This document shows, piece after piece, positions 1-53,983 of a stretch of DNA of 53,983 nt. The notes beneath the pieces are model-generated. The model was given only the letters and a program-made list of their open reading frames with translations, had not been told where the DNA came from and did no database searches. Every line of letters begins with the position of its first letter. Within the stretch, counting starts at the first letter, position 1. The position numbers and the translations under genes are program-made. Source of the stretch: Vulcanimicrobiota bacterium (GTDB lineage Bacteria > Vulcanimicrobiota > Vulcanimicrobiia > Eremiobacterales > Eremiobacteraceae); contig JABCYQ010000020.1 in the NCBI GenBank assembly GCA_013290125.1, positions 1 to 53,983 on the forward strand, read 5' to 3'.

Positions 1-2190
1 CTCCCAGAGCAGGTCGCTCAACTCGGCGCGCGTGCGCACGAGCGGAAGCAGACGCGCGTAGCGGTCGTGGACGAGTTGCCAATCTATGCCGGTCATCCGG
101 TCATCCCAGAAATGATCGCGCTGGAGGCGCCAAGCTTCGCCGTACATCTGCGCCCACTCGTCGCGCGGCTGCAGTTCGAACGATGCTCGCCCGAGATCGA
201 GCCAGCCGCTGCGCCTGCCAGGTTCTTGGCGGCGTTCGGATCCTTCGAATGTCTTGCCCAAGCCATCGATAGCGCGCACGCGATCGCCGCTGCGGTAGAA
301 GACCGTGCGATTGTCCGCCGCTACGTGAAACGTTGACACGTCCGGTGCGAGCGTGATCGCGCGCTGGTCGTCGAGATCGAATGCCCACAATGTTCCGCCG
401 GTCGGCTCCTCAGGGCCGGCGCCCGGCGGCGACAGCGGGCTGCGCATCGGAAACCCCGTGTAGAGAATGCGGCCCTTGACCGCTTCCAGATGCTCGTAGC
501 GGCCCTCGTCGACAGGAAATCCGATCACTCGGTCGACGATGCCATCGAAGTCGATGCCGATGTGCGACGGTGCCGGAGTCGGCGGTTCCTCCGCTTTGTC
601 TTCAAGCGCTCTGTGCACGACGGGCTTCGCCGAGGGAACAAATGGCGACGGCACGTCGCGGCGCAGCGGGAGCGCGAACGGCCGCACGGCGATCGGAAAA
701 CCGAGATCGAACTGCAGCATGTCGTAGACGGGATTGAAGTCGCGCGTCGAAAGGAAATACAAGTATTTCCCATCGGGATCGAACGACGGGCTGAAATCTT
801 CGCGTAGCGCAGCCGTCACATCGCGCGTTTCGCCGCTCTGTGTATCCGCGATCCGCAAGATCGCCATGTCGCCGAACTGCGCCCACGAATAAGCAAGCCA
901 GTGTCCGTCCGGGGACCAGGCGAGGTCTTCGATGCGCGCCGCCGGGCTCCGGTCGATGCGTCTCGCGGCGCCAGTGGAGAGGTCGACGAGGATCAATTCG
1001 TAGCGATGGTTGCCGATCGCCACCATATCTGCTTTCGGGGCGACGCGCATCGCGACCGCGCGGCCCAACCCCTTGTCGAGTCCGTTGACCGCGACGGAAG
1101 TCGGTGGGGTCATGTCCTCGTGGGAGAAGATCACGATGCGCTCATCGCCTTCGGCGTCGCTGACGACGACGATGCGCTTGCCGTCCGGCAGCCACTCCGC
1201 TAGCCGATACCGCACGCGACTGCCATCGCCGTGCACGCTCACAGCGTCTTCCCAGTTCGACATAGTGCAAGGCCGGCCGCGCGCGATCAGCGCCACGGCA
1301 TGACCGTCCGGATGTGGCGCATAGTGCTCGAGGTCGGCTTTTGCGCTCAGGAATTTGCGGCGCACTTGCGGCGCGTTCGAGCGCGCACTGATCGCCACGC
1401 GGGTCGTCTTGTCCGATCGCGGATCGTATGTGTAGATCTCTGCGCCCGCGCCGTAGACGATGCGCGTGCCGTCGCTCGATGGAAAGCGGACATAATATTC
1501 AACGTGATCGGTGTGACGGCGCAGTTCTTCGCCGGCAGGCGTGCACGAATAGAGGTTTCCGACACCCTCGTGATCCGAGCTGAAGTAGACTCTGCCGCCG
1601 ACCCACATCGGCGACACCGGATTGCCGTTCACTTTCAGCAAGCGTCGGAATTGCTGGTCGCTTCCGCGTGAAACCCAGATGTCTCCGGCGGTACCGCCGC
1701 GATAGCGCTTCCAGCGCGCGGGATCGATATTGTTGAGTCCGAGTGCGGTCGAGCCGTCCGTGGCGACGGCGATGGACATCGCATGACCGACATTGACGTC
1801 GCGCACCGTTCCGTCGTCCGCTCGAACCGCGTAGACGTGCGTATCCTTCACGAACGGCGATCGATAGTCGGAGGCGAAGAGAATCTCAGCGCCATCCGGC
1901 GTCCATCCGCTGACGATGCACTGGTCAGCGCCGAGAAATGTCAAGCGCCGGGCTTCGCCGCCGGCGGCCGGCATGACGTAGACCTCGGGGTGCCCCTCGT
2001 CGCGACCGACAAAGGCGATCGACTTCGCATCAGGCGAGAGCCGCGGAAACGAGGCCTCGCCTTGGTCGCCGGTCAGGCGGCGAGCGTCGCCGCCCGATGC
2101 GGGCACGGTCCAGACGCTGTCTTCGCAGACGAACGCGATGAGGTCGCCCGCTATCGTAGGATAGCGGTAATATCCGAGCGATTCTTCCAT
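1..2190 (-). CDS. Tricorn protease homolog, N-terminal 730 residues (3' end outside window)
   Basis: The minus strand is open from ATG at 2190 to the window edge. Tricorn is a large cytosolic serine peptidase (family S41) that trims proteasome or Clp-type products into short peptides. The N-terminus reads MEESLGYYRYPTIAGDLIAF, the usual opening of the first beta-propeller, followed by WD40/PD40-like blades with SPDAKSIAF-type strands. Near the window edge HFWDDRMTGIDWQ and then YARLLPLVRTRAELSDLLWE match the C1 region just before the PDZ and S41 catalytic domains, so those domains and the active site lie outside the window. The family is about 1,050-1,100 residues, so about two thirds is visible. 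It is divergent from the peroxiredoxin gene, with 104 bp between the two starts. Confidence 0.93.
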   Translation of the reverse strand, partial: MEESLGYYRYPTIAGDLIAFVCEDSVWTVPASGGDARRLTGDQGEASFPRLSPDAKSIAFVGRDEGHPEVYVMPAAGGEARRLTFLGADQCIVSGWTPDGAEILFASDYRSPFVKDTHVYAVRADDGTVRDVNVGHAMSIAVATDGSTALGLNNIDPARWKRYRGGTAGDIWVSRGSDQQFRRLLKVNGNPVSPMWVGGRVYFSSDHEGVGNLYSCTPAGEELRRHTDHVEYYVRFPSSDGTRIVYGAGAEIYTYDPRSDKTTRVAISARSNAPQVRRKFLSAKADLEHYAPHPDGHAVALIARGRPCTMSNWEDAVSVHGDGSRVRYRLAEWLPDGKRIVVVSDAEGDERIVIFSHEDMTPPTSVAVNGLDKGLGRAVAMRVAPKADMVAIGNHRYELILVDLSTGAARRIDRSPAARIEDLAWSPDGHWLAYSWAQFGDMAILRIADTQSGETRDVTAALREDFSPSFDPDGKYLYFLSTRDFNPVYDMLQFDLGFPIAVRPFALPLRRDVPSPFVPSAKPVVHRALEDKAEEPPTPAPSHIGIDFDGIVDRVIGFPVDEGRYEHLEAVKGRILYTGFPMRSPLSPPGAGPEEPTGGTLWAFDLDDQRAITLAPDVSTFHVAADNRTVFYRSGDRVRAIDGLGKTFEGSERRQEPGRRSGWLDLGRASFELQPRDEWAQMYGEAWRLQRDHFWDDRMTGIDWQLVHDRYARLLPLVRTRAELSDLLWE

Positions 2191-2294
2191 TTGAAGCGGG
2201 TTTTCCGCGCGACGGCCCTGCGCCCTGTTTTCAAGCATGTAGGCATTCGCGATAGTTGTGGAAAACGAGTCAAGCCTTAAGAATTGGAGGCGAA

Positions 2295-2888
2295 ATGACC
2301 GCACGACATTCTAGCTCGCTCGTCTGCGTTGCCGCATTGTCGGTGGCGCTGACGTTCAGCGCCGCGCCCGCGGCGTCAGCCGCAGCCGATGCGGCTTCGC
2401 CGGCGCCGACACCGGCCATGGCGGCAGCTGGAACGGTGGCACCCGCCGTGTCAGGCGCGTCGACATTCGCGGGCAAGATCGAACAGTTCGATCTTTCGAA
2501 GGCATTGGCAAAAGGCGCGGTCGTGCTGTATTTCTTCCCGAAAGCGTTCACCTCTGGCTGAACGATCGAGGCGAAAGCCTACGCCGCCAGTTTGGCGGAT
2601 TTTGAAAAACTCGGCGCGACGGTTGTCGGGATTTCCACCGATCCGGTAGATGTGCTTGCAAAGTTCCAGACCGCGACGTCGGCGCCGCAGCGTTTCGTCT
2701 CCGACCCGAAGGGAACGGTCGCAACGGCATACGGCGTTGCGTTCGCCTACAATGGGGGCGTGCTCGCCGATCGCGTCACGTTCGTCATCGGCAAGGACGG
2801 GAAAATTCTGTTCGCGCTTCACGAGCCGTCGCCGCTCACGAACGTTCAGACGACGCTGGCGTGGCTGACCAAGCATCCGCAGAACTGA
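2295..2888 (+). CDS. Exported peroxiredoxin (AhpC/TSA, BCP-like) with in-frame TGA at the peroxidatic position; candidate selenoprotein
   Basis: Read through the TGA at 2559-2561, this is one 197-residue protein. The start at 2295 follows GGAGG and gives a signal peptide and an Ala/Pro-rich linker (residues 1-55). The thioredoxin-fold core has VVLYFFPKAFTSG, then the TGA (residue 89), then TIEAKAY. This is the PxxxTxxC peroxiredoxin active site with TGA exactly at the peroxidatic cysteine. Downstream VVGISTDPVDVLAKFQ, the conserved Arg of DRVTFVIGKDGKI and the C-terminal helix are intact in the same frame. No cysteine follows, so there is no resolving thiol. A hairpin with GU in the loop starts 22 nt after the TGA. 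I infer a periplasmic 1-Sec peroxiredoxin that reduces peroxides. The alternative is a nonsense mutation or sequencing error. No sel genes lie in the window. The last 28 nt overlap the next gene. Confidence 0.8.
2584..2598 (+). promoter_or_regulatory. SECIS-like hairpin downstream of the in-frame TGA
   Basis: CCGCCA (2584-2589) and TGGCGG (2593-2598) pair perfectly around a GTT loop. It can also be drawn as 5 bp with loop AGTTT. The stem starts 22 nt and the loop 28 nt after the TGA at 2559-2561. Bacterial SECIS elements sit inside the coding sequence just 3' of the UGA and carry a G and U in the apical loop for SelB, which fits. I see no bulged U in the stem, and short GC hairpins are common in DNA this GC-rich, so the call rests on its position. 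Confidence 0.5.
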
Positions 2889-3400
2889 GGGACGCGGCTC
2901 GGACGCGCACGGTATCCTGGGGTGATCCCGCAATCGCGCTTCGCGCCGCCCCAGACCTTACCGGATTAGAACTTTTGCGCGCGATACTCTTCGGCGATAT
3001 ACCCGCGCCGCCGATGGTCGCGCTGGTCGGTCTCGAACCGGTGTCGGCCGAATCCGGCCACGTCACATTTGCGCTGACGCCTGCCGAGCATCTCTACAAT
3101 CCACTGGGCGTCGTGCACGGCGGTGCGCTTGCGACCTTGCTCGACACAGCGCTCGGTTGCGCGGTGCTTTCTGTGCTGCCTAAGGGGCGCAGCTACACGA
3201 CCGTCGAGCTGCACATCAACTTCGTCGCACCGGTCACCTTATCGACTGGACGAGTAGTGTGCGACGCGGTCGTGCTGCATGCCGGCAGCCGCGTGGCTAC
3301 CGCGGAGGCTAAACTGCGCGACGCAAACGGAAAGCTTCACGCCCACGCGACCACGACGTGCTTTGTCTACCCTCTGCAGTCCGCACGATCGGAATCCTAG
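2861..3400 (+). CDS. PaaI-family hotdog-fold thioesterase
   Basis: A 179-residue hotdog-fold protein that probably hydrolyses an acyl- or aryl-CoA thioester. The core reads EHLYNPLGVVHGGALATLLD, where the HGGxxxxLxD pattern is the PaaI/YigI active-site helix. It is followed by YTTVELHINFVAPV and GRVVCDAVVLHAGSRVATAEAKL, typical second-half strands. The start taken is GTG at 2861, inside the end of the peroxiredoxin gene. The first 45 residues fall outside the fold, so a later start is possible. The overlap suggests cotranscription with the peroxiredoxin. The substrate cannot be told from sequence. Confidence 0.85.
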   Translation: MADQASAELRDAARTRTVSWGDPAIALRAAPDLTGLELLRAILFGDIPAPPMVALVGLEPVSAESGHVTFALTPAEHLYNPLGVVHGGALATLLDTALGCAVLSVLPKGRSYTTVELHINFVAPVTLSTGRVVCDAVVLHAGSRVATAEAKLRDANGKLHAHATTTCFVYPLQSARSES

Positions 3401-3414
3401 GACTTCGCCGGAAC

Positions 3415-3744
3415 TTAAGTCTTAGGCGGAATCTCGAACGTCCCGTCGACGACCTCGACGAAGTTTCGTTCTTCTCGCAAGATCAGCCGCTTGGTCTGCG
3501 CCATCGCGAAGTTCTCGCGCGCTTCGGGGTCTGTTCTCAATCGCGCGCGGTACTGCTCGTACGAAGCAAGGCTGTCGAATGCGATCAAGCCCCACGCGAC
3601 GTCGTTGGTGCCCTCGTGCGGAAGAAAATATCCAACGAGGTGTCCGCCGCATCGCGGAATGATGCGGCCCCAGTTCTCGGCATACGTCTTGAATCCGTCA
3701 CGCTGGAACGGATCGATCTGGTAGCGGATGAAGCATGTGATCAT
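3415..3744 (-). CDS. NIPSNAP family protein
   Basis: A 109-residue protein of the NIPSNAP (dimeric alpha-beta barrel) family. It starts [19 protein letters not shown] and has the family's tryptophan/proline region, [18 protein letters not shown]. The C-terminal half contains [16 protein letters not shown] and the charged [14 protein letters not shown] strand. Length and layout are normal for bacterial single-domain members. Their function is poorly defined; some relatives act as small oxygenases or isomerases. It is convergent with the thioesterase, 14 bp away, and its 5' side faces the repeat and tRNA at 3773-3924. Confidence 0.85.
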
Positions 3745-3772
3745 GGCGGGGCGCTCCTCGAAACTCGACTTT

Positions 3773-3797
3773 GTAGTAGGGCGAGCAACGCTCGCCC
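3773..3797. repeat. Intergenic palindrome, GTAGTAGGGCGA family
   Basis: GTAGTAGGGCGAGCAACGCTCGCCC forms a stem of GGGCGAGC with GCTCGCCC around a two-base AA loop. Related copies lie at 12423 and 32137. They share the leading GTAGTAGGGC while the stem bases covary (GGGCGACC/ GTTCGCCC, GGGCAAG/CTTGCCC), which suggests selection for the hairpin rather than the sequence. Confidence 0.75.
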
Positions 3798-3847
3798 ACT
3801 TTTGGAGGCTACTGTTCTCGCTGCGTCCAAGGTATCGATGGCGCCGT

Positions 3848-3924
3848 GGCGCTGTAGCTCAGTTGGTTAGAGCGCCTGCCTGTCACGCAGGAGGTCGAGG
3901 GTTCGAGCCCCTTCAGCGTCGCCA
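3848..3924 (+). tRNA. tRNA-Asp (anticodon GTC)
   Basis: A 77-nt cloverleaf including the encoded CCA. Acceptor GGCGCTG pairs with CAGCGTC, the D arm contains AGCTCAGTTGGTTAGAGC, the anticodon stem CCTGC/GCAGG holds the loop CTGTCAC (anticodon GTC), and the T arm is AGGGTTCGAGCCCCT. Discriminator G at 3921 is followed by CCA. A terminator follows directly. Confidence 0.97.
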
Positions 3925-3927
3925 GTC

Positions 3928-3965
3928 AAAGCCCCGCCCCGTAAGGGTACGCGGGGTTTTTGTTT
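3928..3965 (+). terminator. Rho-independent terminator after tRNA-Asp
   Basis: GCCCCGC (3931-3937) pairs with GCGGGG (3951-3956) around CCCGTAAGGGTAC, which can itself pair (CCC/GGG). It is followed by TTTTTG. Confidence 0.85.
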
Positions 3966-3985
3966 CTCGCTCGGCATGTCGTTCG

Positions 3986-4297
3986 TTAACGGTCGCCCGC
4001 GCTCGCCGAAGGGCGCTGTTCTGGCGAGGGGCGTCCGAAGCGAACCGCGGCCCGCTCGCGCGCCTTCACCGCTTCAACGGCCCGATCGCGCGGCGGCGCG
4101 TTCGTAACAAGTGAGTCGAGCAGCTCTCGCGCGACAAGCGTCACCTGCTCCACCGCACGATCGAACGCCGCTTCGTTCGCCTTTGACGGATGCGCGAAGC
4201 CGCTCAGCTTTCTTACAAACTGAATAGCCGATGCACGGACCTCGCTTTCCGTCGCGGGCGGAGCAAAGTTATAGAGCGTCTTTATGTTTCTGCACAT
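3986..4297 (-). CDS. DUF2277 domain-containing protein
   Basis: A 103-residue protein starting MCRNIKTLYNFAPPATESEV, the characteristic DUF2277 opening (MCRNIKxLxNFxPPAT). It continues with ASAIQFVRKLSGFAHPSKAN and ends the domain with LLDSLVTNAPPRDR. The family is a small, probably cytosolic helical protein of unknown function found in actinobacteria, chloroflexi and related soil bacteria. About 25 charged residues trail the domain. It is convergent with tRNA-Asp. The 222 bp upstream, before the DUF969 gene, hold nothing I recognise. Confidence 0.92.
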   Translation of the reverse strand: MCRNIKTLYNFAPPATESEVRASAIQFVRKLSGFAHPSKANEAAFDRAVEQVTLVARELLDSLVTNAPPRDRAVEAVKARERAAVRFGRPSPEQRPSASAGDR

Positions 4298-4519
4298 CTG
4301 CGGTTCCCCTTAGGCTTGAGCGTACCCAGAGCCGAGTCTTCCGACCTCGCTAAGCGCGTCGCCTGCCTGATCGAAGCGGATAAACAGGTCGGTCCGCATC
4401 GACGCGATGAATTGCGCCTCAGGCTTCGCCGTAAGTGGCCGGCCGGAGTACTGGAGCGCTCATAGCTCGCCGACTTCGAGGCTGGAAATGCCAAAGTCAT
4501 TCACCGCGGGTCCGACACT

Positions 4520-5230
4520 TTGACCTCAATGCTGCCTTTGTTCGGCGTTGCTGTGGTGGTTGCCGGATTTTCATTGCGTCGTAATCCACTGCTCGTCGTC
4601 ACGGTGGCCGGCGTCGTTTCGTCGCTGTTGGCGGGCATCTCACCGGTTCACATACTCGATGCGTTTGCATCGGGGTTTGCGAGCAGCCGGTCGGTCTCGC
4701 TAGCCTTCATCGTGCTGCCGGTCGTCGGCCTCGCTGAGCGCTTCGGTTTACAGCAGCGCGCCAAGACGCTCATCGAGCGCGCCGCGGGGCTTACTGCGGG
4801 GCGGCTGCTGCTCGTCTATCTGTTTGTTCGGCAAACCGCGGCAGCGCTTGGTCTGACGAGCATCGGCGGCGTGCCGCAGATGGTGCGCCCGGTGATCTAT
4901 CCGATGGCGGAAGGTGCGGTGCGCCGCGCGCATGGACGCGAGTTGCCCGTGCGCGTCACGGACCACATCAAGGCGCACGCGGCCGCAGCGGATACCGTCG
5001 GCGCGTTCTTCGGCGAAGACGTCTTCGTCGCAGTCGGCGCCGTGCTGCTCATCACCGCCTACGTCGACGCGACCTACCATCTGAAACTCGATGCGGTGCA
5101 GATAGCGTTCTGGGCGATTCCCACGGCGATCGCCGCGTTTCTCATCCACGGTTTTCGATTGCTCCGGCTTGACGGAACGATCTCTGCGATGCTCGCCTCA
5201 GAACCCGACGATGCAGCAGGCGGCGCATGA
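4520..5230 (+). CDS. DUF969 family membrane protein (permease subunit)
   Basis: A 236-residue polytopic membrane protein with hydrophobic segments near residues 5-20, 26-50, 58-75, 90-115, 150-175 and 185-205. The conserved DUF969 block, AALGLTSIGGVPQMVRPVIY, and the following cytosolic loop are intact. The family always pairs with DUF979, which follows here with a 4-bp overlap (ATGA, 5227-5230), so the two probably form one transporter. Comparative genomics has linked the pair to 5-oxoproline (pyroglutamate) use. That is family knowledge and is not shown by this sequence. No pcp or pxp gene is in the window. Confidence 0.88.
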   Translation: MTSMLPLFGVAVVVAGFSLRRNPLLVVTVAGVVSSLLAGISPVHILDAFASGFASSRSVSLAFIVLPVVGLAERFGLQQRAKTLIERAAGLTAGRLLLVYLFVRQTAAALGLTSIGGVPQMVRPVIYPMAEGAVRRAHGRELPVRVTDHIKAHAAAADTVGAFFGEDVFVAVGAVLLITAYVDATYHLKLDAVQIAFWAIPTAIAAFLIHGFRLLRLDGTISAMLASEPDDAAGGA

Positions 5231-6192
5231 TCACAGCGGAGTGGATCTACTGGCTCGCCGGTGCGCTCTTTCTCTCCACAGGTATCGAAATCGCGCTCGA
5301 CCGCAGCCATCCAAAACGATGGACCAATGCGATGTTTTGGATACTTCTCGGTCTTTCGTTCTTCTATGGAAGTTTCTTGACCGCATTGCCGCATTGGCCA
5401 TTGGGGATCGCCGTGATCGCGATGGCGCTGATCGCGGGCTGCGGTCTGACGTGCGCCGGAACAGTCACGACGACGACGGACCCGGAGCGCGAAGAGAGCG
5501 CACGCCGCAAGGGCAATCTCTTGTTCGTGCCTGCGCTGACGATCCCGGCGATCACCGTCGCCTTCGCGGTTGGAATCAGCAGGATCAACTTCGCCGGGCG
5601 TCCGCTGCTCGCCGCCGGCCAAGAGACGCTAGTTGGTCTGGGCGTCGCCGTCATCGTCGCCTTGATCGTCGGAATCGTACTCCTTCGACCGCAGCAGCCA
5701 TTTGTGGCTCTGCGCGAGGGACGTCGCCTCCTCGAATCGGTCGGCTGGGCCGTGCTCCTACCCCAGATGCTCGCGGTTTTGGGCGGGCTATTCACACAGG
5801 CCGGCGTAGGTACGGACGTCGGCGTGCTCGCTGCGCACGCAGTATCGGAGCACTCGCGGATATTGGCTGTCGTCGCTTACGCGCTCGGTATGGCGTTGTT
5901 CACGATCGTGATGGGAAACGCGTTCGCGGCGTTTCCGATCATGACGGCGGCCATCGGCTGGCCTGTGCTGGTCGTGCAGTTCGGCGCGCATCCAGCGCCG
6001 ATGTTCGCAATCGGGATGCTCGCGGGATATTGTGGAACGCTGTGCACGCCGATGGCAGCGAACTTCAATCTCGTGCCGCCGGCACTGCTCGAAATGCGCG
6101 ATCGATACGGGCAGATAAAGGTCCAGGTCCCTACGGCGCTCGCGCTCTTTGCGGTCAACGTTACCTTCATGTCCGTTCTGCCGTTCATCTGA
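5227..6192 (+). CDS. DUF979 family membrane protein (permease subunit)
   Basis: A 321-residue protein with about nine hydrophobic segments. It starts MITAEWIYWLAGALFLSTG and carries the DUF979 signatures NAMFWILLGLSFFYGSFL, LLPQMLAVLGGLFTQAGVG and MLAGYCGTLCTPMAANFN. It overlaps the DUF969 gene by 4 bp, which implies translational coupling and stoichiometric production. Together they are predicted to be a two-subunit transporter in the inner membrane. The DUF2891 gene begins 8 bp after the stop, so the three form one operon. Confidence 0.9.
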   Translation: MITAEWIYWLAGALFLSTGIEIALDRSHPKRWTNAMFWILLGLSFFYGSFLTALPHWPLGIAVIAMALIAGCGLTCAGTVTTTTDPEREESARRKGNLLFVPALTIPAITVAFAVGISRINFAGRPLLAAGQETLVGLGVAVIVALIVGIVLLRPQQPFVALREGRRLLESVGWAVLLPQMLAVLGGLFTQAGVGTDVGVLAAHAVSEHSRILAVVAYALGMALFTIVMGNAFAAFPIMTAAIGWPVLVVQFGAHPAPMFAIGMLAGYCGTLCTPMAANFNLVPPALLEMRDRYGQIKVQVPTALALFAVNVTFMSVLPFI

Positions 6193-6199
6193 TCTGGTG

Positions 6200-7225
6200 A
6201 TGAACGCCCTGCAGGCAGACCTCGCTCCGCGCATCGCGCCCGTCGTTCTGGCGAACATCACGACGCGCTATCCGTACCACGATTCGCATCTTTTCCGAAC
6301 CGGCGAGGCTGCCTTTGATTTCGTCACGGCGCATCCGGCGTTCGGCAACTCGTTCGACTGGCACTCGAGCGTGCATTCGCACTGGACGGCCCTGCAGCTT
6401 CTCAAACATTTCGCCGCCCGCACCGACGTTCCACCGAGCATCGGGAAACTGCACGATGCGGTAGTTCACAATCTGACCGAGCGCAACGTGGCGATCGAAT
6501 GTGAGTACCTCGCGGCCTCGCCCTCGTACGAACGGCCGTATGGTTGGGCCTGGGCCTTGATGCTCGCCGCGGCGATCGAGTCTTCGGCGATCGAGGCAGC
6601 GCGCAAGCCGCTACGCCGTTTGGCGGATCAGTTGGCCGCTAAAACGGTTGGCTGGCTCGGCGTCCTGCCCTCGCCCGTTCGACACGGTGTGCACGGCAAC
6701 ACGGCGTTCGCGCTCGGATTGATGCTAGACGCGTCGGACACGTTGTCGTTGGTAGAACTCCGGGACGCGATCGAGGCGAAAGCGCAGGTCTGGTTTGCCG
6801 ACGATCGCGACTATCCGCACGCGTGGGAACGAAGTGGAAATGATTTCATTTCGCCAGGACTTGCGGAAGCGGATTTGATGCGCCGTCTCTTGCCGGAACG
6901 CGAGTTCAGCGGTTGGTGGCACACGTTCATAACTAGTCTGAAGCCGGACGCCGCGCTTCTCGCGGTGGCACATGTGCCGAACGTCAGCGACGGACAGATC
7001 TTCCACCTCCATGGTCTGAACCTCTCGCGCGCAGCGATGCTCGCGCGCATCGCGCAGGCGCTCTCTCTACCGCGCGAACTCGACTGCGCGGAACGTCTTT
7101 ATCGCGCCGGCGTTGACGCGGCCGTCGGCCGAGACTACCTCTCGACGCATTGGCTCGCCACGTTTGCGTGGGATGCGGCGAGGAGCATCGACGCTGCAAG
7201 TGCGATCCGCCGATTGCCGATGTAG
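6200..7225 (+). CDS. DUF2891 family protein
   Basis: A 341-residue soluble protein of the DUF2891 family, which looks like an alpha/alpha-toroid enzyme fold. Early conserved blocks are YPYHDSHLFRTGEAAFDFVT and PAFGNSFDWHSSVHSHWTAL. Later ones are SPVRHGVHGNTAFALGL, YPHAWERSGNDFISPGLAEA and FHLHGLNLSRA. The density of conserved His, Trp and Asp suggests catalysis, but no activity is established. Start ATG 6200 is preferred over an upstream ATG inside DUF979. Co-occurrence with DUF969/DUF979 in other bacteria suggests a role in the same catabolic pathway. Its stop codon lies inside the palindrome at 7220-7253. Confidence 0.88.
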   Translation: MNALQADLAPRIAPVVLANITTRYPYHDSHLFRTGEAAFDFVTAHPAFGNSFDWHSSVHSHWTALQLLKHFAARTDVPPSIGKLHDAVVHNLTERNVAIECEYLAASPSYERPYGWAWALMLAAAIESSAIEAARKPLRRLADQLAAKTVGWLGVLPSPVRHGVHGNTAFALGLMLDASDTLSLVELRDAIEAKAQVWFADDRDYPHAWERSGNDFISPGLAEADLMRRLLPEREFSGWWHTFITSLKPDAALLAVAHVPNVSDGQIFHLHGLNLSRAAMLARIAQALSLPRELDCAERLYRAGVDAAVGRDYLSTHWLATFAWDAARSIDAASAIRRLPM

Positions 7226-7253
7226 GGCGGACCACATGAGGTCCGCCCTACAT
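7220..7253. terminator. Bidirectional palindromic terminator carrying the stop codons of two convergent genes
   Basis: ATGTAGGGCGGACC (7220-7233) and GGTCCGCCCTACAT (7240-7253) form a perfect 14-bp stem around ACATGA. Each arm encodes Met-stop (ATG TAG) for the gene entering it: DUF2891 on plus and the hydrolase on minus. There is no long T run, but position and symmetry fit a shared transcription end. Confidence 0.75.
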
Positions 7254-8132
7254 TCCGAGGTGCGATTCGAGCCAGACAAGCCGATCGGATTGGATCACGG
7301 CACCCTTCAAGCCGTGACCGGCGTGGTAGAAGTGCGTCTCACCGCGTGCACCTGCCGCTGCCGCGAAGGCGCGCGCCGTCGCGATGGGAACATATTCGTC
7401 GTGATTCGAGAATTGAAAGTAGAACGCGCGCGCGCTTGACTTCGATAGATATCCGGTCGGGTCGAGCGGCTTCATCTGGGCGATATATGCGGCTTTATCT
7501 TTCGGCTGTGCCCCAAGCAAATACCAATCGCTGAACGACGTCGTGCCTGCCATCAGAACGTACCACTGCGGCCGCTTGTCGACGCCGCTCAACACTGCGC
7601 CATACATCGATCCGAAATCGTGACCCACATATGCGATCCGCTTCGGATCCACGCCGGGTTGTGCCGCAAGCACGTCGAGCGCCCGTCGCAGATCAACGAC
7701 CTGGCGAATGGAGTCGGCATAGTCGGTGGCGGTTGCGCGCCCCTTGTCGAACCAGTCCGGCGCGGACCACAACGCGTCCACGAGAGCGCAAACGGCGCCG
7801 CGCTTCGCCAGCACAGTCGCGTCGGGAACGAACTCCGTGAGATTCGTGGTGGCCGCGTCGCCAAGCCAGTGCACGAACAGCACGCCTGGCCGAGAAGATG
7901 CCGCGTCGGCACGGGCGATGATCTCGGCGTGGATCCGGCCGCGGACCGGAGAAGCGAAACTGACGTCGCGGATGACGAGCGAGCCGCTCGTCCGAGACGA
8001 ATTGACGAGGATATCGAGGGGCGCCGCTGCGTTATAGGAAAACGAAGTCGCCGGCAGTGTTGCCGCCGCGGCAACAGAGGCGAGAAACGAAAGCGCGATC
8101 ACAGAGACCGACCAGGCGCGCAGTGAACGCAC
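7248..8132 (-). CDS. Exported alpha/beta hydrolase, dienelactone-hydrolase-like
   Basis: A 294-residue exported protein. GTG 8132 is preferred as start because GAAAGGA lies just upstream, it gives a clean signal peptide (VRSLRAWSVSVIALSFLASV then AAAA), and it clears the MATE gene end at 8144. The fold shows VLFVHWLGDAATTN (oxyanion region), YVGHDFGSMYGAVLSG (nucleophile elbow), FQFSNHDEYVPIATA (acid region) and HFYHAGHGLKG (His). In the elbow the nucleophile position of G-x-Nuc-x-G reads GHDFG, so Asp replaces Ser or Cys. That would suit a dehalogenase-like nucleophile or an inactive enzyme. It probably lies in a minus-strand operon downstream of MATE. Confidence 0.78.
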   Translation of the reverse strand: MRSLRAWSVSVIALSFLASVAAAATLPATSFSYNAAAPLDILVNSSRTSGSLVIRDVSFASPVRGRIHAEIIARADAASSRPGVLFVHWLGDAATTNLTEFVPDATVLAKRGAVCALVDALWSAPDWFDKGRATATDYADSIRQVVDLRRALDVLAAQPGVDPKRIAYVGHDFGSMYGAVLSGVDKRPQWYVLMAGTTSFSDWYLLGAQPKDKAAYIAQMKPLDPTGYLSKSSARAFYFQFSNHDEYVPIATARAFAAAAGARGETHFYHAGHGLKGAVIQSDRLVWLESHLGM

Positions 8133-8143
8133 GGCGATTCCTT

Positions 8144-9541
8144 TCAAGCGAGACGGGCGTGCGTGCGGTGCTTCCAGTTGAACGTGTAATAACCGTACTG
8201 AAGCAGTAGGACGACGATGAACGAAACCGGGTAGCCGATCCACACTCCCACGAGCCCATAGTGCTGCATGAGAATGTAGGCCACTGGGACCTCGACCAGC
8301 CAAATCCCTATGATGCCGTTGATCATTGGCACAATCACGTCACCGCTGCCGCGGATGACCCAACTGATCGCGGCGCTGTTGCCGAAGATCAGGTAGGACC
8401 AGAGCGTGACGAAAAGGAGCGTGTGTGCCACCTCGAGCGTGCCCGCATCGGTGATGAACCAGCCGAGGATCGCGCGCGAGAAGATGTAGCACGTGCCGAT
8501 GATGATGCCGCCGACGGCGTAGTTTACCCCCACGGCAGAGTGGAGGACTTTCACCACAAGATCTTCCCGGCGTGCGCCAATGGCCTGCGCCGTGAAGATC
8601 GAAGCGGCGATGCCGATAGAGATGGCGGGGAACTGCACGTAGCTCACGATCTGGTTCACGGCGCCATATGCCGCCGTGGCATGCGAGCCGAAGCGGTTGA
8701 CGAAGGAGAGCACCGCGATCTCCGCGAGCGAGACGAGAATCACCTGGACTCCCGTGGGAATGCCGATCTTCAACACTTGGCCGAGCAAGTGCCAGTCGAT
8801 GAGAAGATCCGCGGCGGTCTCGCGATCGAACTTCAGGGGATTCTTCGTGCGGTGGAGATAGATGAGAAATGCCGTGAACGCCACTAGGTTGCTGAGCAGT
8901 GCCCCGACGGCCACACTGATGACGCCGAGTTTGGGAAGGCCGAACCAACCAAGAATGAACGCCGGAGTAAACGCGACCGAGAGAATCGTGCCGAGCAGCA
9001 AGAAGTATAACGGCGTGGTGGAGTCGCCGACGCCGCGCAAGAACGACGTGTACATGATATATGGGAATATCACGGGCGAGATGAGGAAGACGACGCGTGC
9101 GTATTGATTCGCGTCCGCCATGATATCCGGCGGCGTCCGCAATCCATTCAGCAGAGCCGGAGCGATCATCGGGCCCACGATAGCGCAGAAGATGCCGAAA
9201 GCGATCGTGGCGCCGAGTGTGGTTCCGGCGATCTTTTTGACGCGATGCGCGTCGCCGGCGCCGTGGGCCTGGCCGATGAGGATCGAACCGCCGGTGGCGA
9301 CGCCGATCAAGAACGAGAACAGAAGGAAGATGACCGGAAACACAGCCGAGACCGCGGCCAATCCGTTGACCCCGATCAACCGTCCTAAGAAGATGAGGCT
9401 GAACGTCTGCGACGCCGCTTGGAGCACATTGCTCAGGACGAGCGGTATGAGAAAGACCAGAAAAAGCTGCCACATGGGGCGAGCCGGATCGAAGATGTTC
9501 ACACCCGGCCGGCGAGGCGGTTGCGTTGCGCTCTGTGCCAT
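8144..9541 (-). CDS. MATE family efflux transporter
   Basis: A 465-residue multidrug and toxin extrusion antiporter with 12 hydrophobic segments in two MatE halves. Recognisable blocks are PLVLSNVLQAASQTFSLIFL, GGSILIGQAHGAGD and RGVGDSTTPLYFLLLG in the first half, then FPAISIGIAASIFTAQAIGA and WVIRGSGDVIVPMINGIIGI in the second. It would export cationic drugs or metabolites using a Na+ or H+ gradient. It lies 32 bp after tetR on the same strand and has its own promoter with the TetR-type operator at 9548-9577. Only 6 nt separate the -10 from the ATG, so its mRNA may be leaderless. The exported hydrolase follows 11 bp downstream. Confidence 0.95.
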   Translation of the reverse strand: MAQSATQPPRRPGVNIFDPARPMWQLFLVFLIPLVLSNVLQAASQTFSLIFLGRLIGVNGLAAVSAVFPVIFLLFSFLIGVATGGSILIGQAHGAGDAHRVKKIAGTTLGATIAFGIFCAIVGPMIAPALLNGLRTPPDIMADANQYARVVFLISPVIFPYIMYTSFLRGVGDSTTPLYFLLLGTILSVAFTPAFILGWFGLPKLGVISVAVGALLSNLVAFTAFLIYLHRTKNPLKFDRETAADLLIDWHLLGQVLKIGIPTGVQVILVSLAEIAVLSFVNRFGSHATAAYGAVNQIVSYVQFPAISIGIAASIFTAQAIGARREDLVVKVLHSAVGVNYAVGGIIIGTCYIFSRAILGWFITDAGTLEVAHTLLFVTLWSYLIFGNSAAISWVIRGSGDVIVPMINGIIGIWLVEVPVAYILMQHYGLVGVWIGYPVSFIVVLLLQYGYYTFNWKHRTHARLA

Positions 9542-9547
9542 GCCGCG

Positions 9548-9577
9548 ACTATATCATATCTGGAACGACTGTTTCAA
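9548..9577 (-). promoter_or_regulatory. MATE promoter with TetR-type operator
   Basis: On the minus strand TTGAAA (9577-9572) and TATAGT (9553-9548) are separated by 18 bp, and the ATG lies 6 nt after the -10. The spacer holds the inverted repeat TGGAACGACTGTTTCA (9561-9576, plus-strand reading), matching the tetR operator TGAAAC-N4-GTTTCA at all but one arm base. It overlaps the tetR stop codon. Confidence 0.7.
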
Positions 9578-10164
9578 GTATTATTTGGTTGGAACGTCGG
9601 TGTGTCCAGCGCCGAGATCCACAGCTCGACCGCGCGGTCGATGCGCTTGAGGTCGCCGCTGCCGCAGAGGTCGAGCATGAACCCGCGGAAACCTCCGATT
9701 ATCACCGTTGCAAGCGCGCGCGCCTCGGGCCGCGGCGTGCCTGCCCGAACGTACGGCCCTTCGATGAAGTGCAGCCAATCGCCCACGGCGGACCGCAGAA
9801 ATCCAGCATATCGCCGCCGATCTTGGAGCGCGAGACCGTACACTTCGAAGAAAAGCCGGAAGTGCGGCCGAGCCGCGGGCGTGCGCATGATCGTCCAGAT
9901 CTCTCGGCAGAGGCTCGCGCACGTCTCACAGTCGCGTTCGCGCAGTTTTTCGAATTGCGCGCGCTGGCGCTCACGAGCGATGCCTAGAGCGAGCGCCGCT
10001 AGATTCTCTTTGGACTTGAAGTAGTAGAGCAAGACGCGCGGGCTTGAGCGGACGGCCTTGGCAAGCGGACGAAGCGAGAGATCCGCGTACCCGTGGCCGA
10101 GCATGTAGTCGGCGATTTCCTCGAGCAGTTTGGCGCGATGCGCTTTATCCGCGGTTCTGGCCAC
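9574..10164 (-). CDS. TetR/AcrR family transcriptional regulator
   Basis: A 196-residue TetR repressor counted from GTG 10164. The N-terminal helix-turn-helix is GYADLSLRPLAKAVRSSPRV followed by LLYYFKSKENLAAL (the TetR YYxFxSKexL block). The C-terminal ligand domain is typical in length. It sits directly upstream of the MATE gene in the same direction. The operator at 10184-10199 lies between its own -35 and -10, implying autorepression, and a near-identical site controls MATE. I infer that it senses a MATE substrate. The longer frame to 10200 would begin inside the operator, so it is less likely. Confidence 0.9.
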   Translation of the reverse strand: MARTADKAHRAKLLEEIADYMLGHGYADLSLRPLAKAVRSSPRVLLYYFKSKENLAALALGIARERQRAQFEKLRERDCETCASLCREIWTIMRTPAARPHFRLFFEVYGLALQDRRRYAGFLRSAVGDWLHFIEGPYVRAGTPRPEARALATVIIGGFRGFMLDLCGSGDLKRIDRAVELWISALDTPTFQPNNT

Positions 10165-10170
10165 GGCGCC

Positions 10171-10200
10171 ATGATACCATAGATGAAACGGCAGTTTCAA
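10171..10200 (-). promoter_or_regulatory. tetR autoregulated promoter and operator
   Basis: TGAAACGGCAGTTTCA (10184-10199) is a perfect 6-4-6 inverted repeat. On the minus strand -35 TTGAAA (10200-10195) and -10 TATCAT (10176-10171) are 18 bp apart. The GTG start is 6 nt beyond the -10, the same geometry as at MATE. The operator also sits about 50-65 bp upstream of the plus-strand VOC gene and could control it. Confidence 0.75.
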
Positions 10201-10247
10201 CTATAGGGACCGAGGTGCCGGGCGTCTGCACCGGCGAAAGAGCGGCC

Positions 10248-10628
10248 GTGTCGATGCGTTTGGGCCCCATCGTGCCCGTGCTGCGGATCTTCGACGAAGC
10301 AAAAGCGAAAGCGTTCTACGTCGACTATCTTGGCTGCACGGTGGATTGGGAGCACCGGTTCGAACCAACGCTGCCGGTGTACATGCAGGTCTCGCGGGCA
10401 GGCGTGGTGCTGCATCTGAGCGAGCACCACGGTGATGGGAGCCCGGGCGCACGGGTTCGGGTGAAATCAACGGACGTGAAAGCGCTTCACGACGAGCTGA
10501 TCGCCAAGGACTATCGGTACCTGCGACCCGGCTTGCAAGAGATGCCGTGGGGCGAACTGTCGCTAGACCTGATCGACCCATTCGGCAATCACGTCATCGT
10601 CTATGAGAGCAAACCGAGCAGCGAGTAG
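10248..10628 (+). CDS. VOC/glyoxalase-superfamily protein, bleomycin-resistance-like
   Basis: About 126 residues from GTG 10248, with ATG 10254 as the alternative. GAAAGAG lies 6 nt before the GTG. The fold is a single glyoxalase/bleomycin-resistance module: LGPIVPVLRIFDEAKAKAFY, YLGCTVDWEHRFEPTLPVYM, GVVLHLSEHHGDGSPGARV and LSLDLIDPFGNHVIVYE. Members of this branch bind and sequester drugs or act as metal-dependent lyases. LHLSEHHG and the final DPFGN-IVYE hold possible metal ligands. It is divergent from tetR with the operator between them, so it may belong to the same resistance regulon as the MATE pump. Confidence 0.88.
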   Translation: MSMRLGPIVPVLRIFDEAKAKAFYVDYLGCTVDWEHRFEPTLPVYMQVSRAGVVLHLSEHHGDGSPGARVRVKSTDVKALHDELIAKDYRYLRPGLQEMPWGELSLDLIDPFGNHVIVYESKPSSE

Positions 10629-10658
10629 CGCACAATAGCGGTTGGGACGGAGTTGCAC

Positions 10659-11885
10659 ATGATGAAGAGCATGGCGCGCAGAGCGTTTCTTACCGGCATC
10701 GGCGCGACGATCGGCGGACTCGCTCTGAGCAGAGCGGACGTCGCGTCGGGCGACGCGAGCCAGACAGTCGAGTTGCCCTTCGCCAACGGCGGTCGTTCGC
10801 TCGCGGCATATCCGCAAAAGCGTCCGCTTATCGTGTTGACATCGCGACCGGTTCAACTCGAGACTCCATTTGAGATATTCAACGACGGTCTTCTGACGCC
10901 AAACGACGCGTTCTTCGTGCGCTGGCATCTCGCCGGCGTTCCAACATCGGTCGATCCGACGAAATACGCGTTGACCGTTCGCGGGCTCGTCGACAAACCC
11001 GCGACGATCTCGCTCGCAGACCTGAAAGCGGACTTCGAGCCGAGCGAGATCACCGCGGTCTGCGAATGCGCCGGAAATAGCCGCGGTTTCTTCCAGCCAC
11101 GTGTCGCGGGCGGGCAGTGGGCAAATGGAGCCATGGGAAATGCGCGCTGGCGCGGCGTGCGGCTCAACGACGTATTGGCGCGCGTAGGCGTCGCGGCAAC
11201 AGCCAAGACCGTCCGTTTTAGCGGTATGGACGGACCCGTGTTGCCGGCAACGCCGAAATTCCGGAAGTCGCTGGACCTGGATGTTGCTGATGGTCAAGAC
11301 GTACTGCTCGCGTACGAGATGAACGGCGAGCCATTGCCGCTGCTAAACGGATATCCAGTTCGTCTGGTCGTGCCCGGCTGGTTTGCGACGTACTGGGTGA
11401 AGATGCTCAACGACATCGAAGTCCGCGATACTCCTGACGACAATTTCTGGATGACGACGGCGTATCGGGTCCCGGCTGCGCCTTGCGGCTGCCAGGATCC
11501 GGGAACAAAAGTTCCGACCGTGCCGATCTCGCGGCTCGCGGTCCGTTCATTCATAACGAATCTCGCGCCCGGTTCATCGGTCGATCGCCAAGGCAAGGTG
11601 GCGGTGCAAGGCATCGCTTTCGATAGCGGCAGCGGAATCGCCAAGGTCATGTTCAGCAGTGACCGCGGCGCATCGTGGAGCCCCGCGACGCTTGGCGCTG
11701 ATGAAGGGAGATACGGCTTTCGGCAGTGGTCGGCGTCTTTCGCGACGGAGCCTGGGAAGCAATACGGACTTCAATGCGCGGCCACGAGCGTTGACGGATC
11801 GACTCAGCTCGCCGCGCCGACGTGGAACGCGTCCGGCTACATGCGCAACGTGATTGAGACCGTAGATGTAGAGGCGGCGTCATGA
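10659..11885 (+). CDS. sorA: Molybdopterin-dependent sulfite oxidase, catalytic subunit SorA
   Basis: A 408-residue enzyme that oxidises sulfite to sulfate in the periplasm and passes electrons to a c-type cytochrome. Start ATG 10659 follows GGAG by 6 nt. The N-terminus MARRAFLTGIGATIGGLALS is a Tat signal with twin arginine, as expected for a folded Moco protein. The Moco domain carries DAFFVRWHLAGVP and CECAGNSRGFF, whose second Cys (CAGN) is the molybdenum ligand, then GQWANGAMGNARWRGVRL and GYPVRLVVPGW. The C-terminal 120 residues form the Mo-co dimerisation (Ig-like) domain. Its stop overlaps the cytochrome gene, matching the SorAB heterodimer of Starkeya novella. Confidence 0.93.
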   Translation: MMKSMARRAFLTGIGATIGGLALSRADVASGDASQTVELPFANGGRSLAAYPQKRPLIVLTSRPVQLETPFEIFNDGLLTPNDAFFVRWHLAGVPTSVDPTKYALTVRGLVDKPATISLADLKADFEPSEITAVCECAGNSRGFFQPRVAGGQWANGAMGNARWRGVRLNDVLARVGVAATAKTVRFSGMDGPVLPATPKFRKSLDLDVADGQDVLLAYEMNGEPLPLLNGYPVRLVVPGWFATYWVKMLNDIEVRDTPDDNFWMTTAYRVPAAPCGCQDPGTKVPTVPISRLAVRSFITNLAPGSSVDRQGKVAVQGIAFDSGSGIAKVMFSSDRGASWSPATLGADEGRYGFRQWSASFATEPGKQYGLQCAATSVDGSTQLAAPTWNASGYMRNVIETVDVEAAS

Positions 11886-12232
11886 AGAACGAGCAGCGGA
11901 ATATCCTGGTAGCGGCGGCGATGGTCGCGACGGCGCTCTGTGCGTCGCTCGCGACCGTTGCGTCCGCGACGGGCGACACGAGCGGCGCCACGGTTACGAT
12001 TACGTTGCCGCCAGACGCGCGATCGTTTGGCCCCGGTCCCGGTCAATCGATCGCACAGGCCAACTGCACGATCTGCCACGCGGCCGATTACGTCTACATG
12101 CAGCCGCCGCTGACCGCCGATCAATGGCGCGCGGAAGTGACGAAGATGCAAAAGGTCTACGGCGCGCCGATCGACGCGTCCGCCGTCGACGCACTCGTCC
12201 AATATCTTGTTGGTCAAAATGGCAAGCAATAG
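11882..12232 (+). CDS. sorB: Monoheme cytochrome c subunit SorB
   Basis: A 116-residue exported cytochrome c. A signal peptide (residues 1-30, ending ASA) is followed by GQSIAQANCTICHAADYVYM with one CxxCH haem site. The distal Met may come from the YMQPPLTADQW or TKMQKVYGAP region. The C-terminal helix ALVQYLVGQN is typical. The start overlaps the sorA stop by 4 bp (ATGA), so the two are translationally coupled. It is the electron acceptor of the sulfite oxidase and would pass electrons to the respiratory chain. Confidence 0.92.
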   Translation: MKNEQRNILVAAAMVATALCASLATVASATGDTSGATVTITLPPDARSFGPGPGQSIAQANCTICHAADYVYMQPPLTADQWRAEVTKMQKVYGAPIDASAVDALVQYLVGQNGKQ

Positions 12233-12291
12233 GGCGGGGACGGACTGATGTGCGGGGTTTCTAACAAGCGGCGCCGAACGCGATTTGGGCC

Positions 12292-12364
12292 GCCGAGATA
12301 GCTCAGTTGGTAGAGCACGCGCCTGAAAAGCGCGGTGTCGCCAGTTCAATTCTGGCTCTCGGCA
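12292..12364 (+). tRNA. tRNA-Phe (anticodon GAA)
   Basis: A 73-nt cloverleaf. Acceptor GCCGAGA pairs with TCTCGGC, the D arm is TAGCTCAGTTGGTAGAGCA, the anticodon arm CGCGC-CTGAAAA-GCGCG has GAA, and the T arm is GCCAGTTCAATTCTGGC. The discriminator is A, and the CCA end is not encoded (ACAC follows), unlike tRNA-Asp in this window. Confidence 0.96.
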
Positions 12365-12369
12365 CACGT

Positions 12370-12407
12370 CGAAGCCTCGCGTTCAAAATGGGGCCCGCGA
12401 GGCTTCG
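12370..12407 (+). terminator. Hairpin terminator after tRNA-Phe
   Basis: CGAAGCCTCGCG (12370-12381) and CGCGAGGCTTCG (12396-12407) pair perfectly over 12 bp around a 14-nt loop. CAATTT follows, so it is only weakly T-rich. Confidence 0.7.
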
Positions 12408-12422
12408 CAATTTCCACGCCTC

Positions 12423-12448
12423 GTAGTAGGGCGACCAACGTTCGCCCG
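12423..12448. repeat. Intergenic palindrome, GTAGTAGGGCGA family
   Basis: GTAGTAGGGCGACCAACGTTCGCCC differs from the copy at 3773 at two stem positions, and the stem is kept with one mismatch or wobble. It lies 14 bp upstream of msrB and could sit in its mRNA leader. Confidence 0.7.
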
Positions 12449-12461
12449 GAGGATTTGGAGC

Positions 12462-12860
12462 ATGTCGCCAGAGATCAAGAAAACTGAAGACGAATGGAAG
12501 CGCGAGCTCACGCCGGAGCAGTATCGGATTCTTCGTGAAGCCGGCACCGAGGCGCCGTTCACGGGGAAACTGCTGCAGAACAAGGCCGACGGAACCTATG
12601 CTTGCGCCGCGTGCGGCGCGCCGCTCTTCGCCGCCAAGACGAAGTTCGATTCAGGTTCCGGCTGGCCGAGTTTCTTTGAACCGCTTTCAAAGGACGCCGT
12701 CGAACTGCGATCCGACGACAGCCACGGCATGATCCGCACGGAAGTGCGCTGCGCGCGCTGCGACTCACACCTCGGCCATCTTTTCGATGACGGCCCGCAG
12801 CCTACAGGCCAGCGCTACTGCATGAATTCGGTCTCACTCGGATTCGAACCAAAGAAGTAG
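12462..12860 (+). CDS. msrB: Peptide-methionine (R)-S-oxide reductase MsrB
   Basis: A 132-residue cytosolic enzyme that reduces methionine-R-sulfoxide in proteins using thioredoxin. It carries [20 protein letters not shown]-like opening residues, the two zinc CxxC pairs (CAACGAPLF and [12 protein letters not shown]), [14 protein letters not shown] and the catalytic [11 protein letters not shown]. The catalytic Cys is in RYCMNS. The usual resolving Cys position in TKFDSG is not a Cys, as in many zinc-type MsrB. The start follows TTTGGAGC. No N-terminal signal is present. The gene appears monocistronic. Confidence 0.97.
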
Positions 12861-12940
12861 CCGGCCGTTTCGTCGTATTTCGTGCGTCAACCTGAATGCC
12901 GGCTGAAAACGGACCCGCTCGTACCGGGCCGTTGGCCCGA

Positions 12941-12968
12941 TTGACAGTGCGCAATCGCGTGCTATCGT
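12941..12968 (+). promoter_or_regulatory. Sigma70-type promoter of the cupredoxin lipoprotein gene
   Basis: Perfect -35 TTGACA (12941-12946) and -10 TATCGT (12963-12968) with a 16-bp spacer, about 43 nt before the ATG at 13011. GGGGGAGG provides a strong ribosome site. Confidence 0.7.
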
Positions 12969-13010
12969 TTTACACACAGGGTTTTTACTTTCACGATGGG
13001 GGAGGCGTTC

Positions 13011-13586
13011 ATGGTCTCGAAGGGGTTTGGGTATCTGCTCGCAGCCGCAGGTCTGCTGGCGTTGGCGGGATGCGGCGGCGCTTCCGCACTTCCGCACTCC
13101 AATATGATGTCGAGTGGTGCGGGCGGACAGGCTGGAGCAGTCCTCGGCCTTTCCGGCGACGCGATCCAGCCCGATACAGCGGAAGGCATTGGAATCCGGC
13201 TGAACGGCGAGTCAGGCTTGGTGACCAAGCACTACGGAACCGTTCTCGGCTACTTCCGGGGCACGAAATCGTTGACGTCGCAAGTCGTCCAGCTGACGGC
13301 CAACACAAGAGTGATTTTCACGAATGAAGATGCGTCATTTCCGCACACGGCAAGTTTCCTCGGCGACGCGACGAGAAACAGCGCGCCGTTCCCAGCTTCC
13401 TTCAACGGCAGCGGCACGCAATCTCCGAAGGGAACACTGATCAACACGCCGATGTTCAGCACGGGGCCGCTTAACCCCGGCCAGAGCTCGCTGAAGTACA
13501 ATAGCGGTCCGCCCGGTTTTTATATGTTCGGCTGCTTTTTCCACTACAACGCATTCCACATGCGCACGGTCTACATAGTCATGTAG
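13011..13586 (+). CDS. Cupredoxin-domain lipoprotein
   Basis: A 191-residue lipoprotein. The signal MVSKGFGYLLAAAGLLALAG is followed by a lipobox cysteine. After a Gly/Ser-rich linker, the C-terminal 120 residues are plastocyanin-like: TRVIFTNEDASFPHTASFLG supplies the first His ligand, and FYMFGCFFHYNAFHMR supplies Cys, His and Met/His in type-1 copper order. The protein would be tethered in the periplasm or outer membrane and carry electrons or copper. ATG 13011 is chosen over an upstream ATG because GGGGGAGG precedes it. It stands alone, with the promoter at 12941 and a strong terminator after it. Confidence 0.82.
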   Translation: MVSKGFGYLLAAAGLLALAGCGGASALPHSNMMSSGAGGQAGAVLGLSGDAIQPDTAEGIGIRLNGESGLVTKHYGTVLGYFRGTKSLTSQVVQLTANTRVIFTNEDASFPHTASFLGDATRNSAPFPASFNGSGTQSPKGTLINTPMFSTGPLNPGQSSLKYNSGPPGFYMFGCFFHYNAFHMRTVYIVM

Positions 13587-13611
13587 CAGAAGCGGACGAT
13601 AGTCCGTCGCG

Positions 13612-13655
13612 AATGCGCGGACGGCCGGCGAAACGCCGGGCGCCGCGCATTTTTG
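13612..13655 (+). terminator. Rho-independent terminator
   Basis: AATGCGCGG...CCGCGCATT outer arms enclose GGCCGGCG-AAA-CGCCGGGC and are followed by a T run (TTTTTG). It ends the cupredoxin transcript. Confidence 0.85.
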
Positions 13656-13764
13656 TGTTGGAGAGGTGGCGTTCCGGTCCGCACGAACATTAAGGCCCGG
13701 CGGGGCGCGATAGACCTCGCTCACCGTTTGCGGAACCGATCGCGGCATCGGCGGAGGTCAATCG

Positions 13765-14928
13765 ATGGGTCGTTTTGAGATCCGGGCGCGACTGCATTTA
13801 GCGGCTGTGCGTGCGGGGATTGCGAGCGTCGCGGCGCTCGCGCTCGTTTGTGCGCTGCCGCTTCCGGCCCATGCCGACGGGGCGTCTGCTCTAGGCACTC
13901 AGGTCGTGCCAGGCGCGAACGCCGCGATCAAGTACGCGCTGCATGCCGACGCCACGCCGAGTCCGGGCTCCGGCGCCTCGAGCAATGCGTACCCGAAGAT
14001 CCCAGCAGGCGCCCAAGCCGGCTTGCCGGTTGGATTTTCGTATACCGCAGACATCAGTGCGGCTCATCCGTTCGGCGACGTCGGCTCGTATGGCAAGCGC
14101 TGGCTTCCGGGCGGTGTCGATCTCGTCGCGTCGTACGGCTTCAGTCCGACGGTACGCGTCGCGGCGAGCTACTACGAAGTCCAACATTATCCCGTCGGTT
14201 TTGACAGCGGCATCGTACCGTTGTTCATCCAAGGTTTGGCGCCGCCGGTCGGAACGGTGGACTTGAGCACGACGAATATCGATGCGACGACAAAAGATCG
14301 ATTCACGATCTTCAATGTCTCGAAACTCTTCCGCTTAGGCAAGCTGCCGATCGTCGTGACGCCGACGTACGTCTCGCGGAATTCTACCGTGGGCAAGGGA
14401 CCACAAGATATCGTCGCGTTTTGGTACAAGGGCTTCCCGCGGTTCGGCATCAACACGCGGACGGCGCAGTACGATTCGCTCGCGATCACGCTGCCGTTTC
14501 TTTCGACGCCGAAGATGTTCGGAACGTTCACCGCCGCGCCGACATGGCTCACGCATCGAAACGGATTGAACCAAGACAATCGCGCGCAGATCTACCAGAT
14601 ACTTTATGTCGAGTACAACCTCGACGCGCGGACCAAATTTTTCTACCAGCCGCAATCGTCGCGCGACTATCTGCCCGCCGACGTATATCCGCAGCATATC
14701 GCCTCGTATTTCCTGGGTGCGTCGGAGCGCTTCGGAAAGAACGGCTTCGTGCAGCTCGTCCTCAATAGTGGAAGCCCGACGAACTATCGTCCGTACGGAG
14801 TCTACGGCCTCCACTGCCTCGCAACGCCCTGCTCGCAAAACCCGGTCATTCCGCAAATCGGCGGACTGAAAGCCACCCAACTGCAGTTCCAGATCGGTCT
14901 CGGTTCGCCGAGCGTCTTGCCGTTCTGA
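13765..14928 (+). CDS. Exported, probable outer-membrane beta-barrel protein
   Basis: A 387-residue protein of no family I can name. The signal peptide spans residues 1-38 (ALPLPAHADG cleavage region). The mature part alternates polar and hydrophobic residues with many aromatic-ended strands (VDLVASYGFSPTVRVAASYY, LPIVVTPTYVSRN, RTKFFYQPQSSRDYLPA, FGKNGFVQLVLNSGSP), as in a beta-barrel. The C-terminus LQFQIGLGSPSVLPF ends in Phe, as many outer-membrane barrels do. The SGNH lipoprotein starts 10 bp downstream, so the two likely form one operon acting at the cell surface. Confidence 0.7.
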   Translation: MGRFEIRARLHLAAVRAGIASVAALALVCALPLPAHADGASALGTQVVPGANAAIKYALHADATPSPGSGASSNAYPKIPAGAQAGLPVGFSYTADISAAHPFGDVGSYGKRWLPGGVDLVASYGFSPTVRVAASYYEVQHYPVGFDSGIVPLFIQGLAPPVGTVDLSTTNIDATTKDRFTIFNVSKLFRLGKLPIVVTPTYVSRNSTVGKGPQDIVAFWYKGFPRFGINTRTAQYDSLAITLPFLSTPKMFGTFTAAPTWLTHRNGLNQDNRAQIYQILYVEYNLDARTKFFYQPQSSRDYLPADVYPQHIASYFLGASERFGKNGFVQLVLNSGSPTNYRPYGVYGLHCLATPCSQNPVIPQIGGLKATQLQFQIGLGSPSVLPF

Positions 14929-14938
14929 GGTGAACGAT

Positions 14939-16408
14939 ATGTGGATCCCAACGATTTTTCGCGGGCGTGCGGCCGCTGCGACGTCGATCGCGGTGACGGT
15001 CCTCTTGTGCGCGTGTTCGAGTAGCAGCAGCACGCCGGGACGGTTGCCGCCGCAACCGACCGGCGCGGCTATCTTTTCGCGCATCGTCGGCGTCGGCGAC
15101 AGCCTGACGGCCGGTTATCAATCCGGCGGTCTGCTTGGGATAAATACGACGAGCCCGGTGTCGGGATTTCCGGGCGGTCTCGTTCCCGCAACGCAAGAAA
15201 ACGGCTTCTGGTCGCTGCTCATCCAGCAGGCGAACGGCGTGTCGCTCGCGTCGATGTATGACCCGGCCACTTCGCCGCTGCCGCTCATCGCGGCGCCCGG
15301 CCTGAACTCGCAGCTGGTGCTCGGCACGACGTCACTGTTCGCTGCGACGCACTCGGCGTGCGATCAGTTCAATAACGCCGCGTATGTGCTTTCGACGTTC
15401 GCCACGACTCGACTCAATGCCGGAGGTCCCGTTCGCGACTTGGGTATTCCCGGTCAGACTGCCCACGAGGCGATCTACATGACCAATCCGCTGACCGGGC
15501 CCGGTCAACAGCCGAACTGCCAATATCCGTTTAACCCGCACGATCCCACGACGCTGCTGCAGCCGCTCTTGAACGGCGAGAGCAGCACGTTCTATGCGAT
15601 TTTGGGCAGCTTCGCGGGAACGGTGCATCCGCTGACACAGCTCAACGCCGCGCTCTCGCTGCATCCTTCGCTGACGACCGTCTGGCTCGGCGCAAACGAC
15701 CTGTTGAAATTCGCGTTCAGCGGCGGACAGTCGCCATCCGACTCGCCAAAAGAGATGCAAACCGATATCGTGACGATCATCTCCCGGCTGCATGCGGCCG
15801 GCTCCCGCGTCGTCGTCGCGAACCTGCCGGACGTGTTGAGCACACCGCAATTCTTCCAAGGTGGGCCCACGCTTATCGCGACGCTCGAAGCGCCGCCGTT
15901 CAGCGTGCCCGCGCCGGCCGCGCAGGCGGTCACCGCGTACATCCAAGCGACGTACGGCGTCGGCGCGAACGGTTATCTGACTGAGAGCGGTTTCTTCGTC
16001 GTGCTGCAAGACCTCGCGCTGGGTAACGTCACGCCGACGCTCACGGCTCCCGGCGATTTTCTGACCGATGCCTTTGCGGCGCAAGTGCAAGGGCTGAACA
16101 CCGCATACAATAGCGCGATCGGTGCGGCGGCCGCCGCGACGAAGAGTCCGCTCGTCGACATCCATGGATTGTTCGTCACGATAAAGCAGAACGGCGGCGT
16201 GCCGATCAATCCGCCCAAATGTTGCAGTCTGCAGTTCGGCGGCGGCTTGCTCAGCTTCGACGGCCTGCATCCGTCGAACACCGGGTACGCGCTTGTCGCA
16301 AACGCATTCATCGCGACGATCGACGCGGGCTTCGGAACCACGGTGCCGCAGCTTTCGAATGCGCAGATCTTCGCGATCTATTCAACCGACCCGTACGCAC
16401 AGCACTGA
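14939..16408 (+). CDS. SGNH/GDSL-family hydrolase lipoprotein
   Basis: A 489-residue lipoprotein hydrolase. ATG 14939 is preferred over GTG 14930 because GAGGTGA lies at a normal distance. The signal ends LLCAC (lipobox) with a Ser/Pro linker after it. SGNH blocks are present: VGVGDSLTAGYQS (block I, Ser nucleophile), VWLGANDLLKF (block III, Asn) and LSFDGLHPSNTGYALVAN (block V, Asp and His). The protein is longer than typical GDSL enzymes because of insertions between blocks I and III. It probably de-esterifies a lipid or polysaccharide at the envelope. It is coupled with the upstream barrel-type protein. Confidence 0.9.
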   Translation: MWIPTIFRGRAAAATSIAVTVLLCACSSSSSTPGRLPPQPTGAAIFSRIVGVGDSLTAGYQSGGLLGINTTSPVSGFPGGLVPATQENGFWSLLIQQANGVSLASMYDPATSPLPLIAAPGLNSQLVLGTTSLFAATHSACDQFNNAAYVLSTFATTRLNAGGPVRDLGIPGQTAHEAIYMTNPLTGPGQQPNCQYPFNPHDPTTLLQPLLNGESSTFYAILGSFAGTVHPLTQLNAALSLHPSLTTVWLGANDLLKFAFSGGQSPSDSPKEMQTDIVTIISRLHAAGSRVVVANLPDVLSTPQFFQGGPTLIATLEAPPFSVPAPAAQAVTAYIQATYGVGANGYLTESGFFVVLQDLALGNVTPTLTAPGDFLTDAFAAQVQGLNTAYNSAIGAAAAATKSPLVDIHGLFVTIKQNGGVPINPPKCCSLQFGGGLLSFDGLHPSNTGYALVANAFIATIDAGFGTTVPQLSNAQIFAIYSTDPYAQH

Positions 16409-16451
16409 GGTAAGGCGCGCGCTCGTCCGGACGTGGCGTCCGGCCGATACT

Positions 16452-18100
16452 ATGTGCATGACCCGGCACAGCGCTCGTGCGCGGCTGGCGCTCACTCTCG
16501 CCGCATGCTTCGTCCTCTGTTCCTGTTCGCGTCCGGCATCCGCCGAACGATCCGCCGCGAACCCGGGGACGATTCCGGGCGTGCTGCGCATCGCCTCGCA
16601 ACAAGAACCCGAAACGATGAGCCCGTTGAGTTCCGAGCAATATATAGACACGGACTTGAGCATGCTTTGGGCATCGTACCTGTTCTTATGGAGCGACAAG
16701 AACGAACTCGTTCCAGATCTCGCGACACAAGTGCCGACACAGGCGAACGGTGGGATCAGCGCTGACGGCAAGACGATCACCTATCATCTGCGGTCCAACG
16801 TGGTGTGGCACGACGGCGCGCCATTCACCGCGAAGGATGTTGTCTTCACGTGGCATGCGATCTTGAATCCGCGCAACCTCACAGGAACAAAGTCTGTTAC
16901 GAGCTGATCAAAAGCATCGCCTCGCCCGACGTCCATACGATCATCGTCCATCTCAAACGGCCGTACTCCCCGTTCGTCGCGACGTTTTTTTCCATGGCAA
17001 GCGAGGCCTACTCGGTCATGCCCGCGCATCTCCTCGCGAAATATCACGACCTCAACGATGTGCCGTACAATGTCATCCCCGTCGGCACGGGACCGTTCAT
17101 CGTCGTTTCGAACGAAGGCGGCAAGATTAGATTCGTCGCCAACCGCCGATATTGGCGCGGACCGCCGCGGCTGCACGAGATCGATTTCGAATGGCTTCGA
17201 GACGATGCTTCACTCGTGCGCGAGCTCGCGGCGCATCGCGTGGATCTCTATCTCGAGAGCGCCCAATCGCTCGAGCCGGAGCTGCATGGCATCTCCGGCA
17301 CGACGATCTACTTGTATCCCTTCACGCGCTTTTCGGATATCGGGTTCAATCTCGGTCGGCCTCCGCTGCGCGACATCCGAGTCCGGCGTGCCCTCGCATA
17401 TGCTACCGACCGTACCGCCTTGATCGATCGCGTGTCGCGTGGTGTGAACCTGCCTGCCGACACCGATCAGCCGCGTGGGTCGTGGGCGCACGCGGACGGC
17501 ATCCGATCGAATCCGTACGATCCGTATCGCGCGGTGCTGCTTCTGAATGAAGCAGGCTGGAAGCGCGGCACCGATGGCATCCGTCGCAAACAGGGCGCAC
17601 CGCTGCGGCTAGTGATGGTCGGCGAGCTCGGCTCGGCGACCGCTCTTGCCGCCGAAACGGAGATCGCGCGTGAGTGGCGCGCGGTCGGCGTGCAGCTGCG
17701 GATCAAGAACTATCCGTCGGCGCTGCTGTACGCGACGAAAAGCGGAGGGGGAATCCAACAGAACGGACGCTTTGACGTGACGTTCGAACAGTGGGGCAAC
17801 GGGGTGGATCCCGACGATTCTCAGCTCTTCGACTGCGACCAAGCGCCGCCGGCAGGATGGAATATCTATTTCTACTGCGATCGCGCGCTGGACGCGGCAG
17901 AAGAGCGGGCGACGACCGACTATAGCATCGCAACTCGAAAGCGCGACTATGCCGCGGTGCAGCGCATTCTCGCGGCCGACTTGCCCATCGTACCGGTATG
18001 GTTTGTGCAGCGTCAGGACATCGCGAATATCGATTTACGCGGTTACCGGCCGGCGAATGCGGTGAGTCCGCTTTGGAATTCATGGGAATGGCAGATGTGA
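16452..18100 (+). pseudogene. Oligopeptide-binding lipoprotein (SBP_bac_5), single-base frameshift
   Basis: An ABC-type extracellular solute-binding protein broken by one missing base. The first frame runs from the lipoprotein signal (FVLCSC lipobox) through YHLRSNVVWHDGAPFTAKDV to ILNPRNLTGTKS and stops at 16905. The second continues with YELIKSIASPDVHTIIVHLK to WNSWEWQM at 18100. Aligned with the intact paralog at 20797 (NNAGSRQGYDQI), restoring one G near 16893-16898 (TCTGTTAC to TCTGGTTAC) gives GTKSGYELI with no gap. The rest of both frames is undamaged, so the lesion is either recent or an assembly error. If repaired, the protein is about 549 residues. Confidence 0.85.
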
Positions 18101-18112
18101 TCTCGCCTATCT

Positions 18113-18139
18113 GAAGGGGCCGACTTTACGTCGGCCCTC
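18113..18139. repeat. Intergenic hairpin, GGGGCCGACTTTA family
   Basis: GAAGGGGCCGACTTTACGTCGGCCCTC is an 8-bp GGGCCGAC/GTCGGCCC hairpin just after the broken binding-protein gene, where it probably acts as a terminator. It is one of about seven copies in the window. Together with the inverted copy at 18348 it brackets a 208-bp segment. Confidence 0.75.
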
Positions 18140-18231
18140 TCGACGACCACCGCACGACGTGCCCCGCGAGGACGCTCCTTCGCTCGCGTCCAGCTCCCTC
18201 GCGTCGCCACGGCATCACCGGCGATGTCGAT

Positions 18232-18352
18232 AGCCGGGGCGTCGAAAGGCGAGAGCCGCCGACGTCGAGCGGCGGAGCTAGACCATCCCGATGGGCCGCC
18301 GCGTCCCCGGCGCAGACATCGGCCGAATGATGCCGGGGCGTCGAAAGTGGGC
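18232..18352. other. Structured intergenic segment with repeated GCCGGGGCGTCGAAAG
   Basis: Part of the 333-bp space before the c-di-GMP gene. GCCGGGGCGTCGAAAG occurs at 18232 and again near 18337. The first copy can pair with CGTCCCCGGC around 18302-18311, closing a domain that contains a GC-rich hairpin (CCGCC...GGCGG) and CATCCCGATGGG. I could not match it to the GEMM c-di-GMP riboswitch consensus. It could be a structured leader RNA, or just repeat-derived sequence. No open frame here looks coding. Confidence 0.35.
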
Positions 18353-18373
18353 CGACATGAAGTCGGCCCTTCA
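18348..18373. repeat. Intergenic hairpin, inverted copy of the 18113 repeat
   Basis: TGGGCCGACATGAAGTCGGCCCTTCA, opposite in orientation to the copy at 18113. It lies 60 bp upstream of the GGDEF-EAL gene. Confidence 0.75.
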
Positions 18374-18433
18374 TTTGGTTGTGACGGCTATCACGGGTGG
18401 CCGATGCGGGCCTCGTAAGACGATAACAAGTAC

Positions 18434-20800
18434 ATGGCCCAAACCGGGGGTCGAGTGACCGGACCGAAAGACATTGTGCCCAGGCCGCCGAGACGGCGAT
18501 GGATTGTTCTCGTCTTAGCCCTCGTCACGATCACCGCGCTCACGACGACATACGATTTTCAGGCGATATCCGGCGCGCTCTCCCGCACCGAGTCTTTCCA
18601 CAATGCGCGGCAGCTGACTTCGCAAATGGTCGAAGCGCTGTTCAGGCAAGAATCGAGCCTGCGCGGCTACACGTCCACGCGAGATCCGGAATATTTGAAG
18701 CCGTTCCGCGACGCGCGTGCCGATTTCAACGCGAGTCTCGAGACGCTGCGAACGTACTTGGATCGCGTGGGCTTGTCCGACGCGCAGCCCTACCTCCGCG
18801 ATATCACGCGGATACACGCTCAATGGGTGGACACCGTCGCCGCACCTTTGATGACGAACCCATCAGGCGAACTCGCGCAAAGCCGGCAACGCACGGGCGA
18901 ATTGCTTTTCAGCTCCCTCAACGACGATGTCGACGGACTTGCCGCAGCGCTCGACGTGGCGGCTCAGACGTCGGCGCGCGAATCGCGGCTCCAGGTCATC
19001 ATCACCGTCCTAGAGATCGTCGTGATCACGCTTGTCTTCGTCTTCACGGCGATCCGCATGTACGGCGCGACGCGTCAGATCGAACGACGCTACGTCGCCG
19101 AACTGACGGAGGCGAACACGAGCCTGGTAAATGCGCAGCGACTTGCTCGCGTCGGCAATTGGACTAAAGACCTCCGCACCGGAAAGCTCTCCTGGTCGGA
19201 CGAGATGTGCAGGATATTCGGCGTCTCTCCGAACGAAGTCGACGAAGGTCTGCTGCGGCGCTTCGATCACCCGAGCGACGTGACCAACGTGAAGCACGTC
19301 GTCTCGGCGGCGCAGGCGAACTTCGAATCGTACAGCATCGACCATCGGGTCGTGCTTCGCGACGGGTCCGTGCGGCACGTGCAAGAACAGGCCGAATACT
19401 CATTCGATTCGACGGGCAAAGCCGTTAGCGTCATCGGCACGCTATTAGATGTCACGGCGCGCAAACAGGCTGAAGAGCGGCTCGCGCATCTCGCGCATCA
19501 CGATGCGCTGACGGGCTTGCCGAACCGGACACTTCTGCACGAGCGATTGTCGCAGGCGCTGTTGTTCGCGCGACGCCACACGTCGACGGTCGCAGTCCTC
19601 TATCTCGATCTCGACCGCTTCAAAGGCGTCAACGATACACTGGGGCATGGCGTCGGCGACGAGCTGCTCAAAGTGGTTGCGACCCGCCTTTCGAGCGCCG
19701 TACGGCCGACCGACACGGTCGTCCGCCCCGGCGGAGATGAATTCATCATCGTACTCGCTGACATGGCGCGAGAATCCGACGTGAAGGAAGTCGCCGAGAA
19801 GATCGGGCGGACGTTCGCCGCACCGTTCGTCGTGGAGCGTGACGAGTTCTTCATCTCGACGAGCATCGGCGTCGCGCTTTTTCCTAAAGACGGCGACGAT
19901 GCCGAAACGCTCATCAAGAACGCCGACGCGGCGATGTATCAAGCAAAAGAGCGCGGCCGGAACAACACGCAATTCTACACCGCTGACATCCAGGACGCGA
20001 CGCGGCGCAAGCTCTCCCTAGAAGGCGATCTTCGCAAAGCGCTCGAGCGGGAAGAATTCGTCCTCCACTATCAGCCGATCGTCTCCGTCACGAGCGGCGC
20101 CATCACGGGATTCGAATCGCTGGTGCGCTGGCAGCATCCGCAACGCGGTCTGATCGCACCGAACGATTTCATTCCGATCGCGGAAGAAGTCGGCGTCATC
20201 GTGCCGCTCGGCGAATGGGTCCTTAGGACCGCAGCGGCCCAACAGAAGACGTGGGAGCGCAGCGGTTGCGACGTGGGCCGCGTGACGGTCAACATCTCGG
20301 CGCGCCAGTTCCAGCAGCGCGACCTGCCGGAAGTCGTCGGAAGAATCGTGGACGAATTCGGCATCCGGCCGGGTACGCTCGAGCTCGAGCTGACGGAGAG
20401 CATCGTCATGCGCGACGTGAGTGACGGGATCAGAGCCGTCGCCCAGTTGCGCGAGATGGGCGTTGCCGTCGCCATGGACGATTTCGGTACCGGCTACAGT
20501 TCGCTCAGCTATCTCAAGAGTTTCCCGATCGCGTCGCTCAAGATCGACGGATCGTTCATCCGCGATCTCAATATCGATCAGTTCGATGAAGCTATCTCGC
20601 AGGCGATCATCACGCTTGCCCGCAGCCTTCAGGTGCGCGTCGTCGCCGAAGGCGTTGAGACTCAGGCTCAATTGTTCAAGCTTCGTCGCATGGGTTGCGA
20701 CGAAGCACAAGGCTACTATTTCAGCAGACCTGTGCCGGCGCTGGAGACCATACCGTTATTCGATCGATTCCGGCGGCTCGAAGCGCGACCAGGAGCATGA
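18434..20800 (+). CDS. CHASE3-PAS-GGDEF-EAL membrane c-di-GMP enzyme
   Basis: A 788-residue inner-membrane protein. TM1 is near residues 22-41, then a CHASE3-type periplasmic helical sensor (about 45-180, with the VEALFRQESSLRGYTSTRDP motif), TM2 near 188-206, PAS about 230-345 (ARVGNWTKDLRTGKLSWSDE), GGDEF about 352-515 and EAL about 525-775. GGDEF is intact at residues 433-437, with an RPTD inhibitory-site motif just before it. The EAL motif reads ESL at 561-563; DDFGTGYSSLSYLK and EGVET are intact, so phosphodiesterase activity is plausible. It both makes and degrades c-di-GMP, or is biased to one activity. The stop overlaps the start of a peptide-binding lipoprotein gene (ATGA), and a paralog of that gene lies upstream. 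This suggests that the binding proteins feed the periplasmic sensor. Confidence 0.95.
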   Translation: MAQTGGRVTGPKDIVPRPPRRRWIVLVLALVTITALTTTYDFQAISGALSRTESFHNARQLTSQMVEALFRQESSLRGYTSTRDPEYLKPFRDARADFNASLETLRTYLDRVGLSDAQPYLRDITRIHAQWVDTVAAPLMTNPSGELAQSRQRTGELLFSSLNDDVDGLAAALDVAAQTSARESRLQVIITVLEIVVITLVFVFTAIRMYGATRQIERRYVAELTEANTSLVNAQRLARVGNWTKDLRTGKLSWSDEMCRIFGVSPNEVDEGLLRRFDHPSDVTNVKHVVSAAQANFESYSIDHRVVLRDGSVRHVQEQAEYSFDSTGKAVSVIGTLLDVTARKQAEERLAHLAHHDALTGLPNRTLLHERLSQALLFARRHTSTVAVLYLDLDRFKGVNDTLGHGVGDELLKVVATRLSSAVRPTDTVVRPGGDEFIIVLADMARESDVKEVAEKIGRTFAAPFVVERDEFFISTSIGVALFPKDGDDAETLIKNADAAMYQAKERGRNNTQFYTADIQDATRRKLSLEGDLRKALEREEFVLHYQPIVSVTSGAITGFESLVRWQHPQRGLIAPNDFIPIAEEVGVIVPLGEWVLRTAAAQQKTWERSGCDVGRVTVNISARQFQQRDLPEVVGRIVDEFGIRPGTLELELTESIVMRDVSDGIRAVAQLREMGVAVAMDDFGTGYSSLSYLKSFPIASLKIDGSFIRDLNIDQFDEAISQAIITLARSLQVRVVAEGVETQAQLFKLRRMGCDEAQGYYFSRPVPALETIPLFDRFRRLEARPGA

Positions 20801-22458
20801 CGAGCCGGCTCGTCCGCGGTGCGGCCCTCGCGCTGCTCGCCGCGATCACGGCTGGTATCACGGCATGTACGCCATCGGGCGCCGTCACAGAGGCGGCGAC
20901 CGGCTCCGCCAGACCAAGAGTCGCGACTGACGGAATTCTTCGGATGGCCGGCAACCAGAGGCCGGACAACCTCGATCCGCTAATCGGCACCCAAACGATC
21001 GACACCGACCTCTCGCTGCTGTGGGGCAGCTATCTTTTCTTGTGGAATGACCACGACCAATTCGTACCCGACCTTGCTACCACTGTTCCGACGCCCGACA
21101 ACGGCGGCGTCAGCGCCGACGGCCTGACGATAACGTATCACTTGCGCAGCGGCGTCGTATGGCAGGACGGGCAGCCGTTCACCGCGGCCGATGTCGTCTA
21201 CTCATGGCGTCAGGTCCTCAATCCTCGCAACAACGCCGGAAGTCGCCAGGGCTACGATCAGATACGAAGCATCGACACGCCCGACGCGCACACATTCGTC
21301 GTTCATCTGAAGCGGCGGTATGCGCCATTCGTCGCGACGTTTTTCTCGATGTCCGCAACGTCGTTTTGCCTTCTACCGAAACATCTGCTTTCGAAGTATC
21401 CAAATCTGAATCAGATTAGTTACAATCAGATACCCGTCGGAACGGGGCCGTTTCGTGTCGTCGCCAATACGGACGGCCGCGTCAGGCTCGTGGCGAATGC
21501 GCTGTACTGGCGGGGGGTTCCGGGACTGAAAGAGATCGACTACCAGTACGTCGCGCGCGACACGAAGATCTTGGACCTTTTGAGAGCGCAAAAGGTCGAC
21601 TTCTACGAAGACGCGGCTCAGGCTCTGGAACCAGAGCTGCATGGCATAATCGGAACGACGGTCTATCTCTACCCCTTCACGCGTTGGACAGACATCGGAT
21701 TGAATCTCAGCCGGCCGCAGCTGCGCGATCCGCGCGTGCGGCATGCTCTGGCATACGCTATCGACCGCGAGGGACTGATCGAACACGTGACGCACGGCGT
21801 CAACTTTCCGGCCGACAGCGATCAGCCGCCGTTCTTCTGGGCGCACGACGACCATGTCAAGATCGATCCGTACGACCCGGCGGTCGCGGGCCGGCTTTTG
21901 GATGCTGCAGGATGGCATGTCGGAAGAGACGGCATCCGGCGCAAAGGCGGGATTTCGATGGCGCTTGAGATGGTCGGGGCCGTTGGAGATCAGACAGTCG
22001 CGGATGCCCAGCACTACATCCAACGCGAATGGCAGCGCATCGGCGTGCGCGTGAAGATCCACAACTATGATTCCGCGCGCTTATACGACGACAAAGCGGA
22101 CGGCGGCATCGAGCAGAACGGACTCTACGATGTGGCGATCGAGGATTGGGCGAACGGCGTCGATCCGGACGAATCCCAATTGTTCATGTGCGACATGGCT
22201 CCGCCCGCTGGTTGGAACATCTATCACTACTGCGATCCCAAGCTCGACGCTGCAGAGAACGCCGGCATCTCAGACTATCGCGAAGCGCGACGTAAGCTCG
22301 ACTATGCTCGCGTCCAACGGATCCTTTCCGACGACCTGCCGATCATCGTGCTCTGGTTCCAGCAGCGTCAAGACGTGGCTACCATCGGGTTGCAGAACTA
22401 TCGTCCGGCCCACGCGGTGAGCCCGTTCTGGAATTCGTGGCAGTGGCAACTCCAATAG
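20797..22458 (+). CDS. Oligopeptide/solute-binding lipoprotein (SBP_bac_5), intact paralog
   Basis: A 553-residue periplasmic binding lipoprotein. The signal ends AGITAC (lipobox). The domain contains LDPLIGTQTIDTDLSLLWGS, TITYHLRSGVVWQDGQPFTA (family 5 signature), IPVGTGPFRVVAN and RHALAYAIDREGLIEHVT, ending WNSWQWQLQ. The start at 20797 is fixed by the 4-bp overlap with the c-di-GMP gene. AGGAG lies only 1 nt before the ATG, so initiation probably depends on coupling. No permease or ATPase gene is nearby, so it may act as a sensor subunit or share a remote transporter. It resembles the broken gene at 16452 along its whole length, so the pair arose by duplication around the c-di-GMP gene. 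Confidence 0.93.
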   Translation: MTSRLVRGAALALLAAITAGITACTPSGAVTEAATGSARPRVATDGILRMAGNQRPDNLDPLIGTQTIDTDLSLLWGSYLFLWNDHDQFVPDLATTVPTPDNGGVSADGLTITYHLRSGVVWQDGQPFTAADVVYSWRQVLNPRNNAGSRQGYDQIRSIDTPDAHTFVVHLKRRYAPFVATFFSMSATSFCLLPKHLLSKYPNLNQISYNQIPVGTGPFRVVANTDGRVRLVANALYWRGVPGLKEIDYQYVARDTKILDLLRAQKVDFYEDAAQALEPELHGIIGTTVYLYPFTRWTDIGLNLSRPQLRDPRVRHALAYAIDREGLIEHVTHGVNFPADSDQPPFFWAHDDHVKIDPYDPAVAGRLLDAAGWHVGRDGIRRKGGISMALEMVGAVGDQTVADAQHYIQREWQRIGVRVKIHNYDSARLYDDKADGGIEQNGLYDVAIEDWANGVDPDESQLFMCDMAPPAGWNIYHYCDPKLDAAENAGISDYREARRKLDYARVQRILSDDLPIIVLWFQQRQDVATIGLQNYRPAHAVSPFWNSWQWQLQ

Positions 22459-22462
22459 CGAA

Positions 22463-22494
22463 CTGAAGGGGCCGACTTTATGTCGGCCCCTTCA
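22463..22494. terminator. Hairpin repeat acting as terminator
   Basis: CTGAAGGGGCCGACTTTATGTCGGCCCCTTCA is a near-perfect palindrome with extended arms (TGAAGGGGCCGAC/GTCGGCCCCTTCA). It lies between the convergent binding-protein gene and the exported-protein gene. Confidence 0.75.
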
Positions 22495-22519
22495 AGCGAT
22501 TCCTTCACTCGACTGTCGA

Positions 22520-23323
22520 CTACGGTGTAGTCGGCTTTTGGAAGGAGTCCGAGACAAGATCGAAGCGAACGTCGAGCGTGCCGGTCGTCTGCCCATTCGA
22601 CACCATCTCGCTCGTGCGTTTGCGCAGTTGACCCGAGATCGGCACGAGCAGAGCCCCCCTGTAGACGACGGACCCAGTGACGCTGACGCCCTCGATAGCG
22701 TCATTTGATTGCTTCTTGGCAATCGTCACGGTATCGGCGTTTGCCGTCGTCACCGTATAGTCGGTTGTCGTCGTGAGCTGGCCGTCGGTTTGTTTCACAG
22801 TCCAATGCGTTCCGGCGGCAAGCGTGCCCGCCGATGCAAATGCAGTTGCGAAATAGGGAAGCAGCTCGCGGGTCACCGCGTTGATCGTCTTTGGAGGGAA
22901 CGCGACCGTGCCGTCGGATGCGACCGCACCCTTGAAAAGATGGGTCGCGGGATCACCGCGCCAGTGCTCCGTTACTCGTATCGCGAGCCCACCGTCTTGA
23001 AATTTTCCCATCACGTCAACTATGACCGTACCATCGTCTTCGCTCGATCCTGTGCTGCCGGGGAGATCAGCATCCGCGCCGCCTCCGTACGATTCATAGA
23101 CGGAGTCGACCCGCAAGAGCGACGAGACTTTGTAGATGCACTCGCGAACCGGCGTCGTCGGTTCCGAGTCGGTTGCGGCGGGCGCCGCAGACGGGTTCGC
23201 CGTCGGTGACGCGGCGGGATCCGGGGCAGCGCTCGTGTGGCCGACGGAGACAAGAATCAGCAACGCGGCTAGCGCCGCAACGAAACAGGGCCCGCGACGA
23301 AATAGTCCGACTGTCGCAGTCAT
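22520..23323 (-). CDS. Exported protein of unknown function
   Basis: A 267-residue secreted protein. The signal peptide spans residues 1-32 (VSVGHTSAAP), followed by a Pro/Ala/Thr linker. The mature part is beta-rich: VIVDVMGKFQDGGLAIRVTE, ATAFASAGTLAAGTHWTVKQ, TTTTDYTVTTANADTVTIAK, SVVYRGALLVPISGQLRKRT. The pattern (conversion of a variable, then a typical time-dependent polymer-like strand set ending VRFDLVSDSF) resembles uncharacterised exported beta-sandwich proteins. I cannot name a family. It is convergent with the binding-protein gene, and the tandem hairpin repeats lie upstream. Confidence 0.75.
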   Translation of the reverse strand: MTATVGLFRRGPCFVAALAALLILVSVGHTSAAPDPAASPTANPSAAPAATDSEPTTPVRECIYKVSSLLRVDSVYESYGGGADADLPGSTGSSEDDGTVIVDVMGKFQDGGLAIRVTEHWRGDPATHLFKGAVASDGTVAFPPKTINAVTRELLPYFATAFASAGTLAAGTHWTVKQTDGQLTTTTDYTVTTANADTVTIAKKQSNDAIEGVSVTGSVVYRGALLVPISGQLRKRTSEMVSNGQTTGTLDVRFDLVSDSFQKPTTP

Positions 23324-23380
23324 GGTTTGAATATAGGCTGCCGCGACGGTTAGTGCCTCCTCGCATCCATCAAATAAACG

Positions 23381-23453
23381 TGGGCCGACATAAAGTCGGC
23401 CCCTTCAGATTCCCCTAAGAAACATGGGCCGACATAAAGTCGGCCCCTTCAGA
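23381..23453. repeat. Two tandem 44-bp units containing the GGGCCGACATAAAGTCGGCCCC hairpin
   Basis: TGGGCCGACATAAAGTCGGC and the trailing CCCTTCAGA occur at 23381-23409 and again at 23425-23453, with a similar spacer (CCCTAAGAA). Each unit folds into one hairpin. They lie in the 150 bp between two minus-strand genes and resemble a duplicated REP/BIME-type element. Confidence 0.8.
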
Positions 23454-23473
23454 CATCCCTAAGAACGTGGCCT

Positions 23474-24631
23474 CTAGCGCAAGCGTCCGACGGTCGTCAC
23501 CCACCACAGCTGCATCTGCCACGTCGGTGAATTGTCTTGCGCCATACTGGCTTGACCGTTGAGCATCAGGCCCTGCGCCTGGCGATCATTGACATCCCGA
23601 AATACCATCCATTCGGCGTTGATCGCGGCAGAGTGGCCAACGGTTCCAAGGCCGTCGTTCGTCATCTCACTGCGTGCCGAGAGAATCGTCCTGCCGCTGA
23701 AGAACGGGGCGAATAACTCAGCTGCATACGCGGTGCTCCCCGCCGCCGGAAGCATGGCCCCTGGGTGACTGTCGTGACCTTGCTGATACATCGCCAACAG
23801 CCCGGGGACGTTGTGCTGCGGATCGAGTTGCACATAGAGCATCTGAGAGTTGTAGTTGTCGGCGCGGCCATCCGACACTTGAAGCACGCCCGTGTTGCCG
23901 ACAACGCCGACTTCCAGCGGAGTGTCCGGCCGGGCGAGGGCGACGCGATATTGGAACGTCTTGTCCGTGTCGTTCGAGAAGTCGGTTGCAGTATTCAAGT
24001 CGCCGTTGTTGGCGAGATAAGCGGCTTCCGCGACGAAAGTGGGCCTGACGTAGACGAGTTTCGATCCCCACCGGTTTCCATCATTTTGATAGGTATGCTC
24101 GCCGACGGTTATCTCCGGAGCGGCGAACGCCGAAAGATCAAAGAACTGACTAAAAGGCGAGGGGCCCGGCGATTCGATCTTGCCGACGAAGAGATGCCCA
24201 TCGCGATGCAACAGATTGTTGTACGTGATCCAAAGCGTGTCGGTGCCGCCCGGCGCATTGTTTTGCCAAATCCATTGGTGAGCATGGAACGTGAAGTCGT
24301 CACCGATGTAGCCGGCGGCGTGGATCGCGACGTTGCCCGCTTGAATGTTATGGTGCTGCGTTCCATCGCCCGTATCGTACGTTCCGTTCTCCCCGAACCA
24401 CAGAGGGTTCGCACGGTGGATCGTTGCGGCATCAAGTGACGAGTACCCGGTTCGCTGAACATAGCGGCCGTATGCATTGAGTGCCGGCACGACCGAATGG
24501 CACACTTCACAGTTCATCCCGTACGCTTGAGCGAACGGCGGCATCGCCGCCGTCGGCCGCATGGCCTCGACGATGATGCTCGCCGCCATGGCAACGCCGA
24601 GGAGCGCCGCCACCCGTCCGCTGTTGCGCAT
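23474..24631 (-). CDS. Exported monoheme cytochrome c with beta-rich body (Cyc2-like layout)
   Basis: A 385-residue exported protein. ATG 24631 lies 3 nt after the stop of the CuA gene, so the upstream in-frame ATG is not needed. After the signal (residues 1-28) comes MPPFAQAYGMNCEVCHSVVP with one CxxCH, then ALNAYGRYVQRTGYSSLD. This order (Phe-rich entry, CxxCH, Pro-x-Leu, FGR/YGR, Gly-Tyr) is that of Cyc2-type fused cytochrome-porins and related proteins. The remaining 330 residues alternate as in beta strands (LVYVRPTFVAEAAYLANNGD, FQYRVALARPDTPLEVGVVG, WQMQLWWVTTVG). I infer an envelope, possibly outer-membrane, electron-transfer protein. Iron oxidation is speculation. Confidence 0.75.
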   Translation of the reverse strand: MRNSGRVAALLGVAMAASIIVEAMRPTAAMPPFAQAYGMNCEVCHSVVPALNAYGRYVQRTGYSSLDAATIHRANPLWFGENGTYDTGDGTQHHNIQAGNVAIHAAGYIGDDFTFHAHQWIWQNNAPGGTDTLWITYNNLLHRDGHLFVGKIESPGPSPFSQFFDLSAFAAPEITVGEHTYQNDGNRWGSKLVYVRPTFVAEAAYLANNGDLNTATDFSNDTDKTFQYRVALARPDTPLEVGVVGNTGVLQVSDGRADNYNSQMLYVQLDPQHNVPGLLAMYQQGHDSHPGAMLPAAGSTAYAAELFAPFFSGRTILSARSEMTNDGLGTVGHSAAINAEWMVFRDVNDRQAQGLMLNGQASMAQDNSPTWQMQLWWVTTVGRLR

Positions 24632-24633
24632 CG

Positions 24634-24993
24634 TTACTTCACGACAACCGTCAGGGCCATATTCGCGTGGCCCGGACCGCAGAAGATCGAGCACGCGATC
24701 TTGTACGTTCCCGCTTTCTTAGGCGTGAATGTGACGTCTACGAATTTACCAGGTTGTATCGTGGTCTGCGCAATCCCGAGGTCGTCGCTCTTCAGACCGT
24801 GGACGCCACCGCTGGACGTCAGATGGAATGTGGTCGCTTCAGCGAGCGGGACGGTGACGGTCGACGGCGTGAACTTCCAATTCGCGGCTACGATGTCGAT
24901 CGGGGGATGAGCCGAGGCGTAGACGGCGCCGGCGCCGATCGCGGCCACGGTCGCAAGGGCCAATGCGAGAAACGTCTTAGTGATGAATTTCAT
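24634..24993 (-). CDS. Exported single-domain cupredoxin with CuA-type motif
   Basis: A 119-residue exported copper protein. The start at 24993 has GGAGGAG upstream. The signal is MKFITKTFLALALATVAAIG and onward to ASA. The domain ends KIACSIFCGPGHANMALTVV, whose CxxxCxxxHxxM spacing is the binuclear CuA site of cytochrome oxidase subunit II and nitrous-oxide reductase. GGVHGLK supplies the upstream His. It has no transmembrane hairpin and no oxidase neighbours, so it is a free CuA carrier. It is followed directly by the monoheme cytochrome gene, implying electron transfer between the two. The family is sometimes annotated as cytochrome c oxidase subunit II-like. Confidence 0.88.
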   Translation of the reverse strand: MKFITKTFLALALATVAAIGAGAVYASAHPPIDIVAANWKFTPSTVTVPLAEATTFHLTSSGGVHGLKSDDLGIAQTTIQPGKFVDVTFTPKKAGTYKIACSIFCGPGHANMALTVVVK

Positions 24994-25226
24994 GAGTGAG
25001 ATCTCCTCCGAATAGGAGTGCGCCAACAACTCCCGACTATAGAACGAAATGCGCGCGTAGATCTGTGCGAAATCAAGGGAAATGTCGCAATGTGGCTTGC
25101 GCACGATTGGTCATGAGTGCGAATCCCATCGCCATCTCTTCGCGGTCGCGTGAGAAAAGCGTTCCTGCGGCGAGCAAATAGACATGATAATATTAGCGAT
25201 TAGTACGCTGCGGCCGAATCCGAGCA

Positions 25227-25259
25227 TAGCGATCGCCACTTCAGTAGTGGCGATCGCTA
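25227..25259. terminator. Perfect 13-bp intergenic hairpin
   Basis: TAGCGATCGCCAC (25227-25239) and GTGGCGATCGCTA (25247-25259) pair perfectly around TTCAGTA. It sits 24 bp beyond the stop of the minus-strand DUF4397 gene and probably ends that transcript. There is no T run. The rest of the 289-bp gap up to 24994 shows no clear gene. Confidence 0.65.
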
Positions 25260-25282
25260 ACCGCTACCCGAGTACGCGAATT

Positions 25283-26113
25283 CTACCGCAGGAGGCGTTG
25301 CCGGTGAACCGACTGATTCGAACTCTGGAACGGCTCGTCGATCGAGGCGAGTACCGCGATGTTGTTCGCCGTCGCGTTGTTGTCTGCGATTGTCAGCGAA
25401 TACGATGTGTTCAGCGCGAACGACGTCTGGCCGTCGAAGAGATCGGTAGAACCGTTCGGTACGGTACCTGCGGGGACGATCGCGACATCGTACACGCCGG
25501 CCGGTAAGAGCGTCGGGCTACCCTGTTGCGGGATGTAGGCATTACCCGGCGCGTTTGCCACGCTGCCTGAATCCTGATTGAGGCCCAGGGTCGCAACCGT
25601 TGGTGTCGGTGGAATCGAACTGGTCGAAAGCCAGACGTAGGCATCGACAGCGCTTGTGAGATTGGGCGCGGCATTGTTCACTTTAAAGCGGACGGTGGCT
25701 GCGTTATTGAGAGCGTTCGTGTCTTGGAATCCGAAGGCTATGTAGTCCGCGGAACCCGGCTCACCTTCAAGCACAATGGAATAGTTCGTCGACGCGGCGA
25801 CGCTCACGTTTATCGGGGAGACGAGGTTGGCCGTTCCGGTGCCGGTGTTGACTGCAAAAGTCTCCTGGCCAGCACCTACTTGCGCGTACACGCCGATCGG
25901 CGTTACCGCGCTGAGCCCCGAATTGATCGTGCCGCCATCGGCGGTCAGCGAGATATTCGACTGCGGCGTCGTCAGTGAGGCGACAACGAGCCTTGCCTCG
26001 CCCTTACCGCCCCCGAGGCCGCCGACAAGATGGGTCACGCTGCTGCAGCCCGCCAATGCCAGCCCCGTCGCCGCGGCGAGCCAGATGATTGATCTTGGTC
26101 CCTTCACGTGCAT
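25283..26113 (-). CDS. DUF4397 domain-containing lipoprotein
   Basis: A 276-residue lipoprotein with signal IIWLAAATGLALAG and a lipobox Cys. The mature part holds DUF4397-type beta-sandwich repeats: LTADGGTINSGLSAVTPIGV, TNYSIVLEGEPGSADYIAFG, VRFKVNNAAPNLTSAVDAYV, LLPAGVYDVAIVPAGTVPNG and TSYSLTIADNN. The phrase order (N-x-AP, VD-Y, tolerance for YD-x-V-x-PAG) is the family signature. Such proteins are surface or periplasmic and of unknown function. The last 20 residues are Ser/Gln/Arg rich. Confidence 0.85.
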   Translation of the reverse strand: MHVKGPRSIIWLAAATGLALAGCSSVTHLVGGLGGGKGEARLVVASLTTPQSNISLTADGGTINSGLSAVTPIGVYAQVGAGQETFAVNTGTGTANLVSPINVSVAASTNYSIVLEGEPGSADYIAFGFQDTNALNNAATVRFKVNNAAPNLTSAVDAYVWLSTSSIPPTPTVATLGLNQDSGSVANAPGNAYIPQQGSPTLLPAGVYDVAIVPAGTVPNGSTDLFDGQTSFALNTSYSLTIADNNATANNIAVLASIDEPFQSSNQSVHRQRLLR

Positions 26114-26143
26114 CTATCTCCTGATTATCGCACCCTATTGCGA

Positions 26144-26159
26144 ATCGAGCTAGCTCGAT
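26144..26159. promoter_or_regulatory. Perfect 16-bp palindrome between divergent genes
   Basis: ATCGAGCTAGCTCGAT lies 31 bp upstream of the DUF4397 start and 160 bp upstream of the lmo0937-like gene. A symmetric site in a divergent region is a candidate operator; the regulator is unknown. Confidence 0.4.
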
Positions 26160-26318
26160 ACAACCTGACATACCGCCAAATACTTCCGATGAAACGTGTG
26201 GATGCGGCGGCCCTACCGATTCTCACGCACCCTTCATGCCCGGAAAAGCCGAAGATGCTGTTTCCGCGCGAACAATACAGGGTACGAGCAATACTAGAGA
26301 AAGGCGGATTATCAATAA

Positions 26319-26477
26319 ATGGTTGGACTCTTGTGGGCGATCATCGTCATTTTGTTCATTGTCTGGGTGGTCTCGTTTGTGGCGCTGCACGTGACCGGTT
26401 TTGCGATCCATATCTTGCTGATCGTCGCGGTCATCCTTGTCGTCGTCAATCTGCTGAACGGGCGCAGACCCGCCTAG
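26319..26477 (+). CDS. lmo0937-family small membrane protein
   Basis: A 52-residue membrane peptide: MVGLLWAIIVILFIVWVVSF, then a short turn with HVTGFAIH, then a second hydrophobic helix and the basic tail NLLNGRRPA. Two helices of about 18 residues with a central LH-x-GG/TG-x-x-IH turn is the lmo0937 (DUF5670) pattern. The Listeria prototype is linked to the general stress regulon. AAAGGCGG precedes the start. It lies 29 bp upstream of the RsbW-like gene, probably in the same operon. Confidence 0.85.
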   Translation: MVGLLWAIIVILFIVWVVSFVALHVTGFAIHILLIVAVILVVVNLLNGRRPA

Positions 26478-26506
26478 AAGATCGGAAGCATCACGTTCTG
26501 AACCCG

Positions 26507-26911
26507 ATGAAATCCTCAAAGGTGTCGCTTCGGCTGCCGCGCGTACCGGCCACGGTCGGGGTCGCGCGCGATCGCGTCGCGAGGTTTGCGCGCCGCCGCG
26601 GCTTTTCGGAAGAGCGCACGTTTGATATCGGTCTCGCGGTCGGCGAGGCGTGCGCTAACGCGGTCATGCACGCGGCCGCAGCCGACAGCTGGTATTCCGT
26701 CGAGGCGCGCGGCCGCGGCAATACGATCACCGTGACCGTGGCGGATCCCGGCGCCGAGACGGCGCCTCAGCTTACGCGCGAACCCGACCGGATCGGTGGG
26801 CTCGGGCTCTTCTTGATGCGCGCTCTCATGGATCGAGTTTCGCTCGACATGTCGCCGAGCGGCACCATCGTCACGATGGCCTGCCACAAAGAGAGCGGCA
26901 CGACCATTTAG
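26507..26911 (+). CDS. RsbW-like anti-sigma factor / serine-protein kinase (HATPase_c_2)
   Basis: A 134-residue GHKL ATPase. The N-box is FDIGLAVGEACANAVMHAAA, the G1 box is VTVADPGAET, and the glycine-rich lid is DRIGGLGLFLMRALMDRV, ending GTIVTMAC. It would bind a sigma factor or phosphorylate a STAS antagonist on serine in a partner-switching pathway. ATG 26507 begins the domain directly. The longer frame upstream overlaps the lmo0937-like gene and is not coding. A STAS antagonist gene sits 1.7 kb downstream at 28654. No sigma factor is visible in the window. Confidence 0.9.
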   Translation: MKSSKVSLRLPRVPATVGVARDRVARFARRRGFSEERTFDIGLAVGEACANAVMHAAAADSWYSVEARGRGNTITVTVADPGAETAPQLTREPDRIGGLGLFLMRALMDRVSLDMSPSGTIVTMACHKESGTTI

Positions 26912-26918
26912 GACGTGA

Positions 26919-28184
26919 TCACTTACCCCACGGAATGAACATCCCGACTGCAGCCCCCGTCATCGTCACGATGGCCAGACAGGCCCAGACGTTCGCAAGC
27001 CGTGAATTGCGCCACTTGCCGACGACCTTCGCGTCGTTGGCGAGCAGCGTAACGAGAATGACGAGCGGCACAGCGGCAATGCCGTTGGCTACGGCCGACC
27101 AATACAAGGCGCTGATCGGGTTCACGCGCAGCAAGTTCAACAGCACGCCGGCGACGACGCCGGCTACGATGATTCCGTAAAACGTCGGTACGCGTCTCGG
27201 CTTCTCGTCCAGTCCATGTCGGAGCCGGAAGACGTCGCAGACCAGATAAGCCGATGAGCCGACGAGCGCCGGTACTGCAAGCATGCCGGTTCCGACCATG
27301 CCTAGGGTGAAGAGCAGATACGCGAATTTGCCGGCCAACGGGCGGAGCGCTTCGGCAGCTTGCTGAGCCGTCGCGATATCGTGATCGCCCCTCGCACCCA
27401 GCGTGCTGGCCGTCGTGACGATGATGAAGAACATGACAAGATTTGAGAAGACCATTCCGGTATTGACATCGGCATGCGCGTCGGAGATCTCTTCCGGCGT
27501 AGAGCCACGCCGTTCCGCAATCGTAAGACGCCCGGCGGCTTTCTCTTCTTCGACCATCAGCGCGGACTGCCAGAAGAAGAGATACGGCGAAATCGTCGTT
27601 CCCAGGACCGCAACGCACGTCGTGATCCAGGCTGAGGTCAACGAGACGTGGGGCACCGCGGTTCGCTCAAGCACCAAGCGCCAGTCGGGATGGACGATAA
27701 ACGCGGTGATCACGTATGCGAACAGCGCAAGACAGAGCCACTTGATCACGTTTACGAAAACGTGATAGGAGAGGTATAGCTGGATCGCTATCAGCGCAGC
27801 GCCGAAGATGAAGACCCAGGCGAGCACCGCAAGACCGGTTACCATGTTCGCCGACGCGGCCATGCCGGCGATGTCAGCGCCGACGTTGAACGTATTGGCG
27901 ATCACGACCATCGCCGCGACCGCATAGAGCAGTGCCGGATGGATGCGGCTTCGCAGGACAGCCGCCAGTCCTTTGCCGCTCACCATGGCGATGCGCGCGC
28001 ACATGCCTTGCACGACCGCCATCATCGGTGTCGTGAGAACCGCGAGCCACAGCATGCTCAACCCGGTCGTCGCGCCCGCCACGGAATACGTGGAGATTCC
28101 GGACGGGTCGTCGTCGGCTGCGCCGGTGATAAGACCCGGCCCAAGCATCGCAAGATACCGTCGCAGCGGAGCGAACCGCTTCAT
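26919..28184 (-). CDS. Nramp-related divalent metal transporter with noncanonical motifs
   Basis: A 421-residue inner-membrane transporter of the SLC11/Nramp superfamily with about 11 hydrophobic helices. TM1 has LGPGLITGAADDDPSGISTY, so the canonical DPGN becomes DPSG. TM6 has VLGTTISPYLFFWQSALMVE, so the canonical MPH-type metal motif is replaced by TTISPY. Members with these changes form a branch separate from Mn/Fe transporters, and some relatives carry Mg2+. The ion is therefore uncertain. ATG 28184 is preferred because the hairpin at 28201-28230 separates it from the upstream GlsB gene. The frame is open to 28289. Confidence 0.87.
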   Translation of the reverse strand: MKRFAPLRRYLAMLGPGLITGAADDDPSGISTYSVAGATTGLSMLWLAVLTTPMMAVVQGMCARIAMVSGKGLAAVLRSRIHPALLYAVAAMVVIANTFNVGADIAGMAASANMVTGLAVLAWVFIFGAALIAIQLYLSYHVFVNVIKWLCLALFAYVITAFIVHPDWRLVLERTAVPHVSLTSAWITTCVAVLGTTISPYLFFWQSALMVEEEKAAGRLTIAERRGSTPEEISDAHADVNTGMVFSNLVMFFIIVTTASTLGARGDHDIATAQQAAEALRPLAGKFAYLLFTLGMVGTGMLAVPALVGSSAYLVCDVFRLRHGLDEKPRRVPTFYGIIVAGVVAGVLLNLLRVNPISALYWSAVANGIAAVPLVILVTLLANDAKVVGKWRNSRLANVWACLAIVTMTGAAVGMFIPWGK

Positions 28185-28200
28185 CGCGAGGTGAAATACG

Positions 28201-28230
28201 CGAAGAACCGGTCGAAAGACCGGCTCTTCG
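28201..28230. terminator. Hairpin with GAAA tetraloop between GlsB and Nramp genes
   Basis: CGAAGAACCGGTC-GAAA-GACCGGCTCTTCG is a 13-bp stem with one A-C mismatch. It is placed after the GlsB stop (28255) and before the Nramp start, as a terminator or processing hairpin. Confidence 0.65.
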
Positions 28231-28254
28231 CGCCGTTCTTGGAGCAGTGCACGG

Positions 28255-28521
28255 TCAGACTGTGGATCGAGTTCCTCCTGTGAGGGCACGCATGATCAGC
28301 AACAGCACGACGCCCCCGACGAATGCCACGAGGATACTCCACAAGCTGAAGCCGGTCATTCCAACGCCGCCAAACATTGAGAAGAGCCAACCGCCGATAA
28401 GTGCACCCACGATCCCGACGACCATGTCGCCGAGTAATCCGCCCGGGCCCTCGCCGGGTACTACCGATTTAGCCAAGAACCCGGCGATAATCCCGACGAC
28501 GATCCACGCAAGTAAGCCCAT
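28255..28521 (-). CDS. GlsB/YeaQ/YmgE family stress-response membrane protein
   Basis: An 88-residue transglycosylase-associated membrane protein with three Gly-rich helices: MGLLAWIVVGIIAGFLAKSV, GGLLGDMVVGIVGALIGGWL and SLWSILVAFVGGVVLLLIMR. The family is small, inner-membrane and induced by envelope or acid stress. ATG 28521 begins the domain, and the longer frame upstream has no features. The neighbours (lmo0937 peptide, RsbW-like kinase, STAS antagonist) support a stress role. Confidence 0.92.
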   Translation of the reverse strand: MGLLAWIVVGIIAGFLAKSVVPGEGPGGLLGDMVVGIVGALIGGWLFSMFGGVGMTGFSLWSILVAFVGGVVLLLIMRALTGGTRSTV

Positions 28522-28653
28522 ATTGTGATCCCTCCTGTTAGTAAGCAAGTGCGGTAGCCGTGTGCCCAGCCGGAGCCGGACTGAAACGGCTCGACGCGAC
28601 GGCGGCTGCGCAAGTTTGAACAAGTCCGGATTCGGGAAGAAGTCAATTGTTAT

Positions 28654-29004
28654 ATGTTAAGTCAGGCACGCGAGAACCCAGAACGCTTTGAAGTGCGAGT
28701 GCACGCGTCCAAGCGCTTGGACGCTCACATCATCGAGGTCAGCGGTGACATCGATGTGTTCTCGGCGCGCCCATTCAAGGCTGCGCTGACGCGCGAACTG
28801 GACCGCGGCAATTACTCCGTCGTCGTCGATCTAAGCCGCGTCGAGTATATGGACTCGACGGGCCTTGGCGTTCTGGTGGCTGCGTTCAAACGAGCGCGCG
28901 AACATGAGGGGACGATCAAGCTCGTGGGGCTGAATCGTCAGCTCACCAAGATATTCGACATGACGGGGCTCAACCGAGTCTTCGATATCAGCCCGTCGCT
29001 TTGA
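28654..29004 (+). CDS. STAS-domain anti-sigma factor antagonist (RsbV/SpoIIAA-like)
   Basis: A 116-residue STAS protein. It has HIIEVSGDIDVFSARPFKAA, YSVVVDLSRVEYMDSTGLGV (the Ser in DSTGLG is the phosphorylation site) and LNRQLTKIFDMTGLNRVFDI. In partner switching the unphosphorylated form binds the RsbW-like kinase and frees a sigma factor or other target. The most likely partner here is the kinase at 26507. It is divergent from the GlsB gene, with 132 bp between the starts. Confidence 0.93.
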   Translation: MLSQARENPERFEVRVHASKRLDAHIIEVSGDIDVFSARPFKAALTRELDRGNYSVVVDLSRVEYMDSTGLGVLVAAFKRAREHEGTIKLVGLNRQLTKIFDMTGLNRVFDISPSL

Positions 29005-29011
29005 TTTCCCT

Positions 29012-29581
29012 TCAAGATTGTATCTGATCGAAATCGGGGAACATCAGCGCGGCGTTGAGCTTGCGCGTCAAGTCATATTTTTCGGTAGGCGATAGTGACT
29101 GCATCCGTTTTTGATCGCGTAGCCAGTATTGCGTGACTGACGTCGAAAACGCGCCGACCCAGTCAGCAGAGAGAACCGGAAGCGGCGACGGCTGCGCGGT
29201 CGCATCGGCACGCTGAAGTTTTAATTCGCAATCGTCAAACGCGCCGATCGCAGCACCGAGCTGCTGCGATAGCGTAGTGTTTGTGGCGTCATCGTAGGTC
29301 CCGTCTGAGACAAGCGCCACGAGGTAGCCTGCGTAGGCATTCGCTTTCGCTTGAACGTCTGTGTAGCACGATTGGAACTGCACAAGCGAAGCACTGGGCA
29401 GGAGATGTCGCGCGCTCACGACCGCATCGACCGCTTGTGCGCGCGCCGCGGTGAATGGCTCGGCGCGGCGTTGGATGTCGGTCGCCGCTTGTTGAGCACA
29501 TCCACTCAGGGAGCCGAGCGTGAGCGCGACGGCGAAAACGCCTGGAAGAGCGCGGATCCTCACGGTATCGATAGGTCGCAC
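29012..29581 (-). CDS. Lipoprotein of unknown function
   Basis: A 189-residue lipoprotein with signal FAVALTLGSLSG and a lipobox Cys. The mature part is helical with heptad-like Ala/Leu spacing (FTAARAQAVDAVVSARHLLP, AKANAYAGYLVALVSDGTYD) and two isolated Cys (QSCYTD, DDCELK) that could form a disulfide. I recognise no family. The even smaller lipoprotein gene at 29632 lies upstream in the same direction. Confidence 0.7.
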   Translation of the reverse strand: MRPIDTVRIRALPGVFAVALTLGSLSGCAQQAATDIQRRAEPFTAARAQAVDAVVSARHLLPSASLVQFQSCYTDVQAKANAYAGYLVALVSDGTYDDATNTTLSQQLGAAIGAFDDCELKLQRADATAQPSPLPVLSADWVGAFSTSVTQYWLRDQKRMQSLSPTEKYDLTRKLNAALMFPDFDQIQS

Positions 29582-29631
29582 ATTCTCCCTTCGCCGGCGC
29601 CGCCCTCGGCACCAGAGCCGGAATCCTCGCC

Positions 29632-29772
29632 CTATCCGTCTGCTCCAGAACTAGACTTCAAGTTCGATGCTTCGACGGTCGTTGGACGGCCGTAACCAGT
29701 CTTGCTCCCAGCGCATGATGTCAGTATGAGCGCGGTGACTGCGACCGCGGCACTTCGGATATCGATTTTCAT
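29632..29772 (-). CDS. Small lipoprotein (46 residues)
   Basis: Starts MKIDIRSAAVAVTALILTSC, a complete lipoprotein signal with lipobox, leaving a 27-residue mature peptide (after AGSKTGYGRPTTVEASN, Ser-rich). Too small for a folded domain, it resembles entericidin-like or processing by-product lipoproteins. It could also be the 5' piece of a longer gene ended by TAG at 29632. It lies 50 bp upstream of the 29012-29581 lipoprotein. Confidence 0.5.
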   Translation of the reverse strand: MKIDIRSAAVAVTALILTSCAGSKTGYGRPTTVEASNLKSSSGADG

Positions 29773-29916
29773 GGGCTTGTGTATGTTGCGCGGCGGCCAC
29801 CGTGGCGGCCCGCACTCTATGTGAATTCTACACATGGTCCGCGCCGTCGGACACCGTTGACAAGCTGGTCACTTCGCTCTAAACGCAATCTAAGCCGTGA
29901 GCGGTACCGTTCGAAT

Positions 29917-30471
29917 ATGAATAAATTGAATGCGGCGATGCTCGTGATTGCCCTTGCAGCTATTCCCATTGGAGCGATGGCAGCCGAGCCGCCCGCTCCG
30001 TGCAACTCCATGATGATCAGCGGAGGCTTCAACGGACCACCGCCGGACATGGCGCAGATGCAGGCGCAGATCCACCAGCTCACGGTGGGCATGCGCACTG
30101 CGATGCTGCAGTCGCTGAGCGCGCAACATCGGGTGATGCTCGCGCAGACGATCGGCAACCTCGCCATTTCCGCCGATCCGAACTACGAGGTTGCTGCAAA
30201 GCAGATCGATGCCGCTTTGAGCGCGCAAGAAACCCAGTCGGTCCTGCGCATAGCGACGCAGTTCCATCAACAGATGGGCGCTTTGATGCGCGCGCATATG
30301 CCGCCCATGTCGCAAAGCGAGAGCAACGCGTCAGGCCAGGTCAGAACGCAGAATCGCTTCTACGATAGCGGCGTGCATCCACTCGACGCCGGTCATGCGT
30401 TACTGATGCTTGGATCGTCGGGACCGATGGAGATGCATCACGTGTTCATCGAAAAGACCGTTACGCACTAG
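29917..30471 (+). CDS. Exported Met/His-rich helical protein
   Basis: A 184-residue exported protein with signal MNKLNAAMLVIALAAIPIGA cleaved at AMA. The mature part is helical and Met-rich: PPPDMAQMQAQIHQLTVGMR, TAMLQSLSAQHRVMLAQTIG, FHQQMGALMRAHMPPMSQSE and GPMEMHHVF. Size, helicity and position beside a two-component sensor resemble Spy/CpxP-type periplasmic chaperones or Met-rich copper-binding proteins, but the LTxxQ motif is not clear. It is followed by a strong terminator and then by the histidine kinase. Confidence 0.7.
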   Translation: MNKLNAAMLVIALAAIPIGAMAAEPPAPCNSMMISGGFNGPPPDMAQMQAQIHQLTVGMRTAMLQSLSAQHRVMLAQTIGNLAISADPNYEVAAKQIDAALSAQETQSVLRIATQFHQQMGALMRAHMPPMSQSESNASGQVRTQNRFYDSGVHPLDAGHALLMLGSSGPMEMHHVFIEKTVTH

Positions 30472-30528
30472 GGATAGCTCCTCAGCTCGGTGCGTGATGA
30501 CCTGCGGCAGCGCGGCAGCGCTGCAGCG

Positions 30529-30559
30529 CGAGGCCGGCCGATTCGGCCGGCCTCGTTTG
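30529..30559 (+). terminator. Strong hairpin terminator
   Basis: CGAGGCCGGCCG (30529-30540) and CGGCCGGCCTCG (30544-30555) form a perfect 12-bp stem with an ATT loop, then TTTGT. It separates the Met-rich protein gene from the kinase gene. Confidence 0.8.
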
Positions 30560-30616
30560 TGCAGGCTGCGGCGGGTCTTTATCCAAGCAGGTATCGACAA
30601 TGAATCGATCGAGCGC

Positions 30617-32140
30617 ATGAATCCAATCGCGTCGCGGCTCACCCGGCTTCAATGCGCATTCTTCATCGTCTGGGCGCTTGCAACGGTATTGGTCTCAGCG
30701 TACTTTGCCAACGCGGCGATCGTTGGATCACGGTTGGACGACGCGGTGCTCACCGGTGCGGCAGGCGACGTCTTTAGGACCGCGATGGATCTGCGCGGCG
30801 CGGGCACGCAGGACAAAGACGTGCTTCCCAAGCTCGGGCAGCTTCCCAACCGGCCGGATGTTTCGATCAGCATCTTCGACGACTCCGGCCGGCGCATCTC
30901 AGGCGACGCGGCGCCGCCGTCGATGGCCGAGTCTCACGCGATCGTCATGCGCACCGGTATCCAGTTGTTCAACTACCGGATCGGGCCGAGCCCGAAGCCA
31001 GGGCAAGTACTTCAGCCGCCGCCGGATCAGATATACGCGACGCGGGGCGGAATGCTCATGGCTTCTGCGCCGATCCTCGAGGCCGCTCCAGGTTCCGCGC
31101 TACTGCCGGTGACGACCACCGCTGTGCATTTCCCCGGCGGATTCGCCGTGCTCCGGCTCCAATCGTCACTCGCAACAGCCGCGATGCGCGGCTATCTGAT
31201 CGCGATGGCAGCGCTATTCGTCGTCGGTGCCGTCCTTGCATGGTTCGTGCTCGGCCGCGTCGTGCGGCGTCAGCTCGGACCGATGGCCACGGTCGAGGGA
31301 GCGCTGCTGCGCTGGACCAAAGGCGACTACGCGCGAATCGAACTAGTCGACGCCGAACAGAAAGATCAAGGCGTCGTCTCCGCTTACAACGCGGCTGCCG
31401 ATCAAGTGACTGGCGCACTCAAGCGGCAGACGGACGCGGAGAACAACATGCGCCAATTCGTCGCCGAAGCCGGCCACGAATTGCGAACGCCGCTCACGGT
31501 CGTGATGGGTTTCCTCGACGTGCTCCGGCAAGGAGCAGTGCGCGAAGAGGCGCTCGCGCAGAGAATCTTAGAGTCGATGGCGATCGAAGGCGAGCGCATG
31601 CGCGCGCTGATCGGCAAACTGCTCTTGCTCGCGCGACTCGATTCCGTCGCGGCGGAGAACCGAGAGATCGTCGACATCGCGGCGATCGCGCGCGAAGTCG
31701 TCGAGTCGTTTCGCACGTTAGCGGGGCAATCCAAGCTCGAATTCTCGTCGGCCGGCGACGCGCACGCGCAGGCCGCGCCGAACGAAGTGCGCGAGCTGGT
31801 CGGCAACCTGATCGACAACGCGATCAAGTATGCGCCCGGTTCCGTAACGCGCGCAGCGGTTCGCCGAATCGACGGCTACGTTGAAGTCGAGGTCGCTGAC
31901 AACGGACCCGGCATGGATCCGGCGTTGCGCGTGCGCGCCTTCGATCGCTTTTCACGAGGCGACGATCGCGGCAACATTCCGGGCTCCGGTCTCGGCCTTG
32001 CCATCGTGAAGCGCATCGCGGATCGAGCCGGAGGCGCTGTCGAACTCGACACCGCACCGGGTCGGGGCGTTCGCGTTGTGGTCAAACTACCAGCGTCGCC
32101 GACGCCCGCATCTTCGCCGTCTTCCGCGTCGTCTCGGTAG
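30617..32140 (+). CDS. Sensor histidine kinase
   Basis: A 507-residue membrane kinase from ATG 30617. TM1 is near 14-34, a periplasmic sensor of about 150 residues follows, and TM2 near 197-219 precedes a HAMP-like stretch. The dimerisation/phosphorylation box is FVAEAGHELRTPLTVVMGFL (His in GHELRTP). The ATPase has ELVGNLIDNAIKYAPG (N box), VADNGPGMD (G1), FDRFSRGD (F) and SGLGLAIVKRIADRAGG (G2). The C-terminus is Pro/Ser-rich. No response regulator is adjacent on the same strand. The OmpR-type regulator at 34189-34875 is the nearest candidate partner, across a convergent serine-hydrolase gene. Confidence 0.95.
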   Translation: MNPIASRLTRLQCAFFIVWALATVLVSAYFANAAIVGSRLDDAVLTGAAGDVFRTAMDLRGAGTQDKDVLPKLGQLPNRPDVSISIFDDSGRRISGDAAPPSMAESHAIVMRTGIQLFNYRIGPSPKPGQVLQPPPDQIYATRGGMLMASAPILEAAPGSALLPVTTTAVHFPGGFAVLRLQSSLATAAMRGYLIAMAALFVVGAVLAWFVLGRVVRRQLGPMATVEGALLRWTKGDYARIELVDAEQKDQGVVSAYNAAADQVTGALKRQTDAENNMRQFVAEAGHELRTPLTVVMGFLDVLRQGAVREEALAQRILESMAIEGERMRALIGKLLLLARLDSVAAENREIVDIAAIAREVVESFRTLAGQSKLEFSSAGDAHAQAAPNEVRELVGNLIDNAIKYAPGSVTRAAVRRIDGYVEVEVADNGPGMDPALRVRAFDRFSRGDDRGNIPGSGLGLAIVKRIADRAGGAVELDTAPGRGVRVVVKLPASPTPASSPSSASSR

Positions 32141-32163
32141 TAGGGCAAGAATCGCTTGCCCGG
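32137..32163. repeat. Intergenic palindrome, GTAGTAGGGC family
   Basis: GTAGTAGGGCAAGAATCGCTTGCCC has stem GGGCAAG/CTTGCCC. Compared with 3773 and 12423, the stem changes are compensatory (GAG/CTC to AAG/CTT). It overlaps the kinase stop codon (TAG at 32138-32140) and ends before the convergent gene. Confidence 0.75.
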
Positions 32164-32179
32164 CGGACGTAAGGTTCGC

Positions 32180-34183
32180 CTACACCTTTGTGGCCGGCAG
32201 GTCACGCCCGTTCTGGTGCAAGATCAAGCCCGTGATCTTCCCACTCTTATCGCGGACGAACGAAATCTGCGCAAAAACCACCTCGTAGAAGAACTCATCT
32301 TTCGCCGAAGCATAAACCGGAAATGACGGTTGCCCGGTCAACTGAACGAACAATTGGTCGGCTGTGCGCGAGACGGTGAACGCCGCGCCTGGGCTCGCGA
32401 CGTACGTTCCGAGATAACTATCCAGCGTCGCGTCGTCGAGCTTGACTATCGGCGGGTGCGACGGCTCCACGAGCGCACCTGTGGCACGCGGGGCTTGTAC
32501 AACCGCGCCGTTCTGATGCAGTTCGAGCGCGTTGACCTTGCCCTGGACGTCGCGATCGAACACGATCTGCGCGTCGACGATCCGCGCTTTGAACACGTCT
32601 TTGGCGGTGGGATAGATGGGTATCGCCGGTTGGCCGGTCAACTGCACCGCTAGCTGGTCGCCGCTGCGGCTGACCGTGAAGATCGCGCCGGCGCTTACGA
32701 CGTAGTCGCCCACGTACTCTTCGAGATCGATCGGCGGCGATGCGGAAGTCGAAGGAGTCGGCGATGAAAGCGCGGTCGGTGAAGGCGCGGGCGACGAAGT
32801 CGCGAGAGCGAGCGTCGGGTCCGCTGCGGAAGCGCTGAGTTTGGCTCCGCGGGTATCGCGGCCGTCCTGATGCAGCACGACAGCCGAAACGCCACCCGCG
32901 GGATCGCGCGAGAAATCCAGCTGCGCGTCGACCACGCGATAACGAAACTCGTCCGCCGCAGAAGGATAGATCGGAAACGCGCTCTGGCCCGTCAACCGAG
33001 CGTAGACGCGATCGCCGGTGCGTGTCACGGTTAACATGGCGCCGATCGCTTTGAAGTCGTATCGGCCGACGTACGATTGGAGGGTCGCGGTGTCGAGCTG
33101 AGCGACCTTCGGCCACTGCGCGACCGGAAGCTTCGGGTCGATGATGTGTACCGCGAGATCGTCCACAGGCATACCGCCGTTGGTCAGTGCAACGACGCCG
33201 ACTTCACGATCCGACGAAACTGCGACCGACGCATGATAGCCGGCCGTGTCGCCGCCGTGATGGATGATCGGCATGACGTCATCCGTCCACCAGACGAGAC
33301 CGATCTGATTGCCGGGAAACGTGGATCGGGGACGTTGCGCGAACAAGCACGCGCGCGCTAGCGGACCCTGGCCCATATTGCAGCGGACGTATTTCAGCAT
33401 GTCTGCGACGGTCGAGCGGATCGCGCCGGCAGGTGCGAGAGCTTGGAACGTCCACGGCCTCACCGCGAGCCCGTCGGCGTCGTGTCCGACCGCAAAGCGC
33501 GAGCGTTGCGTTGCGCTCAATGCGATTGCGGTGTCTGTCATGCCGAGCGGTGCGAGCACTCTCTTCTGCAGAAGCGCGCTGTACGTGCTGCCCTCGCGCG
33601 CTGCGAGCGCATCGCCGAGCAGGCCTAGGCCGAGATTTGAGTACTCAAAGCTCATTCCGGGATCGCGCGTAAGCGTATACGTGTTCAAAAACTTGTACAT
33701 GTCTGCGAGCGTATAGTCGGCGTACGGATCGTTCGGATCGGCGAAGTCCATGTTCGAGGGCAGCCGCGGCAGGCCCGAATGTTGCGTCGCAAGATCGAGC
33801 AACGTGATCTGCTTGCCGTTGCGTTTTGGCACGCGAACGTCAGCTGGGAGATATTTCGCGACCGGATCGTCGAGTTTTACGCTCCCGTCGAGCACCATGG
33901 ACGCGAGGATCGTCGCAGTGAAGGTCTTCGACACCGATCCGACTTCGAACAACGTGTGCTCGTCGAGCGGAGCGGCGTTCCCTGTTTCGCCGGCTTGGTA
34001 GATAACCGTTTTTCCGCGGTCGATGACTCCGATGACCATGCCGACGCCGCGTGCTTTGTCGATCCGCTGACTCATGAGCGCTCTGACGTCCGCGACCGTT
34101 GCGACCGACATCGCCTGTACGGCTGGAGGCTTTGCGATCGCAAGTGCGAGGCTAAGCGTTCCGATATAGATGAAGTGCATCAT
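32180..34183 (-). CDS. Exported serine hydrolase (class C beta-lactamase fold) with three C-terminal DUF3471-like repeats
   Basis: A 667-residue exported enzyme. ATG 34183 (or 34180) follows the response-regulator stop by 5 nt. The signal is MMHFIYIGTLSLALAIA. The penicillin-binding/beta-lactamase domain (about 35-365) has EVGSVSKTFTATILASMV (SxxK, catalytic Ser-Lys), MSFEYSNLGLGLLGDAL (YxN) and PIIHHGGDTAGYHASV (HxG, replacing KTG). Three repeats follow, each with LTGQPxFPIYPSAKDEF and LxLHQNGxD-type ends: about 380-475, 505-590 and 595-665. A Pro/Ser linker separates repeats 1 and 2. It is an esterase or peptidase acting in the envelope; the repeats may bind substrate. Confidence 0.92.
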   Translation of the reverse strand: MMHFIYIGTLSLALAIAKPPAVQAMSVATVADVRALMSQRIDKARGVGMVIGVIDRGKTVIYQAGETGNAAPLDEHTLFEVGSVSKTFTATILASMVLDGSVKLDDPVAKYLPADVRVPKRNGKQITLLDLATQHSGLPRLPSNMDFADPNDPYADYTLADMYKFLNTYTLTRDPGMSFEYSNLGLGLLGDALAAREGSTYSALLQKRVLAPLGMTDTAIALSATQRSRFAVGHDADGLAVRPWTFQALAPAGAIRSTVADMLKYVRCNMGQGPLARACLFAQRPRSTFPGNQIGLVWWTDDVMPIIHHGGDTAGYHASVAVSSDREVGVVALTNGGMPVDDLAVHIIDPKLPVAQWPKVAQLDTATLQSYVGRYDFKAIGAMLTVTRTGDRVYARLTGQSAFPIYPSAADEFRYRVVDAQLDFSRDPAGGVSAVVLHQDGRDTRGAKLSASAADPTLALATSSPAPSPTALSSPTPSTSASPPIDLEEYVGDYVVSAGAIFTVSRSGDQLAVQLTGQPAIPIYPTAKDVFKARIVDAQIVFDRDVQGKVNALELHQNGAVVQAPRATGALVEPSHPPIVKLDDATLDSYLGTYVASPGAAFTVSRTADQLFVQLTGQPSFPVYASAKDEFFYEVVFAQISFVRDKSGKITGLILHQNGRDLPATKV

Positions 34184-34188
34184 TCTCT

Positions 34189-34875
34189 TCAGCCCGTCCG
34201 GAGCGAATACCCGGCGCCGCGGATCGTGTGGATCAGCTTCACATCGAAGCCCGCATCGACCTTGGCGCGCAAGTATGAGACGTACGTCTCGACGACACCG
34301 ATGTCGCCGTCGAAATCGTGTCCCCACGCGGCGTTCAACAGTTGCTCCTTGCTGAACACGCGACGCGGCTCGCGCGCGAGCGCGACCAAGAGAGAGTATT
34401 CGCGCGGCGTTAAACTCACGATCGTGTCGCCACGTCGTACCTCGTGCGTCCCGAGGTTGATCACGAGATCGGCGAATGCGAAGCGCTCTTCGGCAGCCAA
34501 TGCGGGCCGCCGCAGAGCGGCGTTGATTCGCGCGACGAGTTCGTTCAGGGCGAACGGCTTCGACAGATAATCGTCCGCCCCGAGTTCGAGGCCGGTCACG
34601 CGGTCGTCTACGTCGCCTTTCGCCGTCAACATGATGATGGGTGCGTGCGTGCGGCGCCGGATCTGCGGGAGTAGTGTAAAACCGTCGGCATATGGCAGCA
34701 TCACGTCGAGCAAGACGGCGTCCGGATGCCACTCGTCGATCGCGGCGCCGAGCGCACGGCCGTCGGAGAGACAACGAACGAGGAAGCCTTGCCGCTCAAG
34801 TCCGATCTGCAACATCTCCCGGATGCGCTTCTCATCGTCGATGACGAGTATCTTTGCGCCGACGGCGGCCTTCAT
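34189..34875 (-). CDS. OmpR-family response regulator
   Basis: A 228-residue two-component regulator. The receiver domain has KILVIDDEKRIREMLQIG, the phosphoacceptor Asp in PDAVLLDVMLPYADGF, the conserved Thr/Ser in PIIMLTAKGD and the Lys in LSKPF. The C-terminal winged helix has VSLTPREYSLLVALAREPRR and VVETYVSYLRAKVD, ending IHTIRGAGYSLR. The start ATG abuts the TPR-gene stop (TAG then ATG with no gap). The serine-hydrolase gene follows 5 bp later, so TPR, regulator and hydrolase form one minus-strand operon. The kinase at 30617 is the likely partner. Confidence 0.96.
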   Translation of the reverse strand: MKAAVGAKILVIDDEKRIREMLQIGLERQGFLVRCLSDGRALGAAIDEWHPDAVLLDVMLPYADGFTLLPQIRRRTHAPIIMLTAKGDVDDRVTGLELGADDYLSKPFALNELVARINAALRRPALAAEERFAFADLVINLGTHEVRRGDTIVSLTPREYSLLVALAREPRRVFSKEQLLNAAWGHDFDGDIGVVETYVSYLRAKVDAGFDVKLIHTIRGAGYSLRTG

Positions 34876-35910
34876 CTAGGCGCTGGGGCTCGGACTTGAT
34901 TGATCCAAGAGCTTCTGTGCTTCGCTCGCGCTGTCGGTGTCGCCCGACACCTCGTAGTTGTGAACAGCGTTCTTGAGATCCGCGGACGCATCGGCGGTCT
35001 TGTGCAGCGCTATCTCAACTTTGCCGCGCCAAAGATAGCCGTCGCCATCGCTCTTGTTCAACCCGATATAGTAGGTGAAATCATCCAATGCAGATTGCAG
35101 GTCGGTGGAGGATGCATCACCGGTTTCCGAACCCGCCCGCGCGTACAACGATCGTCCAAGATTGTAATGGGCGTTGTCGTCCTTCGGATCCACCTTCAAG
35201 TAGCGGGTCCAATCGTTGATCGAATCGTCGTAGCGTTGGACGTGATAGTAGGCGACTGCACGGTAGAAGAGCGCGGTGTCCGACGACGGATCAAGCGTCA
35301 GCGCTTTTGAGCAATCCTCAACCGCCAACTCGTATTTCGAGAGATTGTTGTACGCGCTGCAGCGGCCTGTGAATGAAGTAGACGCCGTGCCGTCCAGCGC
35401 TATCGACCGGCCATAGTATTTCACGGCCTCCGCATAATCTTTGGTCGCAGCCTTCAATTTCGCGAGCATACGCACCGCATACGCGTCCGAAGGATTCAAC
35501 GCGATCGCTTTCGCGCAATCCGACAACGCCGCATCGTAGCTGCCGATCTCGCGGCGCGAGTCGCAGCGCGTCGCGTACGCATATTGATATTCCGGATCGA
35601 TCGCGATGGCTTTGTCGTACTCGGCGATGGCGGCATCCGGGTCGCCCATCGTGTCGAGCGTGTCACCAAGCCACGTGTAGGCGACGACATAGCGTGGATT
35701 CACGGCGATCGCTGCCTCAAAGTCCCCTTTCGCGGTTTTGAAGTCTGATTTGTCGAATGCGGCGATGCCGCGGTTGAGCATCGTCTGCGCTTTCGCGGAT
35801 GTGGAAGGCGGGGTCGCGTCCTTTCGAGCTTCCGCCGCGCTGCCGCACGCGAAGACCACGGCCAACACGGTCGCCAGGAACAGAACTGTCGATGGCATTC
35901 GTGCGCGCAT
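34876..35910 (-). CDS. Exported TPR-repeat protein
   Basis: A 344-residue exported scaffold protein. ATG 35910 gives the signal MRARMPSTVLFLATVLAVVF followed by ACGSAAEA. About seven TPR motifs follow from residue 40 on (QTMLNRGIAAFDKSDFKTAK, VAYTWLGDTLDTMGDPDAAI, YAYATRCDSRREIGSYDAAL, ALFYRAVAYYHVQRYDDSIN, DNAHYNLGRSLYARAG). It ends with an acidic/Ser/Gln tail. It would mediate protein-protein contacts in the periplasm. It heads the operon with the response regulator. Confidence 0.9.
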   Translation of the reverse strand: MRARMPSTVLFLATVLAVVFACGSAAEARKDATPPSTSAKAQTMLNRGIAAFDKSDFKTAKGDFEAAIAVNPRYVVAYTWLGDTLDTMGDPDAAIAEYDKAIAIDPEYQYAYATRCDSRREIGSYDAALSDCAKAIALNPSDAYAVRMLAKLKAATKDYAEAVKYYGRSIALDGTASTSFTGRCSAYNNLSKYELAVEDCSKALTLDPSSDTALFYRAVAYYHVQRYDDSINDWTRYLKVDPKDDNAHYNLGRSLYARAGSETGDASSTDLQSALDDFTYYIGLNKSDGDGYLWRGKVEIALHKTADASADLKNAVHNYEVSGDTDSASEAQKLLDQSSPSPSA

Positions 35911-36275
35911 GGAAACGATCTCCGCCGCCGGCAACGAAAGGTGTGCGCCGTATTTTGGCCCGCGGGCGGCTCTTGCCTCTCCCCTTCGTGAAGCGGGCCC
36001 ACGACGTCGTCGGTCGCATCCCGGAGCGCACCAGAATTACCGAGCGTCGTTTGTCGTCGAGCGCACTCCTGCCAGGCAAGCTATCGCGAACGCGAGGGAA
36101 CGTCGGACTTGGGCAGTCAAAGACAAGAGCGTTCAAGCCGGGCTAGGGCGCCGAATCCGAGCCCGCGGAGCGGGGGACCCACCGTCGGGGTGAATCGCAC
36201 GCACGTCGCGCGCGAAGCGCACTTTCCGCGCTAACCCGTCAGCTAACCTCGCAGGTGACGGAAAGACTAGTGGAC
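35911..36275. other. 365-bp intergenic region with no recognised gene
   Basis: It separates the divergent TPR gene and the lipoprotein gene at 36276. Frames crossing it are shadows of the TPR gene and Arg-rich. No strong palindrome or clear sigma70 promoter is seen. It presumably holds both promoters. Confidence 0.6.
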
Positions 36276-37580
36276 ATGAGATCGACTCATGCGCTCGCAT
36301 GTGTGCGCCTGTCAGCTCGCATGTTGTGGCTCGCATCAAGTGCGGCGCTGCTCGTAAGCTGTTCGCACTCAAATGGCGCCTTGCCGATTCCGCAGGCGAT
36401 GCCGAATGGCGGCAACGTGACGAACGGTCCGGCGCCCACACCCGCCGAGCACGGCCTTTCAGTTCAAATGCATCAGCTGACCGAACTTTACGTCGCTGAT
36501 GGGGCGCCGCGGATCGCCTGGACGAGCATGGCGCCGTGGCTCACCTGGGCCACCGCGACGGTGGCGCAATCCGTCATACTGCACAGTCTCGGGGTGAAGA
36601 CAGAATTTTACACCGACCCGAATCGCGTCGCGCCCGGTGATCCGTTGTACACGAGTGATGAATCGACGTTCGCGCACGATTGTGCCGGTCACCGCATCAC
36701 GTTTCCGAATAAGCCCGGCAAATATCTGATGGATCCGCATTCGACAAAGCTCGCCGGGCTCTGGAAGAGCTGGGTCGACACAGAGGGTGGACAGTTCGAC
36801 GCCGTGTATGAGGACTCGGCGGACGTCGTGGTCGGCGTCACCAACACGCTTCCGTGCCGCTTCAATCAAGACGATTGGACAACGGCCACGAACGCGATGG
36901 ACCGAGTGCTCAACCGTTCGATCATCTACAACGGATTAGGTGCGCTCTCCGAAGACGAGGGCGTTTGGACGTCGAGCCCGTCGATCGGTTTGAACAGGAC
37001 GAGCATGGGCGGCTTCATGGAAGGCTGTTATTCCAGCGCGGGCAGCGACGCAAAACCGCACGAGAAGGTGTGGGCCGCCATGGAGGATACGGAGCTTCAA
37101 ATGGTAGCCGCGCAGAGATGGTTTGTCTGTCGAGGTTTGAACGAGACATCCGCGGCGCAGGCGATTGCGTTGCGAGCGTATATGGATGCATCATTGCTGC
37201 TGACGTATGATCCGAGCCTGACGGCCATCGCAGAGAAATTTCCCACCCCCAGCGGCTTCGACATAGATCCGGAAGTCGAGTTCGTGCCGTTAGATCCAGT
37301 CGTCGGAGAACCAACGGATATCAGTGCCCTGTCTCAGCCTGGCGGCACGTACGGCCGGCAGTACACGTCGTGTTATCTTCTCGGCGTAAGCGTGGGGAAG
37401 TGCGCGATCGTCGTCAACTCCAATCGCGCGGGCTCTGAGACTTTTCCTTGGCCTGGGACATACAAGCACACGTTGACGCTGCGCGGCGGCGGAGTTCTCG
37501 ACGGCGGAACGGTGCTTGCGAACGGAAGCGCGCCGCCGCAGTCGGTCCAGCCCGAAACTGCGGTGTTCGCGATCCAGTAG
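36276..37580 (+). CDS. Large lipoprotein of unknown function, possibly glycoside-hydrolase-like
   Basis: A 434-residue lipoprotein. ATG 36276 is taken; GTG 36255 is an in-frame alternative. The signal ends SAALLVSC (lipobox). The mature part shows WLTWATATVAQSVILHSLGV KTEFY-type strand-helix units, FAHDCAGHRITF, SWVDTEGGQFDAVYEDSADV and a long helical middle (KVWAAMEDTELQMVAAQRWF), with six or more Cys. The phrase FDAVYEDSAD resembles the strand-end Asp pair of putative TIM-barrel glycosidases (GH-like 15 type), but I cannot confirm a family. It is convergent with the next gene, with only 2 bp between stop codons. Confidence 0.7.
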   Translation: MRSTHALACVRLSARMLWLASSAALLVSCSHSNGALPIPQAMPNGGNVTNGPAPTPAEHGLSVQMHQLTELYVADGAPRIAWTSMAPWLTWATATVAQSVILHSLGVKTEFYTDPNRVAPGDPLYTSDESTFAHDCAGHRITFPNKPGKYLMDPHSTKLAGLWKSWVDTEGGQFDAVYEDSADVVVGVTNTLPCRFNQDDWTTATNAMDRVLNRSIIYNGLGALSEDEGVWTSSPSIGLNRTSMGGFMEGCYSSAGSDAKPHEKVWAAMEDTELQMVAAQRWFVCRGLNETSAAQAIALRAYMDASLLLTYDPSLTAIAEKFPTPSGFDIDPEVEFVPLDPVVGEPTDISALSQPGGTYGRQYTSCYLLGVSVGKCAIVVNSNRAGSETFPWPGTYKHTLTLRGGGVLDGGTVLANGSAPPQSVQPETAVFAIQ

Positions 37581-37582
37581 AG

Positions 37583-38212
37583 CTAGGTCGACGCCGGGGC
37601 CGGCGCGGTCGTCAAGTCTTGCGTCAGCCTCAAGCGGATTATGGCGCCCGGTTTGATCTCGATATTGGATTTCAACGTCGACGCGATCCATACGCCCGCA
37701 GCAGCGCCCGCGATAGTCCCCATCTTGTTGCCCGAGTGTTTTGCGATCATGTGACCGACCATCGCCGACGCGACTACGATTCCCGCATTGCGGAGCGTGT
37801 GGCTTTTCGGTTCAAAATCCCCGAGAGAGATGATGGTCGCACGGAGCGGCATCGACGTGCCATCGGCGAATCGCAAGTCGTCGAAAACGACCGTCATCGC
37901 CGCATTATGCGTTGGGCTGGCCGGGAAGACGCTCGTCACATGCCCATCGATCACCGCGTGGTTCAGCCGCGGATTCTTATGGAAGAACGTGTCGCGTTCG
38001 AGCAGTGAAAACGTGTTTCCGACTTTGCTCTTGTCCGAACTCAACGCTTGCTGCAACGTCCCATCCACTTCGGTCCCGCTCGTCGCGAGCGTCGCATCAG
38101 ATGCGCTGCCGCCGGTCGGCTGATTCTGAGCGCTATTGTCGCCGCTTGAGGAGCACCCCGCGAGCGCGAGAACCAGATATGCACTTACGGCAGCGATATA
38201 AACTCGGATCAT
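37583..38212 (-). CDS. Lipoprotein with glycine-zipper segment
   Basis: A 209-residue lipoprotein with signal MIRVYIAAVSAYLVLALAG and a lipobox Cys. A Ser/Asn/Gln linker is followed by a beta-rich part (HAVIDGHVTSVFPASPTHNA, MTVVFDDLRFADGTSMPLRA) and a glycine-zipper-like helix (AGIVVASAMVGHMIAKHSGN, then IAGAAAGVWIAST). It ends IIRLRLTQDLTT, the pattern of bacterial proteins with a TrbI/VirB10-like or YmfA-like end strand. The function is unknown; an envelope-associated role is likely. Confidence 0.75.
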   Translation of the reverse strand: MIRVYIAAVSAYLVLALAGCSSSGDNSAQNQPTGGSASDATLATSGTEVDGTLQQALSSDKSKVGNTFSLLERDTFFHKNPRLNHAVIDGHVTSVFPASPTHNAAMTVVFDDLRFADGTSMPLRATIISLGDFEPKSHTLRNAGIVVASAMVGHMIAKHSGNKMGTIAGAAAGVWIASTLKSNIEIKPGAIIRLRLTQDLTTAPAPAST

Positions 38213-38333
38213 CCGTTGCGTCCTCCGTCCAATCACATTAGCGGATTGTTAATCCTTCGCGAATCGTCCCGCCGCGCACTTGGTGTTCGCCGTGGTTTCC
38301 CCCTTCGATTGACTACGCAGTCCGGGAGGGGAC

Positions 38334-39500
38334 ATGCATCGGCGCGAATCCGGCTTCATGCCAAACCGCGCACCGCCGAACCTCAGCGCGATAGCGCGCG
38401 CATTCGCGCTCGCGGCGCTCGTCTTGGTGCTTTCCGCATTCTCGGTCGCATCAGGATCGTCGTCTACTGCGGCGCCAGCTGCAAGCGATGCTCCATTGGC
38501 TGGCGCATCCCAGTCGGACCAGCAAGCCGCTATCGATGAGGTAGTGCAGTCACGCGCCGTGCTGCAAACGCATTTCGATGAGTTGACCCGCGTGGTCGGT
38601 CTGAACGGCGCGGCGGATCTGAGCCAACGTTTCGACGATGACTTTACAGCACTCACCACCGATTCTCGGCCGGACGGATACCCGCCGGCTGATTGGTTCC
38701 AGCGGGTCGCGACCGTCGCAAGGTTGGATTCCGACTTCTTGAATCAGGCGCTGTCGGGCAAACCGCTCTCACTCGAATCGGCTCACGGGCTCGTCGAGCG
38801 TCTCATGGTCTCAAAAGTGGACGGAACCTATCAGCCGATGGCGGTTTACGTGCCGCCGTCACCCGGTCCGCACCCAGCGCTCGTCGTGCTGCTGCATGGC
38901 CGGCCGCAGACCGAGTCGCAGATACTCGGCGGTTCCGTTTTCAAAGGTCTCGCCGACAGCACGCAGACGATTATCGTCGCGCCATACGGGCGCGGCAACT
39001 ACGACTATGCGGCGCCGGCAGCAGAAGAAGTATATCAAGCTCGCGATCTCGCTGTGGACGCGTTTCATCCGGATCCGCGCAAGGTGTTCCTCGCGGGCTA
39101 TTCGATGGGCGGGTTCTCCGTCTTCATCGTCGGCCCGATGCACGCCAGCCGCTGGGCCGGCATCATGTGCATCTCCGGCTCGCTCGTGAACAGCGACGTC
39201 GCGGACGTGCTATGGCATTTCCAGAACATGCCGGTCTATGTCGTCAACGGGAAACTCGATGACAGCATCCCCGCTAGTTATGGCGAACTCACCGCAGCGT
39301 ATCTGGCGGCTTCGGGTATTCCGGTCGAATTCCGACAAGAACCGGCGGGCACGCATATCGTCGGAACGCTCCAGCCGTCGCTCGGGCTTGCCTGGAGCGA
39401 CATGATCGCGGGCATCGTCCGCAGCGTGCCGCAGCCACTGAGCGGCCAGCTGCCGAAGCTGAGCCTACCGACCACATCCGACGACGTCAAACCCCCGTAG
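38334..39500 (+). CDS. Exported alpha/beta hydrolase (PHB-depolymerase/esterase type)
   Basis: A 388-residue exported esterase-like enzyme. ATG 38334 is preceded by GGGAGGGG. The signal runs to about residue 40 (FALAALVLVLSAFSVASG). After a 130-residue helical N-terminal domain, the hydrolase core has HPALVVLLHGRPQTESQILG (oxyanion), FLAGYSMGGFSVFIVGPMHA (Ser elbow GYSMG), VVNGKLDDSIPASYGELTAA (acid) and PAGTHIVGTLQPSLG (His). The elbow and layout match PHB-depolymerase or feruloyl-esterase-like family members with a phospholipase/carboxylesterase fold. The substrate is unknown. Confidence 0.87.
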   Translation: MHRRESGFMPNRAPPNLSAIARAFALAALVLVLSAFSVASGSSSTAAPAASDAPLAGASQSDQQAAIDEVVQSRAVLQTHFDELTRVVGLNGAADLSQRFDDDFTALTTDSRPDGYPPADWFQRVATVARLDSDFLNQALSGKPLSLESAHGLVERLMVSKVDGTYQPMAVYVPPSPGPHPALVVLLHGRPQTESQILGGSVFKGLADSTQTIIVAPYGRGNYDYAAPAAEEVYQARDLAVDAFHPDPRKVFLAGYSMGGFSVFIVGPMHASRWAGIMCISGSLVNSDVADVLWHFQNMPVYVVNGKLDDSIPASYGELTAAYLAASGIPVEFRQEPAGTHIVGTLQPSLGLAWSDMIAGIVRSVPQPLSGQLPKLSLPTTSDDVKPP

Positions 39501-39596
39501 ACCGATCGCGCCGCCGCAAGGTCCGGCCCGAGAGAGGGGTGGGCCTACCTCCATGCGCAATTCTCGGCGACGCCCGAGCAGCAGGAGGGATTGCAC

Positions 39597-40967
39597 ATGG
39601 CGCACGCAGCTCGATATCACGGATCAGCCGCCCACGACATCCGCCGGGCGGCCTCGTCTTCGGACGGCGTTTCGACCGCTTCGGAACTGCTGACTATCCT
39701 GTTCAACGGCATCGAGAACGCGCCCGCGGTCAAGCTCGCGGATGGGACCAGCCTTTTCAGCGGGTCGACGCCCCGCGCGACGCTGACCCTCAACGTGCTC
39801 GCCGTCCTGCGCGACATATTGATCACGGTCTCGGATGTCCGCGCGGGTGAAGCATTCGTGCGCGGAGACGTGCACGTCGACGGCGACCTCGAGAGCGTAT
39901 TAGGAAGCCTAGAAGATGCGCGCGCCGCCCGTTCAGCGCGCGAACGAGCGCGGATCGTCCAGCTCGCGATGGCGCTGAAGCGACCGGTCGGGCCGCCTAA
40001 GCTGACCGCGGCTCGCGAACCGGCGAGATTGCGCGGCCAACTCCACTCTCGCGCACGCGATAGGGCGGCGGTCGAATATCATTACAACATTTCGAACGAG
40101 TTCTATTCGCTGTGGCTCGATTCCGACTTGACGTATTCGTGCGCATATTTCCGCTCGCCGTCCGACTCGCTCGACGAAGCGCAGCAGAACAAGTTCGACC
40201 ATATCGCGCGCAAACTCCGCCTGTCACACGGTGACCGCTTCTTGGATATCGGCTGTGGTTGGGGCGGGCTGATCCGGTTTGCCGCGCGAAAGTATGGCGC
40301 GCGCGCGGTCGGCGTCACGCTGAGCAGCAGTCAGGCCGAATATGCTCGCTCGCGAATCCGAGACGAGGGCCTCGCAGACCGCTGCTCGGTCGAGCTCGTC
40401 GACTATCGCGATCTTTCGCGGCTCGGCAGTTTCGACAAGATCGCAAGCGTCGGCATGGTCGAGCACGTCGGATCAGCCAGATTGGCGGAGTATTTCAACG
40501 CGGCATACGGCGCGCTCTCGGACGGCGGTCTCTTCCTCAACCACGGTATTGTGAGCCAATCACCGGAACCAACCGGGCTGAAGAGACTGGTGACGCGCGC
40601 GACCGGCAGCGGACTGCGCGGGTTCGTCGGGCGATACGTCTTCCCGGACGGCGATCTCTTGCGTCTCGATCGCGCTACAGCAGCGGCGACGAACGCCGGC
40701 TTTGAAACGCTCGACATCGAAAATCTCCGGCCGCACTACGCTGCGACGTTGCGTCACTGGGTGCGAAGGCTTGAACTCAATGAAGCGCGCGCGCGTGTAC
40801 TTGTCGGCGACGCGAACTACAACACGTGGCGGCTGTACATGGCCGGTTCGGCGCGCGGATTCGCCGTCGGCAGGATGGGAGTCGTGCAGGCGTTGCTCGC
40901 GAAGCGCGATGCGCGCGGCGCGGTCAACGTGCCCGCGACTCGCGACGACATCTACGACGTGAGCTAG
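39597..40967 (+). CDS. Cyclopropane-fatty-acyl-phospholipid synthase family methyltransferase
   Basis: A 456-residue cytosolic or membrane-associated SAM methyltransferase. ATG 39597 follows AGGAGGGA. The N-terminal 120 residues carry a lipid-binding-like segment (LADGTSLFSGSTPRATLTLN). The catalytic half has AVEYHYNISNEFYSLWLDSD, LTYSCAYFRSPSDSLDEAQQ, SAM motif I LDIGCGWGGLIRFAARKYGA, VGVTLSSSQAEYARSR, MVEHVGSARLAEYF and the C-terminal NTWRLYMAGSARGF. It transfers a methylene or methyl group from SAM to unsaturated acyl chains, altering membrane properties under stress. A GC-rich hairpin terminator follows. Confidence 0.95.
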   Translation: MAHAARYHGSAAHDIRRAASSSDGVSTASELLTILFNGIENAPAVKLADGTSLFSGSTPRATLTLNVLAVLRDILITVSDVRAGEAFVRGDVHVDGDLESVLGSLEDARAARSARERARIVQLAMALKRPVGPPKLTAAREPARLRGQLHSRARDRAAVEYHYNISNEFYSLWLDSDLTYSCAYFRSPSDSLDEAQQNKFDHIARKLRLSHGDRFLDIGCGWGGLIRFAARKYGARAVGVTLSSSQAEYARSRIRDEGLADRCSVELVDYRDLSRLGSFDKIASVGMVEHVGSARLAEYFNAAYGALSDGGLFLNHGIVSQSPEPTGLKRLVTRATGSGLRGFVGRYVFPDGDLLRLDRATAAATNAGFETLDIENLRPHYAATLRHWVRRLELNEARARVLVGDANYNTWRLYMAGSARGFAVGRMGVVQALLAKRDARGAVNVPATRDDIYDVS

Positions 40968-41000
40968 AAGCGTCCGAGCGAACGGTTGACGATCAGCAGA

Positions 41001-41023
41001 AGGGCCGGCATCATGCCGGCCCC
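41001..41023. terminator. Hairpin terminator between convergent genes
   Basis: GGGCCGGCA-TCA-TGCCGGCCC (41002-41022) is a perfect 9-bp stem. It is flanked by A- and T-containing sequence on each side (AGAA before, TTGCATTCTT after), serving the methyltransferase and SRPBCC genes. Confidence 0.75.
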
Positions 41024-41043
41024 TTGCATTCTTGGAACGACGA

Positions 41044-41490
41044 TTACATCTCGTCCGGGCCAGGGTCGCCGCCCGTAGCAGCGATTGCCAGCCGCTGGAG
41101 ATATTTGGCCCAGCCTTCTCCGTGGCTTGCCCGAGACTCGTCGGAACCGAGACCGCGATGCGTGAGTTTCACGAGCGTGTCCGATCCGACCGCGGTGAGC
41201 GTGATCTCAACCGTGCTTGATCCGGCGGGCGTGGGACTGTCGTCGCCTTCCCAACCCCACGTGAAGACGAGTTTCGTAGGCGGCTTCACTTCGAGATATT
41301 TTCCGACGGCGACGTAGTCTTTTTTCACCATGATGAGGCGGTACGCGCCACCGACCCGGACATCGGTCGTGGCCTCGTTCGGAAACCAGCGCTCCAGTTT
41401 TTTGGGATCCGTCAGATAAGGGAAGATCGTCTCAGGTTTTGCTTTTATGGTTATTTCGCGTTCGAGGACTTGCGTGTCGACTGTTGGCAT
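41044..41490 (-). CDS. SRPBCC (AHSA1/START-like) protein
   Basis: A 148-residue hydrophobic-ligand-binding helix-grip protein. The pattern is LEREITIKAKPETIFPYLTD, then LERWFPNEATTDVRVGGAYR, LVFTWGWEGDDSPTPAGSST, VEITLTAVGSDTLVKLTHRG and a C-terminal GWAKYLQRLAIAA helix. This is the AHSA1 subgroup usually encoded after an ArsR repressor. ATG 41490 lies inside the end of arsR (59-nt overlap), so translation is coupled; ATG 41511 is an alternative. The ligand is unknown. Confidence 0.92.
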   Translation of the reverse strand: MPTVDTQVLEREITIKAKPETIFPYLTDPKKLERWFPNEATTDVRVGGAYRLIMVKKDYVAVGKYLEVKPPTKLVFTWGWEGDDSPTPAGSSTVEITLTAVGSDTLVKLTHRGLGSDESRASHGEGWAKYLQRLAIAATGGDPGPDEM

Positions 41491-41800
41491 GGCGGCGTGA
41501 ACCCCTCTCATCGGCTTCGACAATGTATTTGAGACGCCGCAGCTTCGCATCCCAGAACGGTTCGAGGAATCCTCGCAGCTCTGAGAGCCCTTCGGGTCTG
41601 ACCCGGTAGAAGCGGCGCGTGCCTTCGCGGCGTTCCGATACAAGACCCGCGTTTTTCAACACCGTGAGATGCTGCGAGATAGCCGGCCGAGTGATCGCGA
41701 AGTGGGATGCGACTTCGCCTGCCGGGAGTTCCCTGACAGCGATGAGCGCGAGAATATCCCTTCGACGAGGATCGGCAAGTGCCCGGATAGCGGCGTCCAT
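41432..41800 (-). CDS. ArsR-family transcriptional regulator
   Basis: A 122-residue winged-helix repressor. It has MDAAIRALADPRRRDILALI, the recognition region HFAITRPAISQHLTVLKNAG and the wing SERREGTRRFYRVRPEGLSE. It lacks the metal-binding ELCVCDL motif, so it belongs to the non-metal group paired with SRPBCC proteins. The promoter at 41806-41836 gives a -10 only 7 nt from the ATG, suggesting a leaderless mRNA. A GTATG-TTAG-CATAC palindrome over the -10 is the likely operator. Confidence 0.93.
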   Translation of the reverse strand: MDAAIRALADPRRRDILALIAVRELPAGEVASHFAITRPAISQHLTVLKNAGLVSERREGTRRFYRVRPEGLSELRGFLEPFWDAKLRRLKYIVEADERGSRRHANSRHASPRTRNNHKSKT

Positions 41801-41805
41801 AGGCG

Positions 41806-41836
41806 GTATGTTAGCATACACGAACGTTAGTGTCAA
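41806..41836 (-). promoter_or_regulatory. arsR-SRPBCC promoter with palindromic operator
   Basis: On the minus strand TTGACA (41836-41831) and TAACAT (41813-41808) are 17 bp apart, an excellent sigma70 match. GTATG-TTAG-CATAC (41806-41819) covers the -10. The start codon is 7 nt downstream of the -10. Confidence 0.8.
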
Positions 41837-42084
41837 CTTACGCTTACGGCACGCACTGCGCGAAAATGAAAAAACGCACGCGGTCGACTACGCGATCATC
41901 CTTCGAGAGTCCGACGGATCGACAGCCGTGATCCACGGCCGCCACGTCCTGGGACTTTTTCCCCGCTCTGCATGGCACAATGCATTCGTCCGCGCGGGTT
42001 TTGCGGCGCGCTTGGTCCTCACGGACCCATGGCGGCGAGAAGTTTTTATCGCGCGCCCGAGCGACGTCGGGAATGCGACAGCGG

Positions 42085-44175
42085 ATGGTAGAACCCAAGG
42101 ATATGGTTTTCTCAGCGATCGCTCTGGCGTCGCTCATAGCCGCCTTTCCGCCCCACGCAGCGCGCGGATGGCGGCCGACGGTCGCCCACCAGATAGCGCC
42201 ATCGCCGGGCGTCGAGATGTCTCAGACTATCGTGGTAGGCAGCCAGCGGCTGCATGCATGCACGCTGGCGGTGGCCGGCTACTGCGGACATCTGACCGTG
42301 CCGTTGAACTGGCTCGACCGGCCGGATGGAACCATTCCGATCCGCTTCCAATGGGTCCCGGCATTTTCACCGCATTCGAAAACGACGATCGTTGCGGAGG
42401 AAGGCGGACCCGGCTACGCCACGACGGGCACAGGCTCGTACTATCACGCGCTATTCAGACCGATCATGCGCGATCACAATCTCTTGATGATGGACCAGCG
42501 CGGCACGGGCGGGTCGGCAGCGATCTTTTGCAAAGACCTTCAGCCGTGGGGAAGTTATCAAGGTCCAGTGCCATTTTTCAAGGCGGCCGCGGAGTGCGGC
42601 TACCAGCTCGATCACACATACCGCGACTCGCACGGAGCGTTCGTCCACGCGAGCGACTTATTCGGCACGAGCCAGTCGGTCCGCGACCTTGCGGCTATCT
42701 TAGCCGCGCTCGATCAGGGTCCGGTGGATTTCTACGGCGACTCCTACGGATCGTTCTTCGGTCAGGTCTTCGCGTCACGCTATCCGGGCGCAGTGCGTTC
42801 CCTCGTCCTCGACAGCACATATCCGACGATACATCAGGATCCATTCGACACGGCGGGTCAGGATGAGATCCGTTTCGGCTTCGACGCAGTTTGCCGCCGG
42901 AGTCATGCCTGCCATGCGGTCGCACCCGGCCATTCGACTGATCGAATCCACGCATTGGCGCTGGCGCTCGATGAACACCCGCTCGTGACCGACGCCATGA
43001 CACCGCTCGGCAAATCGGTTCGCGTCCGCATCGCGGGCCCGGACATCGAAACGTTGCTCGCGATCGCGGGCGACGATTTGGGACCGTATCGCGACTTAGA
43101 TGCGTCTGCCCGCGCGTATCTCGAACGCGGCGATGGAGCACCGCTCGCACGGCTCTTCGTATGGTCGGTCGTGGGCGGGCCGGCGTTTCTGTCCTATGAC
43201 TACCGCGAATTTTCGGAGGGCATGTATATCGCGGACGTGTGCACCGTCTATCGGAACCCATTCCGCATGGACATGCCGGTGCCGGAGAGGCACGTTGAAT
43301 ACGCGGAGAACATCGCCGACCTGCCGCGCGACTTCGGCTATCCAGTCGGCAACACCGACGTCTTCAATTCACCGACGGAAGGCTATGACTCGTGCATCAC
43401 GTGGCCCGCTCCCGTCCATCGCGATCCCATCATCACGCAGAAACCGCCGATCGTTCCGGCGACGCTGCCCGTTTTGATCATCTCAGGAGATCTTGACGAG
43501 ACGACATCGCCTGGCGACGCGCGGCAAGCCGCCGCGGCGCTCGGCCCATCAGTCCAATTCGCGTCGCTGCCCAATCAGATCCACGTGCCCGCGCTCGGCG
43601 ATCCTTTCAATTGCGCTTCAGCGATCGTGCTCGACTTCGTGCGCCATCCAGGACCCGTCGACACGTCCTGTGGCGCCGCGTTGCCGGAGGTGCGCACAGT
43701 AGGAGTATTTCCGCTCACGTCGGCCGAGCAGCCGCCGGCCGTGGCGCTGCCTGGGAACACGGCGGATGCCGCCGAGCTTCGTCTTGCCGCGCTAGCGCTA
43801 CAGAGCGTCGGCGATGCGATCCAGGGCGCACGCTACGCGTATAATGGATTCTTTCCGAACTGCGGTAACGGGTATTGCGGTCCCGGCTTGCGCGGCGGCA
43901 GATTTTCTGCCGGGGGAAACCTGCGGGCTGTTACACTGGAAGATTACGCTTTCGCAGATGACGCGGCGGTCTCGGGATCGGTCGGCATCAGCGGTGCGTT
44001 GCTTCCCGAGTATCCCGGATTCGTCCGGGCGCACGTGAGTGCGCGCGACAACGCGGGCGCTACACGCGTGAGGATCGACATTGAATATGACGAGCGCGCT
44101 CGAGCGGCGCTCGCCGAAATTAGCGGCGTCGCTTCCGATGGAAGAAAGATCATCGCAGTCTATCCCGCCCCGTAA
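42085..44175 (+). CDS. Exported S33-type alpha/beta hydrolase (tripeptidyl aminopeptidase-like)
   Basis: A 696-residue exported hydrolase; starts at 42073, 42085 and 42103 are all in frame before the signal segment (VFSAIALASLIAAFPPHAAR). The fold contains KTTIVAEEGGPGYATTGTGS (oxyanion, GGPG motif), LLMMDQRGTGGSA (S33 DQRG), VDFYGDSYGSFFGQVFASRY (Ser elbow GDSYGS), LIISGDLDETTSPGDA (acid) and LPNQIHVPALG (His, TAP C-terminal domain). After the fold, about 150 residues form an extra beta-rich C-terminal domain (NAGATRVRIDIEYDERARAA). It cleaves N-terminal peptides or esters outside the cell. It is divergent from the arsR operon. Confidence 0.88.
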   Translation: MVEPKDMVFSAIALASLIAAFPPHAARGWRPTVAHQIAPSPGVEMSQTIVVGSQRLHACTLAVAGYCGHLTVPLNWLDRPDGTIPIRFQWVPAFSPHSKTTIVAEEGGPGYATTGTGSYYHALFRPIMRDHNLLMMDQRGTGGSAAIFCKDLQPWGSYQGPVPFFKAAAECGYQLDHTYRDSHGAFVHASDLFGTSQSVRDLAAILAALDQGPVDFYGDSYGSFFGQVFASRYPGAVRSLVLDSTYPTIHQDPFDTAGQDEIRFGFDAVCRRSHACHAVAPGHSTDRIHALALALDEHPLVTDAMTPLGKSVRVRIAGPDIETLLAIAGDDLGPYRDLDASARAYLERGDGAPLARLFVWSVVGGPAFLSYDYREFSEGMYIADVCTVYRNPFRMDMPVPERHVEYAENIADLPRDFGYPVGNTDVFNSPTEGYDSCITWPAPVHRDPIITQKPPIVPATLPVLIISGDLDETTSPGDARQAAAALGPSVQFASLPNQIHVPALGDPFNCASAIVLDFVRHPGPVDTSCGAALPEVRTVGVFPLTSAEQPPAVALPGNTADAAELRLAALALQSVGDAIQGARYAYNGFFPNCGNGYCGPGLRGGRFSAGGNLRAVTLEDYAFADDAAVSGSVGISGALLPEYPGFVRAHVSARDNAGATRVRIDIEYDERARAALAEISGVASDGRKIIAVYPAP

Positions 44176-44205
44176 AGATTTCAAGGCATCATGAGGAGAG
44201 AGAAC

Positions 44206-45438
44206 ATGAGATTCACCAAGGGGTTCGGTCCCATCTTCGTCGCGGCAGTCGCCGTCTCGCTGGCGCTACTGCAATCCGGAGCTTCGTCGGCATCCGGCAG
44301 CTATTCGCTCGTCTACCGCTTCACGGGCGGGAACGACGGCGGAAATGCAGCCACGGGCTTGACCTTCGACTCGGGCGGCAACGCGTACGGCACGGCGGTG
44401 ATCGGCGGGCTATACGGCTGCGGCGTCGTCTTCAAACTCAGCCCGACGTCTCCGACGACGTTTCAGGAATCGGTGCTCTACAATTTCACGTGCGGGTCGG
44501 ACGGCAAGAATCCCCACGGCTCTGTGGCCTTGGATAGGTTGGGCGATATCTTCGGCACCACGACCGCGGGCGGATCCGGTGGTGCATGCACCGGCGATGG
44601 CTGCGGCGTCGTGTACGAGTTGACGCCGCGCGGCGAGCGCGTGCTCTACAACTTCACGGGTGGTAACGACGGCTTTGGCCCCGGCGGCGGTGTCTCGTTC
44701 GACAAGCAGGGCCGCATGTACGGCACAACTCCGGATGGCGGCGCATTCTCACAAGGCGTGGTCTACCAACTCTCGCATTTTGGCGGGGCGTGGCACTTCA
44801 GCGTGATCCACGCGTTCACCGGCGGCGCGGACGGCGGCGTCGGATCGCTCGGTTCGCTGTTGATCGACAATTCGAACAACATCTACGGAGTAACCGAACT
44901 CGGCGGAGTGCATTCGGCGGGAACGGCATTCAAACTCGCGCCGGAATCGGGCGGCACCTTCGACCTCACGACGCTCTATGCGTTCAAAGGCATGCCTGAT
45001 GCGGGTTTTGCATATGGCGGTCTGATCGCCGACGCAAGCGGTGACTTGTTCGGCACCACCTATTATGGCGGTGCACACGGCGCGGGATCCGTTTTCGAGC
45101 TCAGCGCGGCTGGCCCGCGCACCCGGCAAGAACATGTGCTTTACAGCTTCACGGGCGGAACGGACGGAGGCTCTCCGACGAGCACGCTCGTCTTTGATCC
45201 AGCGGGCGACCTGCTCGGCACGACGTCGGCGGGCGGAAATAGAGGCTGCTCGTGCGGCACCGTCTTCAAGATAAAGGCGGGCACAAATGTAGAGACGGTC
45301 CTGCATCGTTTCGGCTCGGTCGGCGACGGCATGAATCCGTACTACGGGCTGTCGCTGGCGCCGAGCGGATCGTATCTCGCCACAACGGTCGCCGGAGGTC
45401 CGGCCGGTCAGGGCGTCGTCTTCGAGATCAAGCCCTGA
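44206..45438 (+). CDS. Exported GloVer-repeat protein
   Basis: A 410-residue exported protein. ATG 44206 is preferred over 44191 because GGAGAG lies between them. The signal is FIFVAAVAVSLALLQSGASS-like. The mature part is built from about eight repeats with GNAYGTAVIGGLYGCGVVFK, then VLYNFTGGNDG-type lines, spaced about 48 residues. This is the choice-anchor tandem repeat GloVer family. They form a beta-propeller-like surface protein, usually with C-terminal anchoring. I see no anchor motif here, since the last repeat ends GQGVVFEIKP. A hairpin-repeat cluster follows immediately. Confidence 0.9.
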   Translation: MRFTKGFGPIFVAAVAVSLALLQSGASSASGSYSLVYRFTGGNDGGNAATGLTFDSGGNAYGTAVIGGLYGCGVVFKLSPTSPTTFQESVLYNFTCGSDGKNPHGSVALDRLGDIFGTTTAGGSGGACTGDGCGVVYELTPRGERVLYNFTGGNDGFGPGGGVSFDKQGRMYGTTPDGGAFSQGVVYQLSHFGGAWHFSVIHAFTGGADGGVGSLGSLLIDNSNNIYGVTELGGVHSAGTAFKLAPESGGTFDLTTLYAFKGMPDAGFAYGGLIADASGDLFGTTYYGGAHGAGSVFELSAAGPRTRQEHVLYSFTGGTDGGSPTSTLVFDPAGDLLGTTSAGGNRGCSCGTVFKIKAGTNVETVLHRFGSVGDGMNPYYGLSLAPSGSYLATTVAGGPAGQGVVFEIKP

Positions 45439-45458
45439 AAAAACCGAAGGGGAAAAAA

Positions 45459-45568
45459 CTGAAGGGGCGGACTTTATGTCCGCCCACGTCGCGTTTGCCA
45501 GGGCCGACATGAAGTCGGCCCCTTCAGCGACGAAGTCGGCCCCTTCAGCGACGAAGTCGGCCCGTTCA
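45459..45568. repeat. Cluster of hairpin repeats with a 21-bp tandem expansion, entering the ligase gene
   Basis: Two palindromes (45459-45486 CTGAAGGGGCGGACTTTATG and onward; 45501-45526 GGGCCGACATGAAGTCGGCC and onward) are followed by CGAAGTCGGCCCCTTCAG at 45530 and a variant at 45551. The last three units repeat every 21 bp, in frame with the ligase gene. ATG codons inside both palindromes are possible ligase starts. Confidence 0.8.
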
Positions 45569-46516
45569 GCGCGCGACATTCACGCGCCGATGTTGCCGAC
45601 GGCGGTGGAGCAGCCATTCGACTCGCCCGATTGGCTCTTCGAGACGAAGTGGGACGGCGTGCGTGCGATCTGCACGGTGACGAAGAGTGACGTGAGAGCG
45701 AGTTCGCGGACCGGACAAGAGCTGACGCGCGCATTTCCAGAACTTCTCGAACTTCGTCATGCGTTCCACATGCTGCCCATCGTGGTAGACGGCGAGATCG
45801 TCAGCCTCGATCGGAAGGGGCGCTCGTCGTTCCAACGACTGCAACCGCGCATAAACCGCTTGAGCGCATCGAAAAGCGAATCTGTGAAGATCACGTTCGT
45901 GGTCTTCGACGTGCTCTCGATGGGAGCGCACGACGTGCGCAAACAACCGCTCGAAGTGCGCAAGGATCTCTTGAAGAAAGCGATCGTCCGCGGAAAATCA
46001 CTCGTCGCGTTTTCACCCCACGTCATCGGCAAAGGGGTCCGGCTATTCCAAAAGGCTCGCGATCAGGGTATCGAGGGCATCATCGCCAAGCGCCGGACGT
46101 CGCAATATCACGCGGGCCGCACGCGCGAGTGGCTCAAAATCAAGGTGACCAACAGCCAAGAGTTCGTGATCTGCGGCTGGACAGAACCACGCGGAAGCCG
46201 CCGATATTTCGGGTCGATACTGGTGGGCCTTTATGACCATGGCGAGCTCGTCTACACCGGTCACGCCGGGACCGGATTTGACGAAAATGCCCTCGCGGCG
46301 CTTTTCGCGAAGATGAAGCCGCTCGAGACAAAACGCGCCCCATTTCGTGTTATGCCGGCCGCTGATGCGCCGATACACTGGATACGACCGAAATTGGTGG
46401 CGGAAGTGAAGTTCGGCGAGTGGACGCACGATGGCGTCTTGCGCCAACCGGTCTATCTCGGACTGCGAGTGGACAAACGCCCGGAAGACTGCGTACGAGT
46501 GCGGGAGCGTTCGTGA
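45476..46516 (+). CDS. ATP-dependent DNA ligase (stand-alone LigD ligase domain)
   Basis: A 346-residue ligase that seals nicks during non-homologous end joining. Motif I is WLFETKWDGVRAI, with the adenylated Lys (residue 58 from the 45476 start). Motif III-like VVFDVLSM, motif IV GIEGIIAKR and motif V REWLKIK are present. The OB domain follows, with VICGWTEPRGSRRYFGSILV and VLRQPVYLGLRVDKRPE. It is the central domain of LigD as a separate gene. The first 35 residues (KSAPSATKSAPSATKSARSA) are translated from the hairpin repeats. The start could be ATG 45476 (AAGGGG upstream) or 45509. Ku follows 21 bp downstream. Confidence 0.93.
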   Translation: MSAHVAFARADMKSAPSATKSAPSATKSARSARDIHAPMLPTAVEQPFDSPDWLFETKWDGVRAICTVTKSDVRASSRTGQELTRAFPELLELRHAFHMLPIVVDGEIVSLDRKGRSSFQRLQPRINRLSASKSESVKITFVVFDVLSMGAHDVRKQPLEVRKDLLKKAIVRGKSLVAFSPHVIGKGVRLFQKARDQGIEGIIAKRRTSQYHAGRTREWLKIKVTNSQEFVICGWTEPRGSRRYFGSILVGLYDHGELVYTGHAGTGFDENALAALFAKMKPLETKRAPFRVMPAADAPIHWIRPKLVAEVKFGEWTHDGVLRQPVYLGLRVDKRPEDCVRVRERS

Positions 46517-46537
46517 CGCGCTAAGGAAGGGTCCAAC

Positions 46538-47374
46538 ATGGCACACGCGATCTGGAGCGGCGCGATCAACTTCGGACTGGTCTCGATACCGGTCCGCCTT
46601 GTGACCGCGGTTCGCACGAACGATCTTTCGTTTCACATGCTCCACGGCAAGGACAAAGGCCGCATCCACAACGAGCGCGTGTGCGATCATTGCCACAAGA
46701 ACGTCGAATGGGCAGATCTCGTCAAAGGCTACGAACTCGATGACGGCAAGTATGTCATCATGGAAGACAAAGATTTTGAAGCCGCGCGGCCCGAGTTGAC
46801 GAAATCGATCGACATCGAGCAGTTCGTCGACTCATCGGAAGTCGACCCGCGCATGTACGAGACGCCGTACTATCTCGAGCCCGAGAAGAAGGGGATGCAT
46901 GCGTATGGGGTATTGCGCGAGGCTCTGGAGAAGTCGGGCAAGATCGGCATCGCACGCATCGTGCTGCGCACGCGAGAACATCTTGCGGCGCTGAAACCGT
47001 ACGGCACCGCTCTCGTCTTAGAGCTGATGCATTTCGAGGGCGAACTGATCCCCGCCGAAGACGTCGACGTGCCCACGAAGAAAGACAAAGTCTCGCCGGG
47101 CGAGATGAAGGCGGCGATGATGCTGATCGGCGCGATGGCCGGCACGTTCGAGCCGAAGGAATACACGGACACCTACCGCCAGACGATGCTCAAGACGCTG
47201 CAGGATAAGGCTAAAGGCAAGAAGATCGTCGCACAGAAAAAGGCCGCGCCTGCAGAAGAACAGAGTCTGGACGACATCGCCGCTGCGCTGCAGCGCAGTC
47301 TTGCGGCGCGCAGCAAGAAAGCAAAGCCGGCGGTTGAGAAGCCGAAGACGAGGCGGACCACGGCGCGCACGTGA
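46538..47374 (+). CDS. ku: Non-homologous end-joining protein Ku
   Basis: A 278-residue bacterial Ku that forms a dimeric ring on DNA ends and recruits the ligase. It starts MAHAIWSGAINFGLVSIPVR, the family hallmark, and has FHMLHGKDKGRIHNERVCDH, VIMEDKDFEAARPELTKSID, YYLEPEKKGMHAYGVLREAL and MKAAMMLIGAMAGTFEPKEY. The Lys-rich C-terminal tail (KAKGKKIVAQKKAAPA and further) is the typical DNA- and ligase-binding extension. The GTGA at 47371-47374 overlaps the polymerase gene. Confidence 0.97.
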   Translation: MAHAIWSGAINFGLVSIPVRLVTAVRTNDLSFHMLHGKDKGRIHNERVCDHCHKNVEWADLVKGYELDDGKYVIMEDKDFEAARPELTKSIDIEQFVDSSEVDPRMYETPYYLEPEKKGMHAYGVLREALEKSGKIGIARIVLRTREHLAALKPYGTALVLELMHFEGELIPAEDVDVPTKKDKVSPGEMKAAMMLIGAMAGTFEPKEYTDTYRQTMLKTLQDKAKGKKIVAQKKAAPAEEQSLDDIAAALQRSLAARSKKAKPAVEKPKTRRTTART

Positions 47375-48324
47375 GCGCAAAAACCCGGCCGCCCGAGATC
47401 CCTCGGACGGCCGATTCCTTCGAGGCCTCGGTCGGCGCTCTGCGCGTGCGGCTCACGAATCTCGGCAAGCCGTTCTGGAAAAGTCCGGCGGTCACAAAAA
47501 GCGATCTGCTCCGCTATTACGCGGCGATCAGCCCGTGGCTCTTACCGCACGTAAAAGATAGAGCGATGGTGATGAAGCGCTATCCGAACGGCGCCGGCGG
47601 CGATTTCTTCTTCATGAAGCACGTTCCCCAGCCGCATCCGCCGTGGCTTGCCACGTGCAAGATCGAGCATGGCGAAGAACGCATCGTCGAGTTTCCGATG
47701 GTCAACGACCTCGCGTCGCTGCTGTGGATCGTGAACCTCGGCTGCATTGACCTCAACCAATGGTACGCGCTGTGCGACGATCCCGATCGCCCCGATTATT
47801 TTCACTTCGACCTCGACCCTGTTCCCGGCGCGACGTTTGAACGCGTCTGCGAGACAGCGCTCATCGTGCACGACGCGCTCGAGCGCCTAGACATGCCGAA
47901 CTTCGCCAAGACGACGGGGTCGCGCGGCATCCATATCTATGTACCGATCAAGCGCGGCCCGGTGCAGAAAGACGTCTGGGTGTTCTCAAAAGCGCTGGCG
48001 ATGCAGATCGCCGAAGAGAACCCGAAACTGATCACGGCTGTCTATGCGAAGAGCAAGCGGCCCCGCGGTCACGTCCTCATCGACTACAACCAGAACGCGT
48101 GGGGGCGAACACTCGCATCTATCTATTCAGTGCGCGCAGCAAAACGCCCAACCGTCTCGGCGCCCGTCACCTGGCGGGAACTCGAAAAAGGCGTGCGGTT
48201 AGATGACTTCGACATCGGGAACATGGAGGCCAGGCTCCGCAAGGTCGGCGATTTGTGGAAGCCGCTCCTCGCCCGGACGGGGCGAGTCGATCTCGCGAAG
48301 TTTCTCAAGAAAGGAGCGGCTTGA
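47371..48324 (+). CDS. NHEJ polymerase/primase (stand-alone LigD polymerase domain)
   Basis: A 317-residue archaeo-eukaryotic-primase-type polymerase that fills gaps at broken ends, preferring ribonucleotides. It has VGALRVRLTNLGKPFWKSPA, MVMKRYPNGAGGDFFFMKHV, YFHFDLDPVPGATF (the two metal-binding Asp), TTGSRGIHIYVPIKRG and RGHVLIDYNQNAWGRTLASI (third Asp). In most bacteria this is the first or last domain of LigD; here it is a separate gene. The GTG start overlaps the Ku stop by 4 bp and the stop overlaps the next gene by 1 bp. Confidence 0.95.
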   Translation: MSAKTRPPEIPRTADSFEASVGALRVRLTNLGKPFWKSPAVTKSDLLRYYAAISPWLLPHVKDRAMVMKRYPNGAGGDFFFMKHVPQPHPPWLATCKIEHGEERIVEFPMVNDLASLLWIVNLGCIDLNQWYALCDDPDRPDYFHFDLDPVPGATFERVCETALIVHDALERLDMPNFAKTTGSRGIHIYVPIKRGPVQKDVWVFSKALAMQIAEENPKLITAVYAKSKRPRGHVLIDYNQNAWGRTLASIYSVRAAKRPTVSAPVTWRELEKGVRLDDFDIGNMEARLRKVGDLWKPLLARTGRVDLAKFLKKGAA

Positions 48325-48980
48325 TGCCTGTCAAGACGTCGCCGCGCCGTCCGGATCGCTCGGATACATCGATCAAGAGCTACGATGCGAAGCGCGACTT
48401 CAAGCGGACACCCGAACCTGCCGCAAAGCGATCCGCGACGAAACCGCGATCGCTGCGATTTGTCATCCAGTTGCATGACGCGACGCAACTACACTATGAT
48501 TTCAGGCTCGAGGCTGACGGCGTGCTCAAATCTTGGGCCGTGCCGAGAGGGCCATCACTCGATCCCGCCGACAAGCGCCTTGCGATGCGAGTCGAAGACC
48601 ACCCGCTAGAGTACCGGACCTTTGAAGGCATCATACCAAAGGGAAACTATGGCGCTGGTGAGGTGATCGTCTGGGATAGCGGCACATACAAACCGCAGAC
48701 CGCAGTTGCTCCTGAGAAGTCGATCGACAACGGTCAGATCAAGTTCACGCTGCGCGGAAAAAAACTCAAGGGCAATTTCGCGTTGGTGAAGATGCATGGG
48801 CGCGACGGCGCGGATAACGCGTGGCTCTTGGTCAAGGAGCGCGATGAATTCGTCGACAAGCGCTGGCGGGCAGCCGCGCACGCCGAATCCGTCAAGAGCG
48901 GCCGGACGCTGGCCGACATCCGAAAAGCTAAACGGGTCGCCCATTGGACCTCGAATCGGACCTCGTCCGACCGGGGCTGA
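48324..48980 (+). CDS. NHEJ 3'-phosphoesterase (stand-alone LigD PE domain)
   Basis: A 218-residue protein matching the LigD PE domain, which removes 3' phosphates or ribonucleotides to prepare ends. The catalytic block is RFVIQLHDATQLHYDFRLEA (H, H, D, R) and LAMRVEDHPLEYRTFEGIIP (H, Y), with GNYGAGEVIVWDSGTY after it. The usual QKHDAxRLHYDFR reads QLHDATQLHYDFR here, losing two basic residues near the active site. The first 50 residues are a basic, low-complexity extension. ATG 48324 overlaps the polymerase TGA. It is the last gene of the four-gene operon. Confidence 0.92.
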   Translation: MPVKTSPRRPDRSDTSIKSYDAKRDFKRTPEPAAKRSATKPRSLRFVIQLHDATQLHYDFRLEADGVLKSWAVPRGPSLDPADKRLAMRVEDHPLEYRTFEGIIPKGNYGAGEVIVWDSGTYKPQTAVAPEKSIDNGQIKFTLRGKKLKGNFALVKMHGRDGADNAWLLVKERDEFVDKRWRAAAHAESVKSGRTLADIRKAKRVAHWTSNRTSSDRG

Positions 48981-49016
48981 CGCCCGCAGGGGTGAGGGAG
49001 GCGGTCGTCCAAACGT

Positions 49017-49415
49017 ATGTTCGAGGGACGGAGGCAAGCACCCGTGCACAACAGAGGTCGCAGGGTCAATGTCAGGTCGTTTTGCGATCGCGTTTGGGAC
49101 ACGTTATTCACGTCTATCGAGGCGTGCGACGAACTGAGTCGCGACCAGCGGCGCCTCTATACGTTTTTGTGGCGCACCGTGGACGTTCGAACGCGGATAT
49201 TCGAGCGAGGTCTTGGCGTTGCTGCAATAGCGCGCCGGTTGCGCATGTCGGACGCCGCGGTGCAACGAGCCATTTCAATACTTTGCGCCAAGGGCTTCGC
49301 CCATCGCCTGCCGGAACTTCCGCGCCGCCCAGTTCGCCTTGCTCTCAATCCGCTGCTCATCGAAGCCGCATACGACGATGCGAAACGCTCGTTCCGAGGC
49401 CGCCTTGCGAGCTGA
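49017..49415 (+). CDS. Winged-helix-type DNA-binding protein (hypothetical)
   Basis: A 132-residue protein. The middle resembles a winged helix-turn-helix: LSRDQRRLYTFLWRTVDVRT, then GVAAIARRLRMSDAAVQRAI with recognition-helix spacing, and ILCAKGFAHRLPELPRRPVR as the wing. Start ATG 49017 is arbitrary. The N-terminal 25 residues are Arg-rich. It lies 36 bp after the NHEJ operon in the same direction and overlaps the zinc-ribbon-like gene by 38 bp. I recognise no family. Confidence 0.6.
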   Translation: MFEGRRQAPVHNRGRRVNVRSFCDRVWDTLFTSIEACDELSRDQRRLYTFLWRTVDVRTRIFERGLGVAAIARRLRMSDAAVQRAISILCAKGFAHRLPELPRRPVRLALNPLLIEAAYDDAKRSFRGRLAS

Positions 49416-49677
49416 CGGCCGCGTGGATATCTTCAAACGGAAGTGTCCGCGGTGTTTGAAGGCCGTGCCGTTTCGCGCAGGCGAGGAACGTGCGGGCGGA
49501 ACCCATCGCATCGTGACGGTGGCTTGCACGTCGTGCGAGACGGTGATCGGCGTACTTCCGTACATGAACAAATACGCGGACAAGCGGGAACTTGCCGCAA
49601 CCGTACGGGCCGTCGTGAAGACGCACGTCAATTCAGCCGTCAAGCGGCTGAAGCGAGGCCGTCGCAAAGCGCGATAG
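49378..49677 (+). CDS. Small zinc-ribbon-like protein
   Basis: A 99-residue protein with two CxxC knuckles, IFKRKCPRCLKAVPFRAGEE and RIVTVACTSCETVIGVLPYM, 31 residues apart, and a Lys/Arg-rich C-terminus (VKRLKRGRRKAR). This suggests a nucleic-acid-binding zinc ribbon. ATG 49378 is chosen because it gives the shortest region before the first knuckle. It overlaps the preceding gene and may be cotranscribed with it. Confidence 0.65.
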   Translation: MRNARSEAALRADGRVDIFKRKCPRCLKAVPFRAGEERAGGTHRIVTVACTSCETVIGVLPYMNKYADKRELAATVRAVVKTHVNSAVKRLKRGRRKAR

Positions 49678-49690
49678 GCGTTTCAATCTA

Positions 49691-50938
49691 GTGAGCGCAG
49701 AGATTCGGACGACCGTTTGCATCGTCGGCGGCGGGCCGGCCGGCATGATGCTCGGCTTTCTCTTGGCCAGAGCGCAGATCGAAGTCATCGTGCTTGAGAA
49801 GCACGCCGATTTCTTCCGCGACTTTCGCGGCGACACGATCCATCCGTCGACCCTCGACATCATGGACCAGCTCGGGCTGCTCGACGAGCTCCTCGCGCTC
49901 CCACATCAGGAAGTGAGAGGGCTGGGCGCTCAGATCGGCGCGGCGACTGTCCGGATAGCGGACTTCCGCCACGTTTCGGCGCGGTGCCGCTTCATCGCGC
50001 TCATGCCGCAATGGGATTTCTTGGATTTCATCGCTCGTCACGGAAAGATATTTCCCGGCTTCCATCTCGCGATGAATACGTCGGCGACGGATCTGATCTA
50101 CGACGACGCGGGCAAGATCATCGGAGTGAAAGCTGATACACCGCATGGCAGTCAGACAATCCTAGCGGGCTTGACGATCGGAGCAGACGGGCGTCATTCG
50201 CTCGTACGCGATAAGTCGGGTCTGAAAGTCGAGGATTTCGGCGCGCCCATGGACGTGCTCTGGTTTCGACTGTCGCGCCGTGCGGATGATCGCGGTCAAG
50301 CGTTCGGCAGGCTGGATCGCGGCAAGATGCTGATCATGATCGATCGCGGTGACTACTGGCAATGCGGCTACCTCATCCGGAAAGGCGATTTCGATGCGAT
50401 TCGTGAGCGCGGCATCGCCGATTTTCGTTCGGCCCTTTTGTCGCTCGTGCCATATGTCGCCGATCGGGTTCGAGAGATCCGCGATTGGGATGACGTCAAG
50501 ATGCTCACGGTCGTCGTGAACCGTCTCAGCACGTGGTATCGTCCGGGCTTGCTGTGCATCGGCGATGCGGCGCACGCGATGTCGCCGATCGGCGGCGTCG
50601 GAATAAATCTTGCGGTGCAGGATGCGGTCGCGACGGCGAACATCCTAGCTAAGACGTTGCTCGACGCGACGGTCTGCGAAGCCGACCTTCGTGCCGTCCA
50701 GCGGCGCCGCGAATGGCCGACGAAGATGACGCAAGGACTGCAGATCTTCATCCAAAACCGTCTGATCGATAGGATTCTGGGGCGCGACGTGCCATTTGCG
50801 CCGCCATGGCCGATGAAACTTCTTGACCGCTGGCCGCTGTTGCGCCGGCTTCCGGCACAGGTGGTGGGCATCGGCTTCCGCCCCGAGCGAGTCGATTCGG
50901 TAACCCAACCTTTTCGAAACGCGACCAAGCGGGTATAG
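49691..50938 (+). CDS. FAD-dependent monooxygenase (PHBH/UbiH family)
   Basis: A 415-residue flavoprotein hydroxylase. The GTG start is followed by VCIVGGGPAGMMLGFLLARA (Rossmann GxGxxG for FAD) and IEVIVLEKHADFFRDFRGDT. The middle DG motif is TIGADGRHSLVRDKSGL, and LLCIGDAAHAMSPIGGVGIN is the GD motif for the FAD ribityl. It uses NAD(P)H and oxygen to hydroxylate an aromatic or similar substrate. The 85-residue cytochrome-like gene follows 36 bp downstream. Confidence 0.93.
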   Translation: MSAEIRTTVCIVGGGPAGMMLGFLLARAQIEVIVLEKHADFFRDFRGDTIHPSTLDIMDQLGLLDELLALPHQEVRGLGAQIGAATVRIADFRHVSARCRFIALMPQWDFLDFIARHGKIFPGFHLAMNTSATDLIYDDAGKIIGVKADTPHGSQTILAGLTIGADGRHSLVRDKSGLKVEDFGAPMDVLWFRLSRRADDRGQAFGRLDRGKMLIMIDRGDYWQCGYLIRKGDFDAIRERGIADFRSALLSLVPYVADRVREIRDWDDVKMLTVVVNRLSTWYRPGLLCIGDAAHAMSPIGGVGINLAVQDAVATANILAKTLLDATVCEADLRAVQRRREWPTKMTQGLQIFIQNRLIDRILGRDVPFAPPWPMKLLDRWPLLRRLPAQVVGIGFRPERVDSVTQPFRNATKRV

Positions 50939-50974
50939 ACTTAAACCTACGGACGTCTTTTGGAGGACTGTCTC

Positions 50975-51232
50975 ATGCAGGGCCAAGGAACATCAGTTTC
51001 TTTTGAACGCGACATTCGGCCGTTGTTCCGGGAAGTCGATATCGACCACATGGAAGGCATGGGCGTCCTACTCGCGGACCACAAGTGGATGTCCAATCCG
51101 AAGAACGCAAAAAGCGTTTACGACTTCCTGTCGGGCGATAAGGAGCCGCGCATGCCGCCGGGCGGTCCCTATTGGAGCGACGAGCAAATGAAGCTGCTTT
51201 CGAACTGGATAGAAGGCGGCTATCAACCGTAG
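50975..51232 (+). CDS. Cytochrome-like small protein lacking a haem motif
   Basis: An 85-residue protein. ATG 50975 lies 8 nt after GGAGG. It begins GTSVSFERDIRPLFREVDID and ends KEPRMPPGGPYWSDEQMKLL SNWIEGGYQP-like, the framework of the cytochrome-c class domain found at the ends of PSCyt and related proteins. Neither Cys nor CxxCH is present, so haem cannot be bound covalently. Homologs of this type occur as stand-alone small proteins of unknown function next to oxidoreductases. No signal peptide is present. Confidence 0.75.
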   Translation: MQGQGTSVSFERDIRPLFREVDIDHMEGMGVLLADHKWMSNPKNAKSVYDFLSGDKEPRMPPGGPYWSDEQMKLLSNWIEGGYQP

Positions 51233-51277
51233 CGATCGCAGGGGACAATGCTGCGGTGACGGCGTACCGCCGCGCGT

Positions 51278-52693
51278 ATGTCTCTTGCGCCCGCTTCTTC
51301 AAGGGGCCTAGTTCGCGCGCTCGGTATCACGGCAGCGACGTCGCTGATCGTCTGCAACCTCATCGGTCAAGGCATCTTCCTCAAAACGCGCGCGATGACG
51401 TGCAACGCGGGGTCGCCGGACCTGGTCCTGATCGCTTGGGTCGCGGCCGGGTTGCTCGCGTTATGCGGCGCTCTCTCGTTCGCCGAACTTGGCTCGATGA
51501 TGCCGGATTCCGGCGGCCCCTATGCGTTCTTACGTCGCGCTTTTGGCCGGCCAATGGCGTTCGCATATGGCTGGACCGTTTTTTTCCTCTACGCTCCGCT
51601 GGCTTGCGCAGCGCTCGCGGCAGGCGCTGCGATATTCCTCAACCTGATGTCGGGCGGCGCGCTGGAAGCGTTCGCGTTCCACGCGCAGCTGCTGGTTTGG
51701 CATTTCACCATAACCGGAACACAATGCGCCGCGCTCGCAATACTTGCTGCCGTCGCGCTGGTGAACTGCGCGCCGGTGCAGGTGAACGGAACCATCGCGA
51801 CGCTGCTCACTATTTTGAAAGTGCTCATGGTCGGTGGCCTGACCATCGCCGCGTTCGCGGTAGGGCAGGGCGACTGGCACCATTTCGCCGCGAACGGGCT
51901 CGCCGGAGCTTGCGCGGGAATCGCGGCATCGGCTCGCGGCGGCGCGACTGGTTTCGCGGCCGCCATGATCGGCGCGATGTATGCATACAACGGTTTCGCG
52001 GCGCTCACGTACGTGGCCGGTGAAGTCAAGAATCCCGCGCGGACGATTCCCATAGCGCTTGTCGCGAGCATGACGATCGTCATCGTTCTCTACGCGGCTG
52101 CAAACGTGGCCTATTTCTACGTACTTTCGCCGGCGGTGATCGCCAATCTGTCGCCGGCTTCATCCGTTGGCATCGAAGTCGTTGGAACGGTCTTTTCGTC
52201 GGCGGCGCGGGGCACGGCGGCCGCGTTGCTCCTGATTTCTGTCATCGCGACGCTGCACGTTTCGATCCTGTCGACGTCGCGGATCGTCTACGCATATTCG
52301 GGCGACGGCCTTTTCCTACCGTGGCTTTCACGCGTGTCAGGCGCGCGCGTTCCCGTACGCGCCGTCCTGGCGCTTGCCATTCTCGCCGCTTTGCTTGTCA
52401 CGTTGGGGTCGTTCGACTCATTGAGCGACCTCTTCGTATTCACGGGTTGGCTATTCTACGGACTGACCACTCTTTCGGTGTTCGTCTTGCGCAAAAAGGA
52501 ACCCGAAGCGGACCGCCCATTCCGTGTGGTGGGCTACCCGGTCGTGCCCGCTCTCTTCGTGGTGACGACAGCATGGCTGCTCGCTGAGGTGGTGATGGCC
52601 GCGCCCGAGCGGTCGCTGATTGCGCTTGCGATCATCGCCCTGTCCTTACCGGTCTATTGGTGGCGTTCTCATGTGCGCACGGCGAGCTCTTAG
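51278..52693 (+). CDS. APC-family amino-acid permease
   Basis: A 471-residue transporter with 12 hydrophobic helices. TM1 has SLIVCNLIGQGIFLKTRAMT, the unwound G-x-GIF segment that binds the amino-acid carboxylate. Further signatures are SFAELGSMMPDSGGPYAFLR, MYAYNGFAALTYVAGEVKNP and RPFRVVGYPVVPALFVV near the C-terminus. It imports or exchanges amino acids across the inner membrane. The substrate is not clear. It follows 45 bp after the cytochrome-like gene. Confidence 0.94.
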   Translation: MSLAPASSRGLVRALGITAATSLIVCNLIGQGIFLKTRAMTCNAGSPDLVLIAWVAAGLLALCGALSFAELGSMMPDSGGPYAFLRRAFGRPMAFAYGWTVFFLYAPLACAALAAGAAIFLNLMSGGALEAFAFHAQLLVWHFTITGTQCAALAILAAVALVNCAPVQVNGTIATLLTILKVLMVGGLTIAAFAVGQGDWHHFAANGLAGACAGIAASARGGATGFAAAMIGAMYAYNGFAALTYVAGEVKNPARTIPIALVASMTIVIVLYAAANVAYFYVLSPAVIANLSPASSVGIEVVGTVFSSAARGTAAALLLISVIATLHVSILSTSRIVYAYSGDGLFLPWLSRVSGARVPVRAVLALAILAALLVTLGSFDSLSDLFVFTGWLFYGLTTLSVFVLRKKEPEADRPFRVVGYPVVPALFVVTTAWLLAEVVMAAPERSLIALAIIALSLPVYWWRSHVRTASS

Positions 52694-52759
52694 GAGACAC
52701 GCCCCGGCCGTCAGTCCGCGCGCGTTGATCTCTAGAGCACCCACGCCGAAGCGCTGCTG

Positions 52760-53278
52760 CTATTTCACGCGCGTGTACATGCCGTCGAATACGACGGTCC
52801 AACTCTTGCCGCCGTCAACCGACGACTCCCAAAGTTGTCGGACGTGATCGTCGTCGATGTGCGTCCATTGAATTCGGTTGAGGCGCTCGATGCCGGAGAG
52901 CGACATGCCAGATCCGCTGAGCGTCATCACGCCGTTAGCGTACGAGCCGTCGAGAAGTAGCACCAGGCCCTGGTTGTCGACCCACGTCTGGTGCCACTGT
53001 TTGGTTGAGGATCGATACGCGTTGAAGCTAGATCCGACATCTCCACCTGTGCCGCTCCAGTGCTCCTGTACGACGCATCCACCATACTCGAGCGTCACGT
53101 CGTTCGCGCCTGCTAACTGACCCTGCGGATTGGTCACGCGCCAGTTGCCGACCCAGAAGTCGAACTGACGATATTCCGGCGCGGAGCATGGCTTTGCAGG
53201 CGGCGGCGGTGCGCCGGCAGCGGCTGACGAAAGCGCGATTGAGATAGAGAGAGTGGCGATGGCGGCGATTGTCTTCAT
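52760..53278 (-). CDS. Exported DUF1579-like protein
   Basis: A 172-residue exported protein. ATG 53278 gives the signal MKTIAAIATLSISIALSSAA with cleavage at AGA. The mature part has PEYRQFDFWVGNWRVTNPQG, EYGGCVVQEHWSGTGGDVGS, KQWHQTWVDNQGLVLLLDGS and RIQWTHIDDDHVRQLWESSV, ending WTVVFDGMYTRV. This FDFWVG-W opening and the calycin-like strand order are typical of DUF1579 or related heme/lipid-binding-like folds. No catalytic motif is visible. Confidence 0.82.
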   Translation of the reverse strand: MKTIAAIATLSISIALSSAAAGAPPPPAKPCSAPEYRQFDFWVGNWRVTNPQGQLAGANDVTLEYGGCVVQEHWSGTGGDVGSSFNAYRSSTKQWHQTWVDNQGLVLLLDGSYANGVMTLSGSGMSLSGIERLNRIQWTHIDDDHVRQLWESSVDGGKSWTVVFDGMYTRVK

Positions 53279-53642
53279 GACAAACGCTTCGGCCCGCGAA
53301 GGGAAGACTTCTTGGTGACCTTGTGCCGATGTCGTGCCAGGATATTGCAAGCGGGAGCCATGCGTCTCGATCGTCAGGACGAAGCGGCGGCGAGGTCAGA
53401 TTTGACTCTCCCGCGTAGAATTTGAAATGTGCGGCAATCGCGACCAGCCACCGACGATATCCGGGCCCATGCAAGAGGTCAGCGGTTCGAGACCATTATC
53501 CTCCACCATTTCAATCCATTATCCCTAAAGCGTTGACGCAGCGTAGACTCACACAAATGTGCGGCTTCCGCGCTATCCGAAAACATTGGCGCAAACTCAT
53601 ACACGCGCACCCCGTCGCCGCAAACGCCTCTCGAAGCACCTG
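53279..53642. other. Noncoding stretch with a tRNA remnant and pieces of a broken gene
   Basis: Apart from the tRNA 3' remnant (53468-53508) and the decaying continuation of the dimethylargininase-like frame (about 53605-53642), I see no gene. The base composition is less GC-rich than the surroundings (ATTTCAATCCATTATCCC after the remnant), as often seen at insertion borders. Confidence 0.5.
53468..53508 (+). other. Degenerate 3' end of a tRNA-Ala(TGC) gene, possible attachment-site remnant
   Basis: CATGCAAGAGGTCAGCGGTT followed by CGAGACCATTATCCTCCACCA matches the 3' part of a tRNA-Ala gene, from the anticodon stem to CCA. The T stem is damaged (AGCGG against CCATT), and no D arm or 5' acceptor lies upstream, so it is not a functional tRNA. 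3' tRNA ends of this kind are left where integrative elements recombine. No integrase is in the window. Confidence 0.55.
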
Positions 53643-53774
53643 TCACCGTCGTTGCGCGTATTCGCGATCGACGGGCGTCTGCATGGTCATGAATGGATTC
53701 TTGCGGTCGTCGACGTCGAAACAGGCGGGAGGACAGATGAGGTTTCCGTTTGGACGCGTCATGGACCCGATCAT
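53643..53774 (-). pseudogene. N-terminal remnant of a dimethylargininase/arginine-deiminase-like gene
   Basis: From ATG 53774 the minus strand reads RPNGNLICPPACFDVDDRKN, then PFMTMQTPVDREYAQRR and TGA at 53643. This matches the opening of DDAH-type amidinohydrolases (LxCPPxxFDVxxxxNPxM...PVDxxxAxxQW). The TGA stands where the conserved Trp (TGG) is expected. The same frame goes on for QVLREAFAATG and then is lost. The catalytic domain is absent, so this is a decayed or truncated gene. It lies 10 bp after the stop of the gene at 53785. Confidence 0.5.
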
Positions 53775-53784
53775 GACGAACCCG

Positions 53785-53983
53785 TCATGCCGTCAACGCT
53801 GCTTCGACAGCTCGATCTTCCATCCAACTCGCACCCTCGTGCTGCAATATTTCGATCTCCGATTCGCTCAGCTTGGTTCGCAGCGTCGCCATCAACTTCT
53901 CGTGACTCCACCGCTCGGTGGGCTCGCGTTCGTAGAGCAGTTCTTGGTATTTTATGGCGACGAAGCCGGCGAGCGTCGCCGCA
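53785..53983 (-). CDS. C-terminal 65 residues of a large regulator/ATPase-type protein (5' part outside window)
   Basis: The minus strand is open from the window edge to TGA at 53785-53787. The tail reads LAGFVAIKYQELLYEREPTE, then RWSHEKLMATLRTKLSESEI and GASWMEDRAVEAAL. This resembles the extreme C-terminus of long TPR-containing AfsR/LuxR-type or cyclase-coupled ATPase regulators (R-E-x-T-E... L...L......EGA..s.e.AV..AL). The domain order and function lie outside the window. Confidence 0.6.
   Translation of the reverse strand, partial: AATLAGFVAIKYQELLYEREPTERWSHEKLMATLRTKLSESEIEILQHEGASWMEDRAVEAALTA

Follow-up and report, generated by a model that had tools for sequence, protein, structure and literature searches.

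A peroxiredoxin frame with one internal TGA

The window, i.e. the whole 53,983-nucleotide stretch of Vulcanimicrobiota DNA analysed here, belongs to contig 20 in the 55-contig draft genome of a soil bacterium, which amounts to 2.9 Mb and is 95% complete. Near the beginning of the window, a plus-strand frame preceded by a Shine-Dalgarno-like motif is open from its ATG to its terminal stop except for a single internal TGA (Table 1), and encodes a predicted exported peroxiredoxin (hereinafter designated Sec-peroxiredoxin). A promoter scan found no promoter, and the neighbours of the gene, an opposite-strand gene ending upstream and a 4HBT thioesterase gene downstream, give no functional clue.

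Table 1 Features of the Sec-peroxiredoxin locus, in window coordinates
Feature	Position	Strand	Details and basis
Shine-Dalgarno-like GGAGG before ATG 2295	2286..2290	+	Read from the sequence
Putative Sec-peroxiredoxin gene	2295..2888	+	197 aa, Sec89; stop TGA 2886-2888; frame, Pfam, orthologs, model
Predicted signal peptide, residues about 1-30	2295..2384	+	By-eye call, orthologs, N-terminus of the model
TGA codon, candidate Sec at the peroxidatic position of PxxxTxxU	2559..2561	+	Alignment to peroxidatic Cys; TGA in 10/11 family orthologs
Putative bacterial SECIS hairpin CCGCCA-GUU-UGGCGG	2584..2598	+	Apical loop 28 nt after UGA; folding, conservation, published rules

The N-terminal segment MTARHSSSLVCVAALSVALTFSAAPAASA, ending in ...SAAPAASA, was called a signal peptide by eye on the basis of its N-terminal charge, hydrophobic core and AxA sites. 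The same architecture is apparent, again by eye, in both Sec and Cys orthologs, and the N-terminus is of low confidence in the AlphaFold model. The predicted mature protein contains no Cys, leaving the Sec position alone.

The read-through protein matches Pfam AhpC-TSA with 92.6 bits (cut-off 26), and its alignment to solved PrxQ/Bcp peroxiredoxins runs across the TGA, which coincides with their peroxidatic Cys. The original prediction, that two undamaged halves of one peroxiredoxin share a frame and are separated only by a TGA at the C of PxxxTxxC, is borne out by this alignment. The features expected of a peroxiredoxin (the fold, PxxxTxx(C/U) and a conserved Arg) are all present, the last two as P82, T86, U89 and the invariant Arg160. 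The AlphaFold model (pLDDT 90) is best matched in the PDB by M. tuberculosis BcpB (5epf; TMt 0.89); BcpB and Sulfolobus Bcp1/Bcp4 are the closest solved structures in both sequence and fold, but these are Cys enzymes whereas the enzyme of the window is predicted to be a Sec form. Although the nearest structures are of Bcp type, the best NCBIfam model of the PrxQ/Bcp subfamily, PRK09437, scores 65 bits against a curated cut-off of 140, and we therefore label the protein PrxQ/Bcp-like only. The PrxU equivalog NF040737 is likewise missed (50.2 bits, 270 required), and the protein lacks the resolving cysteine that marks 2-Cys peroxiredoxins. On all computable criteria, the predicted gene product is a peroxiredoxin and a selenoprotein.

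Selenocysteine machinery and candidate SECIS elements

The genome of the window contains a tRNA-Sec (72 bits, UCA anticodon), selA (535 bits) immediately followed by selB (277 bits over its full length), and selD (378 bits), whose reading frame contains a TGA at the CAGU position. All four genes of the pathway (selA, selB, selC and selD), the presence of which had been proposed as a check, are thus found in one genome. Across the 14 family genomes, SelB passes the cut-off in 13 (all but G003), and 12 (all but G003 and G011) have a tRNA-Sec scoring more than 65 bits; G003 and G011 are fragmented or incomplete drafts. The selD gene (L176, G000:C26:37000-40356, TGA at 1461) appears itself to be a Sec gene, with a candidate SECIS, GCGCAA-GUC-UUGCGC (33 nt), picked out by inspection where the folding program favoured another structure.

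A hairpin with GU in its loop had been noticed 3' of the TGA of Sec-peroxiredoxin. Bacterial SECIS elements are described by a loop of 3-9 nt, a stem of 4-16 bp, a G in the first two loop positions, a spacing of 16-37 nt and an MFE of -7.5 or lower (PMC13188914). The window hairpin falls within these constraints (loop GUU with G first, 6 bp, 28 nt, -8.6 kcal/mol when folded alone), and none of 200 shuffled sequences reached equal stability. Taken singly, the window hairpin does not stand out among synonymous recodings (fraction about 0.1), owing to the GC-richness of the DNA; what carries the hairpin argument is conservation across genomes. The peroxiredoxins of the same family (hereinafter designated f1) keep the stem CCGCCA/UGGCGG with a loop G[G/U][U/C], 28 nt from the UGA, and codons +8 to +12 read GCC GCC AGG/AGT TTG/CTG GCG in 10/10 f1 genomes, with no other synonym used. 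The ten genomes share about 50-83% protein identity in this gene, and many of its other conserved codons differ. Wherever position +10 is Arg (eight genomes), the codon used is AGG, which makes up only 2 of the 124 Arg codons of the reference set. No covariation is found in the f1 peroxiredoxin stem, since the stem is invariant. At the same place, the gene of a second family (f3; L020, L161) carries a quite different stem, UCUCCGCU/AGCGGAGA, and no such hairpin is present in the Cys gene of the congener G002 or in the Cys genes of family f2.

The genome of the window also encodes a second, unexported Bcp-type peroxiredoxin (L162, G000:C2:69000-72500) with a TGA at 1435 in the peroxidatic site DDTAGU and a strong SECIS, AGUCGGCG-GUC-CGCCGACU, kept in eight other family genomes. 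This paralog and its orthologs have the hairpin AGUC[G/A]GCG-GUC-[C/U]GC[C/U]GACU at 29 nt, in which 3/9 sequences show a compensatory G-C/A-U double change. A third Bcp-like TGA group (L190, L196-L199) is associated with another type of candidate SECIS, with a loop AGUUCC/AGUUUC 16 nt after the UGA and a stem such as GGCGUCGC/GCGACGCU. Support for the putative SECIS of Sec-peroxiredoxin is given by the invariance of its stem, the distinct f3 stem and the paralog hairpin, and the occurrence of the same loop on unrelated stems suggests that SelB follows a single recognition rule in this lineage.

Orthologs, the second cysteine and a thioredoxin partner

Orthologs of Sec-peroxiredoxin were sought in 61 relatives and, phylum-wide, in 149 genomes. 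Ten other genomes of the same Eremiobacterota family have one, and 10 of the 11 family orthologs, the window included, have TGA at the peroxidatic codon (the other nine being G001, G003, G005-G008 and G010-G012); the exception is G002 (L011), a congener of the window, with TGC. TGA is also found in both informative members of f3, G039 and G075, the contig of the latter ending four bases before this codon. The phylum-wide search of 149 genomes yielded no additional complete TGA form. Of the 80 relatives retained from the genome collection, 77 have TGC/TGT and three have TGA; the three are named public contigs identical over the aligned stretch to G007 (Candidatus Eremiobacter sp. RRmetagenome_bin22), G003 (a Candidatus Eremiobacterota bacterium) and G010 (an unidentified bacterium), and these identities assign the family to Eremiobacterota. 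No ortholog has a sense codon other than Cys at this site. The candidate selenoprotein of the original prediction has gained TGA-bearing counterparts in nine other genomes of its family and two of a second family, and its proposed comparison of ortholog codons returned only TGA and Cys codons.

The portion 3' of the TGA has diverged between the window and G001 with a dN of 0.038 and a dS of 0.55 (dN/dS about 0.07), indicating that purifying selection acts on the predicted protein beyond the TGA. In the tree, the Sec forms and G002 constitute one clade (100/98), within which G002 groups with the window and G001 (99/98). Because G002 is nested in the Sec clade beside these two, we interpret its Cys codon as most likely a Sec-to-Cys reversion; besides selB and tRNA-Sec, G002 retains a further Sec gene.

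A second Cys at +40 from the peroxidatic Cys is present in all 24 distinct Cys sequences from Eremiobacterota that fall outside the Sec clade (those checked in the second Eremiobacteria family) and in 77/77 Cys homologs from named genomes. It is absent from 11/11 distinct Sec forms and from the reverted G002, and the Sec orthologs have no second Cys anywhere in the peroxiredoxin domain. The change from Cys to Sec thus went with the loss of this residue, which we infer to be a resolving Cys lost in the Sec lineage. The earlier proposal of a 1-Sec periplasmic enzyme with no resolving Cys agrees with this distribution. The exported 2-Cys PrxQ/Bcp-like enzymes of Comamonadaceae, sphingomonads and the second Eremiobacteria family (about 37-50% identity) share export, fold and motif with Sec-peroxiredoxin but differ from it in having a peroxidatic Cys and the second Cys at +40 (...SECRSKF...) and in having no SECIS.

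In 8/11 family orthologs, an exported TlpA-like thioredoxin (WCxPC) adjoins the peroxiredoxin downstream or is fused to it. It is the next gene downstream in G003, G006, G007, G008, G010, G011 and G012, and the partner protein matches Pfam AhpC-TSA/Redoxin/Thioredoxin. In G005 (L019/L174), the two are fused in frame into a 332-aa protein whose thioredoxin part has lost its signal peptide. A TGA in the TlpA match of G007 was considered as a further Sec codon and rejected, as it precedes the start of that gene. In the f2 genomes compared, the best of the listed thioredoxin matches are on different contigs from the Cys-peroxiredoxin or far from it. The TlpA partner is not at the locus in the genus of the window, where the 4HBT thioesterase occupies its place; unlinked exported TlpA-like proteins of this genus are found on C27 and C11. 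From the linkage and the fusion, the exported TlpA-like thioredoxin is more likely than not the reductant of the selenenic acid for the family as a whole. For the genus of the window, where the partner is missing from the locus, a TlpA-like reductant is a guess and correspondingly less probable.

Fusion of a peroxiredoxin to its own reductant domain is familiar from the Prx-glutaredoxin hybrid enzymes. The G005 protein resembles these in its layout but differs in joining a Sec-peroxiredoxin to a TlpA-like thioredoxin, in one genome only.

A probable exported selenoperoxidase in Eremiobacterota

The comparisons above support a Sec gene with a SECIS, a complete decoding machinery, selection on the encoded protein, loss of the second Cys and linkage to a thioredoxin. 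The UGA is almost certainly read as selenocysteine, and we put at roughly 0.88 the probability that this is a true selenoprotein gene, decoded by SelB and tRNA-Sec, whose product would be an exported PrxQ/Bcp-like peroxidase dependent on an external thiol reductant. The scheme that follows is our inference on selenium insertion, export, peroxidase function and the reductant. The UGA would be translated as selenocysteine via SelB/tRNA-Sec with the hairpin as guide, and the signal peptide would export the product, which would fold as a PrxQ/Bcp-like protein. In the cell envelope, the Sec selenol would reduce peroxides and become a selenenic acid, which would have to be reduced by an outside thiol because no resolving Cys is left. 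The likeliest donor would be the exported TlpA-like thioredoxin (WCxPC) that is the next gene in most relatives and fused in one; in the genus of the window, that role would have to fall to a TlpA-like protein encoded elsewhere.

A nonsense mutation or an assembly error in an ordinary Cys-peroxiredoxin could give the same local sequence, as TGC and TGA differ by one base and the assembly is a draft of 55 contigs. Such a pseudogene or error is highly improbable, since the TGA is common to ten family genomes and two of the second family, the portion downstream of it is under purifying selection, the SECIS codons are kept and the second Cys was lost in step; an assembly error in particular is very unlikely, given that the genomes sharing this TGA were assembled separately. 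We attach next to no weight to a genome-wide reassignment of TGA to Trp, Gly or Cys independent of selenium, in favour of which the open frame is the sole observation. Of the 39 long non-overlapping ORFs of the window, 17 end in TGA, as does the Sec-peroxiredoxin frame, so TGA is not reassigned; moreover, the Sec machinery is complete, and all three TGA genes examined in this genome have the TGA at a catalytic Cys position.

Two further alternatives accept a selenoprotein but differ as to its product or role. Translation might mostly terminate at the UGA, so that the signal peptide and a stub would be the main product and synthesis of the full-length protein would require abundant selenium. 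Termination is a common fate at Sec-UGA codons in general and the sequence says nothing on readthrough efficiency, but the strong purifying selection downstream of the TGA implies that the full-length protein matters, and we consider a mainly truncated product quite improbable. Alternatively, the protein may be a thiol-oxidising factor that uses peroxide to drive disulfide formation with its TlpA partner rather than a scavenger, as linkage and fusion to a TlpA-like protein suit transfer of oxidant as well as reduction of a peroxiredoxin. TlpA/ResA-type proteins are mostly reductants, and the PxxxTxxU peroxide-binding motif and invariant Arg160 are kept, although these are compatible with both readings; we regard the oxidising role as unlikely and prefer an exported selenoperoxidase that is reduced by an external thiol.

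Sec-peroxiredoxins with a TxxU motif are a known group (PMC1088965, PMC1794560, PMC13188914), so the kind of protein is not new. The bacterial members, including PrxU of Eubacterium acidaminophilum and the Sargasso Sea Prx family, share with the enzyme of the window the AhpC/TSA fold, Sec in PxxxTxxU and a SECIS directly downstream. The latter differs from them by its signal peptide, by having no second Cys in the predicted mature protein, by its origin in Eremiobacterota and by linkage or fusion to a TlpA-like thioredoxin in its family. A periplasmic Prx selenoprotein is not mentioned in the comparative papers and the 2026 review that we searched (PMC1088965, PMC1794560, PMC13188914), and the exported, 1-Sec, thioredoxin-coupled form predicted here is new relative to that literature. 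A search of the open literature for Eremiobacterota, Vulcanimicrobiota or WPS-2 together with selenium returned no relevant paper, which is weak evidence as subscription journals lie mostly outside such a search; selenoproteins of Eremiobacterota/Vulcanimicrobiota seem undescribed in the open papers covered. The thioredoxin partner, the Sec-to-Cys reversion and the tie between Sec and loss of the resolving Cys go beyond the original prediction.

Taken as a cell-envelope selenoenzyme module of Eremiobacterota, these genes probably trace a path on which an exported 2-Cys enzyme became a 1-Sec enzyme with no resolving Cys and a dedicated, exported TlpA-like partner was gained and once fused. One lineage would later have returned to Cys with loss of the SECIS, its resolving Cys remaining absent. 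Automated annotation likely splits or truncates such genes at the UGA. The natural series of 2-Cys, 1-Sec and reverted 1-Cys enzymes lets one ask why Sec is kept and whether it removes the need for a resolving thiol, and the TlpA linkage suggests which electron donor to test with an exported selenoperoxidase.
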